A stretch of DNA of 64,000 bases from Coprothermobacter platensis DSM 11748 (lineage in GTDB: Bacteria; Coprothermobacterota; Coprothermobacteria; Coprothermobacterales; Coprothermobacteraceae): the NCBI RefSeq assembly GCF_000378005.1, contig NZ_KB899040.1:857645-921644 (forward strand), written 5' to 3'. This document shows positions 1-64,000 of this stretch, piece by piece; position 1 is the first letter of the stretch, and each line of letters starts with the position of its first letter. The notes beneath the pieces are model-generated. The model searched no databases. It saw only the letters and a program-made list of their open reading frames with translations, and had not been told where the DNA came from. The position numbers were made by a program, and so were the translations under genes.

Positions 1-2
1 GA

Positions 3-308
3 GACATGATGGCCAGGTTTAATGATTTGAAAACTACCGTGTTTGGCATTAGCGTAGATACTCCATTCTCTAACAAAGCATTTGCTGATCAAAATGGTAT
101 AGAATTTCCTCTTCTCTCAGACTTTGGTGGAGAAGTAGCTAAGCAGTATGGTGGTGTTCATAACAACTTCGCAGATGTCCCAAATTATACAGTGGCAAAA
201 AGGGCCGTCTACGTAATAGACAATGGCAAAGTGGTTTACGCATGGGTCAGCGAAGATCCGGGTAAGGAACCACCTTATGATGATATTGTTAAAGCAGCAG
301 AAGGTTAG
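3..308 (+). CDS. Peroxiredoxin (AhpC/TSA family), C-terminal part only
   Basis: The reading frame is open to the left edge of the window, so the gene starts upstream and the first ATG (position 6) is internal. The visible 100 residues match the second half of an AhpE/BCP-type peroxiredoxin: a FGISVDTPFSNKAFA strand-helix unit, FPLLSDFGGEVAKQYGG, then AKRAVYVIDNGKVVYAWV. The peroxidatic cysteine lies in the missing part. Such enzymes reduce hydroperoxides in the cytoplasm using a thiol donor. The gene is 13 bases upstream of ferritin, which suggests an oxidative-stress/iron operon. The family is fairly sure; the subclass cannot be fixed without the N-terminus. Confidence 0.8.
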   Translation, partial: DMMARFNDLKTTVFGISVDTPFSNKAFADQNGIEFPLLSDFGGEVAKQYGGVHNNFADVPNYTVAKRAVYVIDNGKVVYAWVSEDPGKEPPYDDIVKAAEG

Positions 309-321
309 GAGGTAACCGATA

Positions 322-810
322 ATGATTAATGAGAGTGTGCAGAAAGCATTAAATGAACAATTAAACAAGGAATTATCTTCAGCTTATTTGTATTTAGCGA
401 TGTCTGCTGACTTCGAGCAGAAGAATTTATTTGGATTCGCTAAATGGATGAAAGTACAGTCAGGTGAAGAACTAAAACATGCAGACAAGATTTATGGGTT
501 TATCTTGGAGCGTGGCGGCAAAGTCGATCTCATGACCATAGAAAAACCTCAACAATCGTGGGAATCTGCTATGAAAGCGTTTCAAGATGCTTACGAACAT
601 GAGAAGTTTATAACAAATTCTATATACAGTGTTTTGGAGCTGAGTCAGTCTCAGAAGGATTATGCTACAGTAGAGTTCTTACAGTGGTACGTAAAGGAAC
701 AAGTTGAGGAAGAAGCACAAACAGAACAGATCGTTAAGAAACTTGAAATGATCGGCGACACGCCAGCAGGTTTATTCATGCTGGATCAAGAACTTGGCCA
801 TAGAGAATAA
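322..810 (+). CDS. ftn: Ferritin, iron storage
   Basis: 162 residues, the usual length of bacterial non-heme ferritin. The four-helix diiron ferroxidase signature is visible: NKELSSAYLYLAM carries the first-helix Glu (about residue 17), and SGEELKHADKIYGF carries the ExxH pair at about 50-53. QTEQIVKKLEMIGD near the C-terminus is also typical of ferritins. It oxidises Fe(II) and stores it as a ferric core in a 24-mer shell. The start is fixed by AGGAGGTAACCGATA just before ATG. It follows a peroxiredoxin gene closely, so peroxide removal and iron sequestration are probably co-expressed. A terminator hairpin follows. Confidence 0.93.
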   Translation: MINESVQKALNEQLNKELSSAYLYLAMSADFEQKNLFGFAKWMKVQSGEELKHADKIYGFILERGGKVDLMTIEKPQQSWESAMKAFQDAYEHEKFITNSIYSVLELSQSQKDYATVEFLQWYVKEQVEEEAQTEQIVKKLEMIGDTPAGLFMLDQELGHRE

Positions 811-840
811 ATAGAATTCTTATATATATGCTGCTGTTCC

Positions 841-870
841 GAAGGCCTTCGCATAGAAGGCCTTCTCTTT
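841..870 (+). terminator. Hairpin terminator after ferritin
   Basis: GAAGGCCTTC (841-850) and GAAGGCCTTC (856-865) form a perfect 10-bp stem with the loop GCATA, followed by the short pyrimidine tract TCTTTATT. It sits 30 bases after the ferritin stop. The T-run is modest, so its strength is uncertain. Confidence 0.7.
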
Positions 871-1144
871 ATTAATGCAAAAAACACGACATGGTCGTAG
901 CCATGTATGGTGAAGTTAATAGCTTGAGTTTAATTGAGATAATCAGTTGAAGTTCCTAACACGATTGTTATATACCATCCCCATGCTCAGGCATTTGGAA
1001 CGTGACGTCAATTGCCAAATAGCAATGGCAAAAGCAGATACATGGGAGTTCAAGCAAAACCCGTAATCGACTAATAAGCATTTGAAATGCACAACATAAA
1101 TATGGGTAACAAAACAAATCGGGAGATCTTTTAGGAAATAAAAA
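871..1144. other. Intergenic stretch with no recognisable gene
   Basis: I find no supported ORF. A short minus-strand reading frame here runs into the tRNA and looks fortuitous. Two small hairpins are visible: ACATGG/CCATGT (889-906) and TTGCCA/TGGCAA (1012-1031). The bases just after the tRNA-Asn CCA end (minus strand) are T-rich and could help terminate or process that transcript. Confidence 0.4.
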
Positions 1145-1220
1145 TGGCTCCGGAGGCAGGACTTGAACCTGCAACAAACGGATTAACAGTCCGCTGCTCT
1201 GCCGATTGAGCTACTCCGGA
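1145..1220 (-). tRNA. tRNA-Asn (anticodon GTT)
   Basis: A 76-nt cloverleaf on the minus strand. The acceptor stem TCCGGAG/CTCCGGA is followed by discriminator G and an encoded CCA. The D-arm begins AGCTCAATCGGCAGAGC, the anticodon loop reads CTGTTAA (GTT), and the T-arm has GCAGGTTCAAGTCCTGC. G as discriminator is normal for tRNA-Asn. It stands alone with its own promoter upstream. Confidence 0.96.
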
Positions 1221-1233
1221 ACCTCTGCTTATT

Positions 1234-1261
1234 ATTATATCATTAGCTATGGCCTTGTCAA
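1234..1261 (-). promoter_or_regulatory. Promoter of tRNA-Asn
   Basis: Reading the minus strand, TTGACA (1261-1256) is followed after 16 bases by TATAAT (1239-1234). The predicted start lies a few bases before the tRNA 5' end. This is a near-perfect sigma-70 consensus and the strongest promoter seen in the window. Confidence 0.85.
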
Positions 1262-1277
1262 GATATTCCTTGGCACC

Positions 1278-1874
1278 CTATGACAAAATAAGCATAGCCA
1301 TAGATGAAAAGATGCGCACAACCCAGTTAAAATAACCATTAAAGAAATTCATTGCCAGTAATATGAATACTAAGAAGAACCCGTACTGATCAAAAGACAT
1401 GACTCTTGCTCTTGTCTCAAAGGAAAAAAAGCTTAAAAGGATTTTGCTTCCATCAAGCGGTGGCACCGGTATAAGGTTAAAGGCCATCAACCAGAAATTA
1501 ACCAGCGATAATTGAAGCAATAAACTCCATGGGATGAAACGGTATAATACAAGAAACATCAAACTAAGTAAGAAATTGGTCAGGACACCCGCTATACTCA
1601 CAAAGAAAAGCCCTTTAGAATCAAGCTTGTACATGTTGATGGGCACCGGCTTAGCCCATCCAAAGATAGCTGGAGAACCAAGAAGACCGAGTACTACCGG
1701 AAGAACGATAGTACCTATCAAATCAATATGAGCAATTGGATTGAGTGTTAGACGACCACTTACATATGCTGTATCATCACCTGAAAGTTTTGCTGCATAA
1801 CCATGTGCTATTTCGTGCAGAATCACACAATACATGAAGATAACAAAATAAAGGATAGTATTTATAATAGTCAC
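1278..1874 (-). CDS. Site-2 protease family metalloprotease (peptidase M50)
   Basis: 198-residue integral membrane protein. CVILHEIAHGYAAKLSGD gives the zinc-binding HExxH, and the later NLIPVPPLDGSKIL gives the LDG motif that supplies the third ligand. GWAKPVPIN is typical of the short, PDZ-less, rhomboid-sized M50 subgroup. About five to six hydrophobic segments are visible. It cleaves within membranes; the substrate is unknown. The start is GTG, which overlaps the stop of the upstream ABC gene (GTGA), with GGGAG at good distance. It is the last gene of the exporter operon, which may be coincidence rather than function. Confidence 0.88.
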   Translation of the reverse strand: MTIINTILYFVIFMYCVILHEIAHGYAAKLSGDDTAYVSGRLTLNPIAHIDLIGTIVLPVVLGLLGSPAIFGWAKPVPINMYKLDSKGLFFVSIAGVLTNFLLSLMFLVLYRFIPWSLLLQLSLVNFWLMAFNLIPVPPLDGSKILLSFFSFETRARVMSFDQYGFFLVFILLAMNFFNGYFNWVVRIFSSMAMLILS

Positions 1875-3646
1875 TCTATCACTCCCGCCGTACCAGCCAT
1901 AAGCTGGGTTGTATAAAGCTCATAGTAAAAGCCCTTCTTCGCCATGAGCTCTTGATGCGTTCCAGACTCCACAATTCTACCGTGATTAACAACAATTATT
2001 TTATCAGCTTCTTGAATAGTACTCAAACGGTGAGCTATAACCACCGTCGTACGCCCTTTCATCAGGCGCGGTAGTGCATTCTGAATAAGCCTTTCCGTAT
2101 CTGTGTCGATATTAGCCGTAGCCTCGTCAAGAAGCAGCAATTTTGGTCGGTGGTACAAAGCTCTGGCAAACGCAATAAGTTGCCTTTGGCCCTGGGAAAG
2201 GTTTGCTCCCTCTGGGGCAAGCATGTAGTCCAAACCGTTAGGAAGATCTAAAACAAACTGTGCATTAACAGTTCGAAGGATGGTAACCAGCTCTTCATCG
2301 CTGGCTTCATCCCACAAGGTTATATTGTTCCTTATGGTATCATGGAATAACTGAACTTCTTGCAAGACCAAAGCAAGGTTGTGTCGATACTGTTCGATGT
2401 TCCAATCTTTTAGTTCTACATCGTCAACCAGAACTTTGCCGTCATAGTTATCATAGAATCCAATAAGCAAATTCAGCATGGTTGACTTCCCAGCTCCTGT
2501 GGGACCGACAATAGCTAATGTTTGTCCAGGCTTCAAATCAAAGGAGACATCCTTAAGCACAGGCTCCTCATTATAAGCAAAATTAACCTTATCAAAGGTT
2601 ATTGAACCCCTTACCGGTTCGGCATAATCCTTCCCTTTGTATTCGACTTCTTTTACTTCCATAACATCCATTATCTTTTCTAAGGAAGCAAAAGCTGTTT
2701 GAAATAGTGTGTACTTATCGGAAAAATCTGCGATAGGGTCAAACATCATAGGTAAAAGCTGGAAGAATGATACAATGGTCCCCACCGATATTAACCCTTT
2801 GGATATGAGGTATCCGCCATAAAGTAACACTAACGCTCTGGCAAGCTCACGAAGAAAATTCACTGAAGGATAAAACATTACACGAACCTGCGCAGCTTTA
2901 AGTTGATTTTTATAATGTTCCTTGTTTATGGCATCATATTCCTGCTCACACAGTTCTTCTCGCGTAAATGCCTTAACTACCGTAAAGCCGGAAAGCACTT
3001 CCTGAGCATAAACGTTCATACGTGAAACGATGCGCCTTATTACACGCCAAATCCGTCGCAGCGTGAATCCAAGCACTTGGAGCATTATGGCAACTGGCAC
3101 AACAGCGGCGAGTACAACGAGTGTTAAACGCCAATCCATAAAGAGCATCATTCCAACAATACTCACTAACAAAAAGAAATCCGAAAGTAAGGAAACAAAG
3201 CCTGCACTGATCATTTCGTTAAGGTTTGCAACGTCGTTGGTGACACGTGTCACCAATTTACCTACTGGATTCTTGCCAAAGAAATCAACTTTGAGCGACA
3301 TAAGGTAACGCATCAGGTCAACACGCAACTGCCACGTAATTTTTTGGCCGAAAACATTGCTAAGATACATCTGGAACCAACTAAACGCAAAGTAAGCACC
3401 CAGGAGAAGAAAATAATACAATAGAAGTGCATTTAGGCCACTGAAATTCATTACCTTTATGTGGCTGTCGATAATAACTTTAAACAAGTAAGGTTGCAGA
3501 ACAGAGGTTACCGCGGCACCCAGAGCGCACAACAGTGTGATTGTAATAACACCAATATTTGGTTTTATGTAAGGCCACAGAAATGACAGAAGTTCTCTAT
3601 CTGTATGGTGACGGGTCTGCTCTTCTTGATCTAACGAATCATCCAT
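1871..3646 (-). CDS. ABC exporter half-transporter, canonical-Walker B subunit
   Basis: About 591 residues: an N-terminal six-helix type I exporter domain, then an ATPase domain with Walker A GPTGAGKST, signature LSQGQRQLIAFARAL, Walker B LLLLDEATANID and the H-loop IAHRLST. The catalytic Glu is present but the signature is LSQGQ rather than LSGGQ. This is the pattern of the consensus-Walker half of a heterodimeric exporter of the TM287/288 or BmrCD type. The longer frame begins at 3700, but GGAGGG 11 bases before the ATG at 3646, and an 8-base overlap with the upstream partner, favour 3646. Likely a drug or lipid exporter; the substrate is unknown. Confidence 0.88.
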   Translation of the reverse strand: MDDSLDQEEQTRHHTDRELLSFLWPYIKPNIGVITITLLCALGAAVTSVLQPYLFKVIIDSHIKVMNFSGLNALLLYYFLLLGAYFAFSWFQMYLSNVFGQKITWQLRVDLMRYLMSLKVDFFGKNPVGKLVTRVTNDVANLNEMISAGFVSLLSDFFLLVSIVGMMLFMDWRLTLVVLAAVVPVAIMLQVLGFTLRRIWRVIRRIVSRMNVYAQEVLSGFTVVKAFTREELCEQEYDAINKEHYKNQLKAAQVRVMFYPSVNFLRELARALVLLYGGYLISKGLISVGTIVSFFQLLPMMFDPIADFSDKYTLFQTAFASLEKIMDVMEVKEVEYKGKDYAEPVRGSITFDKVNFAYNEEPVLKDVSFDLKPGQTLAIVGPTGAGKSTMLNLLIGFYDNYDGKVLVDDVELKDWNIEQYRHNLALVLQEVQLFHDTIRNNITLWDEASDEELVTILRTVNAQFVLDLPNGLDYMLAPEGANLSQGQRQLIAFARALYHRPKLLLLDEATANIDTDTERLIQNALPRLMKGRTTVVIAHRLSTIQEADKIIVVNHGRIVESGTHQELMAKKGFYYELYTTQLMAGTAGVIE

Positions 3647-5363
3647 TATTAGCCAGTCCCTCCAATACTTGCATTCTATATAGGTGAGCAAGATAGCCAT
3701 CTGCTTTTATTAACTCTGATGGCGGTCCATATTCTTTTGTGGCACCATCGATGAGCACGTAAACTCTATCGGTCGGTAAAAGAGCACTTATACGATGACT
3801 TACAAGAATAACACTCTTATTGTTTAATCGCGCATAGTCAGTAAGATTCTTTACCAGTTGTTCTTCAGTTACCGTGTCTAATGCCGAAAACGCATCATCA
3901 AGCATGAGAAGTGGCCTATCAGCAAGCAGTGCCCGAGCAATAGCCATACGTTGTTTTTGACCACCTGATAACGTTACACCACGTTCACCTACCAACGTAT
4001 CTAACCCCTCTGGAAGAGTCTTTATGTCGTCAGCCAGGCATGCTACTTCCAACGCTTCCCAAATTTCACTGTCGCTGGCGGTTGGATTGCCAAATCTCAG
4101 GTTTTCACGCACAGTCATAGAGAAGAGATAAATACTTTGCGGAACGTAAGTAACTAATGAACGTAGCTCCTTTATAGGAACATGCTTCACATCGATACCG
4201 TTGACGAATATGGTATTTTCTGGCGGTTCCAGAATTCTAATAAGGAGTTTTGTAAGCGTAGACTTACCACAGCCTATGGGCCCTGCCACACCAACCAATT
4301 CACCGGCATTTACTTCTAAGTGCACATTAGTAAGTACTTGCCTATCACCATAGGCAAAATGCAAGTTTTTCACTTCCATTTTTTCAAAATCGTTTACATG
4401 TTGGCACGGTGGAAAGCATGGTATTTCTTTAGGCGCCAGTAGAATATCATCTAATCGTCGCATAGATGCATTTGCCCGCTGCAAATTCGATAAGCCGAAA
4501 CCGATTGCCATCATTGGCCAAAGAAGTAAACCAATGTAATTAACATAAGACACAAGTGTCCCGAGCTCTAATTTGCCCTGTTGCAGTTCAGCCACACCTG
4601 CCCAAATCACCAAAAGAGTGGCGATACCTGCAAACAAACCTGTAAGTGGGCCAAAAAGAGCATCAAGCCTTACTTCCTGTAAATAGTACTTATAAAAATC
4701 TGCATTTACAGATTCAAATATGCCTATGGCCTTATAGCCCTTTCCAAAAGCTCTAAGTACCCGAATGTTTGTAAGGAATTCCTGAACTCTTTCCGTTAGT
4801 AAACCAAAGGTATCTTGGATTCTCTTAAAAAGCACGAATATGTATCGAGAAAAGAATATAGTAAAAATCGTAACCCCCACGAGAGGAAGAACCGCATACC
4901 AAAACAAGCGCTTGTCCAGTATGAACATCATTATTATGGTGCTTACACCCAAAACCAGTACGTCGATCAAGCTTATAAAACCCATTTGCATAAACTGCCT
5001 GATAGCTTGCAAATCGTTTGTCAATCTACTCATCAGGTCGCCAATATCATAGTCATATAAGAACTCTGAAGGCACCTTTAGTAACTCATTGAAAGCCTTC
5101 TTACGTAAGTCATAATCAAAAACTAAAGCCATGCGTTGTAAGGAATATCTATACGCATAACGCATCAATGTCATGATTACAACCAAGATCAAGTAAAGAT
5201 AAGCATAACGGGATATATTCGGCTGAAGCGCAACCACGGCGTTGACAAAATTGCCAAGAATATAAGGTAAATAGACTTGTATTATGTCAACGCCTACGAG
5301 CGCAAGCAATGCCAAAGCGTATATTAACCAATGCTCTTTTATGAACCTAAGGATTCGCACCAT
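3639..5363 (-). CDS. ABC exporter half-transporter, degenerate-site subunit
   Basis: 574 residues with six membrane helices, then Walker A GPIGCGKSTL, a normal LSGGQKQRMAIARAL signature and Walker B LLMLDDAFSALD. Asp replaces the catalytic Glu. Together with LSQGQ in the partner gene this predicts one dead and one active ATP site in the heterodimer. No Shine-Dalgarno precedes the ATG; a TAATAT hexamer lies six bases upstream, so the mRNA is probably leaderless. The start lies inside a composite inverted repeat (see 5352-5390). Confidence 0.88.
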   Translation of the reverse strand: MVRILRFIKEHWLIYALALLALVGVDIIQVYLPYILGNFVNAVVALQPNISRYAYLYLILVVIMTLMRYAYRYSLQRMALVFDYDLRKKAFNELLKVPSEFLYDYDIGDLMSRLTNDLQAIRQFMQMGFISLIDVLVLGVSTIIMMFILDKRLFWYAVLPLVGVTIFTIFFSRYIFVLFKRIQDTFGLLTERVQEFLTNIRVLRAFGKGYKAIGIFESVNADFYKYYLQEVRLDALFGPLTGLFAGIATLLVIWAGVAELQQGKLELGTLVSYVNYIGLLLWPMMAIGFGLSNLQRANASMRRLDDILLAPKEIPCFPPCQHVNDFEKMEVKNLHFAYGDRQVLTNVHLEVNAGELVGVAGPIGCGKSTLTKLLIRILEPPENTIFVNGIDVKHVPIKELRSLVTYVPQSIYLFSMTVRENLRFGNPTASDSEIWEALEVACLADDIKTLPEGLDTLVGERGVTLSGGQKQRMAIARALLADRPLLMLDDAFSALDTVTEEQLVKNLTDYARLNNKSVILVSHRISALLPTDRVYVLIDGATKEYGPPSELIKADGYLAHLYRMQVLEGLANNG

Positions 5364-5390
5364 AATGTTATATTACATTAAATGCGAATC
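5352..5390. promoter_or_regulatory. Composite inverted repeat over the exporter start
   Basis: Outer arms GATTCGCA (5352-5359) and TGCGAATC (5383-5390) enclose inner arms TAATGT (5363-5368) and ACATTA (5375-5380) around TATATT. The minus-strand -10 candidate and the ATG of the exporter gene both fall inside. It could be an operator covering the promoter, or a 5'-end hairpin. No regulator gene is adjacent. Confidence 0.45.
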
Positions 5391-5425
5391 AATTGCACGT
5401 ATGAAATACAGATGTTTTTTTGAAG

Positions 5426-6040
5426 TTACTCTGAGCAGATGCCTTCTTTGCCAACAATTACCAAGGCTGGCCTGAGCAACGTATCTCCGATACGGTACCC
5501 TTTACGGACAACCTTAACAACAACATTCTCTTGCCCATCTGCATAGCCAAGAAATTCATGCCAATTTGGATCGAAAGCATCCCCTTCTTTTCCCACTTCC
5601 GTAACGCCATACTTCTCCAGTACGGAAATCAGTTGTGCCCGTATCATACGTAAACCACTATTGTCCTCATGTTCCAATGCGTGGTCCAACGTGTCTATAA
5701 CGGGGAATAGATCCCTGGCAATGGACTCAGCAAGAAGTTTTTCTTTCTTTTCCTGGTCGCGTTTAAGTGCTTCACGAGCAAGAGCGAACTCTTGTTTCAT
5801 CTTTATCAAGAACTCTTCAAGTTCTCTATGTTCAGCTTCTAATGTGTTGATTTTTTCTTGAAGTGCGAGACGCTCTGCCTCTAATTGTTCGAGCTTTTTC
5901 GAAAGTTCATTGTTTCCGTTATTCACTTCCTCATTGTTATCTGCTAAATGCTCCGACAGAATAGAATCTATAGTCTCTTTGACTGCGTCTTCTGACGCTA
6001 TCTTTTCCTCTTCTTGCTGTGTATCGTTTTTATCTTCCAA
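5426..6040 (-). CDS. grpE: GrpE nucleotide exchange factor for DnaK
   Basis: 204 residues. An acidic, disordered N-terminus is followed by a long coiled coil (about 45-110) and the GrpE head, with FPVIDTLDHALEH, FDPNWHEFLGYADG and the signature-like VRKGYRIGDTLLRPALVIVGK. GrpE releases ADP from DnaK in the Hsp70 cycle and often acts as a thermosensor. The start is TTG, set by GGAGGTGAAG inside the end of mtnA, one base after its stop. dnaK and dnaJ are not in the window, so grpE is separated from its usual neighbours and lies at the end of an mtnA-containing operon. Confidence 0.93.
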   Translation of the reverse strand: MEDKNDTQQEEEKIASEDAVKETIDSILSEHLADNNEEVNNGNNELSKKLEQLEAERLALQEKINTLEAEHRELEEFLIKMKQEFALAREALKRDQEKKEKLLAESIARDLFPVIDTLDHALEHEDNSGLRMIRAQLISVLEKYGVTEVGKEGDAFDPNWHEFLGYADGQENVVVKVVRKGYRIGDTLLRPALVIVGKEGICSE

Positions 6041-6041
6041 A

Positions 6042-7055
6042 CTACTTCACCTCCATAAACGGTGCACGAAGTACACCTTGTTCTGTGATATAGCCAGTAA
6101 TGAGTGATGCTGGCGTAACATCAAAAGCGTAGTTCAATGCTTGACTTTCAGAAGGAGCAATGCGCTGTCCCCTGAATTCCAAAACTTCGATAGGACTCCT
6201 CTGCTCAATTTGAATGTCAGAACCACTCGGGCAATTCAAGTCAAAACTACTGGTTGGAGCAGCCACGTAAAACTCAATACCATAATGCTGGGCTGCTACC
6301 GCCAGCATTAACGTACCAACTTTGTTGGCCGTATCACCGTTTAACGCTACCCTGTCTGCTCCCACAATAACGGCATCAACCTTTCCCAAAGACATAAGAT
6401 AAGTGGCCGTGTTATCCGTTATTATCATGTGAGGAACATGTTCTTTTACCAATTCCCACGCAGAGAGTCGTGAACCTTGAAAAAGTGGCCGTGTTTCGCA
6501 AAGATAAGCCATATTCAGATCTTTACGGCCATTCTTCACTTTAATCACACCTAAAGCAGTGCCAATACCACCTGTCGCTAATGTGCCTGTGTTGCAAATA
6601 GTCAATATGTTCTTTTTCCCTGTAAGCAAATCAGCGCCATTGATGGAGAGCGATAAATCATCCTGTTTTAAGCGATTCTCTATCTGTACAATCTTTTCAT
6701 AAACCATGACACCTATTTCGTAAGGTTCAGCAGTGACGGGCAAATCAACCATTATACTGTCTACTTCTTTTTTTAGATTCACCGCTGTCGGACGCGCATT
6801 AACCAAATAGTCAACCTTTACTTTTAAATCGCCCCAAAAGTCTGAAGATTTCTCGCTTTCCAGAACAGCAAAATACAGACCATAGGCACCAGCAAGACCT
6901 AAGAGAGGTGCACCACGAACTCTAAGTAGTTTTATCGCTTCTACCAACTGATCTAATGACGTTATAGCAACGTATGTTTCTTCGTTAGGCAACAACGTTT
7001 GGTCTAACAAGTAAAGCGTTCCTGTTTCTCTTTCAAAGCGTAAAGGTTCAATCAC
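6042..7055 (-). CDS. mtnA: S-methyl-5-thioribose-1-phosphate isomerase (MtnA / eIF2B-like)
   Basis: 337 residues, the usual family length. LLRVRGAPLLGLAGAYG, NARPTAVNL, TICNTGTLATGGIGTALGVI (catalytic Cys), ETRPLFQGSRLSAWEL and VGADRVALNGDTANKVGT (catalytic Asp) all match MtnA. It converts methylthioribose-1-phosphate to the ribulose form in the methionine salvage pathway; some homologues act on related ribose-1-phosphates. The start is GTG, overlapping the queT stop as GTGA, with GGGAGGG upstream. No other salvage gene (mtnB, mtnC, mtnN) is nearby, so use in a shortened salvage route is possible. Confidence 0.93.
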   Translation of the reverse strand: MIEPLRFERETGTLYLLDQTLLPNEETYVAITSLDQLVEAIKLLRVRGAPLLGLAGAYGLYFAVLESEKSSDFWGDLKVKVDYLVNARPTAVNLKKEVDSIMVDLPVTAEPYEIGVMVYEKIVQIENRLKQDDLSLSINGADLLTGKKNILTICNTGTLATGGIGTALGVIKVKNGRKDLNMAYLCETRPLFQGSRLSAWELVKEHVPHMIITDNTATYLMSLGKVDAVIVGADRVALNGDTANKVGTLMLAVAAQHYGIEFYVAAPTSSFDLNCPSGSDIQIEQRSPIEVLEFRGQRIAPSESQALNYAFDVTPASLITGYITEQGVLRAPFMEVK

Positions 7056-7606
7056 TTCAAAACCCTCCCTTTTATGGTCCTAAATAGAGGTATACCCAAA
7101 ATTGCCGTAACGCTAAACTCTCCAACAAAAATGCTTCCAGCATAAGACAAATAAACCGTCCAAAACGCTGAACCCAATTGCGATAAAGCGTGCATCCCGC
7201 TGGCACCGAATATGAGCACAAACGGTACAATTAATGCATTAGTTATAGATACTGCAATGGCTGCCAACCAATCGCTAAAACCATGGCTACCAAGCCAGTG
7301 AACAATAGTCACTGCAATAAAAGTGGAAAGCGTGCCAAAAATCCAATCAAAGACACCATAAGGGCTGGCAAGGTTGCTCAGCAACGTGCCAATAGTCACA
7401 CCCATCACGGCTTCACTCCAAATGAGAGGCAATAACGTCAAACATTCAGATAACCGAAACTGAAAAGGCCCATATGCTAAATTGAGAAGGCTCGATGAAT
7501 ACGTTATCACCACATACAGTGATGCAATAAGGCCCGTTCTTGCAATTCTAATCAGCCAGCTTTCTGGGCGACCCTGCCGCTCGTGTAACTCGCTCGTTGT
7601 AGGCAA
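7052..7606 (-). CDS. queT: QueT-family transporter (queuosine precursor ECF S-component)
   Basis: 184 residues with about five to six membrane segments. ASLYVVITYSSSLLNLAYGPFQFRLSECLTLLPLIW followed by IGTLLSNLASPYGVFDWIFGTLS is the QueT/DUF988 pattern. It is expected to bind a queuosine precursor and work with a shared energising ECF module that is not in this window. An alternative TTG exists at 7612, but AGGAGG is 9 bases before the TTG at 7606 and only 3 before the other, so I use 7606. It overlaps the end of sua5 by 59 bases in another frame. Confidence 0.85.
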   Translation of the reverse strand: MPTTSELHERQGRPESWLIRIARTGLIASLYVVITYSSSLLNLAYGPFQFRLSECLTLLPLIWSEAVMGVTIGTLLSNLASPYGVFDWIFGTLSTFIAVTIVHWLGSHGFSDWLAAIAVSITNALIVPFVLIFGASGMHALSQLGSAFWTVYLSYAGSIFVGEFSVTAILGIPLFRTIKGRVLK

Positions 7607-8540
7607 TGCCAATCCCCTCCTGATCCATCAGTTGCACATAGGTGATTTGTCCAAAGTCCTCGGCCCTTCTGAGCGCCATATAGATACGAGCAGCAGCGCT
7701 CTGTTTATCAGGTCCTAAGCCAATAAACGTTACGTAGGTTTTATCAAAAACTTCTTGTAGGCTATCCAATGCAATCACTGTTATTCTTACGTCTTTTGGA
7801 ACTTCACTTTCTTCTCTAAACAACATCACAGGTACATTAGGTGCATAATGCCTATATTTCATGCCTGGAGAAGGAGCCGGCTGTGACGGGTTCTCAAGTT
7901 TGTTAGCATAAACCACACGTACCTTTCCATAGTCTTCAAGCATTTCTTTAGTAACAGCCCCCGGCCTGTATATTTTCCACGGATCTTCTCGAACATCCAC
8001 AACCGTAGACTCAAGTCCCACTAACGTAGGTCCTCCGTCTAAAATGAGCACGTCTTCACCAAAATCCTGGAAGACATGTAAGGCTGTTGTAGGTGAAGGT
8101 CTTCCGCTTTTATTTGCACTGGGAGCAGCAATAGGACCAGAACCTTTAATTAGAGCCAAAGCCACTGGGTGAGCAGGCATTCTAATTGCTACACTCTCCA
8201 AACCACCTCTGGTTGCAAGCGGAATACTTTCTCTTGCATTCATGATGATACTCAATGGTCCAGGCCATAGAACATTCATGACATTAAGAGCAGAAACGGG
8301 AACGTCAGTCACAAGATAATTCAATTGGTTTATATCACATATGTGAACAATTAACGGGTTATCTCCAGGTCTTCCCTTGAGAAAAAAAATCTTTTTGACG
8401 GCATCTTCATTAGTTGCAATGGCCCCCAAACCATACACCGTCTCAGTGGGAAAAGCAACTAACGAACCATTTAGAAGAATCTCACAAGCCCTGTTTATCG
8501 CTTCAGGTTCAGGTTTTAATGGGTCAACTTTTACGATCAT
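7548..8540 (-). CDS. sua5: Threonylcarbamoyl-AMP synthase, Sua5 type
   Basis: 330 residues: an N-terminal YrdC domain (about 1-200) with [32 protein letters not shown] and [13 protein letters not shown], a linker with [11 protein letters not shown], and a C-terminal Sua5 domain. It makes threonylcarbamoyl-AMP from Thr, bicarbonate and ATP for t6A37 in ANN-decoding tRNAs. It lies 31 bases after tRNA-Arg on the same strand with no promoter I can see between them, so it is probably transcribed through the tRNA. No good Shine-Dalgarno precedes the ATG. queT, another tRNA-modification-linked gene, follows. Confidence 0.94.
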
Positions 8541-8571
8541 ATTAAAGACTCATCGCGCTCCATTCCCAAAA

Positions 8572-8648
8572 TGGCGCGCCCGAGAGGACTTGAACCTCCA
8601 GCCTTCGGCTCCGGAGGCCGACGCTCTATCCAGTTGAGCTACGGGCGC
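8572..8648 (-). tRNA. tRNA-Arg (anticodon CCG)
   Basis: A 77-nt cloverleaf on the minus strand with acceptor GCGCCCG/CGGGCGC, discriminator G and encoded CCA. The anticodon stem TCGGC/GCCGA holds the loop CTCCGGA (CCG), and the T-arm reads GGAGGTTCAAGTCCTCT, with a final mismatch. It appears to lead the sua5-queT-mtnA-grpE transcription unit. Confidence 0.96.
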
Positions 8649-8658
8649 ATCACTTTTT

Positions 8659-8687
8659 AGTATACTGCAATATCGTTTGTTGCTCAA
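8659..8687 (-). promoter_or_regulatory. Promoter of the tRNA-Arg / sua5 unit
   Basis: On the minus strand TTGAGC (8687-8682), a 17-base spacer, then TATACT (8664-8659), about 10 bases before the tRNA 5' end. Spacing is ideal and both hexamers are close to consensus. Confidence 0.75.
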
Positions 8688-8774
8688 AGCACACGGTTAA
8701 AGAGGAAACAACATTAATTGAGAACAAATCATAGAAGAGAGATGAGATGATTCCTAAAAGTAACTGTTTAGAGA

Positions 8775-9284
8775 CTACACTTTTCTTCGCCTGGCAGCTT
8801 GTGCTTTCTTAATGTTCTCTTCTCTTGCTTTCTTTTGAGCGTCAGTTGGTTTATTCTTCTCGGGAACATTCTTTCTATCTTTTGCTTTGAACACATCACC
8901 TTCCACATGTTCAGGCTTTGATCCCAGGGAGTCAAGAAGTTCTTGAACGTCTTTTGTATCGGGAATTAGTTCGTCCTTTTCCACGTGTGCATCATTTTTA
9001 CTGATGAGCCATGCTTGTGTTGCCCAGGAACCGCTTGACCTTTTTCCAGCCAATCGGATGATATGTCCTTTTTCTCCCACATCATGATATCTAAAAGTGG
9101 TAAATGCCTCTTTGGGACGTACCACAATTCTGTAGTATTCTCCTTCGCCGCCTTCCCCTACTTCGGTGCGTTCTTTACCCTGAGGTTGAGCAGCAGCTCT
9201 CTGCCTGTGAGACATTTCCTTCCAAGCTTTCTGGGCTTTCTTAATATTTTCCTTAGCGGCTTCGATTTGTTTTTTCGTCGCCAT
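8775..9284 (-). CDS. Hypothetical basic protein with matching Lys/Ala-rich ends
   Basis: 169 residues; I cannot name the family. The N-terminus (AAKENIKKAQKAW, about 9-21) and C-terminus (AREENIKKAQAARRRK, about 152-168) share an ENIKKAQ helix motif. They flank a central domain (about 45-125) with YYRIVVRPKEAFTTFRYHD, KGHIIRLAGKRSSGSWATQ and AWLISKNDAHVEKDELI. It is very basic and lacks a signal peptide or membrane segment, so nucleic-acid binding is possible but unproven. ATG at 9284 is chosen because AAGGGGGTG precedes it; an upstream GTG overlaps that site. It is monocistronic, between a tRNA promoter and the lysS terminator. Confidence 0.75.
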   Translation of the reverse strand: MATKKQIEAAKENIKKAQKAWKEMSHRQRAAAQPQGKERTEVGEGGEGEYYRIVVRPKEAFTTFRYHDVGEKGHIIRLAGKRSSGSWATQAWLISKNDAHVEKDELIPDTKDVQELLDSLGSKPEHVEGDVFKAKDRKNVPEKNKPTDAQKKAREENIKKAQAARRRKV

Positions 9285-9383
9285 AAGTGACACCCCCTTA
9301 TATCTATGGCTATCTACAAGAGGTAATACCAGATTATCTTCATATTAATACACATAAATGTTAAATATGCACTACCCTTATAC

Positions 9384-9409
9384 AAGAAAAGGCAGCCATG
9401 GGGCCGCCT
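9384..9409 (-). terminator. Terminator of the lysS operon
   Basis: On the minus strand AGGCGGCC, loop CCAT, GGCTGCCT forms an 8-bp stem with one mismatch, followed by TTTTCTT. It lies 30 bases after the lysS stop. Confidence 0.75.
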
Positions 9410-9439
9410 CTTCTTGTCATTTTCCATGCGAAACATGTT

Positions 9440-10912
9440 TTAATTAGTACTTTCGATAGTTTCAGTAGCCTCTTCTACCTTAGGTCGCAGCGTAGGGAAC
9501 AAAATCACATCTTTTATGTTCTCGGATTCTGTCAGAAGCATGATCAAACGATCTATGCCGATACCCAAACCACCCGTAGGTGGAAGACCATATTCCAACG
9601 CCGTGACAAAATCTTCATCCATAAGAATGACTTCTTCTTCACCAGATTCCTTAAGTTTCATCTGTTCTTCAAATCGGCTTTTTTGATCAAAGGGATCTTG
9701 CAACTCGGAAAACGCATTTCCCATCTCCATGCCAGCAACGAAAAGTTCAAAACGATAAACGAAATCAGGCTCATCGGTTTTTCTCTTGGCTAACGGACTT
9801 ATAGCAACCGGATAATCTATGACAAAAGTTGGGTTTATGAGATTAGGTTGCACCAATTCGTCAAATAACTTTTGAATGGCATTGGCCCAAGTAGAAGTCT
9901 TTGTCATTTCTAAACCCTTGTCTTTTATGATAGCTGTCGTCTTCTCAAGTGTATTTATATCATCCCATTCAAGATTGGCATACTTTCGGAATGCATCTTT
10001 AAAAGTAATACGTTCAAATGGGCGTTCAAAGTGAACATCCATGCCCTTAAAGTTTATAGACCCGTTATTATCGCAAACACTAGCTGCAGCCATAATAATA
10101 TCTTCTGCAACTTGCATCATATCCTCATAATCACCGGGAGTTTGATAAAGCTCAAGCATGGTGAATTCTGGATTATGGTTTTGGTCTATACCCTCGTTTC
10201 TGAAGTTTTTACCCAATTCGAAAACCCTGTGGATGCCACCTACTACCAACCTCTTTAAGTAAAGTTCTGGAGCTATACGCAAGTAAAGATCAATATCCAG
10301 TGCATTATGGTGAGTAACAAACGGACGTGCACTGGCTCCGCTTGGAATCGGTTGTAGTATGGGTGTTTCCACTTCTACAAAACCTTTGTCCCAAAGAAGC
10401 TCCCTGATGGCTTTGATCATTGCTGAGCGTTTACGAAACCGCTCTTTCGAATCGTCATCGATTATCAAATCAAGATACCTTTGTCTGTAACGGACCTCGG
10501 GGTCTCTCACTCCATGCCATTTTTCCGGCAGCGGTCTGAGGCACTTACTTTGAAGAACAAAGTCCATAACATCTAAAGTGAGTTCACCGCGTCCCGTATG
10601 ATACATACTTCCTGTTACGTATATAACATCTCCCACATCGATAAACTTCTTTAAGAAATCATATTTATCACCCAATGCATCTTTGCGGAAGCTGAGCTGC
10701 AATTTTCCTGTAAAGTCTTTCAAATCAGCAAAAGTGAGTTTCCCGTGTTGCCTTATGTTTGTAACCCGTGCCATAGTACTGCATGTGTCGCCATCAGCGG
10801 CTTGCCTTATTTTTGCAATAGGTTCGATATTTCTGAGCACTTTCCCATACGGGTCGATGCCCATCGCTTTTAGCTGTTCCAGTTTTCCTATACGAACTTC
10901 TCGCTCTTCCAT
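9440..10912 (-). CDS. lysS: Lysyl-tRNA synthetase, class II
   Basis: 490 residues. The N-terminal OB-fold anticodon-binding domain (about 45-150) has ARVTNIRQHGKLTFADL. The catalytic domain holds motif 1 (FVEVETPILQPIPSGASARPF), motif 2 (FELGKNFRNEGIDQNHNPEFTMLE) and motif 3 (GLGIGIDRLIMLL). It charges tRNA-Lys. It starts two bases after the greA stop and ends at a clear terminator, so it is the last gene of the quinate-dehydrogenase-like/AAR-like/greA/lysS unit. greA-lysS adjacency is common in bacteria. Confidence 0.96.
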   Translation of the reverse strand: MEEREVRIGKLEQLKAMGIDPYGKVLRNIEPIAKIRQAADGDTCSTMARVTNIRQHGKLTFADLKDFTGKLQLSFRKDALGDKYDFLKKFIDVGDVIYVTGSMYHTGRGELTLDVMDFVLQSKCLRPLPEKWHGVRDPEVRYRQRYLDLIIDDDSKERFRKRSAMIKAIRELLWDKGFVEVETPILQPIPSGASARPFVTHHNALDIDLYLRIAPELYLKRLVVGGIHRVFELGKNFRNEGIDQNHNPEFTMLELYQTPGDYEDMMQVAEDIIMAAASVCDNNGSINFKGMDVHFERPFERITFKDAFRKYANLEWDDINTLEKTTAIIKDKGLEMTKTSTWANAIQKLFDELVQPNLINPTFVIDYPVAISPLAKRKTDEPDFVYRFELFVAGMEMGNAFSELQDPFDQKSRFEEQMKLKESGEEEVILMDEDFVTALEYGLPPTGGLGIGIDRLIMLLTESENIKDVILFPTLRPKVEEATETIESTN

Positions 10913-10914
10913 GT

Positions 10915-11406
10915 TTAAGGCACCACAATATCTAAAATTTCATATACTGCTTTATTACCATTACGAAGCTTTATTTCTACGTGGTCTCCTCTTTTTCTCC
11001 CAAGAAGACGACTACCCAGTGGAGACTTTGAAGAAATTTTGCCTGAGAAAGGATCAACTTCTTCAGAGTTTCCTACAATAATGAATGCTTCTTCTCGACC
11101 AGTAGTTTCATCCAGAACCAGCACCTTTGTTCCAACAGATACCTGGTCTAATGCCAGATCTGAAGTTTTTACAACCTTAGCATTGTAAATGAGCGATTCC
11201 AACTGTGCAATACGTTCTTCTAATAAAGCTTGCTCTTCCTTTGCAGCTTCAAATTCTGAATTCTCCGATAGGTCACCCAATGCACGTGCTTCTTGTATTT
11301 TGTCAGCTACTTCTTTTCTCTTAACTTCTTTTAGGTACTTGAGCTCCTCTGAAACCTTCTTGTAACCTTCCTCTGTGAGGATAGATTCTTCTTCAACTCT
11401 TCTCAT
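10915..11406 (-). CDS. greA: Transcription elongation factor GreA
   Basis: 163 residues. ILTEEGYKKVSEELKYLKEVKRKEV opens the N-terminal coiled coil; EARALGDLSENSEFEAAKEEQ is the acidic tip that enters the RNA polymerase channel; SPLGSRLLGRKRGDHVEI is the C-terminal FKBP-like domain. It stimulates cleavage of backtracked transcripts. TAGGAGGG precedes the ATG, which is one base after the stop of the upstream gene. Confidence 0.95.
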   Translation of the reverse strand: MRRVEEESILTEEGYKKVSEELKYLKEVKRKEVADKIQEARALGDLSENSEFEAAKEEQALLEERIAQLESLIYNAKVVKTSDLALDQVSVGTKVLVLDETTGREEAFIIVGNSEEVDPFSGKISSKSPLGSRLLGRKRGDHVEIKLRNGNKAVYEILDIVVP

Positions 11407-11407
11407 G

Positions 11408-12466
11408 CTACGAAACCCTCCTAATAGCTTTTATTTTATCCAATTGTTCTTTCGTAACGGGGCGGTCAAACGAACGCATCCAAATAACTTCAAAACCATG
11501 CTTTTTCGCCCATTGCCCCGTAAGTAGAACTTGCTCTTCTTTCAAATCTCTACCCAGACTAAAATCCGTAGTCCAGTCTTCAAGGGCAAGCATCATCGTT
11601 TCGCTCATGCAAGCATAAGCTGTCTTGGGTTCAAAACCAAAATTAAAATTAAATTCTACATCTCCGGGAACCTTCACGATGCCACCATCAAGTACGAGTA
11701 CATCCGTTCTCTTGGAAGCAACTTCTTCAGCCACGTTGCGCGGCCTGGATACATCAACAATGATAGTTCCGGGCTGAAGGTCGTCGGCATCAATTATGGC
11801 TTCTGGAGATGATGAAACCGTTATCAGCAAATCAGCCTGTTTGACAGCATCACTGATACTATTTGTATAATCCACATTATAGGCTTTTAGTGTATCGGCT
11901 AAAGACGACAATCTATCAACATTCCGAGCGACAAGAAGCATTTTCCCTACTTGCGGCGCAAGGATTTTAGAAAGAACACTACCGATAGAACCTGTGGCGC
12001 CCACTACCGTCAATGTGGAGTTCTTTGGGTCAACACCGATTTCTTTTGCAGCCAATAATAACGCTTCACCAGCCGTATAGGCAGTATAGCTATTGCCAGT
12101 GGTAACACCGATATCTAATGCTTTTGCGATAGTTATGCCTGCATCCCCTACTACCGAAGTATAGGCTCCCAAGCCCATTATCTGGGCACCTTCTTTTTCA
12201 AGCAGTTTGCCTGCTTTAATAATTTGCTTTACCGCATAATCTTGGTTTTGCATCATCATACGAGGTGTCATTGGTATGACTGCAAACCAACCTTCAATTT
12301 CTTTGCCTGTTAGTGAACGCACACCTGTAACATGCGCCCCTATGTAAGGGCTGGAATACTTACCACCCCACTCAACTAACCTATCTGGAAGATGTTTAGC
12401 AAAACTTATATGACTTTTTATATCTTCAACAGATAAAGGATGTAATACAAAACCGAACTTTGCCAT
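11408..12466 (-). CDS. Acyl-ACP reductase (AAR)-like dehydrogenase
   Basis: 352 residues. The N-terminal part (GLGAYTSVVGDAGI, VTTGNSYTAYTAGEAL) and the Rossmann domain (VVGATGSIGSVL, about 155-166) resemble cyanobacterial long-chain acyl-ACP reductase. TAYACMSETMMLALE carries a Cys (about residue 286) that aligns with the catalytic Cys of AAR. Cyanobacterial AAR reduces acyl-ACP to fatty aldehyde with NADPH; the substrate here is unknown. Homologues are often labelled shikimate/quinate dehydrogenase. ATG 12466 is preferred over TTG 12490 because GGAGGTG lies between them. It is in an operon with a quinate-dehydrogenase-like gene, greA and lysS. Confidence 0.75.
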   Translation of the reverse strand: MAKFGFVLHPLSVEDIKSHISFAKHLPDRLVEWGGKYSSPYIGAHVTGVRSLTGKEIEGWFAVIPMTPRMMMQNQDYAVKQIIKAGKLLEKEGAQIMGLGAYTSVVGDAGITIAKALDIGVTTGNSYTAYTAGEALLLAAKEIGVDPKNSTLTVVGATGSIGSVLSKILAPQVGKMLLVARNVDRLSSLADTLKAYNVDYTNSISDAVKQADLLITVSSSPEAIIDADDLQPGTIIVDVSRPRNVAEEVASKRTDVLVLDGGIVKVPGDVEFNFNFGFEPKTAYACMSETMMLALEDWTTDFSLGRDLKEEQVLLTGQWAKKHGFEVIWMRSFDRPVTKEQLDKIKAIRRVS

Positions 12467-12575
12467 GTAACGTTTACACCTCCGGCGCAATAGCCAATAG
12501 AACGTCCTTTCTTACATGAAAGAACCGTTATTTTTCTACCATTTTCTTTTACCACAATAGGCGTATTTTAATACT

Positions 12576-13481
12576 TTAATCTTCGTTAAGAACTCTGATA
12601 GTGGGGCCCAGTTTTAACTCGTCGATAATATTCTGGTACTCAGGATAGTCAGGAGGCGTTCCGGGCTTGCCTAATAGTGCTGTAAAAACGCCTTCCAATA
12701 CGTTGGTGCCAAAGCTACGCCCGTTAAGAACAGGTGTAGTAGTCACCAGTAAAGAGACACCTCGTTTCTTGAGCTCCTCCACATTCTCTGCTGTGGTTGT
12801 GTTTGTCAGGATAATTTTTCCCTCCAAATTGTCAGGCATATACTTGTCTATGTAAAGATAGTCGCCTGCTACCACATCAGCTTGTTTAAAATACTGCTCA
12901 AATTTTGGAGTATGCTCCAGCTGTTTTGACCCCGTCGGATAAAGCATGGTAAAAGGTAAATTAGCAGCTATGGGTAAAACCAGTGATCCAAGGTTTTTTA
13001 GTGAACTAATAGAATGAAGTGGCATGGGAATATTCAAGGCAAACATCAGGTCGCCTATAATGAGTTTGCCACCACCTTGGCTTATGGCTTCTACCATACC
13101 CCACCTATCCACTCCACTGGTTACAAAAAAAGTCATTCCCGGCTTGAATATGCCTTTATCAAACAACTCACGTACAACACGACGTTCAAGTGTGTGCTTG
13201 AGGCCGGAGCCATCTACAACAGGCGTTATTTTTGCAGCTTGCTTAAGCTTTTTTGCATCTCTGATGACGTAGCGACTCTTTCCAAGCCACAAATAAAGGT
13301 CTATCCCTCCCAAACCTATAGCATCAACCTTGCCGTCCAGCTGCGAAATTTTATCAACAGCCTTGTCCATATCACCATCAGTTCCAATTCTTTCTAAAAG
13401 AAATTCCTCTCCGAGGAACGTAGCCTGCGCGCTGCTGTCTCTTTTCGAGGATCCCAAACTTACTGAAACCACGTGCTTCAC
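12576..13481 (-). CDS. Quinate 5-dehydrogenase-like protein, function unknown
   Basis: About 301 residues, starting VKHVVSVSLGSSKRD, with GKVDAIGLGGIDLYLWLGKSRYVIRDAKKL and TPVVDGSGLKHTLERRVV. I recall this family only under the label quinate 5-dehydrogenase, an annotation I do not trust as a function; no clear GxGxxG nucleotide motif is visible. The start is GTG at 13481: AAGGAGG is 8 bases upstream, and the family-like sequence starts there rather than at the TTG at 13505. It precedes the AAR-like gene by 109 bases, which contain a small hairpin with arms GTTCTTTC/GAAAGGAC (minus strand), and it probably works with it. Confidence 0.65.
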   Translation of the reverse strand: MKHVVSVSLGSSKRDSSAQATFLGEEFLLERIGTDGDMDKAVDKISQLDGKVDAIGLGGIDLYLWLGKSRYVIRDAKKLKQAAKITPVVDGSGLKHTLERRVVRELFDKGIFKPGMTFFVTSGVDRWGMVEAISQGGGKLIIGDLMFALNIPMPLHSISSLKNLGSLVLPIAANLPFTMLYPTGSKQLEHTPKFEQYFKQADVVAGDYLYIDKYMPDNLEGKIILTNTTTAENVEELKKRGVSLLVTTTPVLNGRSFGTNVLEGVFTALLGKPGTPPDYPEYQNIIDELKLGPTIRVLNED

Positions 13482-13527
13482 AGCAGTAGCCTCCTTCTTC
13501 GCCAATAAAAAAGTATTCGGTTAACCT

Positions 13528-13556
13528 ATTATAAACCCAATAAAAACTGCTACAAT
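13528..13556. promoter_or_regulatory. Superimposed divergent promoters
   Basis: Minus strand: TTGTAG (13555-13550), 16 bases, TATAAT (13533-13528), reading toward the quinate-dehydrogenase-like gene, whose leader of about 40 bases has a Shine-Dalgarno. Plus strand: TACAAT (13551-13556) lies seven bases before the amidohydrolase ATG, with ATTATA in the -35 position. The -10 of each promoter coincides with the -35 of the other, so only one polymerase could bind at a time. Confidence 0.55.
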
Positions 13557-13563
13557 AGTTTTC

Positions 13564-14658
13564 ATGGAAAACAATAAATTTGCAGATGTGCACTTACACG
13601 CTTGGACTTACAGTGTTCTGAGCCTTTTCCCCAACTTGTCCAACTGTAAGAGTTTTGATGACATTTATGAAACGTTAAGAGCCCATCCATTTAACGGTTG
13701 GTATGTGGGCGTTCGGTTCAATCAAGAATATTTAAAGGAGAAAGAAATTCCAAGTCGACAGCTCCTTGATAAATGGTTTCCCGACAAACCCGTGGTGTTA
13801 GTACGTACATGCTTACACTTAGCCGTACTAAACACAAAAGCTATGGAATTACTCGGTGTTTATGAAGACACTGGGACTTTCGTCGAGTCAGCTGTATTCG
13901 ATATTCAGGAAATGGTTATAGACAGAGCTAATGTAGGAAAGGCTGATGTGCTTAGAAACGGCATTAATTCATTGCATGCTTTAGGCATCACCAAATTCAT
14001 CGATATGAACGTAACAAAAGCAAGCATACAAGTGATGCACGACATACCTTTCTACACATCTGACGAGGATTTGCTCGATGAGGCTATTGGTTTGAAGATA
14101 TTCCTGGATGGGTCGTTGGGCGCACGAACGGCTGCATTAACTGAAGAGTACAGTGATGATCCAGGTAACTATGGCGTTTTAAATCACAGTGATGATGAAC
14201 TCTTTCATTTAGTCCAAGTGGCCCACAAAAAAGGAAAGCCTGTTTCCATGCATGCCATAGGCGACCGCGCCATTGATCAAGCTATTTCAGTCTTGAAAAA
14301 TGATATGCACCCTAAAGACAGAATAGAACATTTACAAATAACACGTTTGGATCAAATTGAGAGCATTGCAAAGCTTGGCGTTGCAGCTTGCATACAACCG
14401 ATTTTTTCAAAAGAATTGCCTTGGGCAGCAAACCGTGTGGGGAAAAGAATTGAGACAAGCTATGCTTGGGGTCTTATGAAACAGTACGGTGTGAAACTAT
14501 TGGTCGGCAGTGATGCTCCAGTGGATGATGCAGATCCTTTAGAAGCAGCGGACGTCGTTGATCAATTGACAGGAAACCAGCATTTGGACAAGGATTACGT
14601 GTTAAAGCTCTATTCATCGGATAATTTTGAATTCTATGGCTGGCCAAAGCCGAATTGA
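13564..14658 (+). CDS. Amidohydrolase of the YtcJ/NfdA type (Amidohydro_3), short form
   Basis: 364 residues with the metal-dependent TIM-barrel hydrolase set: DVHLHAW near the N-terminus, LKIFLDGSLGARTAALTEEYSDDPGNYG with the bridging Lys, VSMHAIGDRAID, RIEHLQI and LLVGSDAPVDDADP. Relatives are usually about 530 residues; this one lacks the N-terminal beta-sandwich part and starts almost directly at the HxH strand. It probably hydrolyses an amide or cyclic amide; the substrate is unknown. No Shine-Dalgarno is present, and TACAAT seven bases upstream predicts a leaderless mRNA. Confidence 0.85.
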   Translation: MENNKFADVHLHAWTYSVLSLFPNLSNCKSFDDIYETLRAHPFNGWYVGVRFNQEYLKEKEIPSRQLLDKWFPDKPVVLVRTCLHLAVLNTKAMELLGVYEDTGTFVESAVFDIQEMVIDRANVGKADVLRNGINSLHALGITKFIDMNVTKASIQVMHDIPFYTSDEDLLDEAIGLKIFLDGSLGARTAALTEEYSDDPGNYGVLNHSDDELFHLVQVAHKKGKPVSMHAIGDRAIDQAISVLKNDMHPKDRIEHLQITRLDQIESIAKLGVAACIQPIFSKELPWAANRVGKRIETSYAWGLMKQYGVKLLVGSDAPVDDADPLEAADVVDQLTGNQHLDKDYVLKLYSSDNFEFYGWPKPN

Positions 14659-15193
14659 TTCTCTGACGTGGTCTGTGATTTTTCTTATAAAAGCTATTAC
14701 ACTCATGGTTTGGTTTGGTGCAGTAGTGAGCTTCTTACTGGCAAAACCTGGCATTCAAAACAGAGCCATATTCAATTACTTAGTGTTTGGAAAACAACCT
14801 CTTACACTTTCTACATTAGAAATGGAACACATGGTGGATGTTAGGCAATGGTTCTTCATCTTGCAAGTTTTTACTCTCTCCTGGGTTGTACCGCAAAAAA
14901 AGTATCCAAATGCTGCTTTTACGACTGTGGTACTCATTCTTTCAACAGTTGTGTGCCTATTTGCGTTTTTCAATTTCGACGCCGCCTGGACACTTTTTCA
15001 TCATGTACTTTTCAATAACCAACTCTGGCTTTTGCCTTCCGATTCTTATTTGATAGAACACTTTTACGATACATTCTTTCCTGCCGTTGTCAGTGCTCTG
15101 GGTATTTGGATTCTTTTGTGGATAAATGCGCTGATCTTTTATAAAAAAGAAACAATAAGTGGTAACCCGATCAAGAATCTTCGGCAAATATGA
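14627..15193 (+). CDS. DUF1461 / TIGR01906-type integral membrane protein
   Basis: 188 residues with about four membrane segments. The spaced motifs HMVDVRQWF, FNFDAAWTLFHHVLFNNQLW and DSYLIEHFYDTFF match the DUF1461 pattern (DVK, FHxxFF, W, D-LI, FF) known from Firmicutes. The function of the family is unknown. It overlaps the amidohydrolase gene by 32 bases and has no Shine-Dalgarno, so translation is probably coupled. The ATG at 14636 is an alternative start. Confidence 0.72.
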   Translation: MNSMAGQSRIDSLTWSVIFLIKAITLMVWFGAVVSFLLAKPGIQNRAIFNYLVFGKQPLTLSTLEMEHMVDVRQWFFILQVFTLSWVVPQKKYPNAAFTTVVLILSTVVCLFAFFNFDAAWTLFHHVLFNNQLWLLPSDSYLIEHFYDTFFPAVVSALGIWILLWINALIFYKKETISGNPIKNLRQI

Positions 15194-15235
15194 AAAATAG
15201 ATAACAATAATGAGTAGAAAGGGTGGAGTGCTGAA

Positions 15236-16771
15236 TTGAAAAAAGTTAACAAAAACGTTATTAAAGTTCTTCTTATCACAGCGCTCTTACTTCTTGTCTT
15301 ACCTCAACCGATGTACGCACTCACTGTTGGTATCCCTACGGAAGCTCTAAGCGGGTTACCATCTCCAGAATTAACAGCGCTTGGGCATACTCTACTCATC
15401 CTTTACGGAGGCTACAGTAACGTGCAACCATCCATTGTTGAAGGAACGCTGTCTGAGCTCTGGGAAAAGTTGAATAGTGGCTCCATCGACGCTATCTTAC
15501 CTGCTCCGAATTTCTCCAGCACATCATCTTACAATTTCGGGACAATAATAGGAAACGCAAAGGCAGAAGTTGCAAAAGAAGGTCATTTCATTTGCATATC
15601 TGACACAGATGAGAATAAAAAGTTTTTTGGTCAGTATGGTTTCTTGGTATCAAACACTTCAAAATGCAAAGAAAGTACTACTATCAACATCCCACTATCG
15701 GCAGTATACGGGAACTCAGCAGAAGGGTTGCTCTTTTCAAAACATTTCGAGCAGTTTATAAAAAATGATTATTCTGCTATATCGTTAGCCGTAAAAGCAG
15801 AAGGTTTTGATGCCACAAAAGCCACTTTATGGCAGACAGTTTCCGAAAACAAGGAGAGCTTTATCTTCATCGCTACGCTTGCTTTCCTCCTACTGATTCT
15901 TCTTTACGTTTACGTTTCCGAGCGCAAGAAATCAAGAACAAATAAGAACCGGAGTACCGATGTTGAAAGAGAATTGAATAAACGCGTGGAGGAATTGACG
16001 CGTGTATCACATCAACTAGACATGGCAAACGATGAAAACAAGAACCTCAGACAGCAAAGGGAACGTTTAGAGCTCGCAAAAACAACACTGGAACGTCACA
16101 TGCAAATGCTCATAAAATTGTTTGAATTCATGGAAATGCAACGTACTATAGAGAATACCGATTTTAGTGATTTTTTGAATTCTCTATGCGCCAATCTCAA
16201 AGACCTGTTCCAAGCCGAAGAAGTGGGTGTGTATGTACTTAAATCTAGATCTCACACGTATAATCTTGCTGCTGGATCTGTGACAACTTTGCCTGAGCAA
16301 CTTGATGCTTCCGATGCACTTCTTTACGAAGTCTTGCATAAGTCTCCCGTAGATGAAAAAATTATAGAGAATAAGCGTACCCTTTTCGGTGCACTGGATC
16401 CGCTTGAAAATGTAAGAGGTTTATTAGTTGTAGTAAATCCAAATGCTCCCAATATTTCACGCATTGTTTCTGCCGTTTCCGGCATGTTGCACCTGCTAAT
16501 GTCGTACGGAAGGAATAGGATGGAGTTGGAGAATATCTATAAGTACATTGATTTGTTGGAAACAATCTCACATGGAAAATCATTCGAGGAAATGGTAACA
16601 ATACTATCTTCTTACGGTTTCAACATAATGGAACAAAGTAGTAATGTTCGTGATTATAAAGGACACATGATAATGCTATCGGGCAGTAAGAACATCATCA
16701 TCGCTCCTGAAGATTGGCCCACTTCGTTAGACACGCTTCTCATACGATTTGTAGAAAACGTAAGCTACTAA
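15236..16771 (+). CDS. Membrane-anchored sensor-like protein without an output domain
   Basis: 511 residues, not a named family to me. A signal peptide (about 1-28) is followed by an extracytoplasmic region of about 180 residues with a solute-binding-protein flavour (LTVGIPTEALSGLP, GTLSELWEKLNSGSIDAILPAP), one membrane helix (about 206-228), a coiled coil (about 245-300) and a GAF-like region (about 305-430). No histidine kinase, GGDEF, EAL or HTH domain follows. The start is TTG, with AGGGTGGAG at good distance. It ends before the topB promoter region. Confidence 0.7.
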   Translation: MKKVNKNVIKVLLITALLLLVLPQPMYALTVGIPTEALSGLPSPELTALGHTLLILYGGYSNVQPSIVEGTLSELWEKLNSGSIDAILPAPNFSSTSSYNFGTIIGNAKAEVAKEGHFICISDTDENKKFFGQYGFLVSNTSKCKESTTINIPLSAVYGNSAEGLLFSKHFEQFIKNDYSAISLAVKAEGFDATKATLWQTVSENKESFIFIATLAFLLLILLYVYVSERKKSRTNKNRSTDVERELNKRVEELTRVSHQLDMANDENKNLRQQRERLELAKTTLERHMQMLIKLFEFMEMQRTIENTDFSDFLNSLCANLKDLFQAEEVGVYVLKSRSHTYNLAAGSVTTLPEQLDASDALLYEVLHKSPVDEKIIENKRTLFGALDPLENVRGLLVVVNPNAPNISRIVSAVSGMLHLLMSYGRNRMELENIYKYIDLLETISHGKSFEEMVTILSSYGFNIMEQSSNVRDYKGHMIMLSGSKNIIIAPEDWPTSLDTLLIRFVENVSY

Positions 16772-16814
16772 AACGTAAATTTCTTTTTTTTGCATGCCCA
16801 TGAGGATGCACGGT

Positions 16815-16909
16815 TATAATAGGGCATAAAAGTTATAGGGAAAAATATGTGTAGAAACGACGCTAAAAATAACAGAAACAAAAAATGTGCGGAGCAAATT
16901 CGTGCTCCG
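16815..16909 (+). promoter_or_regulatory. topB leader: -10 element and hairpin
   Basis: TATAAT at 16815-16820 has a weak TTGCAT 19 bases upstream. In the leader, CGGAGCA (16890-16896) and TGCTCCG (16903-16909) form a perfect 7-bp stem with a six-base loop, 20 bases before the topB ATG. There is no T-run, so I do not call it a terminator; it might modulate translation. Confidence 0.4.
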
Positions 16910-16929
16910 AGAATTGTTAGGGTGATGAA

Positions 16930-18984
16930 ATGGCAATCTTGATTGTTACAGAAAAACCTTCGGTAGCCAGGCAAATCGCATCGGCTCTCGGAAAACCAAA
17001 AAAAGAAGGTAATCACTTAATTGTAGGTGATTACGTCATAGCCCATGCTCTAGGGCATTTACTTCAGTTCGCCTATCCTGAACAATACGGAGAACGCTAT
17101 AAAAAATGGCGTTTAGAGGACCTTCCCATTATTCCCAAAGAAAATGAATGGCAATTAGTCCCCATAAGTAAGACAGCAATAAAACAATTGGAAGAAATAA
17201 AATCTCTTTGGGAAACGGCAGACATGGTTATAAGTGCAACTGATGCTGGTCGTGAAGGAGAACTTATTTTCCGTCTGATTCAGCAGTATGTAGGCATAGA
17301 TAAACCTGTTAAACGTCTGTGGTTACAGTCTCTAACCCGAGAAACGATAAGAGAACAGATTAAAAAACTCCTTGACCTATCGGAATTGGATAATCTCTAT
17401 GCTTCAGCATTGGCACGTTCAAAAGCTGATTGGCTCGTTGGCATCAACGCATCAAGGGCATTCACCGTTGTATCAAAAAAAGAGGTTTTTTCCGTTGGCA
17501 GGGTTCAGACACCGACATTAGCGATATTGGTGGACAGAGAGAAAGAAATTCAGAACTTCGTCCCACGTATCTTCTACAAAGTCAAAGTCCGTTTTGAAGT
17601 TGATGGAACAACATTCTGGGCAGAAAGCGTAAAAGAATATGAAGAAGAGGAAGCCAAAAAGCTTGCCGAAGAACTCGTTGGGAAAACATTATTGGTCACA
17701 GAGCAATCAGAAGAAGAGAAAAAATTCTTTCCCCCTCTCCTGCCTGACTTAGGCGATTTGCAAAAGTTTACATCCAGATCTTTCCGATGGTCAGCTCAAA
17801 AAACATTAAAAATTCTCCAACGACTTTATGAAAACGCATTAGTAACTTACCCAAGAACAGACTCGCGATACCTACCCACGGACATGAAAAAACAGGTCGT
17901 GGGAACGGCGGAGAAACTCGAACCACTTCTCGAGGGAAACTGGGATTATGTAAAAAAGTTGAATAACAAAGGCCGTGTGTTCAACAATGCTCGCATAACG
18001 GATCATTTTGCCATTATTCCTACGGGCAAAACAAAAGAGCTTAAAGGTGATGACGAACAGTTATTCGTTTATGTGATGAAACGGTTCTTGGCGGCATTTT
18101 ACCCTCCTGCGTTAGAAACACATCAAAAAACGGTGCTTAGCTACGGAGACCATCTTTTCGAATACAATGCAGTGCGAGTAGATGATCCTGCATGGTATGA
18201 AGTACTTGGTGGAAAAGAGAGTCAGCCACTTTTACCTGATATCAAAGAAGTAAATGTTTTGGAAACAAGCGCAGATAAAAGACAAACAAAACCGCCAGCA
18301 CGTTTTACCGATGGAATGCTTATTGCAGCTATGGAAACAGCAGGTAAGCTGGTAGATTCTGAAGAACTATCCGAAGTACTCAAAGAAAAAGGTATCGGCA
18401 CTCCCGCTACGCGAGCGGAAATAATTGAACGCCTTATTGAAATGGGTTACGTTCAAAGGAATGGCCCGCAGCTTATTCCTACGTCAAAAGGAATAATGCT
18501 TATTGACTCACTTAGAGAAGTGCAACTTCAAAGCCTCACCGAACCGGAGCTTACGGGAGAATGGGAACGTAGGCTTGGGCTCATTGAAAAGGGCAAAGAA
18601 ACACCAGAAAGTTTCATGTGGTCCATTGAGGAGTATGTACAAGACATAGTTAAAACATTGTCAAAAGACGAAAGTTCTACGACCTTAAAGAGCAAGCAGA
18701 ATATGCCAATTGCGAAATGTCCTTTCTGCGACGGCTATATATTAGAAGCACAAAAATCATACTACTGCAGCAACTGGAAAGAAGGTTGCAAATTCCGCGT
18801 TTGGAAGAACATGAATGGCGGTATCATCACAGCGGACGATGTCAGGAGATTGGTAGCCGAAGGGCGCACACGTTTAAAAAGATTCCGTTCCAAAGCCGGA
18901 AAATCTTATCGCGCTTTCGTAGTTCTAAAAGACGGTGAAGTAAAAATAGAGTTTCCCTCCAGGAAAAAGAGCGAGGACGCATGA
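16930..18984 (+). CDS. topB: DNA topoisomerase III (type IA)
   Basis: 684 residues. The Toprim domain has LIVTEKPSVARQIASALG and SATDAGREGELIFRL; the decatenation core has KADWLVGINASRAFT and SVGRVQTPTLAILV; the active-site Tyr is in LVTYPRTDSRYLP; the C-terminus has GIGTPATRAEIIERL and a zinc ribbon CPFCDGYIL...YYCSNWKEGC. TopB relaxes negative supercoils and decatenates DNA. The start is supported by AGGGTGA. Its stop overlaps moaD by 4 bases (ATGA), so it leads a molybdopterin-synthase operon, an unusual pairing. Confidence 0.94.
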   Translation: MAILIVTEKPSVARQIASALGKPKKEGNHLIVGDYVIAHALGHLLQFAYPEQYGERYKKWRLEDLPIIPKENEWQLVPISKTAIKQLEEIKSLWETADMVISATDAGREGELIFRLIQQYVGIDKPVKRLWLQSLTRETIREQIKKLLDLSELDNLYASALARSKADWLVGINASRAFTVVSKKEVFSVGRVQTPTLAILVDREKEIQNFVPRIFYKVKVRFEVDGTTFWAESVKEYEEEEAKKLAEELVGKTLLVTEQSEEEKKFFPPLLPDLGDLQKFTSRSFRWSAQKTLKILQRLYENALVTYPRTDSRYLPTDMKKQVVGTAEKLEPLLEGNWDYVKKLNNKGRVFNNARITDHFAIIPTGKTKELKGDDEQLFVYVMKRFLAAFYPPALETHQKTVLSYGDHLFEYNAVRVDDPAWYEVLGGKESQPLLPDIKEVNVLETSADKRQTKPPARFTDGMLIAAMETAGKLVDSEELSEVLKEKGIGTPATRAEIIERLIEMGYVQRNGPQLIPTSKGIMLIDSLREVQLQSLTEPELTGEWERRLGLIEKGKETPESFMWSIEEYVQDIVKTLSKDESSTTLKSKQNMPIAKCPFCDGYILEAQKSYYCSNWKEGCKFRVWKNMNGGIITADDVRRLVAEGRTRLKRFRSKAGKSYRAFVVLKDGEVKIEFPSRKKSEDA

Positions 18985-19193
18985 TAAAAATCATGTTTTT
19001 TGGCAAATATTCCGATGTTTACGGTTCTGAAAAACACGTAAGCATAGAAGGTGTCACGGTGGGGCAGCTCTTAGAACAACTACACATCTACGACGCATAT
19101 ATGGTAGCAATAAATGGAAATGTAGTTCCCCTCAATGCTAAACTTAATGACGGAGATGAGGTTGCAGTAATGCCAACGGTGAGTGGCGGATAA
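18981..19193 (+). CDS. moaD: Molybdopterin synthase small subunit MoaD
   Basis: 70 residues with a ubiquitin-like fold pattern and the essential C-terminal Gly-Gly (PTVSGG). The GG end is thiocarboxylated and donates sulfur to precursor Z in molybdenum or tungsten cofactor synthesis. It is followed two bases later by moaE, its partner. The activating enzyme MoeB and the other moa genes are not in the window. Confidence 0.9.
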   Translation: MIKIMFFGKYSDVYGSEKHVSIEGVTVGQLLEQLHIYDAYMVAINGNVVPLNAKLNDGDEVAVMPTVSGG

Positions 19194-19195
19194 AG

Positions 19196-19588
19196 ATGGG
19201 AGCAGCATTTTTAACTCATGAGGAAATTCACTATGTATGGACGGAAGATCCATCAATGGGGTCGTTTATATCTTTCGAAGGGAAAGTTCGCAATCATTCA
19301 TCCAACGGAAATGTTGTTGCGATAGAATACACGGCTTACGAGGATTTAGCATTATCCAACCTCAAGAACATTATTCAGGATACAGAAGCAATGTACCAGG
19401 TTCGAGTGGACGTGGTGCATAGACTTGGTGTGGTACCTGTTGGACAGACAGCGCTACTTGTTGCAGTTATTTCGCCTCATAGAAAAGAGGGATTCTTGGC
19501 TGTCCAGAAAGTTGTAGACCGTATAAAAGAAGAGGTACCTATTTGGAAAAAAGAGATATTGGAAGATGGAAGAGGTGTTTGGATTTGA
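19196..19588 (+). CDS. moaE: Molybdopterin synthase large subunit MoaE
   Basis: 130 residues. GSFISFEGKVRNHSSNGNVVAIEYTAYEDLA, VVHRLGVVPVGQTALLVAVISPHRKEGFLAV and the active-site strand VPIWKKEILEDGRGVWI match MoaE throughout. It forms the heterotetramer with MoaD that makes molybdopterin. It overlaps the next gene by 4 bases (TTGA). Confidence 0.94.
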   Translation: MGAAFLTHEEIHYVWTEDPSMGSFISFEGKVRNHSSNGNVVAIEYTAYEDLALSNLKNIIQDTEAMYQVRVDVVHRLGVVPVGQTALLVAVISPHRKEGFLAVQKVVDRIKEEVPIWKKEILEDGRGVWI

Positions 19589-20139
19589 TTACGCGGGAGG
19601 AAGCATTAGAAGAAGTAAGAAAAAACATTAAGAGTGAAAACATGATCAGACACATGCTTTCAACTGAAGCGGCCATGAGGAAGTTAGCTGAGCACTTTGG
19701 TCAGGATCCTGACCTTTGGGGTATCACTGGTTTGCTACATGACATCGACACCGAAATAACAAATGAAGATCCTATGCAGCACAGCAAAGTTGGTTACGAC
19801 ATGGTAAAAGCCTTGGGTTTACCAGAAGAAGCAGCTAAAGCTATTCTCACCCACAATGAAGCGCATGGCATTGAACCGGATAGCCTCATGGGACAAGTCC
19901 TCAGAGCCGTTGACCCACTTACAGGCCTCATTACGGCAGTTGCATTGGTTATGCCAGACAAAAAGCTCGCCAACGTCACACCTGAGCGTGTCCTGAAACG
20001 GTTTAAGGAGAAACGTTTTGCAGCTGGGGCAGATAGAAATAGAATAGCTGAATGTTCACAATTTGGGTTGAGCTTAGAAGAATTTGTTACACTAACCCTT
20101 GAAGGCATGCAACAAATCTCAGATGAGTTAGGTTTGTAG
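19585..20139 (+). CDS. HD-domain hydrolase
   Basis: 184 residues. HMLSTEAAMRKLAEHFG gives the first His; GITGLLHDIDTEIT is the HD pair; ILTHNEAHGI and AVDPLTGLITAVALV follow the HDIG-type pattern for metal-dependent phosphohydrolases. The substrate is unknown. The frame opens earlier, but GAGG lies 9 bases before the TTG at 19585, which also forms a 4-base overlap with the moaE stop, so I choose that start. Confidence 0.82.
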   Translation: MITREEALEEVRKNIKSENMIRHMLSTEAAMRKLAEHFGQDPDLWGITGLLHDIDTEITNEDPMQHSKVGYDMVKALGLPEEAAKAILTHNEAHGIEPDSLMGQVLRAVDPLTGLITAVALVMPDKKLANVTPERVLKRFKEKRFAAGADRNRIAECSQFGLSLEEFVTLTLEGMQQISDELGL

Positions 20140-20153
20140 AGGGAGGATAAAAA

Positions 20154-21359
20154 ATGAAAGGTAAGAGAACAACTGTTATTGCTGTGATTCTGCTTGTGGT
20201 TCTGGCGTTAGGCGTTACTATCGGAGTCATACTGCATCAAAGCAAGAAAGTAACCACAGCACAGGATCAAGAACAAATCTTGAAAACGGTAGCCGGCAAA
20301 TTGACGGCGACCATTCCCGTTAGTACAGTAACCGACCCAGATAAGTCTGTAGTTTTGCAGGTAAGAGATGTATTATCAGAAGGTAGTTCCACGTCTTCTT
20401 TAGAAGAACTGACAAGCAGTTTAACCGTAGATGACATACTCAACGGGCATATATATTTCTACAGTGCCATGACTACGCCATCTGCTGACAAAACTTCGCT
20501 TCAGAAGCAACTCAGCTCTATGACACTAAAGACATTAAAAGAACCTACTTCGGCTGATAAAAACACACTTATGGCCTACTTGGTAGCACAAGAGCGACTC
20601 AGCAATTTGTATTACAACATGCAGGTTCCCTACCCTGCAGATGTTCTTCAGTTCTTGAGCACAGCTACAGCGTCTTCTGATGTTCAAACAGCTGCGAGTG
20701 CCGTGGCTGTTATCAACGCTTATAACCAAGTAGTAGATATCTACGAGAAAGTATTATCGGGAATGGCAAAACCAGGTGATGCATTGTCAAAGGTTGCTCA
20801 GACAGCAAGTTCTACCATAGCAAACTTGACAGATACGTACCCACCTTCTGCTAATACAACGGAACTGCAAACAGCATTGCAGAAAGAAATCGTTTCTGAT
20901 CCTTCTAAATCCATTAACGTTCCATGGTTATTCAAAGCAGAACGCCAGTACGTATCAACAAGCCTTAGCACAAATAGTTCTGTGTCGGACTTGCAGAAAA
21001 TCATTGTAGCTGCCAAGTTTAATGCCGATGCAGATTTATCAAAAGAACTATCTAACACGAACGTGTTTACCGATTTAAACTACACTGATTCCAGTTCTTC
21101 TACGGTAAATGTAGCACTTAATCAATCAGATATTGTGTCATTTGCTGAAAAAGTCAAAACGGATGTTCAGTCGTTTTCCGATGCATCCAAAAACACACCG
21201 CTTTCTTCCATAGCCCACGACCTGTCGCTTAACTACATGAATGATGTGCAAACGCTCACGTCCAGTAGCGGTTACGCAAATGCAATGAATGACCTCATGG
21301 TCACATTGGAAAATGCTCGTAAATGGAAAACAATTGTAGGTTGGCTAAATAGCCTTTAA
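20154..21359 (+). CDS. Ser/Thr-rich membrane-anchored protein, function unknown
   Basis: 401 residues with no family I recognise. A single N-terminal membrane helix (about 8-27) is followed by a mainly helical, Ser/Thr/Ala-rich extracytoplasmic region with no Cys. GGGAGGATAAAAA precedes the ATG. It is the last gene of the topB operon and ends at a strong bidirectional terminator. It could be a cell-envelope or substrate-capture protein, but nothing in the sequence shows that. Confidence 0.7.
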   Translation: MKGKRTTVIAVILLVVLALGVTIGVILHQSKKVTTAQDQEQILKTVAGKLTATIPVSTVTDPDKSVVLQVRDVLSEGSSTSSLEELTSSLTVDDILNGHIYFYSAMTTPSADKTSLQKQLSSMTLKTLKEPTSADKNTLMAYLVAQERLSNLYYNMQVPYPADVLQFLSTATASSDVQTAASAVAVINAYNQVVDIYEKVLSGMAKPGDALSKVAQTASSTIANLTDTYPPSANTTELQTALQKEIVSDPSKSINVPWLFKAERQYVSTSLSTNSSVSDLQKIIVAAKFNADADLSKELSNTNVFTDLNYTDSSSSTVNVALNQSDIVSFAEKVKTDVQSFSDASKNTPLSSIAHDLSLNYMNDVQTLTSSSGYANAMNDLMVTLENARKWKTIVGWLNSL

Positions 21360-21380
21360 TAAAACCATACGAACAAAAGA

Positions 21381-21411
21381 GGGGCCAGCCTAAGTCAAGC
21401 TGGCCCCTTCT
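21381..21411. terminator. Bidirectional terminator between convergent operons
   Basis: GGGGCCAGC (21381-21389) and GCTGGCCCC (21399-21407) form a perfect 9-bp stem, followed by TTCTTTATT on the plus strand. An A-rich stretch before it gives a weaker T-tract on the minus strand. It lies between the Ser/Thr-rich gene and the ABC gene, which end toward each other. Confidence 0.85.
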
Positions 21412-21414
21412 TTA

Positions 21415-23391
21415 TTAGGCAGTTTCGTCTACTAAAGCGCCTTGGAATTGGCTCATGTACAGGTTGTAATAAAACCCTTTCTTTTCCATGAGCTGTTTGT
21501 GGTTACCTTGTTCTACAATGCGCCCATGATCCATAACGATAATAGTATTGGCGTCTCTTATGGTGGACAAACGGTGCGCTATTACAAAGCTGGTACGTCC
21601 TTTCATCAAATTCTCCATAGCTTTCTGAATGAGCATTTCTGTTCTTGTATCTACAGAGCTTGTTGCTTCATCCAGTATGAGAATCTTGGGGTCAGCCAAA
21701 AACGCACGGGCGATAGTTATGAGCTGCCTTTGTCCCTGAGAAATATTAGTAGCATCGCCTGTGAGCATTGTGTTATACCCTTCAGGCAGCGTCCTGACAA
21801 AGTGGTCGACATAAGCCGCTTTAGCAGCATTGATGATTTCTTCGTCCGTTGCATCCTCACGGCCATATGCAATGTTTTCTCTGATAGTACCGTTGAAAAG
21901 CCATGTATCCTGTAGCACCATGCCGAAAATTCTTCTTAAGTCTTCTCTTCTCATATCGCGTGTATCAACGCCGTCTATAGTGATACGGCCAGAATTCACG
22001 TCGTAAAACCTCATTAGCAAGTTTACCAACGTTGTTTTACCGGCGCCTGTTGGGCCCACTATTGCAATAGTGCTACCAGCCGGAACATCCAAGTTTAGAT
22101 CCTCAATAAGTGGAACATCTGGATTGTAACTAAAATAGACATGCTCAAACCGAACGTGCCCTTTTACCTCAGGAAGTTCCGCCGGGTTATCCTTATCTGG
22201 TTCTTCCTCTGGCTCATCAAGTAATTCAAAAACACGCTCGGCTGATGCCACGGTAGATTGAAGAACGTTCATGATACTGGCAACTTGAACAATGGGTTGT
22301 GTAAACTGCCTGGAATACTGTATAAAAGCCTGTACGTCACCTAACGATATAACACCATTGGCAACGCGTATACCACCAAGGACAGCTATAGCGACGTAGT
22401 TCAAGTTATTGACGAAATTGATAACCGGGTGAATCAAACCGGAAATAAATTGCGCCTTGAAACTCGCCTGAAATAGTTTTTCGTTTTCTTCGTGAAAGCG
22501 ATCTATTGCCACATCTTCACGATTGAAAGCCTTTACTAAGGTATGACCTGTGAACATTTCCTCGACATGTGAGTTAACCGTTCCAGTGCTGTTCCACTGT
22601 TCAACGAACTGCTTCTGCGACTGTCGAGCTATGATCATGGTAATTACCAGCGACACAGGTATAACGGCCAGTGAAATCCAAGAAAGCAGGGAACTTATTC
22701 TAAACATCATAATAAGTACACCCACAACGGTTGCGATAGATGTGAGCAGTTGTGTTATGGTTTGCTGAAGTGTATGGGCGATATTATCTACATCGTTGGT
22801 AACTCTACTCAAAACGTCTCCATGTGGATGGTTATCGTAGTACTTTAGCGGCAGTCTTCTCAACTTCTGATCAATATCCCTACGGAGGCGATAAACAGTC
22901 CGTTGAGAAACACCTGCCATTACATACTGCTGTATCCACTGGAATAGAGCAGCAAGCAGATACACACCAGCTAAAGTAAGTAATATTCTACCTATAGCTG
23001 AAAAATCTACCCCTGCTCCGGGCACAATATTCATATTCGAAATCATTTCAGCTATTTGGTCCTGCCCGCGAGCCTTTAGCATTGCGATGACTTGAGCCTT
23101 TGTTGTCCCACTAGGCAATTGCTTACTTATGATGCCTTGAAACAGTTGATTTGTTGCATTACCAAGTATTTTTGGCGCCGAAACAGTAAAGTAAACACTG
23201 GCAATGGTGACAGCGACAACAAGGAGGAATCCTATTAATTCCGGTTTGAAGTAAGAGAGTAGTCTCCGCAGGGTTCCCATAAAATCTTTTGGCTTATCAC
23301 CTGGCATTACACCTCTTCTACCCCCGGGACCTCCCCTCATCATGCCGGCTGGTCTGTTTTGTCTTGGAGTTGGTTGCTTTTCTTCGCTCAT
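21415..23391 (-). CDS. ABC multidrug exporter half-transporter, canonical-Walker B subunit
   Basis: 658 residues. A Gly/Arg/Pro-rich N-terminal extension (about 1-40) precedes the six-helix exporter domain. The ATPase has Walker A GPTGAGKTTL, signature ISQGQRQLITIARAF, Walker B ILILDEATSSVD and H-loop IAHRLST. The normal Glu with the altered SQGQ signature mirrors the exporter pair at 1871-5363. The start at 23391 (not 23445) is set by GGAGGAAATAGC and a 4-base ATGA overlap with the partner gene. The product pairs with the next protein; a MarR-type regulator leads the operon. Confidence 0.9.
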   Translation of the reverse strand: MSEEKQPTPRQNRPAGMMRGGPGGRRGVMPGDKPKDFMGTLRRLLSYFKPELIGFLLVVAVTIASVYFTVSAPKILGNATNQLFQGIISKQLPSGTTKAQVIAMLKARGQDQIAEMISNMNIVPGAGVDFSAIGRILLTLAGVYLLAALFQWIQQYVMAGVSQRTVYRLRRDIDQKLRRLPLKYYDNHPHGDVLSRVTNDVDNIAHTLQQTITQLLTSIATVVGVLIMMFRISSLLSWISLAVIPVSLVITMIIARQSQKQFVEQWNSTGTVNSHVEEMFTGHTLVKAFNREDVAIDRFHEENEKLFQASFKAQFISGLIHPVINFVNNLNYVAIAVLGGIRVANGVISLGDVQAFIQYSRQFTQPIVQVASIMNVLQSTVASAERVFELLDEPEEEPDKDNPAELPEVKGHVRFEHVYFSYNPDVPLIEDLNLDVPAGSTIAIVGPTGAGKTTLVNLLMRFYDVNSGRITIDGVDTRDMRREDLRRIFGMVLQDTWLFNGTIRENIAYGREDATDEEIINAAKAAYVDHFVRTLPEGYNTMLTGDATNISQGQRQLITIARAFLADPKILILDEATSSVDTRTEMLIQKAMENLMKGRTSFVIAHRLSTIRDANTIIVMDHGRIVEQGNHKQLMEKKGFYYNLYMSQFQGALVDETA

Positions 23392-25133
23392 GCTATTTCC
23401 TCCTTCGAAAGCTGAGAGTAAACAATTTCTTGGTAAACCTCGCAAGTTTTCATCAGTTCCTCATGTGTGCCTACTCCAGCAATAGTCCCATCATCGTTAA
23501 GTACGACGATCCTATCAGCATCTAATACGCTGCTTACTCTCTGTGCAACGATTAACACAGTCGCATCTTTTAACTCTTCTCTAAGGGCAGCTCTTACCAA
23601 AGACTCCGTCTTGTAGTCCAATGCTGAAAAGCAATCATCAAATACATACACTTCAGCTTTTTTTACCAAGGCACGTGCTATAGAGAGTCTTTGACGCTGG
23701 CCACCGGACACGTTGGTTCCACCTTGATCTATGAACGCTTGAAGTTTTCCTGGCATTTCACTAACAAAGCCCTTCGCCTGTGCGATTTCCAGAGCGTGCC
23801 AAAGTTCTTCTTCAGTGGCATCTTCATTTCCCCACTTTAAGTTCTCTTCCACTGTTCCGCGGAAAAGGAATGCTTTTTGAGGAACCAGAGAAATCTTATT
23901 ACGAAGCTCTTCAATGGGCATCTCTCGTATGTCTGTACCATCTAAGAGTATTTGGCCACCTGTTACATCAAAAAACCGAGGAATTAGATTAACTAAGGTA
24001 CTTTTACCCGAACCCGTACTGCCTACAATAGCGGTGAATTCTCCGGGAGCAGTGGCGAAAGAAATATCCTTGAGGACCGGACTTTCCGCCCCAGGATAAC
24101 TAAACTCCACATTTCTGAATTCCAGTTCGCCTTTCAAATTGTTTCCGTTTTGAGCAATGAACTTTGTTTTTGCCGTATCTTCAATGGAAGGTTCTGTATC
24201 TAATACAGCACTAATTCTTTCTGCCGATGCCTCTGCACGAGGGACCATTATAAACATGCCCATAGCAACCATGACAGAGATCATTATTTGCATTACATAG
24301 GTAAGAAAAGCTGTCAAATTACCAATCGGCATGGCACCACTATCAATACGAATACTACCAAACCAAACAATGGCAACCATGGCTAAGTTCATAATAGCCA
24401 TTAAAGAAGGTATTCCGAAGGCCATTATTCTATTGACTCTCAGTGTTGTCTGCATCAAATCCTTATTAGCCTTATCAAAACGCTCTGCTTCGTAATCGTC
24501 TCTTACGAAAGCGCGTATGACGCGAACGCCCATAAGTTTTTCACGAAGCACTTGGTTGACGCGGTCAATCTTTTTCTGGACGGAGCGGAAAAGCGGTGTA
24601 GCAAGCCGCAGCATCAGCCATACCACCACACCCATTAGCGGCACGATGATAAGTATGGAGTACGAAAGCACCACATCCTGTCTGATAGCCATGATTATTC
24701 CACCTATTGATGTGATAGGTGCTATAACCATCATGGTTAATCCAATTTGTACGAGCATCTGCATCTGCTGCACGTCGTTCGTGTTTCGCGTTATCAAAGA
24801 AGGAATACCAAATTTGTCTACCTCAGCTTGAGAAAAGCTCATAACTTTTTCGAATAACGCGCTTCTCAGGTCACGTCCGAAACTCATAGCCGTACGGGAA
24901 GCAAAATATGCTGTGACTATAGATGCCAGCACAACGAGTAATGTTACGCCCAGCATTAGTCCACCGGTATGCCAAATATAGTTAATGTCTCCCTTTACAA
25001 CACCATTGTTTATGATATCTGCGTTCAAGTTCGGCAAATAAAGGTTACAGATTGATTGCACAGTAACCAATACGATTACCAAAACAATCTGTTTCCAGTA
25101 GGGTTTTAAGTATTTAGTGAATAGTTCTATCAT
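23388..25133 (-). CDS. ABC multidrug exporter half-transporter, degenerate-site subunit
   Basis: 581 residues with six membrane helices, then Walker A GSTGSGKST, signature VSGGQRQRLSIARAL and Walker B VYVFDDCFSALD, where Asp replaces the catalytic Glu. Combined with the partner's SQGQ this predicts one degenerate ATP site, as in known heterodimeric exporters. AGGAGGTACAACGGTCG precedes the ATG, which lies inside the 3' end of the marR gene (20-base overlap). Confidence 0.9.
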   Translation of the reverse strand: MIELFTKYLKPYWKQIVLVIVLVTVQSICNLYLPNLNADIINNGVVKGDINYIWHTGGLMLGVTLLVVLASIVTAYFASRTAMSFGRDLRSALFEKVMSFSQAEVDKFGIPSLITRNTNDVQQMQMLVQIGLTMMVIAPITSIGGIIMAIRQDVVLSYSILIIVPLMGVVVWLMLRLATPLFRSVQKKIDRVNQVLREKLMGVRVIRAFVRDDYEAERFDKANKDLMQTTLRVNRIMAFGIPSLMAIMNLAMVAIVWFGSIRIDSGAMPIGNLTAFLTYVMQIMISVMVAMGMFIMVPRAEASAERISAVLDTEPSIEDTAKTKFIAQNGNNLKGELEFRNVEFSYPGAESPVLKDISFATAPGEFTAIVGSTGSGKSTLVNLIPRFFDVTGGQILLDGTDIREMPIEELRNKISLVPQKAFLFRGTVEENLKWGNEDATEEELWHALEIAQAKGFVSEMPGKLQAFIDQGGTNVSGGQRQRLSIARALVKKAEVYVFDDCFSALDYKTESLVRAALREELKDATVLIVAQRVSSVLDADRIVVLNDDGTIAGVGTHEELMKTCEVYQEIVYSQLSKEEIA

Positions 25134-25632
25134 CGACCGTTGTACCTCCTAAACTTTTCATTCGTTGACACATATTACTTGTCACCATGTTAAGCAATTC
25201 AACCAGTTCATTTTTCTGCTGTTCATTCAAACCATCCAAACTTACCTTGACAATGTCCTTAAAAATGTTTGTTACAGTTTTTACAGCTTCAACACCATCT
25301 TGGGTAAGTTGGATATGAACAGAACGCTGATCTTTCATATTGACAGTTTTGCTAATAAAACCTGATTTTTCCAGCTTTTTAAGGATATGCGCCGCAGTTG
25401 GGGGAGCAACATGCATAACCTCTGCAAGCTCATGCTGGCTTATACCAGGTGTTCGGTTAATCATGAGCAAGGCCACTGCTTGCCCGGGATAAAAGCCCTG
25501 CTCAGATGTCATCTTGAAAAGAAGCTGGCCATGAGATCTTATGAGCCGGAAAAGCGAGCGAAAGACCTCCAAAGACAAGTTCTTTTCATCTTCTTCATTA
25601 AGACACATGCCTAATGTATCTTCATCAGCCAC
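25114..25632 (-). CDS. MarR-family transcriptional regulator
   Basis: 172 residues with the winged-helix MarR core: MINRTPGISQHELAEVMHVAPPTAAHILKKLEKSGFISKTVNMKDQRSVHIQLTQDG. It likely represses the two exporter genes that follow and responds to a small ligand. The start is GTG at 25632, set by AAGGAGG six bases upstream, although the frame is open to 25677. A divergent MFS gene is upstream, and both may share an operator in the gap. Confidence 0.88.
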   Translation of the reverse strand: MADEDTLGMCLNEEDEKNLSLEVFRSLFRLIRSHGQLLFKMTSEQGFYPGQAVALLMINRTPGISQHELAEVMHVAPPTAAHILKKLEKSGFISKTVNMKDQRSVHIQLTQDGVEAVKTVTNIFKDIVKVSLDGLNEQQKNELVELLNMVTSNMCQRMKSLGGTTVDDRTIH

Positions 25633-25730
25633 TAAAATACCTCCTTTGCTATTAAGTGGTTTTTGCATCGTAACCATTTAATTAGTTAGGTATTAATTCT
25701 TTGGGCATCTTTGATATCATTCATATTGGC
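25633..25730. promoter_or_regulatory. marR / MFS intergenic region with AT-rich inverted repeat
   Basis: TTAAT (25678-25682) and ATTAA (25692-25696) form an imperfect AT-rich inverted repeat of the size and composition MarR proteins often bind. On the plus strand TATCAT lies about 10 bases before the MFS ATG. Neither promoter has a clear -35, so this is only a candidate operator. Confidence 0.35.
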
Positions 25731-26978
25731 ATGAATAAATCTTTCTCAAGATCAAGAAGTAGTGCCCTCTTTGCTGGTTTAGCTGCTTATTTCTTTGTTT
25801 TTTTTGTAAGAACGTCCCTTACTGTGGTACAGCCCGATCTCCAAGCGACATTTTCTCTAAGTGCATCTCAGTTCTCGTTACTCACATCTGTCTATTTCTA
25901 TACCTACGCGCTCATGCAAATACCGGCTGGAGTACTCATAGATTATTGGGGCCCTCGTAAGTCCATTGCACTCGCCATGATTATAGCCTCGGTAGGCTCA
26001 TGGATTTTTGCTTCCGCTCCGAATTATTCTACGCTCTTACTGGGAAGGTTTATTTCAGCGTTAGGCGTATCACCGGTTTACATAGCAGTGCTCAAATTGA
26101 ATAGTTCATGGTTCTTACCTGTGGAATTCGTTGCCTTAACCGGCATCACAACGTTTATCGGGAATTTAGGAGCGCTTGTTTCATCGGCTCCATTAGCCCT
26201 TTTGGTGGCAAAAATAGGCTGGAAAGCATCGTTCTATTCTATCGGTATTATTACGTTAATCGTGAGCATAATAGCATTAGCTTTCATAAAAGACCGACCA
26301 TCTACTGTAGGTTTTGAAGATTTGAATGAGCAGAACTCTTTAACGTGGAAGGAAACCATGGCAGGATTGAAGAACATAATTAATAAGAGAGAAATATGGT
26401 TTCCCACATTAGTGTATTTCTTTTCGCTGGCACCAGTTATGACACTGCAAGCGGCCTGGGGAGTTCCACTATTACATAACCTGGCACATGTCAGTACAAT
26501 AACAGCCAGTTATATTGTCATGCTCATTGCCGTAGGTTTTATGACAGCAGCTTTGGCTTCTGGTATGCTCACAGCACGTTTAGGAGAACTACGTTTTTCG
26601 AAGCTTTTTCTATTATTTAGTGCCATCCTGTGGATTCTTTTGTTGACCGCCTCTTACTGGCCTATTTATGTTTTTGCTTTATGGTTTTTCCTCATAGGAT
26701 TTACTTCTGCAGGATACATGCCCGTTTGGCAATGGGGTAAAGAAATAGCCGGAACAACATTTTCAGGCATAGGCATGGCCATAGTCAATGCAGGTGGTTT
26801 CTTGGGAGCTGCATTTGGACAATTGTTCTACGGCGTAGTACTTGATCTTTTCCATTGGAAAAGCTACACAACCATTGCATTTAGTATGAGCAACTTGATG
26901 TTGACAATGTCGTCAGTGTTGGCATTTGTAACGCTTTTACTGTATGAAAGCGCAAAACGTTCACGAAGGAGGCGCTAA
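25731..26978 (+). CDS. MFS transporter
   Basis: About 415 residues with 12 predicted membrane segments. PAGVLIDYWGPRKSIALAMI matches the MFS loop 2-3 signature; VRTSLTVVQPDLQATFSLSASQFS is the usual first helix-loop. It resembles sugar-phosphate/organic-anion or nitrate/nitrite-type members but the substrate cannot be read. I place the start at the ATG at 25731; the frame opens at TTG 25701. No Shine-Dalgarno is visible, so it may be leaderless. It is divergent from the MarR gene. Confidence 0.82.
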   Translation: MNKSFSRSRSSALFAGLAAYFFVFFVRTSLTVVQPDLQATFSLSASQFSLLTSVYFYTYALMQIPAGVLIDYWGPRKSIALAMIIASVGSWIFASAPNYSTLLLGRFISALGVSPVYIAVLKLNSSWFLPVEFVALTGITTFIGNLGALVSSAPLALLVAKIGWKASFYSIGIITLIVSIIALAFIKDRPSTVGFEDLNEQNSLTWKETMAGLKNIINKREIWFPTLVYFFSLAPVMTLQAAWGVPLLHNLAHVSTITASYIVMLIAVGFMTAALASGMLTARLGELRFSKLFLLFSAILWILLLTASYWPIYVFALWFFLIGFTSAGYMPVWQWGKEIAGTTFSGIGMAIVNAGGFLGAAFGQLFYGVVLDLFHWKSYTTIAFSMSNLMLTMSSVLAFVTLLLYESAKRSRRRR

Positions 26979-26987
26979 AATAAGACT

Positions 26988-27668
26988 ATGCCATATCCAA
27001 ATCATATAGGATTCATCGTAGACGGCAACAGACGTTGGGCGAAAGAACAAGGTTTGCCTACGTTTGAAGGTCACAGAGCTGGTTTTGATAAGGTTTTTTT
27101 CGTTACAGATTGCATATTAGAAACGCCTGTAAAGGAAATCACATTTTACCTGTTCAGCACGGAAAACTGGAAACGATCTCAAGATGAAGTCGGCTACTTA
27201 ATGGACCTTGGCGCAGAAATGGCTTACAAATTATTAGAACCATGGGCAAAGAAAAACGTGAGAACGTTCCATATAGGAGATAAAGCTGGTTTGCCAGAAA
27301 AAGTGGCAAAAGCATTATCCGACTTAGAAGAAGGCACAAAAGATAATACTGGTTTGATAGTAAACTTAGCCCTGAATTACGGCGGAAAATTAGAAATTGT
27401 TCATGCTGTTAATAGTGCATTGCGAGAGTCAGACAAAAAAGAAATAACCGAGGATGATATTAGCAAACACTTATACAATCCTCTATCAAACCCTGTAGAT
27501 CTCATCGTGAGAACGAGCGGAGAACAACGCATTTCCAATTTCCTTATCTGGCAAGCCGCTTACGCTGAACTTATATTCTTGCCAAAATATTGGCCAGCCA
27601 TAGACCAAGAAGACGTAGACTATATACTAAACGAATTCATTAGAAGGCAAAGAAGGTTCGGCGTATGA
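26988..27668 (+). CDS. uppS: Isoprenyl transferase (undecaprenyl diphosphate synthase)
   Basis: 226 residues. IGFIVDGNRRWAKEQGLPTFEGHRAG, YLFSTENWKRSQDEV, NLALNYGGKLEI and VDLIVRTSGEQRISNFLIWQAAYAELIF are the cis-prenyltransferase motifs. It makes the lipid carrier for peptidoglycan and other surface polymers. AAGGAGG is 15 bases from the ATG, too far for normal use, while TAAAAT lies six bases upstream and overlaps the MFS stop; a leaderless internal promoter is possible. Overlaps parA by 4 bases. Confidence 0.94.
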   Translation: MPYPNHIGFIVDGNRRWAKEQGLPTFEGHRAGFDKVFFVTDCILETPVKEITFYLFSTENWKRSQDEVGYLMDLGAEMAYKLLEPWAKKNVRTFHIGDKAGLPEKVAKALSDLEEGTKDNTGLIVNLALNYGGKLEIVHAVNSALRESDKKEITEDDISKHLYNPLSNPVDLIVRTSGEQRISNFLIWQAAYAELIFLPKYWPAIDQEDVDYILNEFIRRQRRFGV

Positions 27669-28429
27669 TCATATCTGTAGCTAACCAAAAGGGAGGCGTA
27701 GGTAAAACTACTACTGCCCTGACATTGTCATCGTTATATGCTCAAAATAGAAAAGTGTTGCTTGTAGACATGGACGCTCAGGGGAATGCCACTACAGGTT
27801 TTGGTGTTAGCAAGAATGATCTTAAGAAAACTACATACAACGTACTTATTGAGGACATACCAGCATCTGAAGCGTTTATAAAGGTCAGAGACAACCTTTA
27901 CATAGTTCCATCTAACTTGGATTTAGCAGGAGCCGAAGTAGAATTAGTGAACGTGATGAGCAGAGAAAGCCGCCTAAAATACGCATTAGAACCGTTAAAA
28001 GATCAGTTCGACGTTATAATCATCGACACACCGCCTTCGTTAGGGCTGTTGACCATAAACGCTCTTGTAGCTTCAGATTGGGTTTTAGTTCCCATACAAT
28101 GTGAGTTCTTTGCTTTGGAAGGCGTTGGTCAGTTGTTAAAAACAGTAAACCTTGTAAGGCGTTACTTGAATACAGAGCTTGATGTACTCGGTTATTTGTT
28201 GACCATGTACGACCGTCGTACCAGGCTTAGTCAAGAAGTAGAAAGTGAACTCAGAGCATATTTCAAAGAAAAAGTTTTTGATACAGTAATTCCCAGAAGC
28301 ACAAGAGTAGCGGAGGCACCAAGCTATGGGCAGAGTATACAGGAATATGATAGTCATTCCCCCGCTGCCAGAGCATATAATCGGCTTATTAAGGAGATCG
28401 ATGAACGTGTCCAAGAACAAGCTCGGTAA
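27665..28429 (+). CDS. parA: Chromosome partitioning ATPase ParA/Soj
   Basis: 254 residues with the deviant Walker A KGGVGKTTTALTLS, LLVDMDAQGNATTG and IIIDTPPSLGLLTINAL. It dimerises on ATP and DNA and is stimulated by ParB to move or organise origins. Starts at the ATGA overlap with uppS and precedes parB. Neither rsmG nor dnaA is adjacent, unlike the usual origin cluster. Confidence 0.94.
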   Translation: MIISVANQKGGVGKTTTALTLSSLYAQNRKVLLVDMDAQGNATTGFGVSKNDLKKTTYNVLIEDIPASEAFIKVRDNLYIVPSNLDLAGAEVELVNVMSRESRLKYALEPLKDQFDVIIIDTPPSLGLLTINALVASDWVLVPIQCEFFALEGVGQLLKTVNLVRRYLNTELDVLGYLLTMYDRRTRLSQEVESELRAYFKEKVFDTVIPRSTRVAEAPSYGQSIQEYDSHSPAARAYNRLIKEIDERVQEQAR

Positions 28430-29237
28430 GGGACTTAACGCACTCCTTGGAGACAATTTAATTGGGGAAGAAATACTCCAGTTAGATCCAGGCTTGATTA
28501 CCACTTCACCTTTTCAACCGCGAACAGTTTTAGAAGACGATGACATTGATGAATTGGCAGAATCGCTGAAGAAGACGGGTGTACTTCAACCAATCTTGGT
28601 TAGAGGCTCAGGAGATAAATATGAACTCATAGCCGGAGAAAGACGTTGGAGAGCAGCCATGAAAGCAGGTTTAGAAAAGGTGCCCGTTATTGTTAAGAAT
28701 GTAAGCGACGAACAGGCAATGGTCATGGCTTTGGTTGAAAACTTGCAAAGGAAAGATTTGAACCCCATAGAAACGGCTAAGGCATGCAAACAAATCATGG
28801 AATCTACTGGCATGACACAGGAAGAACTAAGCGAGGTATTGGGCATGAGCCGGCCCAATTTTTCTAACTTAATTCGTCTTCTTGATCTCCCTGAAGAATT
28901 ACAAGTTCTCTTACAAAAGGGTGACTTATCTGTGGGGCATGCAAAAGTCCTTTTAAGCTTGAAAGATAATGAACAAATGATAAAGTTAGGCAAAATTGTC
29001 GCAGCAAAAAAACTCTCAGTAAGGGACTTGGAGCGCTTGTGCAAAATGACTCAAGGACAAAAAACATCGCAGTCAAAAGACACGAATGTGTATAAGTTGA
29101 AAAAGGCGTTCTCGGATGTGAAGTCCATACCTGTACGTGTAACAAAGAATAAAAGTGGGTATGCCGTCACCATTAGTTTTTCTGACCCTGATAAGGCGAT
29201 AAAACTTGCGGAGTATCTAAAAACGTGGCAACCGTAG
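28401..29237 (+). CDS. parB: Chromosome partitioning protein ParB/Spo0J
   Basis: 278 residues. KNKLGKGLNALLG is the ParA-contacting N-terminus; SPFQPRTVLEDDDIDELAESLKKTGVLQPI and AGERRWRAAMKAGLEKVPVIV form the CTPase/ParB domain with the ERRWRA motif; TQEELSEVLGMSRPNFSNLIRLLDLP is the HTH. It binds parS and spreads as a CTP clamp. ATG at 28401 follows AAGGAGATCG; the frame opens earlier inside parA, giving a 29-base overlap. I found no parS consensus site near it. Confidence 0.94.
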   Translation: MNVSKNKLGKGLNALLGDNLIGEEILQLDPGLITTSPFQPRTVLEDDDIDELAESLKKTGVLQPILVRGSGDKYELIAGERRWRAAMKAGLEKVPVIVKNVSDEQAMVMALVENLQRKDLNPIETAKACKQIMESTGMTQEELSEVLGMSRPNFSNLIRLLDLPEELQVLLQKGDLSVGHAKVLLSLKDNEQMIKLGKIVAAKKLSVRDLERLCKMTQGQKTSQSKDTNVYKLKKAFSDVKSIPVRVTKNKSGYAVTISFSDPDKAIKLAEYLKTWQP

Positions 29238-29953
29238 TCCTTTTAGATATAGGTAACACGAAAACAAAACTTGCTATTAGTGATGGTAGAAATATACTTC
29301 AAACAAAAGAGTTTTTCAGTCACGAACCTGATTTCTCGGAACTTCCCGAGCAGTTTGATCACTGGGTTTTGAGTTCTGTGGTTCCAGAATTAGGATCAGA
29401 CTGGATAGCTAAACTTTCGAAGGTTGCAAAAGGTATTCAACTTAAAAAAGCAGAGAAATTTGATTTTATATTCGATGTGAGTAAAAAAGCAGAAGTTGGC
29501 GATGACCGGTTGGCAGATATTGAGGGTGCGTATTTTTTAGGGTTTAATGCCCCATTCATTACAATAGACTTCGGTACAGCCAGTGTGATTAATTTAGTCA
29601 CACCGAAAAATGAGTTTGTAGGTGGAGCTATAGGGCCCGGCGTTATGTCCTCTTTCGACTGTCTCATATCGAAGGCCGCTCTTCTTAAGTCTGTGGAACT
29701 TGAAATTCCTACAGAGGTAATTGGTCATGATACAAAAACAAATCTGGACGCTGGGTTCATCTTCGGATTCAGCTTCTGGGCTGAAGGATTCTATCATGAA
29801 ATAAAGAAATTTTATCCAGAATTGAAAGCTCTTATGACAGGTGGAGCAGCCAGTTTGATAAGTAAAGTTGCTACTTTTCCATGTAGATATGTGCCTAATC
29901 TAAGCTTGTTGGGCCTTCTTCGTATTCTTGAACTTAACCAACACTTGTTATAG
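29225..29953 (+). CDS. coaX: Type III pantothenate kinase
   Basis: 242 residues. LLDIGNTKTKLAI (phosphate loop), GDDRLADIEGAYFLG, ITIDFGTASVINLV and FVGGAIGPGVMSS are CoaX motifs of the ASKHA fold. It phosphorylates pantothenate as the first step of coenzyme A synthesis. The start is GTG, overlapping parB by 13 bases, with GGAG about 11 bases upstream. Its TAG stop forms part of the -10 of the following glg promoter. Confidence 0.93.
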   Translation: MATVVLLDIGNTKTKLAISDGRNILQTKEFFSHEPDFSELPEQFDHWVLSSVVPELGSDWIAKLSKVAKGIQLKKAEKFDFIFDVSKKAEVGDDRLADIEGAYFLGFNAPFITIDFGTASVINLVTPKNEFVGGAIGPGVMSSFDCLISKAALLKSVELEIPTEVIGHDTKTNLDAGFIFGFSFWAEGFYHEIKKFYPELKALMTGGAASLISKVATFPCRYVPNLSLLGLLRILELNQHLL

Positions 29954-29956
29954 AAT
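29928..29956 (+). promoter_or_regulatory. Promoter of glgD inside the coaX 3' end
   Basis: TTGAAC (29928-29933), a 17-base spacer and TAGAAT (29951-29956), whose first three bases are the coaX stop codon. Six bases separate it from the glgD ATG, so transcription should start at or next to the AUG. Confidence 0.7.
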
Positions 29957-29962
29957 ACTTTT

Positions 29963-30931
29963 ATGGAAGCCTTTGGCTTTATTTTTGCTCATGATTGGGT
30001 TCATTCTTTAGATCCTCTTACACTGGTAAGGCCAGCTTCTTCATTACCTGTCTTGGGAAAATACAGAGCTATAGATTTTTCCTTGTCAAGCATGGTAAGA
30101 GCGGGAATAGTCCGCATTGGTATTAGTTTGGATACAGAGGCGGTATCTCTTTTAGACCATCTTCGCATTGCTTCACAGTGGGATCTGGATAAAAAGGAAG
30201 GTGGCCTATTCATCCTTCCAGGTAAGTATTTGGGAACAATGGATGCTTTTTTTAGAAACACCACATTTTTGAGACGTGCCGAAGAAGAACTCATCGTTGT
30301 CGCATGGGGCGATTCCGTCTATAACATCGATTTTAACGACGTTCTGAAATATCATGTAGACAAGGCAGCAGATATCACATACTTAGGTGATTCTGAAGAT
30401 CCTTTTGTTTTTGTGATAAACAAATATTTATTGATGGAAATCCTTTTTGCATATAAAGATCTGCGCGATTTTTGGCGTGATGCCGTATCCAGTATAAGAA
30501 GTGATCTCCACATTGAGCAATTCCCTTCCAATTTTCCCGTTTACAGGCTTTCAGACGGTCTAAACACGTTCTATCGGCTGCACATGGATGCTCTTGACTT
30601 AGATGTTTATAGAGGACTTACACAAAACATGGTGATGACTAAACTGCGTGACTTCCCGCCGGCAAAGTTCTCTACAACATGTAGGATAACTGACAGCATT
30701 ATCTCCGATGGTTGCATTATCGGTGGGCATGTTATCCACAGTGTCGTAGGTAGAAACTCTGTTATTCGTGCTGGAGCTTACGTAGAAAACTCGATCCTTA
30801 TGCAAGATGTGGTCGTAGAAGAGGGAGCTCGATTAGTCAATGTTATTGCTGATCGCTATACAGTGTTTAGAGCAAACAGAGAAGTTGTAAGCAACGAATT
30901 AACCGTGATACCAAGGGAGAATGTAATATGA
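29963..30931 (+). CDS. glgD: Glucose-1-phosphate adenylyltransferase, GlgD-type subunit
   Basis: 322 residues. LDPLTLVRPASSLPVLGKYRAIDFSLSSMVRAGI corresponds to the pyrophosphorylase N-terminus but without the GGxGTRL nucleotide loop, as in the non-catalytic GlgD subunits. A left-handed beta-helix (about 225-300) with ITDSIISDGCIIGGHVIHSVVG follows. It is shorter than typical GlgD (about 370). It should modulate GlgC in glycogen precursor synthesis. No Shine-Dalgarno; its own promoter is next to the start. ATGA overlap with glgC. Confidence 0.88.
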   Translation: MEAFGFIFAHDWVHSLDPLTLVRPASSLPVLGKYRAIDFSLSSMVRAGIVRIGISLDTEAVSLLDHLRIASQWDLDKKEGGLFILPGKYLGTMDAFFRNTTFLRRAEEELIVVAWGDSVYNIDFNDVLKYHVDKAADITYLGDSEDPFVFVINKYLLMEILFAYKDLRDFWRDAVSSIRSDLHIEQFPSNFPVYRLSDGLNTFYRLHMDALDLDVYRGLTQNMVMTKLRDFPPAKFSTTCRITDSIISDGCIIGGHVIHSVVGRNSVIRAGAYVENSILMQDVVVEEGARLVNVIADRYTVFRANREVVSNELTVIPRENVI

Positions 30932-32157
30932 ATGTGCTAGCCATCATCTTAGCTGGAGGTACAGGAACACGTTTAGGTGTCCTTACAGAAACGTTAGCAA
31001 AACCCTCAGTGTACTTTGGCGGAAAGTACAGGATAATTGATTTTGCCCTTTCCAACTGTGCTCACTCCCAACTTGAGGGCATCGCTATTCTTCCTCAGTA
31101 CAGGCCAGTAGAACTGATAAGCCACGTTGCGATGGGAAGACCCTGGGATTTTGTGAAAAGGACATCATATTTCGCTGTGTTACCCCCTCACAAAGAATGG
31201 TACCATGGCACCGCAGATGCCGTGTATCAAAATATAGAGTACATCGATTATCTTAATCCTGATGTCGTAATAATTTTATCCGCTGATCATGTGTATCTTA
31301 TGGACTACCGTCCTTTGCTAAAATACATGAGTTTGAAAAATGCACGTGCTGTATTGGCATCCACCACCGTACCATGGGAAGAAGCAAATCGTTATGGTAT
31401 CGTGGTGACAGACGAACATGAACGTATTCTGGAATTTCAGGAAAAGCCCACCGCGCCCAAGTCGAATCTAGCAAATATGGGCATCTATGCGTTTGATTGG
31501 CATTATTTACGTGATTTGCTTTCGGAAGATGGTACCCGCGAAGACTCGAGCCACGATTTTGGTTCTGATCTGTGGCCCCGAGTGGTAGCATCAGGTGAAC
31601 CTGCATATGCTTATAAATTTGATGGCTATTGGCTGGATGTAGGAACAATCAAGTCTTTTTGGGAAGGCCATATGGATTTGGTCGCTCCTTTTCCTCGACT
31701 TAATCTATATGATCCGCGCTGGAAAATCTATACAAGTCCTGCCGATCTCCCCTCTCCCATTTTTCTCGGTTCTGGAAGCGCAAGAAGCACTTTGGTTAGT
31801 GAAGGTAGCGTCGTAAAAGGGAATTTACTGCGGTCAGTGGTGGGACTTCAAAGTTTTATTGATGACGACGCCGAAGTTGTTGAAAGCATCATTGGACCAC
31901 GCTCTTATATTGGCAAAGGTTCAAAACTATATCGTGTGATCACAGGCGAAAGCGTCCATATAGGTAATGGGGTAATAATCGGTGAAGGCGATCCAGTTCC
32001 TAATGAAGTTGCGCCACACATTTACACGGACGAAATAAGCGTATTGGGAAGGAATGTAATCGTGCAGGATGGGAGCCGCCTTGGTAAGCAATGTGCTGTC
32101 CAAGAAAGCGCAACCGTAAACGGTATTTATGGCAGCGGATCGTTCATTTATAGATAA
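30928..32157 (+). CDS. glgC: Glucose-1-phosphate adenylyltransferase, catalytic GlgC subunit
   Basis: 409 residues. ILAGGTGTRLGVLTETLAKPSVYFGGKYRIIDFALSNC is the nucleotide loop and substrate region; WYHGTADAVYQN, LSADHVYLMDY and FDGYWLDVGTIKSFWEGHMDL follow; the C-terminal beta-helix includes SIIGPRSYIGKGS. It makes ADP-glucose for glycogen. GGGAGA precedes the ATG. Glycogen synthase and branching enzyme are not in the window. Confidence 0.94.
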   Translation: MNVLAIILAGGTGTRLGVLTETLAKPSVYFGGKYRIIDFALSNCAHSQLEGIAILPQYRPVELISHVAMGRPWDFVKRTSYFAVLPPHKEWYHGTADAVYQNIEYIDYLNPDVVIILSADHVYLMDYRPLLKYMSLKNARAVLASTTVPWEEANRYGIVVTDEHERILEFQEKPTAPKSNLANMGIYAFDWHYLRDLLSEDGTREDSSHDFGSDLWPRVVASGEPAYAYKFDGYWLDVGTIKSFWEGHMDLVAPFPRLNLYDPRWKIYTSPADLPSPIFLGSGSARSTLVSEGSVVKGNLLRSVVGLQSFIDDDAEVVESIIGPRSYIGKGSKLYRVITGESVHIGNGVIIGEGDPVPNEVAPHIYTDEISVLGRNVIVQDGSRLGKQCAVQESATVNGIYGSGSFIYR

Positions 32158-33421
32158 TAAACAGCCCTTAGTTAGATTCTCTTCTGATAATAGGTGGTTC
32201 ATAGATGGGGACATCTTTTTTGCTTTTACGGGAAGTCATTTCGACGCAAGAACCCTTATCCCATCACTTCAAGACAGAGCAACACTTGTTATTACAGAGA
32301 AAGAGGCAAAAGGCAAGAACGTAATCTTTAGACCTGATGCCAAGATGTTGTACAAGGAGTTCATAAAAGCAGGATCAAAGGTTTATCCATTACATGTCTT
32401 AGGTGTAACAGGTACCAAAGGGAAAAGCACCATCGCATGGTGGCTTTCTTCCCTGCTTTCCACAGGTTATATGGGAACACTGGGCATTAAAGCAAAAGAC
32501 GAGTTTTTTGTATTGCCGACTACGACTACTGGCGCCGATGCGTTGTTCAATACTTATAGGAAAACAGGAGAAGATAATTGGGTAGTGGAGTTGTCGTCCA
32601 TAGGACTTGTGGAAGAGAGGCTTCCTTTACCCTTGGAAGGTTTGATATGGACTACCTTAGAACCTGAACACATGGACTATCATAAAACACTTTATGCTTA
32701 TTATTTGGCGAAGAAAAAAGCATTCCAATATGTAAAGAAAGGTGCTTTCACACTTATGGGACAGAACGTGCCCAGTCCAATTCTTTCGTCAAATAATATT
32801 TTGAGATACGGACGCTATGGAGATTTCTACATAACCTATCGCACCGAGAGTGAATGGGAACAAGACGTTTATATTTACACTCCACAGGGAGAAACGCATG
32901 TACATTTGCCAATGCCCGGAGAAGTGTTTGCACAAGATGCTGTAGCAGTGGTAGCTGCAGCCATGTTATGGAAAGGAATTAAAATAGAGGGGCTTTTCCC
33001 TCAGATACCTGTGCGGATGAACCACATAGTGATAAATGGTATAGAAATGGTCATCGACTTTGCTCATACGCCTGAGAGCATCGATGCCTGTCTTAGTACG
33101 GTCGTGCAGCGCTGGGGAAAAGATTTTGTTGTCATACATGGAGCCACAGGATATGAACCGGAACAGAAAAGTTATGAAATAATAGAGATCATAAAAAAGT
33201 ATGGCGCTGTTGGTGCAGCTTCGCTAATAAAGTCTTTAGACGAAGACCAATCAAACAAAACAATGCAACGCTATAAAGATGCCGGTTTTATCACAGGACC
33301 GAGCACACAAGTGTTTAAGGAATGCAGCGATCGTTTTCACAGATGGGTAATAGTAGGCATGAGAGATGCCTATGACAGATTAAAGGAGGCTGGATTGTAT
33401 GGATCTGGAGAAAGCAATTAG
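32129..33421 (+). CDS. Divergent MurE-like Mur ligase
   Basis: 430 residues, shorter than MurE (about 490). The ATP loop GVTGTKGKSTIAWWL, YMGTLGIKAK, VVELSSIGLVEERL, WTTLEPEHMDYHKT and VIDFAHTPESIDACL follow MurE order. The usual GGDRDxxKR segment is replaced by HGATGYEPEQKS, and I see no DNPR or equivalent motif for the added diamino acid. It may be a peptidoglycan ligase with altered substrate or a related amide ligase. It overlaps glgC by 29 bases and has no clear Shine-Dalgarno. Confidence 0.75.
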   Translation: MAADRSFIDNKQPLVRFSSDNRWFIDGDIFFAFTGSHFDARTLIPSLQDRATLVITEKEAKGKNVIFRPDAKMLYKEFIKAGSKVYPLHVLGVTGTKGKSTIAWWLSSLLSTGYMGTLGIKAKDEFFVLPTTTTGADALFNTYRKTGEDNWVVELSSIGLVEERLPLPLEGLIWTTLEPEHMDYHKTLYAYYLAKKKAFQYVKKGAFTLMGQNVPSPILSSNNILRYGRYGDFYITYRTESEWEQDVYIYTPQGETHVHLPMPGEVFAQDAVAVVAAAMLWKGIKIEGLFPQIPVRMNHIVINGIEMVIDFAHTPESIDACLSTVVQRWGKDFVVIHGATGYEPEQKSYEIIEIIKKYGAVGAASLIKSLDEDQSNKTMQRYKDAGFITGPSTQVFKECSDRFHRWVIVGMRDAYDRLKEAGLYGSGESN

Positions 33422-33887
33422 TGCTCTACAGTATGCATTAGAGATGGAAAAGGAAGGTGTTCGTTTTTATCAGGAGAAAGCCGAAGAGTCAAAAAGTCCC
33501 TCGGTTAAGGATTTATTCACGGGCCTGGTAAAAATGGAAGAAAGTCACGTTGATTACATCTCAAGGATTCTTGGGTTTTTAAAAGAGGAAAGCGCTTTTA
33601 AGGACGAAATGCCACCAGAAGAAACACCTTTTAAAACGGTTAGTAGCGAAGAGGAGTCAGAGTTTAATTTTAGTGAAATTGCCGCTCTGCGCATGGCATT
33701 ACTTTTGGAACATGATTTTGCTGAGTTCTACAAGAAGGCAGCAGACAACACCGATGATCCCATAGGAAAACAAATCTACTTAAAACTGGCTGCATGGGAA
33801 CAAGGACACGAGTCTGCCATTCGCAACGAATTAGATAACCTTATGAAAGAACATTGGTATGATATGGGATTCTCTCCCCTACTTTGA
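33399..33887 (+). CDS. Rubrerythrin-like diiron protein
   Basis: 162 residues forming a ferritin-like four-helix bundle. MEKEGVRFYQEKAEES with KMEESHVDYI and LLEHDFAEFYKKAAD with AAWEQGHESAI give the two Glu/ExxH diiron pairs. There is no rubredoxin domain. Such proteins reduce peroxide or handle iron in anaerobes. AAGGAGG precedes the ATG, which overlaps the Mur ligase gene by 23 bases. The stop overlaps the convergent membrane-protein gene by 9 bases. Confidence 0.83.
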   Translation: MDLEKAISALQYALEMEKEGVRFYQEKAEESKSPSVKDLFTGLVKMEESHVDYISRILGFLKEESAFKDEMPPEETPFKTVSSEEESEFNFSEIAALRMALLLEHDFAEFYKKAADNTDDPIGKQIYLKLAAWEQGHESAIRNELDNLMKEHWYDMGFSPLL

Positions 33888-34253
33888 AGAATTAAGAAAT
33901 TTTCTTAAAAGTCGGTAAGAGAATGCATCTACAAGGGCAATAATAAGTGCTGCTATGGTAAACCATACTTTATGAGAAGTTGAGATTATTAAAGTAAGGT
34001 AGAAAAGAACTTCTAAAAAACATGAAACGGTTAGATGGGCAGCGACAAAGTAAGGCTTGTTGGCATCGGCTAAAGCGGCTAAGAAAAGAAAGATAAAAAC
34101 ACATTGAACGGCAAAATCGACCCAAGAGCCGCTGAGTTGAAAAAACGAGTAAACGCTTACTACTAAGCAAACAATAAGGAAGACAGCCAGAACGCGCCAA
34201 TGCTTACTAAGTAGGCTATCGTGAGCTGAACTACGAGCTGAATCGCTGTCCAT
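33879..34253 (-). CDS. Small four-helix membrane protein of unknown function
   Basis: 124 residues with four hydrophobic segments (about 20-38, 45-64, 72-92, 95-113) and a polar N-terminus. I recognise no family. Its first 91 bases overlap the 3' end of feoB in another frame, yet AAGGAG lies 11 bases before the ATG at 34253, so the start is credible. As the last gene of the feo operon it might assist iron uptake, but nothing shows that directly. Confidence 0.65.
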   Translation of the reverse strand: MDSDSARSSAHDSLLSKHWRVLAVFLIVCLVVSVYSFFQLSGSWVDFAVQCVFIFLFLAALADANKPYFVAAHLTVSCFLEVLFYLTLIISTSHKVWFTIAALIIALVDAFSYRLLRKFLNSSK

Positions 34254-36067
34254 TTTTGTCCAATCTCCTTTCTAAGTGCAGCTATGGTTGCAATGCATGG
34301 AACATAGAGTACAAAAAATACGATAAACGCAATACCCGATGGCATGTAAATAGCGTTATGTAGAACACTAGCTAAAGCAGAACCAGAAGCATGATATAAC
34401 TGTCCAAGCGATGAAAGTACAGCTTCTTTAGCAGCTAGACCTGTGAGCAAAGCAGAAGACATCTCCCAATTAAACGCCATTGGTTTGAAAACCGTTCCGC
34501 TTAAAAACATTCCAATTCTCGCCATAAAACTCTGTGAAATATCAGCGCCTAACGGAAATGTTAGAAGTATCCAGAATATTGTCGTCGTGATTAACACCAC
34601 GCTGAACGCCTTATGTAAAAAGTCTTTCGTACGAAACCATGCCAGACGAGCAGTCAATTTCATTGAAGGCATTCTGTAAGGTGGCATCTCCAAAGCAAAA
34701 AAGCTGGGCATTTTCTTAAAAGCCACATTCCTAAAAGCAAAAGCCAATATCAAACTAAACAACGTTGAGAGTGCATAACAAAACAAAACCACCACTAAGG
34801 CGTTACGACCAAACAATGCCGCCCCGAGAATCGTAAGAACAGGCAAACGTGCATTACACGGAATAAGTGGTATCACCATAGATGTTATGCGACGCTCCAC
34901 TGGATCATCTATGGCCCTTGTTGACAAAATAGCTGGAACGTTGCAGCCAAAACCCAAAATAAGAGAAATAAAAGATTTACCACTAAGTCCAAAACGCGAT
35001 AGCGGTCTATCCATAATCAACGATGCTCTGGCCATGTATCCGGAGTTTTCCAAAATGCCTACAGCAAAGAACATGACGAAGACCAAGGGTACAAAGGAAA
35101 TAACATTCCCAACCCCGCCAAACAATGCATTTTGGATGAAATTCCTGATTAAACCAGAGGGCAACTCGTGCGTTATTACCGTAGATAGCCAAGAGATAGC
35201 GTCCGCTAATAAATCAGTAAGTGGCTGCCCTACAGTAAATATGATTTTGAACAAAAGGTAAAGCACTACTCCGAAAGTTGGAATTCCTACCAAAGGGTGA
35301 AGAAGTACATGATCGAGCATGTCGGAAAAACGCCATTTTTCAGGAAGTTTCTTCATAACTTCAGTAGCAATCTGATGAGCCTTTTTATATCTTTCCATGA
35401 CAATATGTTCCTGAGGATGTATGCCATCTAAACTGCGAAGTGTTTCATCCAGTTGTGTTTGCTCCGAAGCAATTCTGTTCAACGCATCAAAACGTGAGAG
35501 GCTGTTGTCCTCTGATACCGTTGCTATGAGATTTTCCAAAGAACGATTGAAAGGCAGGATTTTCGGCGGTTTTGCTTGTTCTAACGCATTGCGCAAAGCA
35601 TCCATATTCATTCCTTTCAGAGCTGATATAAAAACTACAGGAATACCAATTATTTGAGAGAGCAATTCTGCATCTATGGACGCTCCTGACTTTTCGAGTT
35701 CGTCCATGAAGTTCAACGCCACCACGGTCGGTTTTTGCAAATCTAAAAGTTCCAATGTCAGCATCAAAGAACGTTCCAAAGAAGTAGCATCGATAACATT
35801 TAAGATTACGTCATAATCCTGACTCGTAAGAAATTCGCTGGTGACTTTTTCATCAGCGTTAGTACCCATCAGAGAATAACTTCCTGGAAGGTCAACGACC
35901 TTAAATGTTCTATCATTGTCCTTCCAAATACCCGTCTTCACATCTACAGTAACACCAGGCCAATTTCCTACACTGGCGTCGCCGCCTGTCATATAATTAA
36001 ACAACGTGGATTTTCCACAATTGGGATTTCCTACCAAAACAATCGTTTTCTCAATATCTGCCGCCAT
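34163..36067 (-). CDS. feoB: Ferrous iron transporter FeoB
   Basis: 634 residues. The N-terminal G domain has VLVGNPNCGKSTLFNYMTG, WPGVTVDVKTG, VVDLPGSYSLM and ALNFMDE; a linker then leads to the membrane part with ILGFGCNVPAILSTRAIDD and the pore Cys, and a second gate region FGRNALVVVLFCYALSTLF. It imports Fe(II) powered or gated by nucleotide hydrolysis. feoA lies immediately upstream. Confidence 0.95.
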   Translation of the reverse strand: MAADIEKTIVLVGNPNCGKSTLFNYMTGGDASVGNWPGVTVDVKTGIWKDNDRTFKVVDLPGSYSLMGTNADEKVTSEFLTSQDYDVILNVIDATSLERSLMLTLELLDLQKPTVVALNFMDELEKSGASIDAELLSQIIGIPVVFISALKGMNMDALRNALEQAKPPKILPFNRSLENLIATVSEDNSLSRFDALNRIASEQTQLDETLRSLDGIHPQEHIVMERYKKAHQIATEVMKKLPEKWRFSDMLDHVLLHPLVGIPTFGVVLYLLFKIIFTVGQPLTDLLADAISWLSTVITHELPSGLIRNFIQNALFGGVGNVISFVPLVFVMFFAVGILENSGYMARASLIMDRPLSRFGLSGKSFISLILGFGCNVPAILSTRAIDDPVERRITSMVIPLIPCNARLPVLTILGAALFGRNALVVVLFCYALSTLFSLILAFAFRNVAFKKMPSFFALEMPPYRMPSMKLTARLAWFRTKDFLHKAFSVVLITTTIFWILLTFPLGADISQSFMARIGMFLSGTVFKPMAFNWEMSSALLTGLAAKEAVLSSLGQLYHASGSALASVLHNAIYMPSGIAFIVFFVLYVPCIATIAALRKEIGQKWTAIQLVVQLTIAYLVSIGAFWLSSLLFA

Positions 36068-36088
36068 GCTACCCTTTGCTCCTTAGAT

Positions 36089-36343
36089 TCATTGAGGCTC
36101 AGTACCCAAAACATCAACATGTATCCAATTGGCTTCTTTATAAGAAAGAGCCAATCTTTGGGTAAGGAATTCGATGACTATAGGACCACCAAATGGTGTT
36201 CTTTTAACTAACGTAACTGTGACTCCAGGCAAAAGTCCAAGTTCGTACATACGCTCCTTGAACCACTGCGGTCCAGCAACACTCCTTATTTTTGCACGTG
36301 TGCCTTCTTGAAGGACACCTAAATGCCCACTAAATGTTTGCAC
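36089..36343 (-). CDS. feoA: Ferrous iron transport accessory protein FeoA
   Basis: 84 residues with the SH3-like FeoA fold: AKIRSVAGPQWFKERMYELGLLPGVTVTLVKRTPFGGPIVIEFLTQRLALSYKEANWI. It binds or modulates FeoB. The only start is GTG at 36343. No Shine-Dalgarno exists, and TATAGT ends six bases upstream, so the transcript is predicted to start at the GTG itself. Confidence 0.92.
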   Translation of the reverse strand: MQTFSGHLGVLQEGTRAKIRSVAGPQWFKERMYELGLLPGVTVTLVKRTPFGGPIVIEFLTQRLALSYKEANWIHVDVLGTEPQ

Positions 36344-36349
36344 AATAAA

Positions 36350-36379
36350 ACTATATCATAAAACCCATTATACTGTCAA
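36350..36379 (-). promoter_or_regulatory. feoA promoter (leaderless)
   Basis: On the minus strand TTGACA (36379-36374), 18 bases, TATAGT (36355-36350), then six bases to the GTG start. A perfect -35 makes this one of the better examples of the leaderless arrangement. I do not see a clear Fur box. Confidence 0.75.
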
Positions 36380-36427
36380 CGATGATGTAGAATGATGTTT
36401 ATGAAGACTATACGGAGGCACGAGCAT

Positions 36428-36484
36428 ATGACAAATATTGCTTTTCTACCATTTGAACAAAAAACAAGGTTTATCCGCATATGA
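36428..36484 (+). CDS. 18-codon leader ORF coupled to the murein hydrolase gene
   Basis: ATG at 36428 is preceded by CGGAGG nine bases upstream, one of the clearest ribosome sites in the window. It encodes MTNIAFLPFEQKTRFIRI and stops with TGA inside ATGA, where the ATG at 36481 starts the hydrolase. The hydrolase itself has no Shine-Dalgarno. The peptide is not hydrophobic and I recognise no family; its likely role is translational coupling or attenuation. Confidence 0.55.
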   Translation: MTNIAFLPFEQKTRFIRI

Positions 36485-38058
36485 AAAAGCTGCTATCACT
36501 TCTAATAATTCTTTGCCTTATGTCAGTTGTTCCTGCAACCGCTCAAACGTGGCAAACAACTACTGCAGTGCTTCCACTAAACGGAAACCAAGTTTATATA
36601 CAGACCAGTGGGCCTGCTTCTTTCATCAATAGCGGCAATAAGGTAACGTTTACCAGTAAATGGGACGGTTCTTTGGATGCTGGTATTTTACACATAGAAG
36701 GTAGCCCATGGCTCACCTTTACTGCACCAGCAAACATTCAAGTAAAGCAACTTTCAACTAAAGAGTTCTTGATAAGTGTTATTCAAACTCAAAATAAAGA
36801 ACCTTCTAAAATAGACGTAGATGTACAAGATACTTCTACACCAACGACACCGACTACACCGACGACACCAACGACACCAACGACAGTAATCACGCCCACA
36901 GAAGTGATAACGCCTACTGAAATCGCCACTCCAAGTGTTATTCCAGGAACGGGCCTTTACGACCCACAAACGCTCATACTGGCAATTCAGTTTCGTTTAA
37001 GTAAAATAAACAGACAAGTGCCTGCGGCTACTCAAGTACAGATAGCTACAGCAGTAAGCAGATGGGCTAACTACTTTAACTTAGATCCGTTTTTGGTGCT
37101 CGGACTCATAGAAATGGAAAGTGGGTTCAATCCTCAAGCAGTAAGCACTGCATCAGCCATGGGGCTTATGCAGGTGCTGGAATCGAGTTTCTACAGTTAT
37201 GCCAATACCTTAGGTGTCAAGAGTGACCCATTAGATATCGATAGCAATGTCGCCGTTGGTTGCAAAATGCTCTCCAACAACATGATTGTATGGCAAAGAC
37301 CATTTATGGCTTTGCGTGCATACCTTTTAGGTTCTACGGGTCTTATGAACAATGTGCTCTCTGGTACAGACGGCTCAGATAGCATAGGGACACAATCCAT
37401 CAAGTACGCCAACGTTGTTCTCTCCGCAAGGGACCAGATTTACCAGTACTTTAAACTTACTCCACCGAAAGAACAATATGTAGTGGTAATCGATCCGGGA
37501 CATGGAGGATTCAACCCCAGCGGAATGTACAATATGGGAGCCATCGGAATAAACAACATATATGAAAGCGAGGTTGTCCTCGATATTTCACTAAAAGTTG
37601 GCGATATTCTAAAAAGCTATGGCTTGAACATTCAATACACTAGGACAAAAGAAAAGGATAAATCTAACCCTTACGACTTGGAAGATCGTTTCCAACTGGC
37701 AGAACGTTTCAACCCGAACTTACTTCTAAGCATACATGCAAATTCCTTTACTGCTTCGACTGCCAACGGTGTCGAAACATATTGGCGGTCATGGCAATCA
37801 AAGTGGTTTGCTACTATCGTTCATAACGAGTATCTAAAGCAGATACAACTTAAGGATCGTAACGTAAAGCAAGATACAACACTCTACATGCTAAAAGGCA
37901 CTACCTACCCTTCCGCCATGGTAGAAGTCGGATTTATAACAAGTCCTATAGATTATGCAGTGCTGTCAACACCGGAAGGTCGCACTAAAGCTGCACAAGG
38001 AATAGCACAAGGTGTGTTGAAGTTCTTTGGTATAGATGTTAAAGCGTTAGCTCAGTGA
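36481..38058 (+). CDS. Two-domain murein hydrolase: lytic transglycosylase plus N-acetylmuramoyl-L-alanine amidase
   Basis: 525 residues. A signal peptide (1-21, cleavage after ATA), an N-terminal beta-rich region, a Pro-Thr linker (about 119-150), an SLT-type transglycosylase domain (about 165-315; GLIEMESGFNPQAVS with the Glu at about 213, then AMGLMQV) and a zinc amidase_3 domain (about 332-522; VVIDPGHGG, ESEVV, SIHANSF, MVEVGFI). It should cut both glycan and stem-peptide bonds of peptidoglycan outside the membrane. It convergently overlaps the thiamine pyrophosphokinase gene by 20 bases. Confidence 0.9.
   Translation: MKKLLSLLIILCLMSVVPATAQTWQTTTAVLPLNGNQVYIQTSGPASFINSGNKVTFTSKWDGSLDAGILHIEGSPWLTFTAPANIQVKQLSTKEFLISVIQTQNKEPSKIDVDVQDTSTPTTPTTPTTPTTPTTVITPTEVITPTEIATPSVIPGTGLYDPQTLILAIQFRLSKINRQVPAATQVQIATAVSRWANYFNLDPFLVLGLIEMESGFNPQAVSTASAMGLMQVLESSFYSYANTLGVKSDPLDIDSNVAVGCKMLSNNMIVWQRPFMALRAYLLGSTGLMNNVLSGTDGSDSIGTQSIKYANVVLSARDQIYQYFKLTPPKEQYVVVIDPGHGGFNPSGMYNMGAIGINNIYESEVVLDISLKVGDILKSYGLNIQYTRTKEKDKSNPYDLEDRFQLAERFNPNLLLSIHANSFTASTANGVETYWRSWQSKWFATIVHNEYLKQIQLKDRNVKQDTTLYMLKGTTYPSAMVEVGFITSPIDYAVLSTPEGRTKAAQGIAQGVLKFFGIDVKALAQ
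36841..36885 (+). repeat. Five 9-base Pro-Thr-Thr codon repeats
   Basis: Five tandem units CCN ACN ACA (Pro-Thr-Thr) encode the hinge between the N-terminal region and the transglycosylase domain. Unit number could vary between strains by slippage; synonymous third positions differ, so the array is not perfectly repetitive. Confidence 0.7.
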
Positions 38059-38683
38059 ATGGATTCCAATAATCTTTTATAACAAGGAAGAACTCTGCAC
38101 TGGCATGGATTTCCTGGCTTTTTTCAGAAACAATGTTGGATATTGGTGGTGTCTTGTCGCGCTGCCATACAACTCCATCAAGATCCCATTTGAATCCTTT
38201 CTCATGTAAGATAACTTGGCTGGTGGGTAATACAGAAACAGTCGTACCTATAGGCAAATGGAGTACAAAATCTTTGCCAAAGACAACCGTTTCACGCATA
38301 CCATAAGCAACTGCTGGCTTCCCGTTAGCGTACGCCATCTTCAAGAGGGAAAGGTTTCCAACTAAATGATCTATTTCATCACCCACCATGCCCACAAGCA
38401 CGATAGGTACGTGTTGACTTAATTGAACTGCACGTTCACCATCTGTGAAATCTTTGTCCCAATAACTTATTAACATGGGAATTTTGAGCGAAAAAACATC
38501 CAAAAGAGTGTTCCCCTTTATAGAATCCAAGTCACCAAGAATCTTACTTGGTTTTACACCAGCCTTGATGAGGTGCTGGGTGCCACCATCGACACCCAGT
38601 ACCTCATCAAATCGAAATTGCTTTGCAAGGAAAGAAAAAACAGACTCTTCCACGTAACCATTCAAACTAATTAACGTTGGCAT
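38039..38683 (-). CDS. thiN: Thiamine pyrophosphokinase
   Basis: 214 residues. LGVDGGTQHLIKAGVKPSKILGDLDSI, KDFTDGERAV and VGMVGDEIDHLVGNLSLL are the TPK catalytic motifs (GDLDS, KDxTD, G-DH-N). It converts thiamine to TPP. GGAGAAAGCTTCAC precedes the ATG, which overlaps thiT by 17 bases. With thiT and the upstream TPP riboswitch it forms a complete uptake-and-activation unit. Confidence 0.9.
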   Translation of the reverse strand: MPTLISLNGYVEESVFSFLAKQFRFDEVLGVDGGTQHLIKAGVKPSKILGDLDSIKGNTLLDVFSLKIPMLISYWDKDFTDGERAVQLSQHVPIVLVGMVGDEIDHLVGNLSLLKMAYANGKPAVAYGMRETVVFGKDFVLHLPIGTTVSVLPTSQVILHEKGFKWDLDGVVWQRDKTPPISNIVSEKSQEIHASAEFFLVIKDYWNPFTELTL

Positions 38684-39482
38684 GTGAAGCTTTCTCCAAA
38701 GATGGCCAAATCATTAGTATGACAGCTAAAGATAATAGAGTGGAAGGCGCTACCACAAGAAAGTTATACACCATCGAATAAACCCATGGATTCATGCCTT
38801 GCGGTACATATTGTCCAAAAAAGATATAACCACTAAGTAAGTGCGATACAAAACGACCCAAGCCACCTATGAGGACGGCAAATTCTACTGGTGTACTGTA
38901 TGTCCGTTTCCATGTTCCGTACAGTATGGCAACAAAAGCTAAAAGAGAGGAAATGAGCACAACATAGCCACCTACAGCAAAAAGTCGCGATTTAGCGTTC
39001 AAATCTGCAATTTGACTTTTCATTTCTTGGATTTGGCCAGCAGTAGCTGTGCCACTTGCCATTCCTTCTTGCAGTACGGCAGTCTGTTTGTTTATTTCTT
39101 GTACATTAGAAACTGTATAACGCTGCAACGCTATGCCACCGAACAAAACAATGATTGCAAGCAGGACACTAACCGTTTTTGTAATCTTTAAATTCCTTAC
39201 TAAACCAGACAGCCCAATCAAACCGAAAGCGATGGGGTAATCCAAAAGGTACTGTAGCGGATGCACTACAAACATGTCCTGCATACTGTGAAGCAGACCA
39301 TAGGCAACGCCTACCACAATGCCCGGACCAGCACCCCACCGTAAAGAAAAAACAAACAGTGGAAGCATCTGCAAAGAAATGGAACCGCCTTGAGGTAATT
39401 GACCCAAATTCAAATACCATAACGCCAAAGACAAACCAACCATGATGCCGGCTTCCGCCAGCATGCGCGTGCTCTTAAACAT
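38667..39482 (-). CDS. thiT: Thiamine transporter ThiT (ECF S-component), enlarged
   Basis: 271 residues against about 190-200 for typical ThiT. The first half (LGQLPQGGSISLQMLPLFVFSLRWGAGPGIVVGVAYGLL, HPLQYLLDYPIAF) and the end (GGLGRFVSHLLSGYIFFGQYVPQGMNPWVYSMVYN) are typical. Between them (about 100-200) is an insertion with two extra hydrophobic helices around a coiled-coil loop. It binds thiamine and needs an ECF energising module not seen here. The ribosome site GGAGG lies at the 3' edge of the TPP riboswitch. Confidence 0.9.
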   Translation of the reverse strand: MFKSTRMLAEAGIMVGLSLALWYLNLGQLPQGGSISLQMLPLFVFSLRWGAGPGIVVGVAYGLLHSMQDMFVVHPLQYLLDYPIAFGLIGLSGLVRNLKITKTVSVLLAIIVLFGGIALQRYTVSNVQEINKQTAVLQEGMASGTATAGQIQEMKSQIADLNAKSRLFAVGGYVVLISSLLAFVAILYGTWKRTYSTPVEFAVLIGGLGRFVSHLLSGYIFFGQYVPQGMNPWVYSMVYNFLVVAPSTLLSLAVILMIWPSLEKASHANVN

Positions 39483-39490
39483 GCAAACAA

Positions 39491-39590
39491 ACCTCCCTCC
39501 GCCGGTATTACCCGGATCAGGTTCCTAGGGTCGGCAGCCAAACGCTACCCTCTCAGCCCTCTTGTAGCAAATCGGGCTCCCCTGGTCCTG
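39491..39590 (-). promoter_or_regulatory. TPP riboswitch (THI element)
   Basis: On the minus strand the conserved blocks appear in order: CAGGGGAGCC, GGGCTGAGAGGGT, then GACCCTAGGAACCTGATC, CGGGTAATACCGGCG and GGAGGGAGG. The CUGAGA and ACCUGAUC...GGGUAAUACC signatures are diagnostic. The 3' P1 strand contains the thiT Shine-Dalgarno, so TPP binding should block translation rather than act by a terminator. A minus-strand TACAAT just upstream (39606-39601) is a plausible -10. Confidence 0.95.
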
Positions 39591-39619
39591 TGTTGCCGTT
39601 ATTGTACTACATTTTTCTG

Positions 39620-40408
39620 CTAAAAGAAGTACATGAAGAGCAAAATCGCGCCCAAGACAATTCTGTAAATGACAAAAGGTTTATAGCTGTGGTTGCGAAC
39701 GTAAGCCAAGAAAGGTCTTACTACAACATAAGCGCTGATAAATGCACAAAAGGTCCCTACCGCAAGTATTGCCCACTGTTCTCCAGAAAACGATAAACCA
39801 GACTTCAAGATCTCGTAACCGCCAGCGGCCAGTAATGTTGGTGCGCCCAACAAAAACGAGAACTCCGCCGCCGTTTCTCTACTCAGACCTAATAGCATGC
39901 CCCCACCAATGGTCGAAGCCGATCTACTAAAACCCGGTAAATAAGAAAGCAATTGGTAGCAACCAATCTTCAAAGCGGTTAAAGGCTTTATTCCCGTAAC
40001 GGCGTGAACGTTGGCGTTTGTGTGCTCTTCTGCATACCATAGAAAAAGGGCACCTACAATCAGTGTTATGGAAACCGTCAGCACCGAAAACAAATACGTT
40101 TGAATCATGTTACCCACCAACGCTCCCACAACAATGGCAGGAATGATAGCAATAATAATGTTCTTGTAGTTAACCAAAACATGTTTTCGGGTACGAACCG
40201 AGAAAATATTGTATTCATTCCAAAACAATAAAACAATGGCTAAAATTGCCCCCATCTGGATTATTACATCAAAGGAATCATTAAAGGGTTTTGGAAAGTT
40301 TATCCATTGATTAACGATGATTAAGTGCCCCGTAGAAGAAATAGGTAAAAACTCTGTTAAGCCTTCTACAACTCCCAATATCGCAGCTTTGAGTAACGAA
40401 GATAACAT
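39620..40408 (-). CDS. uppP: Undecaprenyl-diphosphate phosphatase
   Basis: 262 residues with about eight membrane segments. GVVEGLTEFLPISSTGHLIIV and PGFSRSASTIGGGMLLGLSRETAAEFSFLLGAP are the BacA/UppP signature regions carrying the catalytic Glu, Ser and Arg. It recycles the undecaprenyl carrier and complements uppS elsewhere in the window. TAGGAGGTGCATCT precedes the ATG. It ends the dnaE-rsmG-uppP run. Confidence 0.95.
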   Translation of the reverse strand: MLSSLLKAAILGVVEGLTEFLPISSTGHLIIVNQWINFPKPFNDSFDVIIQMGAILAIVLLFWNEYNIFSVRTRKHVLVNYKNIIIAIIPAIVVGALVGNMIQTYLFSVLTVSITLIVGALFLWYAEEHTNANVHAVTGIKPLTALKIGCYQLLSYLPGFSRSASTIGGGMLLGLSRETAAEFSFLLGAPTLLAAGGYEILKSGLSFSGEQWAILAVGTFCAFISAYVVVRPFLAYVRNHSYKPFVIYRIVLGAILLFMYFF

Positions 40409-40428
40409 AGATGCACCTCCTAAGAAAT

Positions 40429-41058
40429 TTATAAAGGTTTTCGCTCAGGCGTTCCGGCCTTGCGTGGAAACACACGAGGCGTAAACTGTGTTTTTTTGAA
40501 AACCAACAATACACGCGATCGATCCACAATGGAATAATTGTAACGCCTTTCAAAACGCATGTGGAGCTGATTTAATGCATGTTCTGCCTTACTTAATTCC
40601 TCGTCACAAGAAGGGCCCTTCCAAAAAATGGCTGTTCCGTTTACCTTTAGTGGAGCCGCAGCATACTCAATAAGCACGCGAAGTTCAGCAACAGCCCTAC
40701 TTATGACATAATCGAACTCCTCCCTGTGCGTTCGCCCAAAATCCTCAATACGAGCATGAACAACTTCAATGTTATTCAGATACAATATGGATGCCATATC
40801 CAACAGAAACTTACAGGATTTTTCAGAACTATCTACCAACGTGAAGTTAACATTGGGTAGTTGAATTGCCAGTGCCAAGCCTGGAAGTCCACCACCTGGA
40901 CCTATATCCAATACATTGCCTTCAAGATCAATAAACTTAAGGACAGATAAACTGTCTTCTATACCTAAAGACCAAAGCTGATCAAAGTTTTGGTAACCAT
41001 GCAAATAATCGGTTCGCCATAATGCATCTGCAAAATGGCGTAACTTTTCATCTGTCAT
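40429..41058 (-). CDS. rsmG: 16S rRNA (guanine527-N7)-methyltransferase RsmG
   Basis: 209 residues. VLDIGPGGGLPGLALAIQLPNVNFTLVDSSEKSCKFL is the SAM-binding core; VISRAVAELRVLIEYA is the conserved RsmG catalytic-region motif. It methylates G527 of 16S rRNA. It overlaps dnaE by 4 bases (ATGA). It usually neighbours mnmG and parAB near the origin, but here parAB lies about 12 kb away. Confidence 0.94.
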   Translation of the reverse strand: MTDEKLRHFADALWRTDYLHGYQNFDQLWSLGIEDSLSVLKFIDLEGNVLDIGPGGGLPGLALAIQLPNVNFTLVDSSEKSCKFLLDMASILYLNNIEVVHARIEDFGRTHREEFDYVISRAVAELRVLIEYAAAPLKVNGTAIFWKGPSCDEELSKAEHALNQLHMRFERRYNYSIVDRSRVLLVFKKTQFTPRVFPRKAGTPERKPL

Positions 41059-44000
41059 GAACCAAAACCCCTAAAACCGACATTCATGGGACTAAACAAT
41101 TTGAACAGCGCATCTTGAAGCTGACTACTGAAAGAAACCCAATACTCATTAGGTAACAAAACTCTGTACATGGAACCATCTACATGAACGGTAAATTCTA
41201 TAGGTGTAGCACCTTTGTGCTCTCGAAGTAAAGCTTTGAGTTTTTTCAATTTTTCAGCCGATACTTGATCTGCGCGCAATACAATGCGAAGAATACCTTT
41301 ACCGTCAAGATCTTTCATACGTTCATCCAATTCCCTTAAGGGAGAAAAAGAAATGAGCGAATCAGCAATAAGCTTGCTTTTCTCGCTTTCTGACTCTACA
41401 CGAGCATTAATCGTTGCTATCCCAGGTTCCTGCAACAGAGGTTTAAAACCATCAAAACGCTGTGGCAAAACCGTTACTTCAACCTGGTTACTTAAATCTT
41501 CAAGGGTAAAAACCATGTACTGGTTGTTATTTTTGCTCTTTTTCACCTTTGTACTGGATACGAACCCCCCAACTTGAACAAGACCGTCCATGTCACCGAG
41601 CTCATCTAAAGGCGTGATGTTTTGATTACTCAGAAGAGCCATGTATTTCTCTAAAGGATGAGAAGTTATGTATAAACCAAGGTATTCACGCTCGTCTTCC
41701 ATGGGATTAATGACAATGTCATCCAACCCGCTATCATCTATTTGGAAAAGCGTTTGCGTCGTAATGCCAGAGGATAACTGTCTGATTAATGTTTTTCTTT
41801 CACCCAAACTATCAAATGCTCCCGCACGAATGAGACTTTCTGTGACTTTTTTATTCACTACACGTTCATTTACACGGGATAAGAATTCTTGGAATGAAGA
41901 AAATGAACCGCCCACTTCTCTGGTATGTAGAATCTCTTCCACAGCGGCAAGCCCAACATTTTTGATGCCCAGCAGACCAAAACGTATTTCCTTCTCCCCT
42001 TCCGGAAGAAAATAGTGGTCTGATTTATTGACATCGGGAGGTAGTATTTTTATTCCCAACCGACGTGCTTCAGCTATGTAAACTTTTAGCTTTTCCGTAT
42101 TGTCTACAAAACTAGCCAGTAATGCAGCAAAATACTCTGTAGGATAGTACACCTTTAACCACGCAGTGTAGTACGTTACATGGGCATAGGCCGCAGAGTG
42201 AGACTTATTGAAACCATACTCCGCAAAATGAACGATAGTTTCATAAATGCGCTCCACTGTATCTTTGGGGTACCCTCTTTGTACTCCTCGAGTCACGAAG
42301 TCCTCACGAAGTTTGAGAATTTCTTCTTCTTTTTTCTTACTTATGGCCCTGCGTAGTACGTCAGCTTCTCCCAGTGAATAGCCAGCTATGACTGACGCTA
42401 TCTGCATTATCTGCTCTTGATAAACGATTATTCCGTATGTTTCTTCCAGAATTGGTTTTAAATCATCATGGAAGTAGTCCACAGGCTCCCTACCATGCTT
42501 TCTATCAACGTAGGACTTCACTCCGCCGCTTCCTAAAGTGCCCGGCCTATAAAGAGCTTCTGCCGCTATAATCTCTTCAAATTTATCAGGTTTCAAGTCT
42601 TTCAAGAAAGAACGGAACCCCGTACTTTCCAGTTGGAATACACCTACCGTTTCCCCGCTGGCCAACATTTCGTAAACTTTAGGATCATCCTTGGGTAGTT
42701 CCGTTAATTTGACATCCACACCGTGACGCTCCTTAATCCATTTGAGTGCATCACTGATGACTGTCATGTTACGCAAACCAAGGAAATCCATTTTTAGAAG
42801 CCCCAGTTTTTCTACATCATCTTTGGCAAGCTGCGTGGTAACATTGATGCCCGCATCTTCAGAGGATGCCTGCAACGCAACATACTCATAGAGAGGTTTA
42901 TCAGAGATAACGACGCCAGCAGCATGTGTAGAAGCATGCCTTGGTAAGCCTTCTACCTGCTTAGCTATTTCCAAAAGTCTACCGAGTTCTGGATATTGGT
43001 TTACTAATGTCTTTACTTCATCGAGATTCTCTGCATCTGCAAGTTCCATGTTTTGAGGTATACTCTTGGACAATCTATCCACAAGGCTAAGCGGAATCCC
43101 CAGAACACGTCCTACATCTCTCACTGCAGCACGGCTCGCCAAGGTACCAAATGTGGCTATCTGAGCCACGTTATTCTCCCCATACTTATCTCGCACATAT
43201 CGAAGTACTTCATCACGACGACGAGCGCAAAAATCAACATCTATATCAGGCATGGTTATGCGTTCAGGGTTTAGAAAACGTTCAAAAAGCAATCCATATT
43301 TTAGCGGATCTATGTCAGTGATACCGATGAGATACGCAACCAATGAGCCAGCAGCACTCCCTCGACCTGGACCCACAGAAATGCCTTGCGACTTTGCCCA
43401 GTTTATATAATCCTGAACGATGAGAAAATAACCAGCAAACCCCATTTTCTCAATTACAGATAGCTCATAATCCATTCGATCTATGACATCTTTAGAAGGA
43501 TTATCTCCATAACGCTCTCTCAAACCTTCTTGTGTTAGTTTTCTCAAAAAACTATTTTCGGTAAAGCCATCAGGCACAGCAAATTTTGGTAAGTGCTGTT
43601 CGCCCAATGGAAGTTTAAAGTCCACCATATTTGCTACCGTTATCGTATTTTCTAATGCTTCCGGAACTTCTTGGAATTTTTCCCACATCTCCGCTGGAGA
43701 CTTTAAATACATTTGATCAGTATTGTACTTGAACCTGTTGGGATCATTGAGGGTAGTTCCTGTGGCTATGGCCATAAGCACATCTTGTATAGAATATTCC
43801 TCCGGTCGCCCATAATGAACGTCGTTGGTTGCAATTATCGGTATACCAGTACGCTTCGATAGTTCTACAACACCTCTATTGACCTTCTTTTGGTCAGCCA
43901 AGTCATGGTCCATCATTTCGAGATAAAAATTCCCACGACCAAAAATCTCATCATAACGACCTGCTATTTCCAAAGCTTTCTTCTCATCATCTTGAACTAA

Positions 44001-44444
44001 AGCCCGTGCCACAGCTCCAGCCAGACAAGCAGAAGAAGCGATAAGACCTTCATGATATTCCTGTAGAAGTTCCCAATCAAAACGTGGCTTATAATAAAAT
44101 CCTTCCAAATAGGCTTTTGTCAGCAAAACGTTAAGGTTTCTAAAACCTGTTGCATTCTTTACCAGAAGCACCAAATGGAAAGGCTCTTTGTCTTTGTTCC
44201 CTTCTCGTTTTGTTCTTTCTCGCTGAGATTGGTATCCTTCCACTCCGACTATGGGCTTAATCCCTAATTTCGTCGCTTCATTGACAAACTCGACAAGCCC
44301 ATACGTAACACCGTGATCCGTTATAGCAATAGCTGGCATATCAAGTTCTTTTGCCCGCTGAACAAGTTTTTTTGGTTGTGTCACACCGTCAAGCAGTGAA
44401 AAGGCACTGTGAACATGTAAATGAACGAATTCTTTTTGTGTCAT
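41055..44444 (-). CDS. dnaE: DNA polymerase III alpha subunit DnaE
   Basis: 1129 residues. The N-terminal PHP domain has FVHLHVHSAFSLLDG and AITDHGVTYG; the catalytic core has VGPGRGSAAGSLVAY and the PDIDVDFCARRRDEV aspartates; FNKSHSAAYAHVTYYTAWLKVYYP and a C-terminal OB-fold region (VQVGGFVSSTKVKKSKNNNQYMVFTLEDL) follow. It is the replicative polymerase. The ATG lies 10 bases after a minus-strand TATAAT, with no Shine-Dalgarno, in a region shared with the divergent response-regulator gene. Confidence 0.96.
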   Translation of the reverse strand: MTQKEFVHLHVHSAFSLLDGVTQPKKLVQRAKELDMPAIAITDHGVTYGLVEFVNEATKLGIKPIVGVEGYQSQRERTKREGNKDKEPFHLVLLVKNATGFRNLNVLLTKAYLEGFYYKPRFDWELLQEYHEGLIASSACLAGAVARALVQDDEKKALEIAGRYDEIFGRGNFYLEMMDHDLADQKKVNRGVVELSKRTGIPIIATNDVHYGRPEEYSIQDVLMAIATGTTLNDPNRFKYNTDQMYLKSPAEMWEKFQEVPEALENTITVANMVDFKLPLGEQHLPKFAVPDGFTENSFLRKLTQEGLRERYGDNPSKDVIDRMDYELSVIEKMGFAGYFLIVQDYINWAKSQGISVGPGRGSAAGSLVAYLIGITDIDPLKYGLLFERFLNPERITMPDIDVDFCARRRDEVLRYVRDKYGENNVAQIATFGTLASRAAVRDVGRVLGIPLSLVDRLSKSIPQNMELADAENLDEVKTLVNQYPELGRLLEIAKQVEGLPRHASTHAAGVVISDKPLYEYVALQASSEDAGINVTTQLAKDDVEKLGLLKMDFLGLRNMTVISDALKWIKERHGVDVKLTELPKDDPKVYEMLASGETVGVFQLESTGFRSFLKDLKPDKFEEIIAAEALYRPGTLGSGGVKSYVDRKHGREPVDYFHDDLKPILEETYGIIVYQEQIMQIASVIAGYSLGEADVLRRAISKKKEEEILKLREDFVTRGVQRGYPKDTVERIYETIVHFAEYGFNKSHSAAYAHVTYYTAWLKVYYPTEYFAALLASFVDNTEKLKVYIAEARRLGIKILPPDVNKSDHYFLPEGEKEIRFGLLGIKNVGLAAVEEILHTREVGGSFSSFQEFLSRVNERVVNKKVTESLIRAGAFDSLGERKTLIRQLSSGITTQTLFQIDDSGLDDIVINPMEDEREYLGLYITSHPLEKYMALLSNQNITPLDELGDMDGLVQVGGFVSSTKVKKSKNNNQYMVFTLEDLSNQVEVTVLPQRFDGFKPLLQEPGIATINARVESESEKSKLIADSLISFSPLRELDERMKDLDGKGILRIVLRADQVSAEKLKKLKALLREHKGATPIEFTVHVDGSMYRVLLPNEYWVSFSSQLQDALFKLFSPMNVGFRGFGS

Positions 44445-44453
44445 ACCATTGTT

Positions 44454-44484
44454 TATTATAATAGAGTTGTGAGTGGTGGGTCAA
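44454..44484. promoter_or_regulatory. Shared palindromic -10 for dnaE and the response regulator
   Basis: TATTATAATA is self-complementary. On the minus strand it gives TATAAT (44460-44455) with TTGACC (44484-44479) 18 bases upstream, toward dnaE. On the plus strand it gives TATAAT (44457-44462), six bases before the GTG of the response regulator. The two TATAAT elements overlap by four base pairs, so one site can drive both genes. Confidence 0.65.
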
Positions 44485-45116
44485 AGATTATTCTTGTAGA
44501 AGACGACTCTGACTTTGCTCTACTTTTGAGCAAACGCTTAAACGATTTCGGTTTCACAACCGAAATCTATGAAGACGGGGCATCCTTTTTAGATCTCAAA
44601 GCATCTGGAGACATCATACTGTTAGATCTCATGTTACCAAATCTGGACGGATTTCGTGTACTTGAAGTGCTCAAGCATCGTCACAGCGATACACCGGTTA
44701 TAGTGGTTTCAGCCAGGAGTGCTGAGGAAGATGTGGTTAAAGCACTGGATTTAGGAGCTTTAGACTATGTTTTTAAACCAGTGAGAATGAAAGAGCTAGT
44801 GGCCAGGATTAATCGTCTCCTCGACGTTAAATTAAACGATAAGAATTCACAACCCATATTAAAGATAGAGAATAGACGCCTCCTGACACCAGATGGAAAC
44901 ATTGACCTCACATTCACTGAAGAACAATTGCTCAAAGCGTTGCTCAACAACCAAGGCAAGATACTCTCCAGAGAAGAGCTAATGGATGTGATCGGTGAAA
45001 AAGCCGAGACATCTAAGGTTATTGACGTTCATATTCATAACCTCAAGAAAAAAGCCCCTATACTAAATGAGAAAATTAGGGCAATAAGGTCAGTGGGTTA
45101 TGTTTACGAACCGTGA
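44469..45116 (+). CDS. phoB: OmpR/PhoB-family response regulator
   Basis: 215 residues from GTG 44469. The receiver domain has VEDDSDFALLL, IILLDLMLPNLDGF (phospho-Asp about 53), VVSARSAEEDVV and DYVFKPV. The C-terminal winged helix has LTFTEEQLLKALLNNQGKILSREELMDVIG and DVHIHNLKKK. It precedes a kinase and pstSCAB-phoU, so a phosphate-response role is likely. An upstream in-frame ATG (44421) lies inside dnaE on the opposite strand, and the receiver begins right after the GTG. Confidence 0.9.
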   Translation: MSGGSKIILVEDDSDFALLLSKRLNDFGFTTEIYEDGASFLDLKASGDIILLDLMLPNLDGFRVLEVLKHRHSDTPVIVVSARSAEEDVVKALDLGALDYVFKPVRMKELVARINRLLDVKLNDKNSQPILKIENRRLLTPDGNIDLTFTEEQLLKALLNNQGKILSREELMDVIGEKAETSKVIDVHIHNLKKKAPILNEKIRAIRSVGYVYEP

Positions 45117-45972
45117 AATAAACATCTTGGAATCCCTTAACATACCTGCTTTTGTGGTAGAAAATGGCACAGTGCCACTGGCAACAGGTCAGATTTCGGA
45201 ATTACCTTTTTTCACTTTTGTTCCCCATGGGCCATTATCTGTGAATGTAAGGCGTAGCGATATTAGAAACGCCATAATGACAAAAGATTCCTTTGCAATA
45301 GAAACACCCACAACGCTTAGAACATTCAAGCTGTATCGATTTGTTGAAAGCAATATGCTCATTGTCGTTGAAGAAACAACGCACAGTAATAAGGAACGAG
45401 ATCAAATAGAAATTCTGATCTATCACGTGGTTCATGAAATCAGAAACGCACTTAATAGTGTGGCGCTTTCTTTGGATTATTTAGAGGAACCTTTTGCATC
45501 CAGTGTGGAGAAAAGTATAAATCGTTTAGATAGACTCTCCCAACAGCTCACTGACTTTGTTAGTATGAAAAAGTTCGAGCCGGAAGATGTTTATATGCCA
45601 GAGATGGCTGAATATATTAAGAGTCAATATAAAGTAGAAGTAAAAGAAAGCGCACAGGTTACGTGGCATGTCAGCAGACAGCTTCTCCTTCTATCCCTAA
45701 GAAACATTATTGAAAATGCTTTAGAATACGCAGGCAGTGTCTCTTTAATATTCAACGTCAACTCTATAGATATAGTAGACACTGGCCCCGGTATACCTCC
45801 TGAAGTTTTAGAAAAAATGTTCTCGCCTTTTAACACGACTAAGAGTGTTGGTTTAGGGTTGTTTATTGCCAAAAAAGCCTGTGATGCCAATGGTTTGCGC
45901 TTAGACTATCGCCCTAACATACCTAAAGGGAGTATCTTTACCATTTCTTTACCAAGCATACATAGAATTTAA
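45100..45972 (+). CDS. Soluble PhoR-like histidine kinase
   Basis: 290 residues with no membrane segment. The N-terminal half (about 1-100) is PAS-like. The H-box YHVVHEIRNALNSVALSLDYL has the His at about 112; LRNIIENALEYAG (N-box), IVDTGPGIPPEVLEKMFSPF (G1/F) and GLGLFIAKKACDANG (G2) complete the kinase. It overlaps the regulator by 17 bases and is followed by pstS, so it probably reads the Pst/PhoU state from the cytoplasm. Confidence 0.88.
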   Translation: MFTNREINILESLNIPAFVVENGTVPLATGQISELPFFTFVPHGPLSVNVRRSDIRNAIMTKDSFAIETPTTLRTFKLYRFVESNMLIVVEETTHSNKERDQIEILIYHVVHEIRNALNSVALSLDYLEEPFASSVEKSINRLDRLSQQLTDFVSMKKFEPEDVYMPEMAEYIKSQYKVEVKESAQVTWHVSRQLLLLSLRNIIENALEYAGSVSLIFNVNSIDIVDTGPGIPPEVLEKMFSPFNTTKSVGLGLFIAKKACDANGLRLDYRPNIPKGSIFTISLPSIHRI

Positions 45973-46000
45973 TCAGATTTGAAGGAGGCGAGAACGAAAC

Positions 46001-46948
46001 ATGAGAATGAAAAAAAGTTATTTGAGTGTGTTGGGATTAATATTGGTTGGAGTTCTTGTGCTCACAGGATGCAGTTCCACACCTAATAACAACGCAAATA
46101 CAGGAACTGCGACAAATACCTCACCGACGCAAACTGGAGGCAGTATCGTTATCAAGGGTTCTGATACAGAAGTGAATACTGTTCAGGCGCTGGCAGAAGC
46201 ATTTCACAATGCACATCCAGAAATCAACATTTCTGTTTCTGGCGGTGGCAGTGGATCAGGAATAGCCGCCATTATCAATGGAGAAATTGATATTGCAGAC
46301 GCATCAAGAGAAATTACCCAAGATGAACTTAACCAAGCAAAAGCTAACGGTGTCAATATTGGAACATTTATTCTGGGAAGAGACGGCATTACAGTTGTAG
46401 TAAACCCAAGTAACCCTGTAACTAAACTTACCTTGGATCAAATTGGTAAAATATACCGTGGAGAAATAACAAATTGGAAAGATGTTGGCGGACCTAATAT
46501 GGCTATAACACTTTATGGGAGGCAGAACAACAGCGGTACTTATACCCTATTCAGAGAACTGGCTCTTAAAGGTGATTACTCACCTAACATGAGATCGATG
46601 AACGGCAATAGTGATATTGCTAATGCCGTGGCGCAAGACAAATCTGGCATAGGATATATCGGAGTAGGTTATTTCAAAGAAGCGCAGGGGAAAGTGAACG
46701 AAGTGCTAATTAGTACAGACGGTAAGACATACTACAGCTCCACAGATATGAATGCCATAGATAGCAAGCTTTACCCACTGGAAAGGCCGTTATACCAGTA
46801 TGTAAAGCTTCCCATGACCCAGGCTATGAAGGATTTCTTAGCTTTCGAACTTAGCGACCAGGGCCAGAAAATTGTTCAAGATAATGGCTTCTATGCTGTA
46901 GGGCCAAATGAGAGGGCAACAAGTGAAACGCTCCTCAATCAACAATAA
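46001..46948 (+). CDS. pstS: Phosphate-binding lipoprotein PstS
   Basis: 315 residues. A lipoprotein signal peptide ends at VLTGC (lipidated Cys about 24), followed by a Thr/Asn-rich tether. IKGSDTEVNTVQALAEAF, VSGGGSGSGIAAIINGEIDIADASREI and YGRQNNSGTYTLFRE form the phosphate site. It captures inorganic phosphate at the outer face and delivers it to PstCA. GAAGGAGG precedes the start. Confidence 0.94.
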   Translation: MRMKKSYLSVLGLILVGVLVLTGCSSTPNNNANTGTATNTSPTQTGGSIVIKGSDTEVNTVQALAEAFHNAHPEINISVSGGGSGSGIAAIINGEIDIADASREITQDELNQAKANGVNIGTFILGRDGITVVVNPSNPVTKLTLDQIGKIYRGEITNWKDVGGPNMAITLYGRQNNSGTYTLFRELALKGDYSPNMRSMNGNSDIANAVAQDKSGIGYIGVGYFKEAQGKVNEVLISTDGKTYYSSTDMNAIDSKLYPLERPLYQYVKLPMTQAMKDFLAFELSDQGQKIVQDNGFYAVGPNERATSETLLNQQ

Positions 46949-47813
46949 CAGCGAGAAGGTATTCAGGCTTGCCAGCACCGTAGCCGCGGTGCTGGCGGCT
47001 TTAATGGTAGTTCTTATTATAATTTTCATGCTCTTGCCTTCTCTAAAAGCACTGGTAAAGATACCTTTGAGAGAGCTATTTACTACGCGCTGGAATCCAG
47101 AAGGCTATTCAAAAAGTAGTTGGGGAATACTCCCCTTCTTAGCAGGTTCTCTGTGGACAACGATTATTGCACTCGCAATCTCCATACCCATATCGTTTTT
47201 AGCTGCTATCTTCTCTACACAATTCCTGCCAGCTACGTTTAGACCAATCACAGATTTATTCTTCAGCATTCTGGCAGGCATCCCCTCTGTAATTATGGGG
47301 TTCTTAGCTTTGACGGCCATAGCACCCTTGTTGGCAAAAACATTTAATCTGCCCAGTGGCTTAACTATGCTAAACGGCGGGATAACTTTAGCAATAATGG
47401 TTTTGCCAACGATGGTTAGCGTTCTTACCGACTCATTTCAAAAAATACCGCAAATATACAAAGAAGGCGCTTTGGCTTTGGGCGCTTCTAAGTGGCAAGC
47501 TGCAATAGGCGTGTTGTTTCAGTTTGTAAAGCCTGCTTTTATATCTAGCATTTTACTTAGTTTTGGGCGAGCAATAGGTGAAACCATGGCAGTCATTATG
47601 GCAGTAGGCAACGTTGCAATGATACCTACAAGTCCGCTACAGCCAGGTGAAACCATGACAGGTGCCTTAGCCATAGAAATGCCTGAAGCGGTAGCTAATT
47701 CATTACATTACAATGCACTGTTTCTTATTGGTTTCATATTACTTATAATAGCTTTACTGGTTAACTACCTATCTGGGTTAATAACATCGAAAGTCAGGGT
47801 TGAGATACAATGA
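46923..47813 (+). CDS. pstC: Phosphate ABC transporter permease PstC
   Basis: 296 residues with six membrane segments and the EAA-type loop GALALGASKWQAAIGVLF. GIPSVIMGFLALTAIAPLLA and SFGRAIGETMAVIMAVGN are typical of PstC. The GTG at 46923 has GAGGG at good distance; the ATG at 46908 is an alternative. Either way it overlaps the pstS 3' end. Partner of PstA and PstB. Confidence 0.94.
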   Translation: MKRSSINNNSEKVFRLASTVAAVLAALMVVLIIIFMLLPSLKALVKIPLRELFTTRWNPEGYSKSSWGILPFLAGSLWTTIIALAISIPISFLAAIFSTQFLPATFRPITDLFFSILAGIPSVIMGFLALTAIAPLLAKTFNLPSGLTMLNGGITLAIMVLPTMVSVLTDSFQKIPQIYKEGALALGASKWQAAIGVLFQFVKPAFISSILLSFGRAIGETMAVIMAVGNVAMIPTSPLQPGETMTGALAIEMPEAVANSLHYNALFLIGFILLIIALLVNYLSGLITSKVRVEIQ

Positions 47814-48652
47814 AAAAGCGAAGTGATTCTTTTTGGGTTTTACTTTCGGCTATATGTTATTTTTCTGCTGTAGTATTTGTCATTTTTGTTGCTGTTCACC
47901 TGCTTAGATTGTCTGATGGAAAGCTTTCTTTATCTTTCTTATTCACTAATCCAGACGATGGAATGACTAAAGGAGGCGTATTTTCCCCACTTTTTGGGTC
48001 TATATACCTCACTTTGTGGGTATTGGTGCTTTCAGCACCTGTGGGCGTATTAGCTGGTGTTTACTTTGCAGAATTCGCACCAGATAACCCCATAACAAGA
48101 ATTTTGCGTAATGCGATAAGGACTTTAAGTGGTGTACCAGCCATAGTGTTTGGTTTATTCGGTCTTGCTTTTTTTGTGCGCATGATGAACTTGGGTTTAT
48201 CACTTTTGGCATCGGCTCTAACCTTATCTATTATGAATCTACCCGTCATAATAACAACGACAGAAGAAGCGCTCAGATTAGTTCCTAACTCGCAAAAAGA
48301 AGCAGCCATAGCTTTGGGAGCAAATTCTTGGGAGGTTTGGCGGGATGTTTCTGTAAAGTATGCTTCTAGCGGTATACTCTCTGGAATCTTCTTAGCTTTA
48401 AGCAGAGCGCTTGGTGAAACTGCACCGATTTTGCTTACTGGCGTTGTGTTTTATCAGCCCACAGTGACACTCAATCCAATGCACACATTCATGGCCATGC
48501 CTTATCATATTTTTATACTGGCTACCCAGCATAGTAAACCTACAGAAGCTTTACCCATTGCAGCTGCTGCCGGTTTTGTTCTTCTTATACTGGTATTGCT
48601 TGCACGTATATTTGCATTCTTGTACAATAGGAGGGTACAGCGGTGGCTCTAA
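47810..48652 (+). CDS. pstA: Phosphate ABC transporter permease PstA
   Basis: 280 residues with six membrane segments. [60 protein letters not shown] and [14 protein letters not shown] are PstA motifs. Starts at the ATGA overlap with pstC; ends 10 bases into pstB. Confidence 0.95.
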
Positions 48653-49392
48653 AAATCGAAGCTCGAGATGTCAGTGTCTTCTTTGGAAATAACCAAATCT
48701 TGCATAATATCAATTTAGGGATAGAAGAAAGAGCGGTTACAGCAATTATAGGACCATCAGGCTGTGGCAAGACGACATTTTTGAGAACACTAAATCGTTT
48801 GAACGATCTTTCATCAGATTTTAGGTTGCAAGGAGACATCCTTTTAAGTAACGAAAACATTTATGGAATAGACCCTATACTTTTGCGCAGGCGAGTAGGC
48901 ATGGTTTTCCAAAAGCCGAATCCCTTCCCTATGAGCATTTTTGATAACGTAGCATATGGTTTGCGATTGCAAGGGATAAAAGACAAAGAAACGATACAGG
49001 ACAAAGTAAAAACGGCTCTTACAGCAGCAGGGTTGTGGCAAGAGGTTTCTAATAGACTAAATAGCAATGCCTTTGACCTATCAGGAGGTCAGCAGCAACG
49101 TCTATGCATAGCACGGGCTATAGCAGTAGATCCCGAGGTTTTACTCATGGATGAACCTACGAGTGCGTTAGACCCCGCAGCCACATCAAAGGTTGAGGAA
49201 CTTATACTGGCGCTAAAAAAGAATTACACCATTGTTCTCGTCACGCATAATATGTATCAAGCGGCACGTGTCTCAGATTTCACAGCGTTTTTCCTAAACG
49301 GTTACCTGGTAGAATTTGATACCACAGACACCATTTTCACAAACCCCAAGGACGAAAGAACACAGCGTTATGTTACAGGCAAATTTGGATAA
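48643..49392 (+). CDS. pstB: Phosphate ABC transporter ATPase PstB
   Basis: 249 residues. Walker [24 protein letters not shown]-loop [24 protein letters not shown], signature [14 protein letters not shown], Walker [13 protein letters not shown] and the switch His in [13 protein letters not shown]. Drives PstCA. The start is GTG, set by AGGAGGGTACAGC. Confidence 0.96.
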
Positions 49393-49407
49393 AGGGGGCA
49401 GAGTATT

Positions 49408-50073
49408 ATGCTAAATGAGAAGATTTCAGAAATAAGCAGTTTGTTGTCAGAAATGGGCGGCTTAGTTGAAGATGACATCGTGAGATGCGTCAGAACGTTA
49501 GTTGAAAAAGATCCTTCCGAGGCTGATTCTGTTATTAATGAACTAGAACCACGTATAAACGCTCTGGAAAAACAGATAGACGAGGAATGCCTTATCACCT
49601 TGGCTCGGTATCAACCAGTAGCACACGATTTGAGACGCATAGTAGCAGTTTTGAAAATTGACAAAGACCTTGAACGCATGGGTGACCACTGCGAAAATAT
49701 CGCTAGGCGTGCAAAAGAAATAATAAAAGAACCCCTTTTAAAACCACTCATAGATATCCCCCGCATGGCAGAAACAGCGCAAGAAATAACACGCCAAGCC
49801 TTAGATAGTTTTTTTAAGGAAGATACCCAGTTAGCTCGCGAATGCATCGATAAGGACATTTTAGTCGACGAATTACAAGAACAAATAATAAGAGAACTTA
49901 TATCCTACGTCCTCGCAGATCCCAGCACTATGAATAAGGCATTGGACTTGATTTTCACAAGTAAAGATCTGGAGCGTATATCAGATTTAGCAACTAATAT
50001 AGGAGAAGAAACCTTTTTCTTAGTCGAAGGTAGCGACATAAGGCATTTAGGACCTAAGGACCAAAAAGAATAA
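49408..50073 (+). CDS. phoU: Phosphate signalling protein PhoU
   Basis: 221 residues, two PhoU helical repeats, each with the metal-binding ExxxD-type motif: IAVLKIDKDLERMGDHCENIARRA and LIFTSKDLERISDLATNIGEETFFL. PhoU links Pst activity to the PhoR kinase. AAGGGGG precedes the ATG. It ends 10 bases from the convergent murB stop, with no terminator visible in the gap. Confidence 0.94.
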   Translation: MLNEKISEISSLLSEMGGLVEDDIVRCVRTLVEKDPSEADSVINELEPRINALEKQIDEECLITLARYQPVAHDLRRIVAVLKIDKDLERMGDHCENIARRAKEIIKEPLLKPLIDIPRMAETAQEITRQALDSFFKEDTQLARECIDKDILVDELQEQIIRELISYVLADPSTMNKALDLIFTSKDLERISDLATNIGEETFFLVEGSDIRHLGPKDQKE

Positions 50074-50083
50074 ACACGGTTCA

Positions 50084-50923
50084 CTATAAGATTACAATTT
50101 CTGGTTCTAAATGGATGCCAAATCGTTTTAACACGCGCGCTTGGGCAAGCTCAATAAGAGACAAAACATCGGTGCGCGTGGCATTGCCTAAGTTTATGAT
50201 AAAATTCGCGTGCTTTGTCGAAAACATAGCATCTCCTATACGGTAACCCGATAACCCGACTTCAGTTAGAAGTTGCCACGATCTTTGGCCATCTGGATTT
50301 TTAAATGTGCTACCTAAACTTGGATATTCCACAGGATGACGTTTTTTACGATATTCGATTTTTCTAATAACTTCATTTTTTATATCATCTTTGTCTTCAT
50401 GCTCATAGTAAAAATAAACATCCACAACAAATTTCACACCTATTTGATTTAGGTGACTATTTCTGTATTCCGCCTTCACATCTTTTGGTTCTAACCATAA
50501 AACACGCCCATCGCTCGAAATCACTCTGGCCTTTTCAACTTGAGTCCAAACATGTTTTCCAAAAGAACCCCCATTCATCCAAATGAGACCGCCTACAGTT
50601 CCAGGAATACCAGTCATAAAATCGAATCCACCCAATTCGTTATCGATACAATAATGCACTAAGTCTTTCAGACGCACTCCACTAGACACGTGAAGTATGC
50701 CTTCGCTATTTTCAATAACAGGCTCTTCATCAATGTTTAGAAAAGCGTTTTCCAGTTCCTCTGGAAGTAACAGTTTAGAACAGTTACCAAGAATTGTCTT
50801 GTCTATGATGAAACCCGGATTTTCAAGTAGTTCTATAGCGTTGGATGCAACCCACACATTGGAAGGAGGCCCTATTTTTATATGAGAAAAATCCTTTAAG
50901 TTAATTTCTTTCCTGTTCAACAT
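50084..50923 (-). CDS. murB: UDP-N-acetylenolpyruvoylglucosamine reductase MurB
   Basis: 279 residues. The FAD domain has GGFDFMTGIPGTVGGLIWMNGGSFG; the substrate domain has YPSLGSTFKNPDGQRSWQLLTEVGLSGYRIGDAMFSTKHANFIIN and LEPEIVIL. It makes UDP-N-acetylmuramic acid. The N-terminal FAD loop is shortened compared with E. coli. No Shine-Dalgarno; TAGAAT on the minus strand lies nine bases before the ATG, so a near-leaderless transcript is likely. Confidence 0.93.
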   Translation of the reverse strand: MLNRKEINLKDFSHIKIGPPSNVWVASNAIELLENPGFIIDKTILGNCSKLLLPEELENAFLNIDEEPVIENSEGILHVSSGVRLKDLVHYCIDNELGGFDFMTGIPGTVGGLIWMNGGSFGKHVWTQVEKARVISSDGRVLWLEPKDVKAEYRNSHLNQIGVKFVVDVYFYYEHEDKDDIKNEVIRKIEYRKKRHPVEYPSLGSTFKNPDGQRSWQLLTEVGLSGYRIGDAMFSTKHANFIINLGNATRTDVLSLIELAQARVLKRFGIHLEPEIVIL

Positions 50924-50974
50924 TATGGAAATATTCTATATGATTTTAAACTGACATAATGTTAGAATTTTGTT
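50924..50974. promoter_or_regulatory. Divergent murB / deacetylase promoter region
   Basis: Minus-strand TAGAAT (50938-50933) is nine bases before the murB ATG. Plus-strand TAGAAT (50963-50968) is six bases before the deacetylase ATG. Neither has a convincing -35 or a ribosome site, so both genes are predicted to be transcribed from or beside their start codons. Confidence 0.5.
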
Positions 50975-51715
50975 ATGAAGCAATTATTGAAGTGCACATG
51001 TTTCGTTATTATTTCCTTGGCTGTTTTGTTTGTATCTATTTCTCCTATACCAGTGAATGCTCATCCATTGGTGCCTATCATCTTTACACAACCACCCATA
51101 GAAGAAGGTTCAACAACTACCGTTTCAATGAAGATCATTTTTGATGATATAACCGAACCCTTCATTATAACGGTCGACGACGGATATTCACGCCCCGCTC
51201 TCAAGGAGCTTATAGCTATTAAACAACAGTATGGAGAGTCCTTTAAATGCCTTCTTTTCCCATATGGTTTAGCACTCAAAGACAATGAAGACCTGTTTCA
51301 ACAACTCATAAAAGAAGGATGCGAACTCCACAATCATACGTACACACACATGTACTTTCGCCATAAAACAGCTCAGCAGCAAGAACAGGAAATAATGCTT
51401 GATGATGCTGAAATAGAAAAAGTATATAAAATGGCTGGTCAACAGAGGCCTTATACAAAGTTCTTCAGACCTCCTGGTGGCATTTATGATCAGACCACAC
51501 TGCAATTATGTATAAAACATGGCTACAAGATAATGCTTTGGAATGTAATAACAGAACCGAATGGAAAAAACCTTTCTGTAGGAAGTAGAGCAGATCTTAT
51601 AAGACGTGCTCCCAAAGGGAGTATTATTCTCCTTCATAGCAAAGTCTCAGACATGGATGCATTGAAAATTGTCCTTCCAGGTCTAATAAAAAGATATGGC
51701 ACCCAGTGGCACTAA
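50975..51715 (+). CDS. Secreted polysaccharide deacetylase (NodB domain)
   Basis: 246 residues. A signal peptide (about 1-29) is followed by the NodB homology domain: IITVDDGYSRPAL (catalytic Asp pair), CELHNHTYTHMYF (zinc His pair), RPPGGIYD and SIILLHSK. It should remove acetyl groups from peptidoglycan or an exopolysaccharide outside the membrane. Leaderless start predicted. The 3' end overlaps the next gene by 20 bases. Confidence 0.88.
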   Translation: MKQLLKCTCFVIISLAVLFVSISPIPVNAHPLVPIIFTQPPIEEGSTTTVSMKIIFDDITEPFIITVDDGYSRPALKELIAIKQQYGESFKCLLFPYGLALKDNEDLFQQLIKEGCELHNHTYTHMYFRHKTAQQQEQEIMLDDAEIEKVYKMAGQQRPYTKFFRPPGGIYDQTTLQLCIKHGYKIMLWNVITEPNGKNLSVGSRADLIRRAPKGSIILLHSKVSDMDALKIVLPGLIKRYGTQWH

Positions 51716-52796
51716 GGTAGTCATAATCGGTGCTGGATTCAGTGGCTTAACAGTTGCATATTTTCTTCGTGATAAAGCGAGAGTATACCTTGTTGATAGA
51801 AAAACACATTTGTGGAATGCATCCACAGGATTGATAACACCACCGACATTAGAACTTATGAAGCGTGTGTTTTCGTTTGATCCTCCTGTAGAAAAGGCAT
51901 TCGATTCTATGAATGTGATGTTCAAAGACATTGGCAATGTTTACTTACATGACGACAAACCATTTCTTTATTTACTTGATAAGACAGCGTTTTTCCAGCA
52001 ACTTCAAGACAAATTGGGAGACAACGTGGAGCAAATACTCGGATACTCTTTCAAAGATGTTGAATCACAAAATGTGATTTTGGAAAGAAAAACAGACCAA
52101 AAGCGTATACCTTACGATTTCCTTATAGGAGCAGATGGATGTTTTTCTAAAGTGGCCAGAGCCACAGGGCTATCTTTAGTAAAAAGTTGGCTTTACGGGT
52201 ATGAGTGGGGTACAGAACCTACTCAAGGTAATAACACGATATCATTCGTGATAGACCCGAACATAGCCAGAGCTTATGGGGTTTGGGCCTTTACTAGCAG
52301 CAATGAAACACGTATAGGCTTGGCTTCCGATAGACCCTTAAGGAAATCTGACGCCGAACAGATTGGTCGAACATACTTCTCTACGCAATCACAACCCTCA
52401 GACTTTAAAGGCGGAGTGATTCCTACCTCAGGTCCGATAAGAAGGTTATTTATAGACAATGTTTTTCTCGTTGGCGATGCGGCAGGTTTATGTGGCCCCT
52501 TCCTTGGCGATGGGATACAAACTGCGATAAAGTCTGGAATGGCGGCTGCGCAAGCAATAGATCAGCGTAATGCTGGAGATGCCTATGTTCAATTTCTGAA
52601 GGATTCTGGCGTTATCAAGTACTTAAAACAGCAGGCCATATTAAGAAGCATTTGGGATAGGTTCGTATCCCATACCACTTTGAAACGCTTATATAGATTT
52701 ACATTACGCAACCAAGGTCATCTCTTGGACGATTTGACCATGATAAAGGAAGACCCATCCAAATTTCCGTTGCTGGTAAGAAAATTTTTCTCTTAG
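51696..52796 (+). CDS. FAD-dependent oxidoreductase, geranylgeranyl reductase-like
   Basis: 366 residues. The FAD loop VVIIGAGFSGLTVAYFL, DFLIGADGCFSKVARATGL and NVFLVGDAAGLCGPFLGDGIQTAIKSGMAAAQAI match the GGR subgroup of the PHBH-type flavoproteins. These reduce prenyl chains or related lipids. In this context (plsY and a glycosyltransferase downstream) a membrane-lipid or carotenoid-like substrate is plausible. The ATG at 51696 has only a distant AGG, so coupling to the upstream gene is likely. Confidence 0.8.
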   Translation: MAPSGTKVVIIGAGFSGLTVAYFLRDKARVYLVDRKTHLWNASTGLITPPTLELMKRVFSFDPPVEKAFDSMNVMFKDIGNVYLHDDKPFLYLLDKTAFFQQLQDKLGDNVEQILGYSFKDVESQNVILERKTDQKRIPYDFLIGADGCFSKVARATGLSLVKSWLYGYEWGTEPTQGNNTISFVIDPNIARAYGVWAFTSSNETRIGLASDRPLRKSDAEQIGRTYFSTQSQPSDFKGGVIPTSGPIRRLFIDNVFLVGDAAGLCGPFLGDGIQTAIKSGMAAAQAIDQRNAGDAYVQFLKDSGVIKYLKQQAILRSIWDRFVSHTTLKRLYRFTLRNQGHLLDDLTMIKEDPSKFPLLVRKFFS

Positions 52797-52923
52797 GTTT
52801 TTATTCCTATCGTTAGACAACTCTGACAAATACAGCATGACTGTGCAAGGGTGGCTTAATAAATGCAGAAATTGTTTACTCTGCTTTGTTACCATTGGTT
52901 AATTTGTTAGAATAAAAACAATT
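52797..52923 (+). promoter_or_regulatory. Intergenic region with plsY promoter candidate
   Basis: TTGTTA (52886-52891), 16 bases, TAGAAT (52908-52913), then 10 bases to the plsY ATG, with no ribosome site. Just upstream, GCAGA/TCTGC around a 10-base loop followed by TTTGTT is a weak terminator candidate for the preceding gene. Confidence 0.45.
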
Positions 52924-53502
52924 ATGGAGAACATGATTCTGTTTTTTCTTTGTTTTTTGTGTGGTGCAATACCTTTTTCTTACCTTATAGGATTGTTGTT
53001 CGGCAAAGACATAAGACATTTTGGAGAAGATCACAACCCGGGGCCAACCAACAGCTTCAAAGCTGGAGGCCCGGTATTAGGGATTCCCTCTTTGGCATTA
53101 GACTTCTTGAAGGGAGCAATTCCAGTATTCGTGTTGACCACTACATATGATATTGCGCCTGTCGCATTTGTTCTTGTTTGCATTGCGCCTGTGCTTGGGC
53201 ACATGTTTACTCCGGTGCTTAGGTTCAAGGGTGGAAAGGGCATAACCACTACTTTTGGAATTTGGTCTGGCTTAATGTTGTGGGAAGTGCCTGTTTTCTT
53301 GGGTTCTATCTTTACCTTATCAGTAGTCTTAAAACATTTTCTAACAAAGCGCGTCAGCGATAAAGCCACAGTAATAACTGCCTCCTCACTACTGCCCGCT
53401 TTCACATTCTTTCGATTTCATGACTTACGGCTTTTTGCACTAGCTGTTTTAAACTCTACGTTACTTATTGTGGCACAGTTCAGAGAGGAATTAAGAATAT
53501 GA
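52924..53502 (+). CDS. plsY: Acyl-phosphate:glycerol-3-phosphate acyltransferase PlsY, divergent
   Basis: 192 residues, about five membrane segments. The three PlsY motifs are recognisable though altered: CGAIPFSYLIGLLFGKDIRHFGEDHNPGPTN, LALDFLKGAIPV and VLGHMFTPVLRFKGGKGITTTFG. It would make lysophosphatidic acid from acyl-phosphate. Typical SGNPGATN reads DHNPGPTN here. It overlaps the next gene by 4 bases (ATGA). Confidence 0.85.
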   Translation: MENMILFFLCFLCGAIPFSYLIGLLFGKDIRHFGEDHNPGPTNSFKAGGPVLGIPSLALDFLKGAIPVFVLTTTYDIAPVAFVLVCIAPVLGHMFTPVLRFKGGKGITTTFGIWSGLMLWEVPVFLGSIFTLSVVLKHFLTKRVSDKATVITASSLLPAFTFFRFHDLRLFALAVLNSTLLIVAQFREELRI

Positions 53503-54623
53503 TGAAGGGAATCTTTCTATTCGTGTTATACCAATTGTTGAATTCCCTAATAAACTTTTTCTTGATTAGAAAGCCGAGACAATGCGGAGATTTAAATGAT
53601 CCACCAAGAGTATCGATCCTGGTACCAGCAAGGAATGAAGAAGAGAACATTGCTAAGTGCGTGCAATCTCTCTTGTTGCAAGATTACACTAACTACGAAG
53701 TTCTTGTATTGAACGACGGATCAGAAGATGGAACGGGAAAAGTACTAAGCATGATGGCGAACACTGACGAAAGGCTTCAAGTCATAGAATCAGCTGACCC
53801 TTTGCCTGAAGGTTGGACAGGTAAAAATTGGGCCTGTCATAGGCTCTTTCTGCAGTCTACCGGTGACATTCTTATTTTCACCGACGCGGATACTTTTCAT
53901 TCACCGAAGACAATCACAACAATGGTACAGGAAATGCAGCGGCAAGATCTGTCTTTTATTTCAGGAATCCCCAGAGAAGTTGTAGTCTCATTTGGAGAGA
54001 AAATAACTGTTCCATTCATAAGCTACAGCATAGTCTCCATTTTTCCGCTCTTCCTTAGCTATTTTTCGCCCATATTTAGCTCTCTTAGTGTGGCCAACGG
54101 TCAATTCATGATGTTCAACAGGCATTCCTATGAGAGAATCGGTGGACATGCCGCTGTAAAAGGAGAAATCGTAGAAGATATTGAGTTAGCAAAACTGGTC
54201 CGAAGTCACGGGCTAAGAATGTACACATCATACAACCTGTCAGGCTTGGTATCCTGTCGCATGTACGGTGGCTTCAAAGAAGCCTTCAATGGACTTTCAA
54301 AGAGCTACTTTGCCCTTTTTTCGTTACGGATAATCCCCTCGATTTTTGTATGGACATGGATGTTCTTGGTTGCAGTCTACCCCTTTATTGCCTTAATAAG
54401 GCCCCCAGACACTTTATTGGCCATCTGCACCATAATCATGACCACCTTGATCTGGCTTGGAACGTCAATCGATTACAAGCTGCCAAGATATGTTGTTCTT
54501 TTTCACCCATTAATAACTGTAGTAAACTCTGTCATTGGCTTTCATTCCATCGCACAAGGCTGCACTGGGAACACTTCTTGGAAAGGCAGAACCATCAATG
54601 TGAAAAAGCCAAGTTGGTTCTAA
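53499..54623 (+). CDS. Membrane glycosyltransferase, family 2
   Basis: 374 residues. An N-terminal membrane anchor, then the GT2 domain: RVSILVPARNEEENIAKCVQSLLLQDY, VLVLNDGSEDGT, LPEGWTGKNWACH and ILIFTDADTFHSPKT (DXD), followed by the acceptor-side EIVEDIELAKLVRSHG and three to four C-terminal membrane helices. The GWTGKNWAC motif recalls carotenoid or hopanoid glycosyltransferases. It follows a GGR-like reductase and plsY, suggesting a glycolipid product. Confidence 0.85.
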   Translation: MMKGIFLFVLYQLLNSLINFFLIRKPRQCGDLNDPPRVSILVPARNEEENIAKCVQSLLLQDYTNYEVLVLNDGSEDGTGKVLSMMANTDERLQVIESADPLPEGWTGKNWACHRLFLQSTGDILIFTDADTFHSPKTITTMVQEMQRQDLSFISGIPREVVVSFGEKITVPFISYSIVSIFPLFLSYFSPIFSSLSVANGQFMMFNRHSYERIGGHAAVKGEIVEDIELAKLVRSHGLRMYTSYNLSGLVSCRMYGGFKEAFNGLSKSYFALFSLRIIPSIFVWTWMFLVAVYPFIALIRPPDTLLAICTIIMTTLIWLGTSIDYKLPRYVVLFHPLITVVNSVIGFHSIAQGCTGNTSWKGRTINVKKPSWF

Positions 54624-54680
54624 CAGAACTGACAAGGCGGTTTCCTCATGGTAATGTCAATAGGTTTTACAAGTACGTAG

Positions 54681-54725
54681 AAAATAAAAAAAGCCTCGCA
54701 CGTCTGCCTATGCAAAAGTGCGAGG
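54681..54725 (-). terminator. Terminator of the first cold-shock gene
   Basis: On the minus strand CCTCGCAC and GTGCGAGG form an 8-bp stem around 16 bases, followed by CTTTTTTTATTTT. It is placed for the minus-strand csp gene; the plus-strand glycosyltransferase would have no T-run here. Confidence 0.8.
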
Positions 54726-54758
54726 TCTCTCGAGCGGTAGTTTAGATTATACTGATGT

Positions 54759-54962
54759 CTACTTTTTGACTACTTTTGCCGCCTGCGGGCCCTTAGGGCC
54801 ATTAACAATCTCGAACTCTACTTTGTCTCCCTGATCTAACGTCTTAAAACCATTGCCTTCAATCGCTGAAAAGTGAACAAATACGTCGCCTTCGCCATCA
54901 TCCCGGGTAATGAACCCGTAACCTTTCTTCGCATCAAACCATTTAACCGTTCCTGTGTACAT
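54759..54962 (-). CDS. Cold-shock protein (CspA family), copy 1
   Basis: 67 residues, the standard OB-fold length. [15 protein letters not shown] and [11 protein letters not shown] are the RNP1 and RNP2 nucleic-acid-binding motifs. It is an RNA chaperone that binds single-stranded nucleic acid. AGGAGGTACAAAA precedes the ATG. The protein differs at about ten positions from copy 2, just upstream. Confidence 0.96.
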
Positions 54963-54984
54963 TTTTGTACCTCCTGTAACATTT

Positions 54985-55012
54985 GCCCCTTTGTGGGGCT
55001 GAGCATATTATA
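54985..55012 (-). promoter_or_regulatory. csp copy 1 promoter and leader hairpin
   Basis: Minus strand: TATAAT (55012-55007), then GCCCC/GGGGC hairpin (54999-54995 with 54989-54985), then AGGAGGTAC before the ATG. A TTGTTT 18 bases upstream of the -10 lies in the T-tail of the copy 2 terminator, so terminator and promoter overlap. Confidence 0.6.
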
Positions 55013-55023
55013 TAACATTAATT

Positions 55024-55059
55024 TATAAAAAAACAAGGGCGGACTAATCCGCCCTTGTT
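55024..55059 (-). terminator. Terminator of the second cold-shock gene
   Basis: On the minus strand AACAAGGGCGGA and TCCGCCCTTGTT form a perfect 12-bp stem with loop TTAG, followed by TTTTTATAAA. It separates the two csp genes into independent transcripts. Confidence 0.9.
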
Positions 55060-55080
55060 AAGCTTCTATCGTTGCAATTG

Positions 55081-55284
55081 TTACTTTTTTACAACGTGAG
55101 CTGCCTGAGGACCTTTGGCTCCTCTTGATACTTCAAATTCGACCTTTTCGCCTTCGTTTAGCGTCTTGAAACCGTCGCCTTCGATTGCGGAGAAATGTAC
55201 AAAGACATCTCCTTCACCATCGTCACGGGTAATAAATCCGTAACCCTTCTGAGCATCAAACCACTTAACTGTTCCTGCGTACAT
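55081..55284 (-). CDS. Cold-shock protein (CspA family), copy 2
   Basis: 67 residues with [15 protein letters not shown] and [14 protein letters not shown]. It is a close paralogue of copy 1, in tandem, with the same leader design and its own terminator. GAGGTACGAAA precedes the ATG. Likely a recent duplication whose coding region and leader were copied together. Confidence 0.96.
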
Positions 55285-55304
55285 TTTCGTACCTCTTCTT
55301 TCTT

Positions 55305-55332
55305 CCCCTTTTCAAGGGGCAGTTTTATTATA
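55305..55332 (-). promoter_or_regulatory. csp copy 2 promoter and leader hairpin
   Basis: Minus strand: TATAAT (55332-55327), then CCCCTT/AAGGGG hairpin with loop GAA (55319-55305), then GAGGTACGAAA before the ATG. It has the same order and spacing as copy 1 although the hairpin bases differ. Confidence 0.6.
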
Positions 55333-55382
55333 CACCATAGAAAAGAGAAAAACCACTATTGTTTTGGTAAAATGTATTTAAT

Positions 55383-55787
55383 ATGACGAGCAAAACAATT
55401 CCCACGCACAGAGAAGAAGATGTTATAGAAGCTATCTACAGAAGCCCCCATAGGGATCAGGGTGTAAGTGTATCAGAATTGTGCAAAGCTTTAGGTCTAG
55501 CCAAACCCACAGTCAGCATAATGGTGAAGAAACTCCAAGAAAAGAATTTGGTACAACGTGAGCCTTATAAACGAGTTTTCTTAACCAAAGATGGTGCAGA
55601 AAAAGCAAAGGCCATCCTTGATCGTCACGAAACGATTAAGAGTGTGTTGATGAGAAGCGGCACACCTGAAGATATAGCTGAGGCAGATGCATGCCAGATG
55701 GAACACTTTTTGCATCCTGAAACCCTGCAGGCTCTTATTGACTCTGTTTTCTGTCCCACGGAGAGAGAAACACATAATAGAAAATAG
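55383..55787 (+). CDS. DtxR/MntR-family metal-dependent regulator
   Basis: 134 residues. REEDVIEAIYRSPHRDQGVSVSELCKALGLAKPTVSIMVKKLQEKNLVQREPYKRVFLTKDG is the winged helix, and EADACQMEHFLHPET is the metal-binding dimerisation motif (compare DACRWEH in DtxR). There is no C-terminal SH3/FeoA domain. It probably senses Mn(II) or Fe(II). TAAAAT nine bases before the ATG and the absence of a ribosome site suggest leaderless expression. Target genes are not evident nearby. Confidence 0.82.
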   Translation: MTSKTIPTHREEDVIEAIYRSPHRDQGVSVSELCKALGLAKPTVSIMVKKLQEKNLVQREPYKRVFLTKDGAEKAKAILDRHETIKSVLMRSGTPEDIAEADACQMEHFLHPETLQALIDSVFCPTERETHNRK

Positions 55788-56967
55788 CAGAAATGAGATA
55801 CAAAACCATAGCAGCATAGAATGAATATGAATAACCTCTGAATTGAATAAGATAGCCTGCTATGAGAGAGCCCAGTGCTCTGGACAAGTTATCTCCCATA
55901 CTCATAAGACCGTTGGTTATGGTTCTAAAATGCGCAGGTGTGATTTCCATATTGAATTGCTGTGAAACTGGCGTGGACATGTTCATAAGTGCCTGCCTTG
56001 CCAAAAATGAAGGCACAGCATATATAAGCCCTCCAGCTCTGGCAAGTATAAACATAAATGGCAATGAAAGTATTTCTGTTATAACTACTGTTTTGACCTT
56101 CCCTATTCGTGTAACCAGTAACGGCGCAAGGAGCATCCCTGCTGCTGTCGCTAATTGACCAAACGTATAAATAAGACCTATTTGTGGACCAGGCAAATGG
56201 AACGTATCTTTAAAGTACAAATTCATAAATGGAATAATGAGACTAGCACCTAACCCCACAAGTGTTCTCGGAACAATTAGTACGAGCAAGAGTGGAACAA
56301 AACCGTGCAAATTACTTAGATGTTCTTTTGTAAACGGATTACTTAATGATGTATGAGCTTGTGTTTGGACTCTGAAGAAAACAACCAATAGCCCTGAAAT
56401 CGCACAAAGCACACCTGTCCACATTACATCTCTGTAAAGGGTTACAGGGTTGCTGATTCCCAAGAAACCAGACACAAATGTAAGGAAAGCACCTCCAGCT
56501 GCGGCAAAGGTTTGAAGTGCATTATTCACTGAAAATATCTCGTTCCTATATTGTTCCTTGGTATGGTCCATAATAAAAGGAGCAATACCAATCATAAACA
56601 AAGCATCACCGCATCCAAGTAAACCACTCAGAAGAATAAGAAGTGGCACAGATTTGGTAAGAAGAATTATAGTTTGGACACTAACAGCCAACCCCATAGC
56701 CAGTAGAAAATTATTCTTGTAACCCACTTTATTAACGATGAGCGCTGCGGGTATGACCATTAAGACAGAACCAAAAGACCTAGCGCTAAGGACGGTTCCT
56801 ATGACAGATTGTGTGAAGCCTATTTGTGAAAGATAAAGGTTGAAGACTGTAAAGTAGAAAGAAAAACCTGTGTAATAGAGAAAAGTGGCTACGGAAAACC
56901 AAAGTAATGCCGATGGGTTTTCTAAAAACGCCGTCTGATATCTTTTTAGTGCGCGAATTATTTGCAT
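55735..56967 (-). CDS. MFS transporter
   Basis: About 410 residues, 12 membrane segments, with FSVNNALQTFAAAGGAFLTFVSGFLGI in the middle and PVSQQFNMEITPAHFRTITNGLMSMGDNLSRALGSLIAGYLI near the end, typical of drug/sugar efflux-type MFS proteins. The ATG at 56967 follows TATAAT after seven bases, so the leaderless start is preferred over 56988. The 3' end overlaps the DtxR-like gene by 53 bases, tail to tail. Confidence 0.82.
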   Translation of the reverse strand: MQIIRALKRYQTAFLENPSALLWFSVATFLYYTGFSFYFTVFNLYLSQIGFTQSVIGTVLSARSFGSVLMVIPAALIVNKVGYKNNFLLAMGLAVSVQTIILLTKSVPLLILLSGLLGCGDALFMIGIAPFIMDHTKEQYRNEIFSVNNALQTFAAAGGAFLTFVSGFLGISNPVTLYRDVMWTGVLCAISGLLVVFFRVQTQAHTSLSNPFTKEHLSNLHGFVPLLLVLIVPRTLVGLGASLIIPFMNLYFKDTFHLPGPQIGLIYTFGQLATAAGMLLAPLLVTRIGKVKTVVITEILSLPFMFILARAGGLIYAVPSFLARQALMNMSTPVSQQFNMEITPAHFRTITNGLMSMGDNLSRALGSLIAGYLIQFRGYSYSFYAAMVLYLISAIFYYVFLSPWDRKQSQ

Positions 56968-56974
56968 TAAAGAT

Positions 56975-56980
56975 ATTATA
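56975..56980 (-). promoter_or_regulatory. -10 element of the MFS gene
   Basis: A perfect TATAAT on the minus strand, seven bases before the ATG; the -35 region is not convincing. It is an example of the leaderless promoter layout. Confidence 0.55.
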
Positions 56981-57053
56981 CATTTCATAAATTCCGTTTA
57001 GTGGTGTAGAATCTTATAGTAAATGTATAAATATGCTTATTAGGAGGTACACC

Positions 57054-57524
57054 ATGGAACGAAGTAAAAGGTCAACATCAGAGCGTCTTAGAACACTTCG
57101 AGAAATTATTAAAAATGAACCAACATCCACACAGCAACAACTAGTGGACAAGCTTAAACAGGCTGGTTTTAAAGTCACGCAAAGCACCATATCCAGGGAC
57201 CTAAAAAAAATTGGTGCAATGAAGGTGTTCTTACCAGATGGTACTTATGAGTACACTCTTCCGGAAGCAACGACCATGACTATAGATGACCGCATTGTCA
57301 CTATAGTCAAGAAAAGTATCTTAGACATCCAATATCGTTCACCTTTACTGGTGATAAAAACTGTGCCTGGTACAGCCAGAAGCGTAGCGCGTGCCATAGA
57401 TTCCCTGCAGTTGAAAAAAGCTATAGGAAGTATAGCTGGAGACGACACTGTTTTTGTATTAGCACAGGATGATGTGGGAGCATTCGAGATAAAAGAAAAA
57501 CTGCATGATATAATGGAGAAGTAA
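57054..57524 (+). CDS. argR: Arginine repressor ArgR
   Basis: 156 residues. The winged helix is PTSTQQQLVDKLKQAGFKVTQSTISRDLKKIGAMKV; the C-terminal hexamerisation and arginine-binding domain has VIKTVPGTARSVARAIDSL and IGSIAGDDTVFVLAQD. It controls arginine synthesis or use. TTAGGAGGTACACC precedes the ATG at 57054; the upstream in-frame ATG at 57033 lies before that site. No arg genes are in the window. Confidence 0.93.
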   Translation: MERSKRSTSERLRTLREIIKNEPTSTQQQLVDKLKQAGFKVTQSTISRDLKKIGAMKVFLPDGTYEYTLPEATTMTIDDRIVTIVKKSILDIQYRSPLLVIKTVPGTARSVARAIDSLQLKKAIGSIAGDDTVFVLAQDDVGAFEIKEKLHDIMEK

Positions 57525-57563
57525 AGCGTGTTAACGAAGCCTTAAAAATGGAGGTCTTCCGGT

Positions 57564-59555
57564 ATGGGGTTATCTGAAAAGACAATTTCTGTGGCCGTTG
57601 TGGGGTCAGTGAAAAGCGGCAAAACAACGTTGGTAGAAAATTTGCTTGCGAAGGCCGGAGCAATTGACAAGCCTGGCAAAGTAGAAGCAAAAAACACAGT
57701 CAGTGATTTTGATCCTTTTGAACAGGAGAAACAAATCTCTATCAACATGACAGTAGAACCCTTGATGTGGAAAAACGTAAAAATTAACCTTTTGGATACA
57801 CCAGGGTTCTTGGATTTCAAAGCAGATTCCATGGCTGCGATAAAATTTGCAGATGCCGTTCTTTTTGTTGTAGATGGTGCTTCGGACATAGGTGTGACAA
57901 CGGAAATGCTTTGGGATTACTATGTGAATTTGCAGGATCATAAGCCTGCAATATTCTTCATAAACAAAATGGATAAACCAGAAGCTGATGAAAACAGAAT
58001 AGTCGAGCAAATAAGATCCGTTTTATCTAACAGGGCCGCACCATTATTTGTCAATGCTGGTAAGGAAGTTGTTTATATATTCGGCGACACATCATCACTA
58101 AGCCCTGACCTTCAGAACATTGAAGCCAACTACAGAGACATGGTCTTAGATGCCGTTGCAGAAGCAGATGATACAGTATTGGAAAAGTACCTTTCCGGAG
58201 AAGAAATCTCTCAGGAGGAACTCAGTAAGTGTTACAAGGCTGCTATGAAAGAGAGAAACTTCTTCCCTATCCTCATGGGGTCTTCCATTAGTGAAGTAGG
58301 CTTGGAAGATTTGCTCGATTTCATCGCCGAGAATGTTTTTTCGTTGCCAACTGTTGATTATCCTGCCGATACTGTGGGGATAGTACTAAAAACATACATA
58401 GACCCGTATGTAGGTCGTATAAGCGTTATAAAAATGCTAAAAGGTCAATTAAATAGTGGTATGCAACTTTGGAATCCAGAGACAGAACAAGCAGTAACGA
58501 TTCCTAAGGTTTCCTTTGTAAGCGGCAAGAAAATTGTGGATGCCAATGCCATTGAATCACCAGATATTGGTGCTGTTACCAAAGTAGAAGAACTGTCAAC
58601 AAACAGCATTATTTGCACATCGGGCATAAAAGTGGAAGCACCTCATTTAGATATACCCCAGCCTCTTCTACCAAAAGCCATCGAACCGAAGACTAAATCG
58701 GACCAAGAGAAACTTCTTAGTAGCTTGCATAAGATACAAACAGAGGATCCATCTTTCATTGTGTTCTATGACCGGGAAATGAAACAGACAATCATAGAAG
58801 TGCAAGGGGAAGTACAACTGCATGCTATACAGGCAAAACTACATGAACGTTATCATGTAGAGGTAACATTGGCACCCCGAGAAGTTCCTTATCGCGAGAC
58901 GATAAAAGGCAGGGCCCAAGCCCAAGGACGTTACGTCAAGCAGACAGGTGGGCATGGTCAATACGGGGTTGTATTCATTGAGGTATGGCCCACACAACGG
59001 TCAGCAGGTTATGAATTCGAAGATGCCATATTTGGAGGAGCCATACCCAATAACTACATTCCATCCGTAGATAAAGGTATTAGGGAACGGATGAGCCGAG
59101 GTGTAATAGCTGGTTATCCTGTCGTAGACGTACATGTAAAACTTTTTGATGGAAAATATCACCCCGTTGATTCCTCTGATATGGCTTTCCAAATAGCGGG
59201 TTCTCTTGCTTTCCAAGAAGCATTCGTAAACGCAAAACCCATCCTTCTGGAGCCCATCTACAAGATGACTATAAGGGTGCCAGAAGACTTAGTTGGTGAC
59301 ATTATGGGTGACATAAATGCAAGAAGAGGCCGTGTTTTAGGTATTACTGCAGAAGGCAAATGGCAGGTAATTACCGCAGAGGTTCCCTACGCAGAAATTA
59401 TCGAATATGCTAAGGATTTTATGTCCATCACAGGAGGACGCGGAACATACAATACGGAGTTCATTAGGTATGAAGAAGTCCCACCAAACATTGCAGAGCA
59501 AATAATTGCAAACCGTAAAGCTGTACTGGAGAGAGAAAGAGAAAAAGAAGAATAA
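57564..59555 (+). CDS. EF-G paralogue (elongation factor G-like GTPase)
   Basis: 663 residues in five EF-G domains. G1 GSVKSGKTTLVENLL, G3 LLDTPGFLDF and G4 FINKMDKP are present; the G2 region (SINMTVEP) is altered from the usual RGITI. Domain IV has GGHGQYGVVFIEV and domain V DIMGDINARRGRVLG. It belongs to the divergent EF-G2 group found in thermophiles and others, whose role in elongation, recycling or ribosome rescue is unsettled. GGAGG precedes the ATG. Confidence 0.88.
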   Translation: MGLSEKTISVAVVGSVKSGKTTLVENLLAKAGAIDKPGKVEAKNTVSDFDPFEQEKQISINMTVEPLMWKNVKINLLDTPGFLDFKADSMAAIKFADAVLFVVDGASDIGVTTEMLWDYYVNLQDHKPAIFFINKMDKPEADENRIVEQIRSVLSNRAAPLFVNAGKEVVYIFGDTSSLSPDLQNIEANYRDMVLDAVAEADDTVLEKYLSGEEISQEELSKCYKAAMKERNFFPILMGSSISEVGLEDLLDFIAENVFSLPTVDYPADTVGIVLKTYIDPYVGRISVIKMLKGQLNSGMQLWNPETEQAVTIPKVSFVSGKKIVDANAIESPDIGAVTKVEELSTNSIICTSGIKVEAPHLDIPQPLLPKAIEPKTKSDQEKLLSSLHKIQTEDPSFIVFYDREMKQTIIEVQGEVQLHAIQAKLHERYHVEVTLAPREVPYRETIKGRAQAQGRYVKQTGGHGQYGVVFIEVWPTQRSAGYEFEDAIFGGAIPNNYIPSVDKGIRERMSRGVIAGYPVVDVHVKLFDGKYHPVDSSDMAFQIAGSLAFQEAFVNAKPILLEPIYKMTIRVPEDLVGDIMGDINARRGRVLGITAEGKWQVITAEVPYAEIIEYAKDFMSITGGRGTYNTEFIRYEEVPPNIAEQIIANRKAVLEREREKEE

Positions 59556-59586
59556 AGACAAGGTTTTTCTTTGTCGGGGTAAAGAA

Positions 59587-59624
59587 ATTATACCCGCATA
59601 CCCTATAGGGTATGCGGGTATAAT
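59587..59624. promoter_or_regulatory. 38-bp perfect palindrome, operator candidate for PDO
   Basis: The left half is ATTATACCCGCATACCCTA and the right half its exact complement. It contains ATACCC twice per half, spaced eight bases, and TATAAT at the right end (59619-59624), which serves as a -10 toward the PDO gene. The same TATACCC motif forms the operator at 63046-63074. There is no T-run, so it is unlikely to be only a terminator for the EF-G gene. Confidence 0.7.
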
Positions 59625-59662
59625 AATTTATGGAGCTTTAAGAAAATTAGGAGGTGCCTTAA

Positions 59663-60361
59663 ATGGCTATATTGAAAGATTCGGATAAAAAAGAAGTAGA
59701 GAAACGTCTGTCTGTGATGAATAAACCGGTGAAAATTATTTTGTTTAAGCCGGAAAGCGATATTGTGGTGCCCGGACGAAGGGAATGCATGTACTGCAAA
59801 GAAGTTACTGAACTCATGCAAGATTTAGTGGATACATCTGATAAGCTCTCATTAGAGATCGTAGACCCAGAGAAGGATACGGCAAAGGCTGAGAAGTATG
59901 GGTTGAAGAAAGACTTGATGGGATATATGTACCCTGCAATAACGTTCACTGTAGCAGACAACAACGAAGAGAAGCATTACAACATATGGTTTTATGGATT
60001 GCCAGCCGGATATGAATTTGCAACGATGCTGGATGATATCATAATGCTCTCTACTGGGGAACTGAAATTAAGTGAAGCATTAGTACCACAAGTGTCCAAT
60101 ATAGATAAGAAGGTAGTTATGGATGTATTTGTGACACCTACATGCCCATACTGCCCCAAAGCTGTCTTAGCTGCTCATCAATTTGCTTACGTTAATCCTA
60201 ATTTCGTCAGCAGCATGATTGAAGCAAGCGAATTTGAAGACCTTACAAACAGATGGAACGTTTACGGGGTACCGAAAACAGTTATCAACGAAAAAGTTGA
60301 GGTGGAAGGTGCCGTACCGGAAAACATGTTCCTGGATTATGTGAGGAACGCCTTAGCTTAA
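59663..60361 (+). CDS. Protein disulfide oxidoreductase (double thioredoxin fold, PDO)
   Basis: 232 residues. Two thioredoxin-like units each carry a CxxC: CMYC at 42-45 and CPYC at 161-164; the cis-Pro follows in YGVPKTVI. This two-domain glutaredoxin-like family is typical of thermophiles, where it handles protein disulfides with a thioredoxin reductase. AGGAGG precedes the ATG. The upstream palindrome suggests control by the CsoR-like protein encoded at 62764-63027; the operon of that regulator converges on this gene and shares its terminator. Confidence 0.9.
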   Translation: MAILKDSDKKEVEKRLSVMNKPVKIILFKPESDIVVPGRRECMYCKEVTELMQDLVDTSDKLSLEIVDPEKDTAKAEKYGLKKDLMGYMYPAITFTVADNNEEKHYNIWFYGLPAGYEFATMLDDIIMLSTGELKLSEALVPQVSNIDKKVVMDVFVTPTCPYCPKAVLAAHQFAYVNPNFVSSMIEASEFEDLTNRWNVYGVPKTVINEKVEVEGAVPENMFLDYVRNALA

Positions 60362-60374
60362 CAGCCACTTTACC

Positions 60375-60411
60375 AAAGAAGAGGGGCCCTTTTTCAGGGC
60401 CCCTCTTCTTT
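60375..60411. terminator. Shared bidirectional terminator
   Basis: A perfect 15-bp stem, AAAGAAGAGGGGCCC with its complement, around the loop TTTTTCA. The flanking A- and T-rich ends serve both strands. It lies between the PDO gene and the convergent flavodoxin-like gene, overlapping the latter's stop codon. Confidence 0.9.
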
Positions 60412-60919
60412 AACATTGTCTTGCTATCTCTTTTATCCTATTGGATAAAGTCCACACTTTTTCTGTGTCTACGTTATCTATATCGCCTGGTTCCTTCCCC
60501 AGAACATCAAAAACTTTTTTTACCTGTTCTTTTTCATCACTGGTAAGTTGATCCATATATACGGCACCAGGGAAATTTCCTAAAGCCAATGGGGGCCTAT
60601 CAAACAAACTGAGGTATTGTCTTACATAAATTGGTCCTCCGATTTTTTCATTACCCATTACCCTTTCATCATCGATAAGGCTTACCGCAACACCTGCCCA
60701 CATACGTCCATACAGATCACCTTTGTGGGCATCAATAAAACTCATCAGGTCTGGGTTCAGTTTGTGCTCATATACACCGCAAACGAAAACAACAGCGTCG
60801 CCCCAAAAGGAGCTCGTATTCGCCATATCCATGGCCTCACCATCAAGTACTTCCGCTATGGCTTCTGCATACTTCTTTGAGGCACCATGGCGACTCGCAT
60901 AGATAACTTGAACCTGCAT
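60410..60919 (-). CDS. Flavodoxin-like protein (HemG-type domain)
   Basis: 169 residues. VQVIYASRHGASKKYAEAIAEVL is an FMN-binding loop of the flavodoxin fold (T/S-x-x-G-x-T/S-type); DAVVFVCGVYEHKLNPDLMSFI follows as in protoporphyrinogen oxidase-like flavodoxins. It probably carries electrons to the Fe-S or disulfide partners in the operon. The ATG at 60919 with GAGGTG nine bases upstream is preferred over GTG 60931; its ribosome site lies in the end of the IscU-like gene. Confidence 0.8.
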   Translation of the reverse strand: MQVQVIYASRHGASKKYAEAIAEVLDGEAMDMANTSSFWGDAVVFVCGVYEHKLNPDLMSFIDAHKGDLYGRMWAGVAVSLIDDERVMGNEKIGGPIYVRQYLSLFDRPPLALGNFPGAVYMDQLTSDEKEQVKKVFDVLGKEPGDIDNVDTEKVWTLSNRIKEIARQC

Positions 60920-60920
60920 T

Positions 60921-61559
60921 CTACTCTTCACCTCTTCCCTCGTTTACCACTTCAACTGATTTTACTCCAGGAAGATCGGATACCTTCTCCTTGATTTCAT
61001 CTACAATTTCTTGCAGATAAGGATCATCATGAGCAAATGAGATTTCGATCCGCACATTTCCATCATCTACGCCTATGTATTTCACACGCTTCAGTGCCAC
61101 AATGTCAATTCCTTGGGGGGGATAGATAACATGATAAAGCTCACCTCTTACCAAATCGGAGCTTAGTTCTTCCTCAGGTAGACGCCCGTTTTTTCTCAGA
61201 TAATCTTTTACCGCCGCGCGCAATCCATCCACAGCAAGCACTGAACAATGATATTTTACAGGTGGTAATCCACCCAGTTCTTGAACAGCTTCAGTCCATT
61301 TTATGGATAGTGCTTCCTCCAATGTCTTGCCTTTAGCCAAATCTGTCACAATTGATGCCGTCGCAATGTTACTCGCGCATCCATAAGATTCAAACTTTAT
61401 GTCTTCTATGACATCATTGTTTATCTTAAGATAAATAGCTATTTGATCACCACACGCCGGGCTACCCACCAATGCCTCTGCATCAGGATTTTCTATTACT
61501 CCTTGGTTATGAGGGTTCTTAAAATGTTCTATTACTTTCGGATTGTACTTTATTGACAT
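60921..61559 (-). CDS. IscU-type Fe-S scaffold with extra C-terminal domain
   Basis: 212 residues against about 130-150 for IscU. The scaffold part (1-125) keeps all three ligand cysteines and the Asp: SPACGDQIA (Cys36, Asp38), SYGCASNIAT (Cys61) and KYHCSVLA (Cys105). A C-terminal domain (about 140-212) reads IDIVALKRVKYIGVDDGNVRIEISF then LQEIVDEIKEKVSDLPGVKSVEVV, resembling the MIP18/DUF59 fold but without cysteines. It should assemble Fe-S clusters with the NifS-like protein encoded just upstream. Confidence 0.85.
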   Translation of the reverse strand: MSIKYNPKVIEHFKNPHNQGVIENPDAEALVGSPACGDQIAIYLKINNDVIEDIKFESYGCASNIATASIVTDLAKGKTLEEALSIKWTEAVQELGGLPPVKYHCSVLAVDGLRAAVKDYLRKNGRLPEEELSSDLVRGELYHVIYPPQGIDIVALKRVKYIGVDDGNVRIEISFAHDDPYLQEIVDEIKEKVSDLPGVKSVEVVNEGRGEE

Positions 61560-61566
61560 CTACTCA

Positions 61567-62748
61567 TCACTCCTTATAAACTTTAGGCGCCAACGGACTT
61601 ATCTTCCTTAGTTTGCTCACAATACCAGGAATGACATCTAAAAACTTGTCTACTTCTTCGTCGGTAGTTGTCCATGTCAGCGTCATACGAATAGCGCCGT
61701 GTGCTCTCTCATAATCTCCGTACATGGCTAAAATGACATGATTTGCCTCCAAGAAAGGATTAGCACAGGCAGAGCCTGTGTCCACAGTGATGTCTTCCAT
61801 ATCTAAGTACATCTCTACCGATTCGCCTTCCACATACTTAAAGGTTAAACATACATTGCTTGGAGAACGCAGATCACCCTCTGGCCCATTGAGAAGTGTC
61901 TCTGGCACAAGATTCATCGTTTCGTTTATAAGTCTGTCCCGAAGACGCCTCATATTTTCTATCTTTGAAGGAAGGTTATCCTGCATAAGCTCTAAGGCTT
62001 TCGCAGCTCCTACAATAGAAGGAACATCCGGAGTTCCAGGGACAATCCTCGAGTAGGCTTGGCTACCGTAAATCGGTCCTTTTATAGGAACACCCTTCTT
62101 CACCCACAATGCTGTTATGCCCTTGGGACCGTGTATCCTTTCAATGCTGGCTGTTAGTAAATCAGCCAATGGTGCAAAAGACAAGTTTGGCAAACGGCCC
62201 AAACCCCACGTTACATCGTAATGTATTAGTGTATCTGGATTAGCCTCTTTAATAATTTTCGATATCTGTTCTACTGGCTGGATTGTTCCCACCATGTAGT
62301 TAACGGCACCCATGGTGACTAAAACCGTATCGTTAGTCACACTCTTTCTGAGCACATCTAAGTCTACAAACCCATTCTTATCTACTGGAATATAAGTAAC
62401 CTTTACCTTACCACTTTTCTCCAACTGCTTTACCATGTCCATAGTACTACCATGCTCGATTGCGCTTGTAATTATGTGAGGTGTTTCCAAACTTTTACCG
62501 TTTATTGCACCCTGAACGGCTATGTTATTCGCCAAACTATGGCTTTGAGCAAAATGTACTTCGTCAGGTTTCCCTCCAAACAATTTTGCATAAGCCATTT
62601 GGCTCTTCTCTATGGCTTCCGCAGCCGTGGTACCTGTGTAGGTAAACGAAGCAGGTGCCCAGTATTTTTCCGTCCACCAAGGAGTCATGGCATCTAAAAC
62701 ATCTTTGTCTACATAAGTTGATCTGCAATGGTCAAAATATGCTCTCAC
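61567..62748 (-). CDS. NifS/IscS-like protein lacking the PLP lysine
   Basis: 393 residues of the class V aminotransferase fold. The catalytic-loop Cys is present (TVDTGSACANP, Cys328), as are the stacking His (SAIEHGS, His99) and Asp178 (HYDV). The usual S-x-HK-I-Y-GPKG reads SIERIHGPKG, so Arg204 stands where the Schiff-base Lys should be. I recall that Archaeoglobus fulgidus IscS also lacks this Lys and was reported to have no desulfurase activity. GTG start with AAGGAG nine bases upstream. It lies between the CsoR-like regulator and IscU genes. Confidence 0.85.
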   Translation of the reverse strand: MRAYFDHCRSTYVDKDVLDAMTPWWTEKYWAPASFTYTGTTAAEAIEKSQMAYAKLFGGKPDEVHFAQSHSLANNIAVQGAINGKSLETPHIITSAIEHGSTMDMVKQLEKSGKVKVTYIPVDKNGFVDLDVLRKSVTNDTVLVTMGAVNYMVGTIQPVEQISKIIKEANPDTLIHYDVTWGLGRLPNLSFAPLADLLTASIERIHGPKGITALWVKKGVPIKGPIYGSQAYSRIVPGTPDVPSIVGAAKALELMQDNLPSKIENMRRLRDRLINETMNLVPETLLNGPEGDLRSPSNVCLTFKYVEGESVEMYLDMEDITVDTGSACANPFLEANHVILAMYGDYERAHGAIRMTLTWTTTDEEVDKFLDVIPGIVSKLRKISPLAPKVYKE

Positions 62749-62763
62749 TCATCAACACTCCTT

Positions 62764-63027
62764 TCACTTATTGGTTTTTTCTATCAAAACTTGCAATGCT
62801 TGGCTCAGTTCTTCTTCACCCTTAGAAGGAAGGCACTTATCCATGCGGTCTTTTGCGATTAACGATACAGCTTTTTTCATCAACCCCTGAGCAGCAGCAA
62901 TTTGCGTTGCTACCTGAGTACAACAAACGCCTTCATTTAACATGCGCTCCACGGCGTTAAGCTGTCCAATGGCCGTTTTCACCATCTGTAAGACATCTTG
63001 ACTGTATGGAGGATTCATATTATCCAT
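62764..63027 (-). CDS. CsoR/CstR-family repressor, persulfide-sensor-like
   Basis: 87 residues of the all-helical CsoR (DUF156) family: IGQLNAVERMLNEGVCCTQVATQIAAAQGLMKKAVSLIAKDRMDKCL. Cys36 and Cys65 match the conserved pair. Where copper sensors have a His (DHAHHC in B. subtilis CsoR) this protein has KDRMDKC. Cys-only members such as CstR sense persulfides. The neighbours support a sulfur role. ATG at 63027 (GGTG upstream) is preferred over GTG 63033. Probably autoregulated through the operator directly upstream. Confidence 0.85.
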   Translation of the reverse strand: MDNMNPPYSQDVLQMVKTAIGQLNAVERMLNEGVCCTQVATQIAAAQGLMKKAVSLIAKDRMDKCLPSKGEEELSQALQVLIEKTNK

Positions 63028-63045
63028 ATTCACATCACCAAGAAT

Positions 63046-63074
63046 ATTATACCCCCCTATGAGGGGGGTATAAA
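63046..63074 (-). promoter_or_regulatory. Promoter with embedded CsoR-type operator
   Basis: Reading minus: TTTATA (63074-63069), a 17-base spacer, TATAAT (63051-63046). The spacer is exactly six C, five bases, six G, and the palindrome TTATACCCCCC...GGGGGGTATAA (63047-63073) spans both hexamers. A bound repressor would cover the whole promoter. The hairpin might also stop transcripts arriving from iorAB. Confidence 0.8.
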
Positions 63075-63102
63075 CATTAGAAGTTCTTTGTTCCGAGGAT
63101 GA

Positions 63103-63678
63103 TTAAGCGTTGAAACCTATTTCAAATGCCTTTATATTTCTTTCTTTATCTCTTGGAAGACTCTGTAACAAGGCATCCTTTATGCAATCTACAGGAAGTA
63201 TCGATTTAAGTACGCTGGCTGACTTACCTAACATAACACTATTAACAAAAATAGTGCTTCCAAGTTCCTTTGAAATGCTCGTAGCGTCAAACATGTAGCA
63301 CGGACCAAAAGATGACAGTGTTTTATGGATGTCCTCAATGGGTGGGTAAGTGGTTGAGCCCAAATTTGCCGACACAGGTACAATCTTGCCCTCATTTACT
63401 ACAAAAGTGGTACCTTTTCTTGCGTAGTTTATATACCTCAAAGACTCCAATGGTTCAAAAGCGATCAACAGATCAGCAGTTCCTTCAGGTACCGTAGACG
63501 CTATCCGGTTTTCAGATATTCTGACAAAACCTATAACAGATCCACCACGCTGCGCTAAGCCATGGATTTCTCCTACTGCTCCATAAAGTCCGTTAAGCAT
63601 GGCAGCTTTACCAAGCACTTTTGCTGCTGTGAGTATGCCTTGGCCCCCTACTCCGCTTAAAACAATGTTGTATACCAT
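63103..63678 (-). CDS. iorB: Indolepyruvate:ferredoxin oxidoreductase beta subunit
   Basis: 191 residues. YNIVLSGVGGQGILTAAKVLGKAA and GEIHGLAQRGGSVIGFVRIS match the gamma/2-oxoacid oxidoreductase domain of IorB. With IorA it oxidises aryl pyruvates from aromatic amino acids to acyl-CoA and reduces ferredoxin, fitting peptide fermentation. The ATG at 63678 with GAGGTG upstream overlaps the iorA end by 22 bases. Confidence 0.92.
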   Translation of the reverse strand: MVYNIVLSGVGGQGILTAAKVLGKAAMLNGLYGAVGEIHGLAQRGGSVIGFVRISENRIASTVPEGTADLLIAFEPLESLRYINYARKGTTFVVNEGKIVPVSANLGSTTYPPIEDIHKTLSSFGPCYMFDATSISKELGSTIFVNSVMLGKSASVLKSILPVDCIKDALLQSLPRDKERNIKAFEIGFNA

Positions 63679-64000
63679 CGCTGCCACCTCTCTTTCACAT
63701 CATCTCTCATCACATTGAAATTCTTTGAGCCTTTTTCATCCATTTCGTAAATGGCGTTGTATGGACAAACTTGGGCACATGCACTACAACCAGCGCAAAG
63801 GTCTTCATCTATGTGTACTTTTTTCATTTCCCTATCGAAGACCAATGCTGGACAACCCAACATGTTGACGCAAATACGGCAACCAGTGCATCGTTCTTCA
63901 TCCACGGCATAAAGAGGAGCATGTTCTCCCCTTCTTGACAATTCTCTTTGTCTGATGAGTGCGCAAGGCTGTTTGGCAACGATAACTGCTACCGTTGCTT
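63657..64000 (-). CDS. iorA: Indolepyruvate:ferredoxin oxidoreductase alpha subunit, C-terminal part
   Basis: The frame is open to the right edge, so only the last 113 or so residues are visible; the in-window TTG is internal. AVIVAKQPCALI is the typical IorA strand before the ferredoxin region, which carries two 4Fe-4S motifs, CTGCRICVNMLGCP and CAGCSACAQVCP. The TPP-binding part lies outside the window. Operon with iorB. Confidence 0.92.
   Translation of the reverse strand, partial: ATVAVIVAKQPCALIRQRELSRRGEHAPLYAVDEERCTGCRICVNMLGCPALVFDREMKKVHIDEDLCAGCSACAQVCPYNAIYEMDEKGSKNFNVMRDDVKERWQRWYTTLF

Follow-up and report, generated by a model that had tools for sequence, protein, structure and literature searches.

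CstR of Staphylococcus aureus, Enterococcus faecalis and Streptococcus pneumoniae, a persulfide-sensing repressor, shares its fold and its family (CsoR) with the regulator described here, and both have a Cys at each sensor position with no His between them and, apparently, control over their own operon. In CstR, persulfide gives rise to di- or polysulfide bridges between subunits, and DNA binding is lost. The two differ in that CstR carries Asn at the His position, where Arg or Ser is found here together with an extra invariant Cys37, and sequence identity is low. The CstR regulons described so far include genes for sulfurtransferases, SQR or persulfide dioxygenase; the present cluster encodes no such enzyme, and this counts against the explanation preferred below; in place of the rhodanese, SQR and persulfide-dioxygenase targets stand an Fe-S scaffold, a flavodoxin, a protein disulfide oxidoreductase (PDO) and perhaps hsp20. 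TTHA1953 of Thermus thermophilus is likewise a thermophile member of the CsoR family that represses sulfur-related genes according to thiol redox state, a disulfide lowering its DNA affinity, but it controls Sox genes distant from its own gene, and its operator TACNNTACNNNNGTANNGTA is without G/C tracts (PMC10318464).

For the NifS-like and NifU proteins, the best solved match is IscS2-IscU of Archaeoglobus fulgidus (PDB 4eb5, 4r5f; PMC7585200), in which the PLP lysine is also lost, the active-site Cys is kept and the IscU partner has its ligand Cys. The A. fulgidus IscS is reported to be inactive owing to its Lys to Asp exchange, and to contribute a Cys ligand for the IscU-bound cluster (PMC7585200). 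Here, by contrast, the exchange is Lys to Arg in a bacterial host, the IscU is fused to a FeS_assembly_P domain, and the operon includes a CsoR-type repressor; A. fulgidus has SmsCB (PMC12192291), whereas no SUF-type scaffold was found in this genome. The minimal ISC system (MIS, named together with SMS in PMC12192291) is similar in its one scaffold and one NifS-type partner, the lack of an adjoining carrier, and an anaerobic host; in that paper the MIS partner is called a cysteine desulfurase (PMC12192291), whereas here the scaffold is present and the PLP lysine of the partner is gone. The PDO is of the Pyrococcus type (best solved matches 1j08 and 1a8l, full-length) and ordinary except for its putative CsoR-type operator. 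Each part of the cluster has a known relative, and what would be new is a CsoR-family thiol sensor over Fe-S assembly; a search of the available literature returned no described case of such control, nor of a CsoR-PDO link.

Gene cluster and proposed control

The cluster was analysed within a 64-kb window (i.e., the whole stretch of DNA under study) of Coprothermobacter, a heat-loving anaerobe, and consists of a csoR, nifS-like, nifU-like and flavodoxin operon and a convergent PDO gene, an arrangement for which profile searches bore out the first-pass annotation. The operon is encoded on the minus strand. Its first gene (62764–63033) matches PF02583 with 58 bits (cut-off 22.8) and yields 89 aa from a GTG, the true start being likely an ATG two codons inside. 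It is followed by the NifS/IscS-like gene (61567–62748; Aminotran_5/NifS-like), the IscU/NifU-type scaffold gene (60921–61559; NifU_N and FeS_assembly_P, i.e., MIP18/DUF59) and a Flavodoxin_5-type gene (60410–60931), whose orthologues begin at an ATG near 60919. The fusion of FeS_assembly_P to NifU had been overlooked earlier. The PDO gene lies on the plus strand (59663–60361), and its product, of the P. furiosus type, scores 239.5 bits against the equivalog model TIGR02187 (cut-off 185) and has two CxxC motifs (CMYC and CPYC; Cys42/45 and Cys161/164). Between the convergent genes, an inverted-repeat scan placed a bidirectional terminator-type hairpin (60375–60411), in agreement with the common terminator noted before. 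Comparison of gene order, which had been suggested as a check, showed all parts of the cluster to be syntenic in four Coprothermobacteraceae genomes (G000, G001, G003, G004). In G002, of the same genus and 78% complete, the regulator, PDO and NifS variant were not seen; this weighs neither way, as the cluster may fall in an assembly gap.

With moderate confidence, we favour the explanation that a CstR-like thiol/persulfide repressor controls the genes of a minimal Fe-S assembly pair, probably fed by sulfide, together with thiol and protein-quality genes. From the sequences we infer that the Cys-only, His-less repressor would occupy palindromes that overlie the -10 box at its own operon, at the PDO gene and, probably, at hsp20, and would leave them once Cys38/Cys67, perhaps along with Cys37, become oxidised or persulfidated. 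Release would supply a minimal IscU-type scaffold with its NifS-like partner, drawing sulfur from environmental sulfide, a flavodoxin that may serve as electron donor, and PDO and a small heat-shock protein acting against thiol and protein damage. Since the usual PLP aldimine is impossible, the NifS-like partner would probably give a cysteine ligand or carry persulfide. Much sulfide surrounds strict anaerobes, so that sulfide or persulfide would not be an obviously informative inducer, which counts against this explanation.

Regulator, sensory site and putative operators

The regulator belongs to the CsoR/RcnR family by its profile score and its three-helix fold (helices 12–34, 38–67 and 73–87). 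Its best fold matches are CstR, InrS and CsoR, all weak, with S. pneumoniae CstR at the top, and it contains Cys37, Cys38 and Cys67. C38 and C67 align with both Cys of S. pneumoniae CstR (7mq1) and of M. tuberculosis CsoR; the Cys36 and Cys65 named in the first-pass annotation are correct in M. tuberculosis numbering. The absence of the copper-ligand His noted there is borne out as well, the site being dithiol and His-less as in CstR. Directly before the sensor Cys stands Cys37, to which no attention had been drawn; all four orthologues have it, and no other aligned CsoR homologue does. Because the cluster genes (NifS-like, NifU, flavodoxin and a disulfide-type PDO) are not those expected of a CstR regulon, the regulator is assigned no further than to the CsoR/RcnR family, its sensory site being CstR-like. 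In an unrelated genome, too, a PDO gene adjoins a His-less, two-Cys CsoR homologue.

The third Cys also suits another reading, in which C37, C38 and C67 are ligands to iron or to an iron-sulfur cluster and the regulator, a CsoR-fold analogue of IscR/SufR, exerts feedback on its own assembly operon. Its gene stands first in the only Fe-S scaffold operon found, and Fe-S operons elsewhere are often controlled by repressors that themselves bind Fe-S, IscR and SufR among them (PMC8300815). PDO and hsp20, however, suit thiol and protein stress better than Fe-S demand. We know of no CsoR-family protein that binds a cluster, and consider this reading unlikely.

The putative operator of the csoR operon (63047–63073, minus strand; TTATACCCCCC-TCATA-GGGGGGTATAA; 12-bp arms, 3-nt loop) has the C6-N5-G6 core within TTATAC...GTATAA that had been described before, lies between a -35-like TTTATA (63074–63069) and a -10 TATAAT (63051–63046), and is kept in G001, G003 and G004 as TATACCCCCC-N5-GGGGGGTATAAT. 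At the PDO gene, the second and larger palindrome (59587–59624, plus strand; ATTATACCCGCATACCCTA/TAGGGTATGCGGGTATAAT) has perfect 19-bp arms without a loop; it is a nested double palindrome, with the -10 TATAAT (59619–59624) inside its right arm, at a promoter with no good -35, and it is kept with paired changes in the same three genomes. Both sites, conserved among relatives as the first-pass proposal required, are built of ATACCC/GGGTAT units and overlap -10 boxes. By pattern search, TATACCC-N4-20-GGGTATA was observed twice in the window against 0.00 expected from shuffles, and the proposed genome-wide search, run as TATACCC-N4-24-GGGTATA over the whole 1.42-Mb genome, returned only the same two sites (csoR and PDO), with none for a reversed control pattern.

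The regulon had been proposed to have two operators; both palindromes are real and conserved, but the set was incomplete, since the relaxed motif yields one further conserved promoter beyond the window, that of hsp20, as a likely third. In G001 (99% complete), ATACCC-N4-26-GGGTAT sites number three only, at the csoR, PDO and hsp20 promoters, and G000 has these three and one within a gene. The right arm extends into a TATA-type -10 at all three promoters. The spacing of ATACCC to GGGTAT is unequal among them (11, 4 and 5 nt), and the hsp20 site is missing from G004; both points count against the preferred explanation. As targets are few and operators conserved, the question of sensing is directly testable.

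A second CsoR, with His, is present in each of these genomes (G000 copy, G000:C1:1017605-1017832), and the PDO and hsp20 sites could belong to this paralogue, the cluster then not being one regulon. Its own promoter in G004 has similar half-sites (TTACCCCGTGGGGTATAAT), for which reason it might also bind the sites. No such palindrome is present at the paralogue promoter in G000, G001 and G003, however, and the PDO site is always at the opposite end of the csoR cluster in every genome where it is seen, so that assignment to the paralogue is rather improbable.

There is also little to recommend an ordinary CsoR for copper (or another metal), adjoining thiol-rich genes by chance. M. tuberculosis CsoR is the closest solved structure by sequence, and CsoR operators are usually G/C-tract palindromes (PMC10318464), but the Cys-His-Cys Cu(I) site is not formed: three genomes have Arg in place of the ligand His and G004 has Ser, whereas 29/33 other aligned homologues, including the same-genome paralogue, have His. 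A copper CsoR was rejected on this His-less sensory site, and in profile searches none of the cluster genes came out as a copper pump or chaperone.

The NifS-like protein and its Fe-S assembly setting

The scaffold protein has the three ligand Cys of IscU/NifU (Cys36, Cys61 and Cys105, in PACGD, YGC and HCS). SufB/D (SUFBD_core) was found in none of six genomes (control 14/14), and no second NifU was found beside the one in each genome; the NifS-like/NifU pair is therefore the only Fe-S scaffold recognised. In the NifS-like protein, the PLP lysine position is occupied by Arg (Arg204) in 6/6 Coprothermobacterales orthologues by alignment, a substitution not mentioned in the first-pass annotation. 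The usual Gln position is Trp (as in the window's copy) or Arg, and the stacking His is also changed, to Ala, in G005/G006, while the PLP-ring Asp, Asn and the GSAC catalytic loop (Cys328) are kept. Hence the 'sulfur-transfer' role once assigned to it does not stand as worded: a protein that has lost its PLP lysine in every one of the six genomes is unlikely to transfer cysteine-derived sulfur. With the PLP lysine lost, the Cys kept and an IscU adjoining, it resembles the IscS of A. fulgidus that is reported to be inactive. In a search of 386 genomes, the six orthologues scored 758–803 bits and the next match fell to 314 bits; most of the following matches have Lys, two an A. fulgidus-like Asp and one Thr. 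A contig scan gave the same clade and one distant protein with Lys. The structure predicted for the NifS-like protein (mean pLDDT 56) was too poor for use.

It is improbable that the NifS-like protein keeps cysteine desulfurase activity, whether by holding PLP with no lysine at the usual place or by using another lysine instead. The retained PLP-ring Asp, Asn and GSAC loop and the three ligand Cys of the NifU partner would fit such activity; against it stand the uniform Lys to Arg exchange with the further Gln and His changes, and the inactivity reported for the A. fulgidus protein, whose loss is of the same kind (PMC7585200). The preferred, sulfide-fed reading is consistent with E. coli IscU, which can be fed by sulfide without IscS (PMC13015791). 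Counting against it, a further class V enzyme, its PLP lysine intact, is encoded in G000 and G001 and could be the source of cysteine sulfur.

More tentatively, the whole order may lack SUF and have no active desulfurase next to the one IscU it possesses, building clusters from environmental sulfide or persulfide on the IscU-MIP18 fusion, with the PLP-lysine-less NifS as a structural or persulfide-carrying partner; in one family, the amount would be set by a CsoR-fold protein that senses this sulfur pool (or the clusters, via the third Cys). If the NifS-like protein is inactive, Coprothermobacter would offer a bacterial, culturable system for IscU sulfur supply without cysteine desulfurase in anaerobes, and an example of a NifS homologue retained for a function other than catalysis.

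Inverted repeats of the window

Inverted repeats with arms of at least 10 number only nine in the window, and the csoR palindrome, the PDO palindrome and the common terminator (60375–60411) are all within its four longest. That the two palindromes are terminators or RNA hairpins of upstream genes is very hard to credit, and was rejected: the scan marks both as terminator-like and each sits between one gene's end and the next gene's start, but, read along the transcript, they have no clear T run directly behind them, in all the genomes the right arm forms the -10 box, conservation extends past pairing to the very words ATACCC/GGGTAT, and an Rfam search of them gave no match. At the place of the common terminator, G001, G003 and G004 hold a hairpin of other sequence.

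Gene cluster and promoter palindromes

The csoR cluster (59587-63073; window at G000:C1:857645-921644 of the 1.42-Mb C. platensis genome, G000) comprises the five genes claimed in the first-pass annotation, four on the minus strand (CsoR-family regulator, NifS-like, NifU/IscU-type and flavodoxin-type) and, on the plus strand and convergent to the csoR operon, the protein disulfide oxidoreductase (PDO) gene. A strong hairpin found by inverted-repeat scan (60375-60411) separates the two 3' ends, in agreement with the proposed shared terminator; hairpins of quite different sequence at the equivalent convergent-gene position in three relatives (G001 and G003 of the same genus, G004 of another genus of the family) also fit this function. 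Comparison of these four genomes of the family yielded an identical order, IorB-csoR-nifS-nifU-fld followed by convergent PDO, EF-G-like and ArgR.

The palindromes at csoR and PDO are not chance occurrences. TATACCC-N4-20-GGGTATA was found twice in the window and not in shuffles, and the genome-wide search that had been suggested, run as TATACCC-N4-24-GGGTATA, returned two sites in all of G000 vs none for the reversed control pattern. With perfect arms of 19 bp, the PDO palindrome is the longest inverted repeat of the window; the csoR palindrome has 12-bp arms. Both overlap a promoter, with the right arm running into TATAAT. At csoR, TTTATA lies 17 nt upstream of TATAAT, and no convincing -35 was found at PDO. 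Both palindromes are kept in all four genomes: the putative csoR operator is TATACCCCCC-N5-GGGGGGTATAAT in each (4/4), and that of PDO is ACCCG(C/T)ATACCC-N4-GGGTAT(G/A)CGGGTATAAT; its C/T and G/A positions vary in concert, preserving the pairing, between divergent flanks.

With the relaxed motif ATACCC-Nn-GGGTAT, exactly three sites were found in the 1.42 Mb of G001 (csoR, PDO and hsp20 promoters), the same three promoters in G003, and these plus one site inside an open reading frame in G000. The third site, outside the window, is ATACCC-N5-GGGTAT followed by TATA, overlaps the promoter of a gene encoding an Hsp20/alpha-crystallin protein, and is present in G000, G001, G002 and G003 (L158 about 1430; L155, L156, L157) and absent from G004. 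From this motif, hsp20 is probably a third target of the regulator. In G002, a congener genome 78% complete, the hsp20 site was seen and the csoR cluster was not.

Regulator and paralogue

The regulator scored 58 bits against PF02583. Its description as carrying two sensor Cys and no copper-ligand His held upon alignment to solved homologues: Cys38 and Cys67 align with the Cys pair of the Cu(I) site, and Arg (Ser in G004) occupies the intervening His position, where S. pneumoniae CstR, likewise with two sensor Cys, has Asn. This CstR was also the top fold match, a weak one, as every match was above E = 0.001. All four orthologues carry an additional Cys, Cys37, for which no equivalent was seen in the other CsoR homologues aligned.

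The second CsoR-family gene (G000:C1:1017605-1017832) retains the His and a following Cys. As TTACCCCGTGGGGTATAAT occurs in the paralogue's own promoter in G004 (L017 about 1757), this paralogue may possibly also bind the csoR-cluster sites; the paralogue promoters of G000, G001 and G003 are without such a site.

NifS-like protein and Fe-S assembly

The main correction concerns the "sulfur-transfer" function first assigned to the NifS-like protein (61567-62748; orthologues L021, L022, L023, L060, L061), in which the PLP lysine is replaced by Arg in six of six Coprothermobacterales genomes (G000, G001, G003, G004, G005 and G006). Cysteine desulfurases have S-x-H-K-x-x-G-P-K-G in this region, vs S-I-E-R-I-H-G-P-K-G here and A-H-R-I-H-G-P in G005 and G006, the two genomes of the order outside the family. 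Trp or Arg replaces the usual Gln; the Cys of the GSAC loop (Cys328) is retained and, like Cys8 and Cys300, is invariant among orthologues. The clade is sharply separated, with six members at 758-803 bits and the next sequence at 314 bits (386 genomes searched).

Among solved structures, the NifS-like protein is closest to A. fulgidus IscS (4r5f, 4eb5), and NifU to the IscU of the same complex. For the A. fulgidus protein, PMC7585200 reports, citing the primary papers, that lysine loss (to Asp) abolishes desulfurase activity and that an IscS Cys ligates the IscU-bound cluster; the likeness lies in the lost lysine, the replacement being Asp there and Arg here. Judged by sequence, such loss occurs in several lineages: NifS homologues of other bacteria carry A. 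fulgidus-like Asp (SSNDIYGPKG or SSNDICGPKG; L118, L123; G346, G076) or Thr (L108; G215).

In a scaffold search confined to the SufB/D core and NifU_N, no SufB/D core was found in the six genomes, all 14 control genomes being positive, and each of the six had a single NifU_N protein, fused to FeS_assembly_P (MIP18/DUF59) in those examined (60921-61559; L061:2702-3343); the fusion appears to be conserved throughout the order. No other strong class V enzyme was found in G004, G005 and G006; G000 and G001 alone have an EF2568/SclA-type cysteine desulfurase family protein keeping His-Lys, and with it the PLP lysine, followed by yedF (L056: 1474-3264), possibly a selenium or sulfur enzyme. Because sulfide can be used on IscU in E. 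coli lacking IscS (PMC13015791), and SMS uses sulfide (PMC12192291), a sulfide-fed NifS-like/NifU pair is plausible by analogy. As the regulator was found only in the family (G000, G001, G003, G004) and the NifS variant is order-wide, the probable history is that repressor control was superimposed on a more ancient assembly pair, or else disappeared from the sister family.

Proposed control and precedents

Site positions and residue pattern are read from the sequences themselves. By analogy with CstR and TTHA1953, from which we infer binding, inducer and physiological sense, the reduced repressor would cover the -10 boxes and be released by thiol oxidation or persulfidation, upon which expression of the assembly pair, the flavodoxin, PDO and Hsp20 would rise together. 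Given the third Cys, a sensor that binds an iron-sulfur cluster is a conceivable alternative. Precedents exist for CstR-like regulators, for PLP-lysine-less IscS and for PDO, each taken singly; neither this gene combination nor CsoR-family control of Fe-S assembly was found described, which is weak evidence of absence because most subscription papers lay outside the literature searched. An independent link between the PDO and His-less CsoR gene kinds is given by the unrelated genome G225 (L151: 904-1891, minus strand), where a two-Cys CsoR homologue lacking the His comes directly after a PDO gene.
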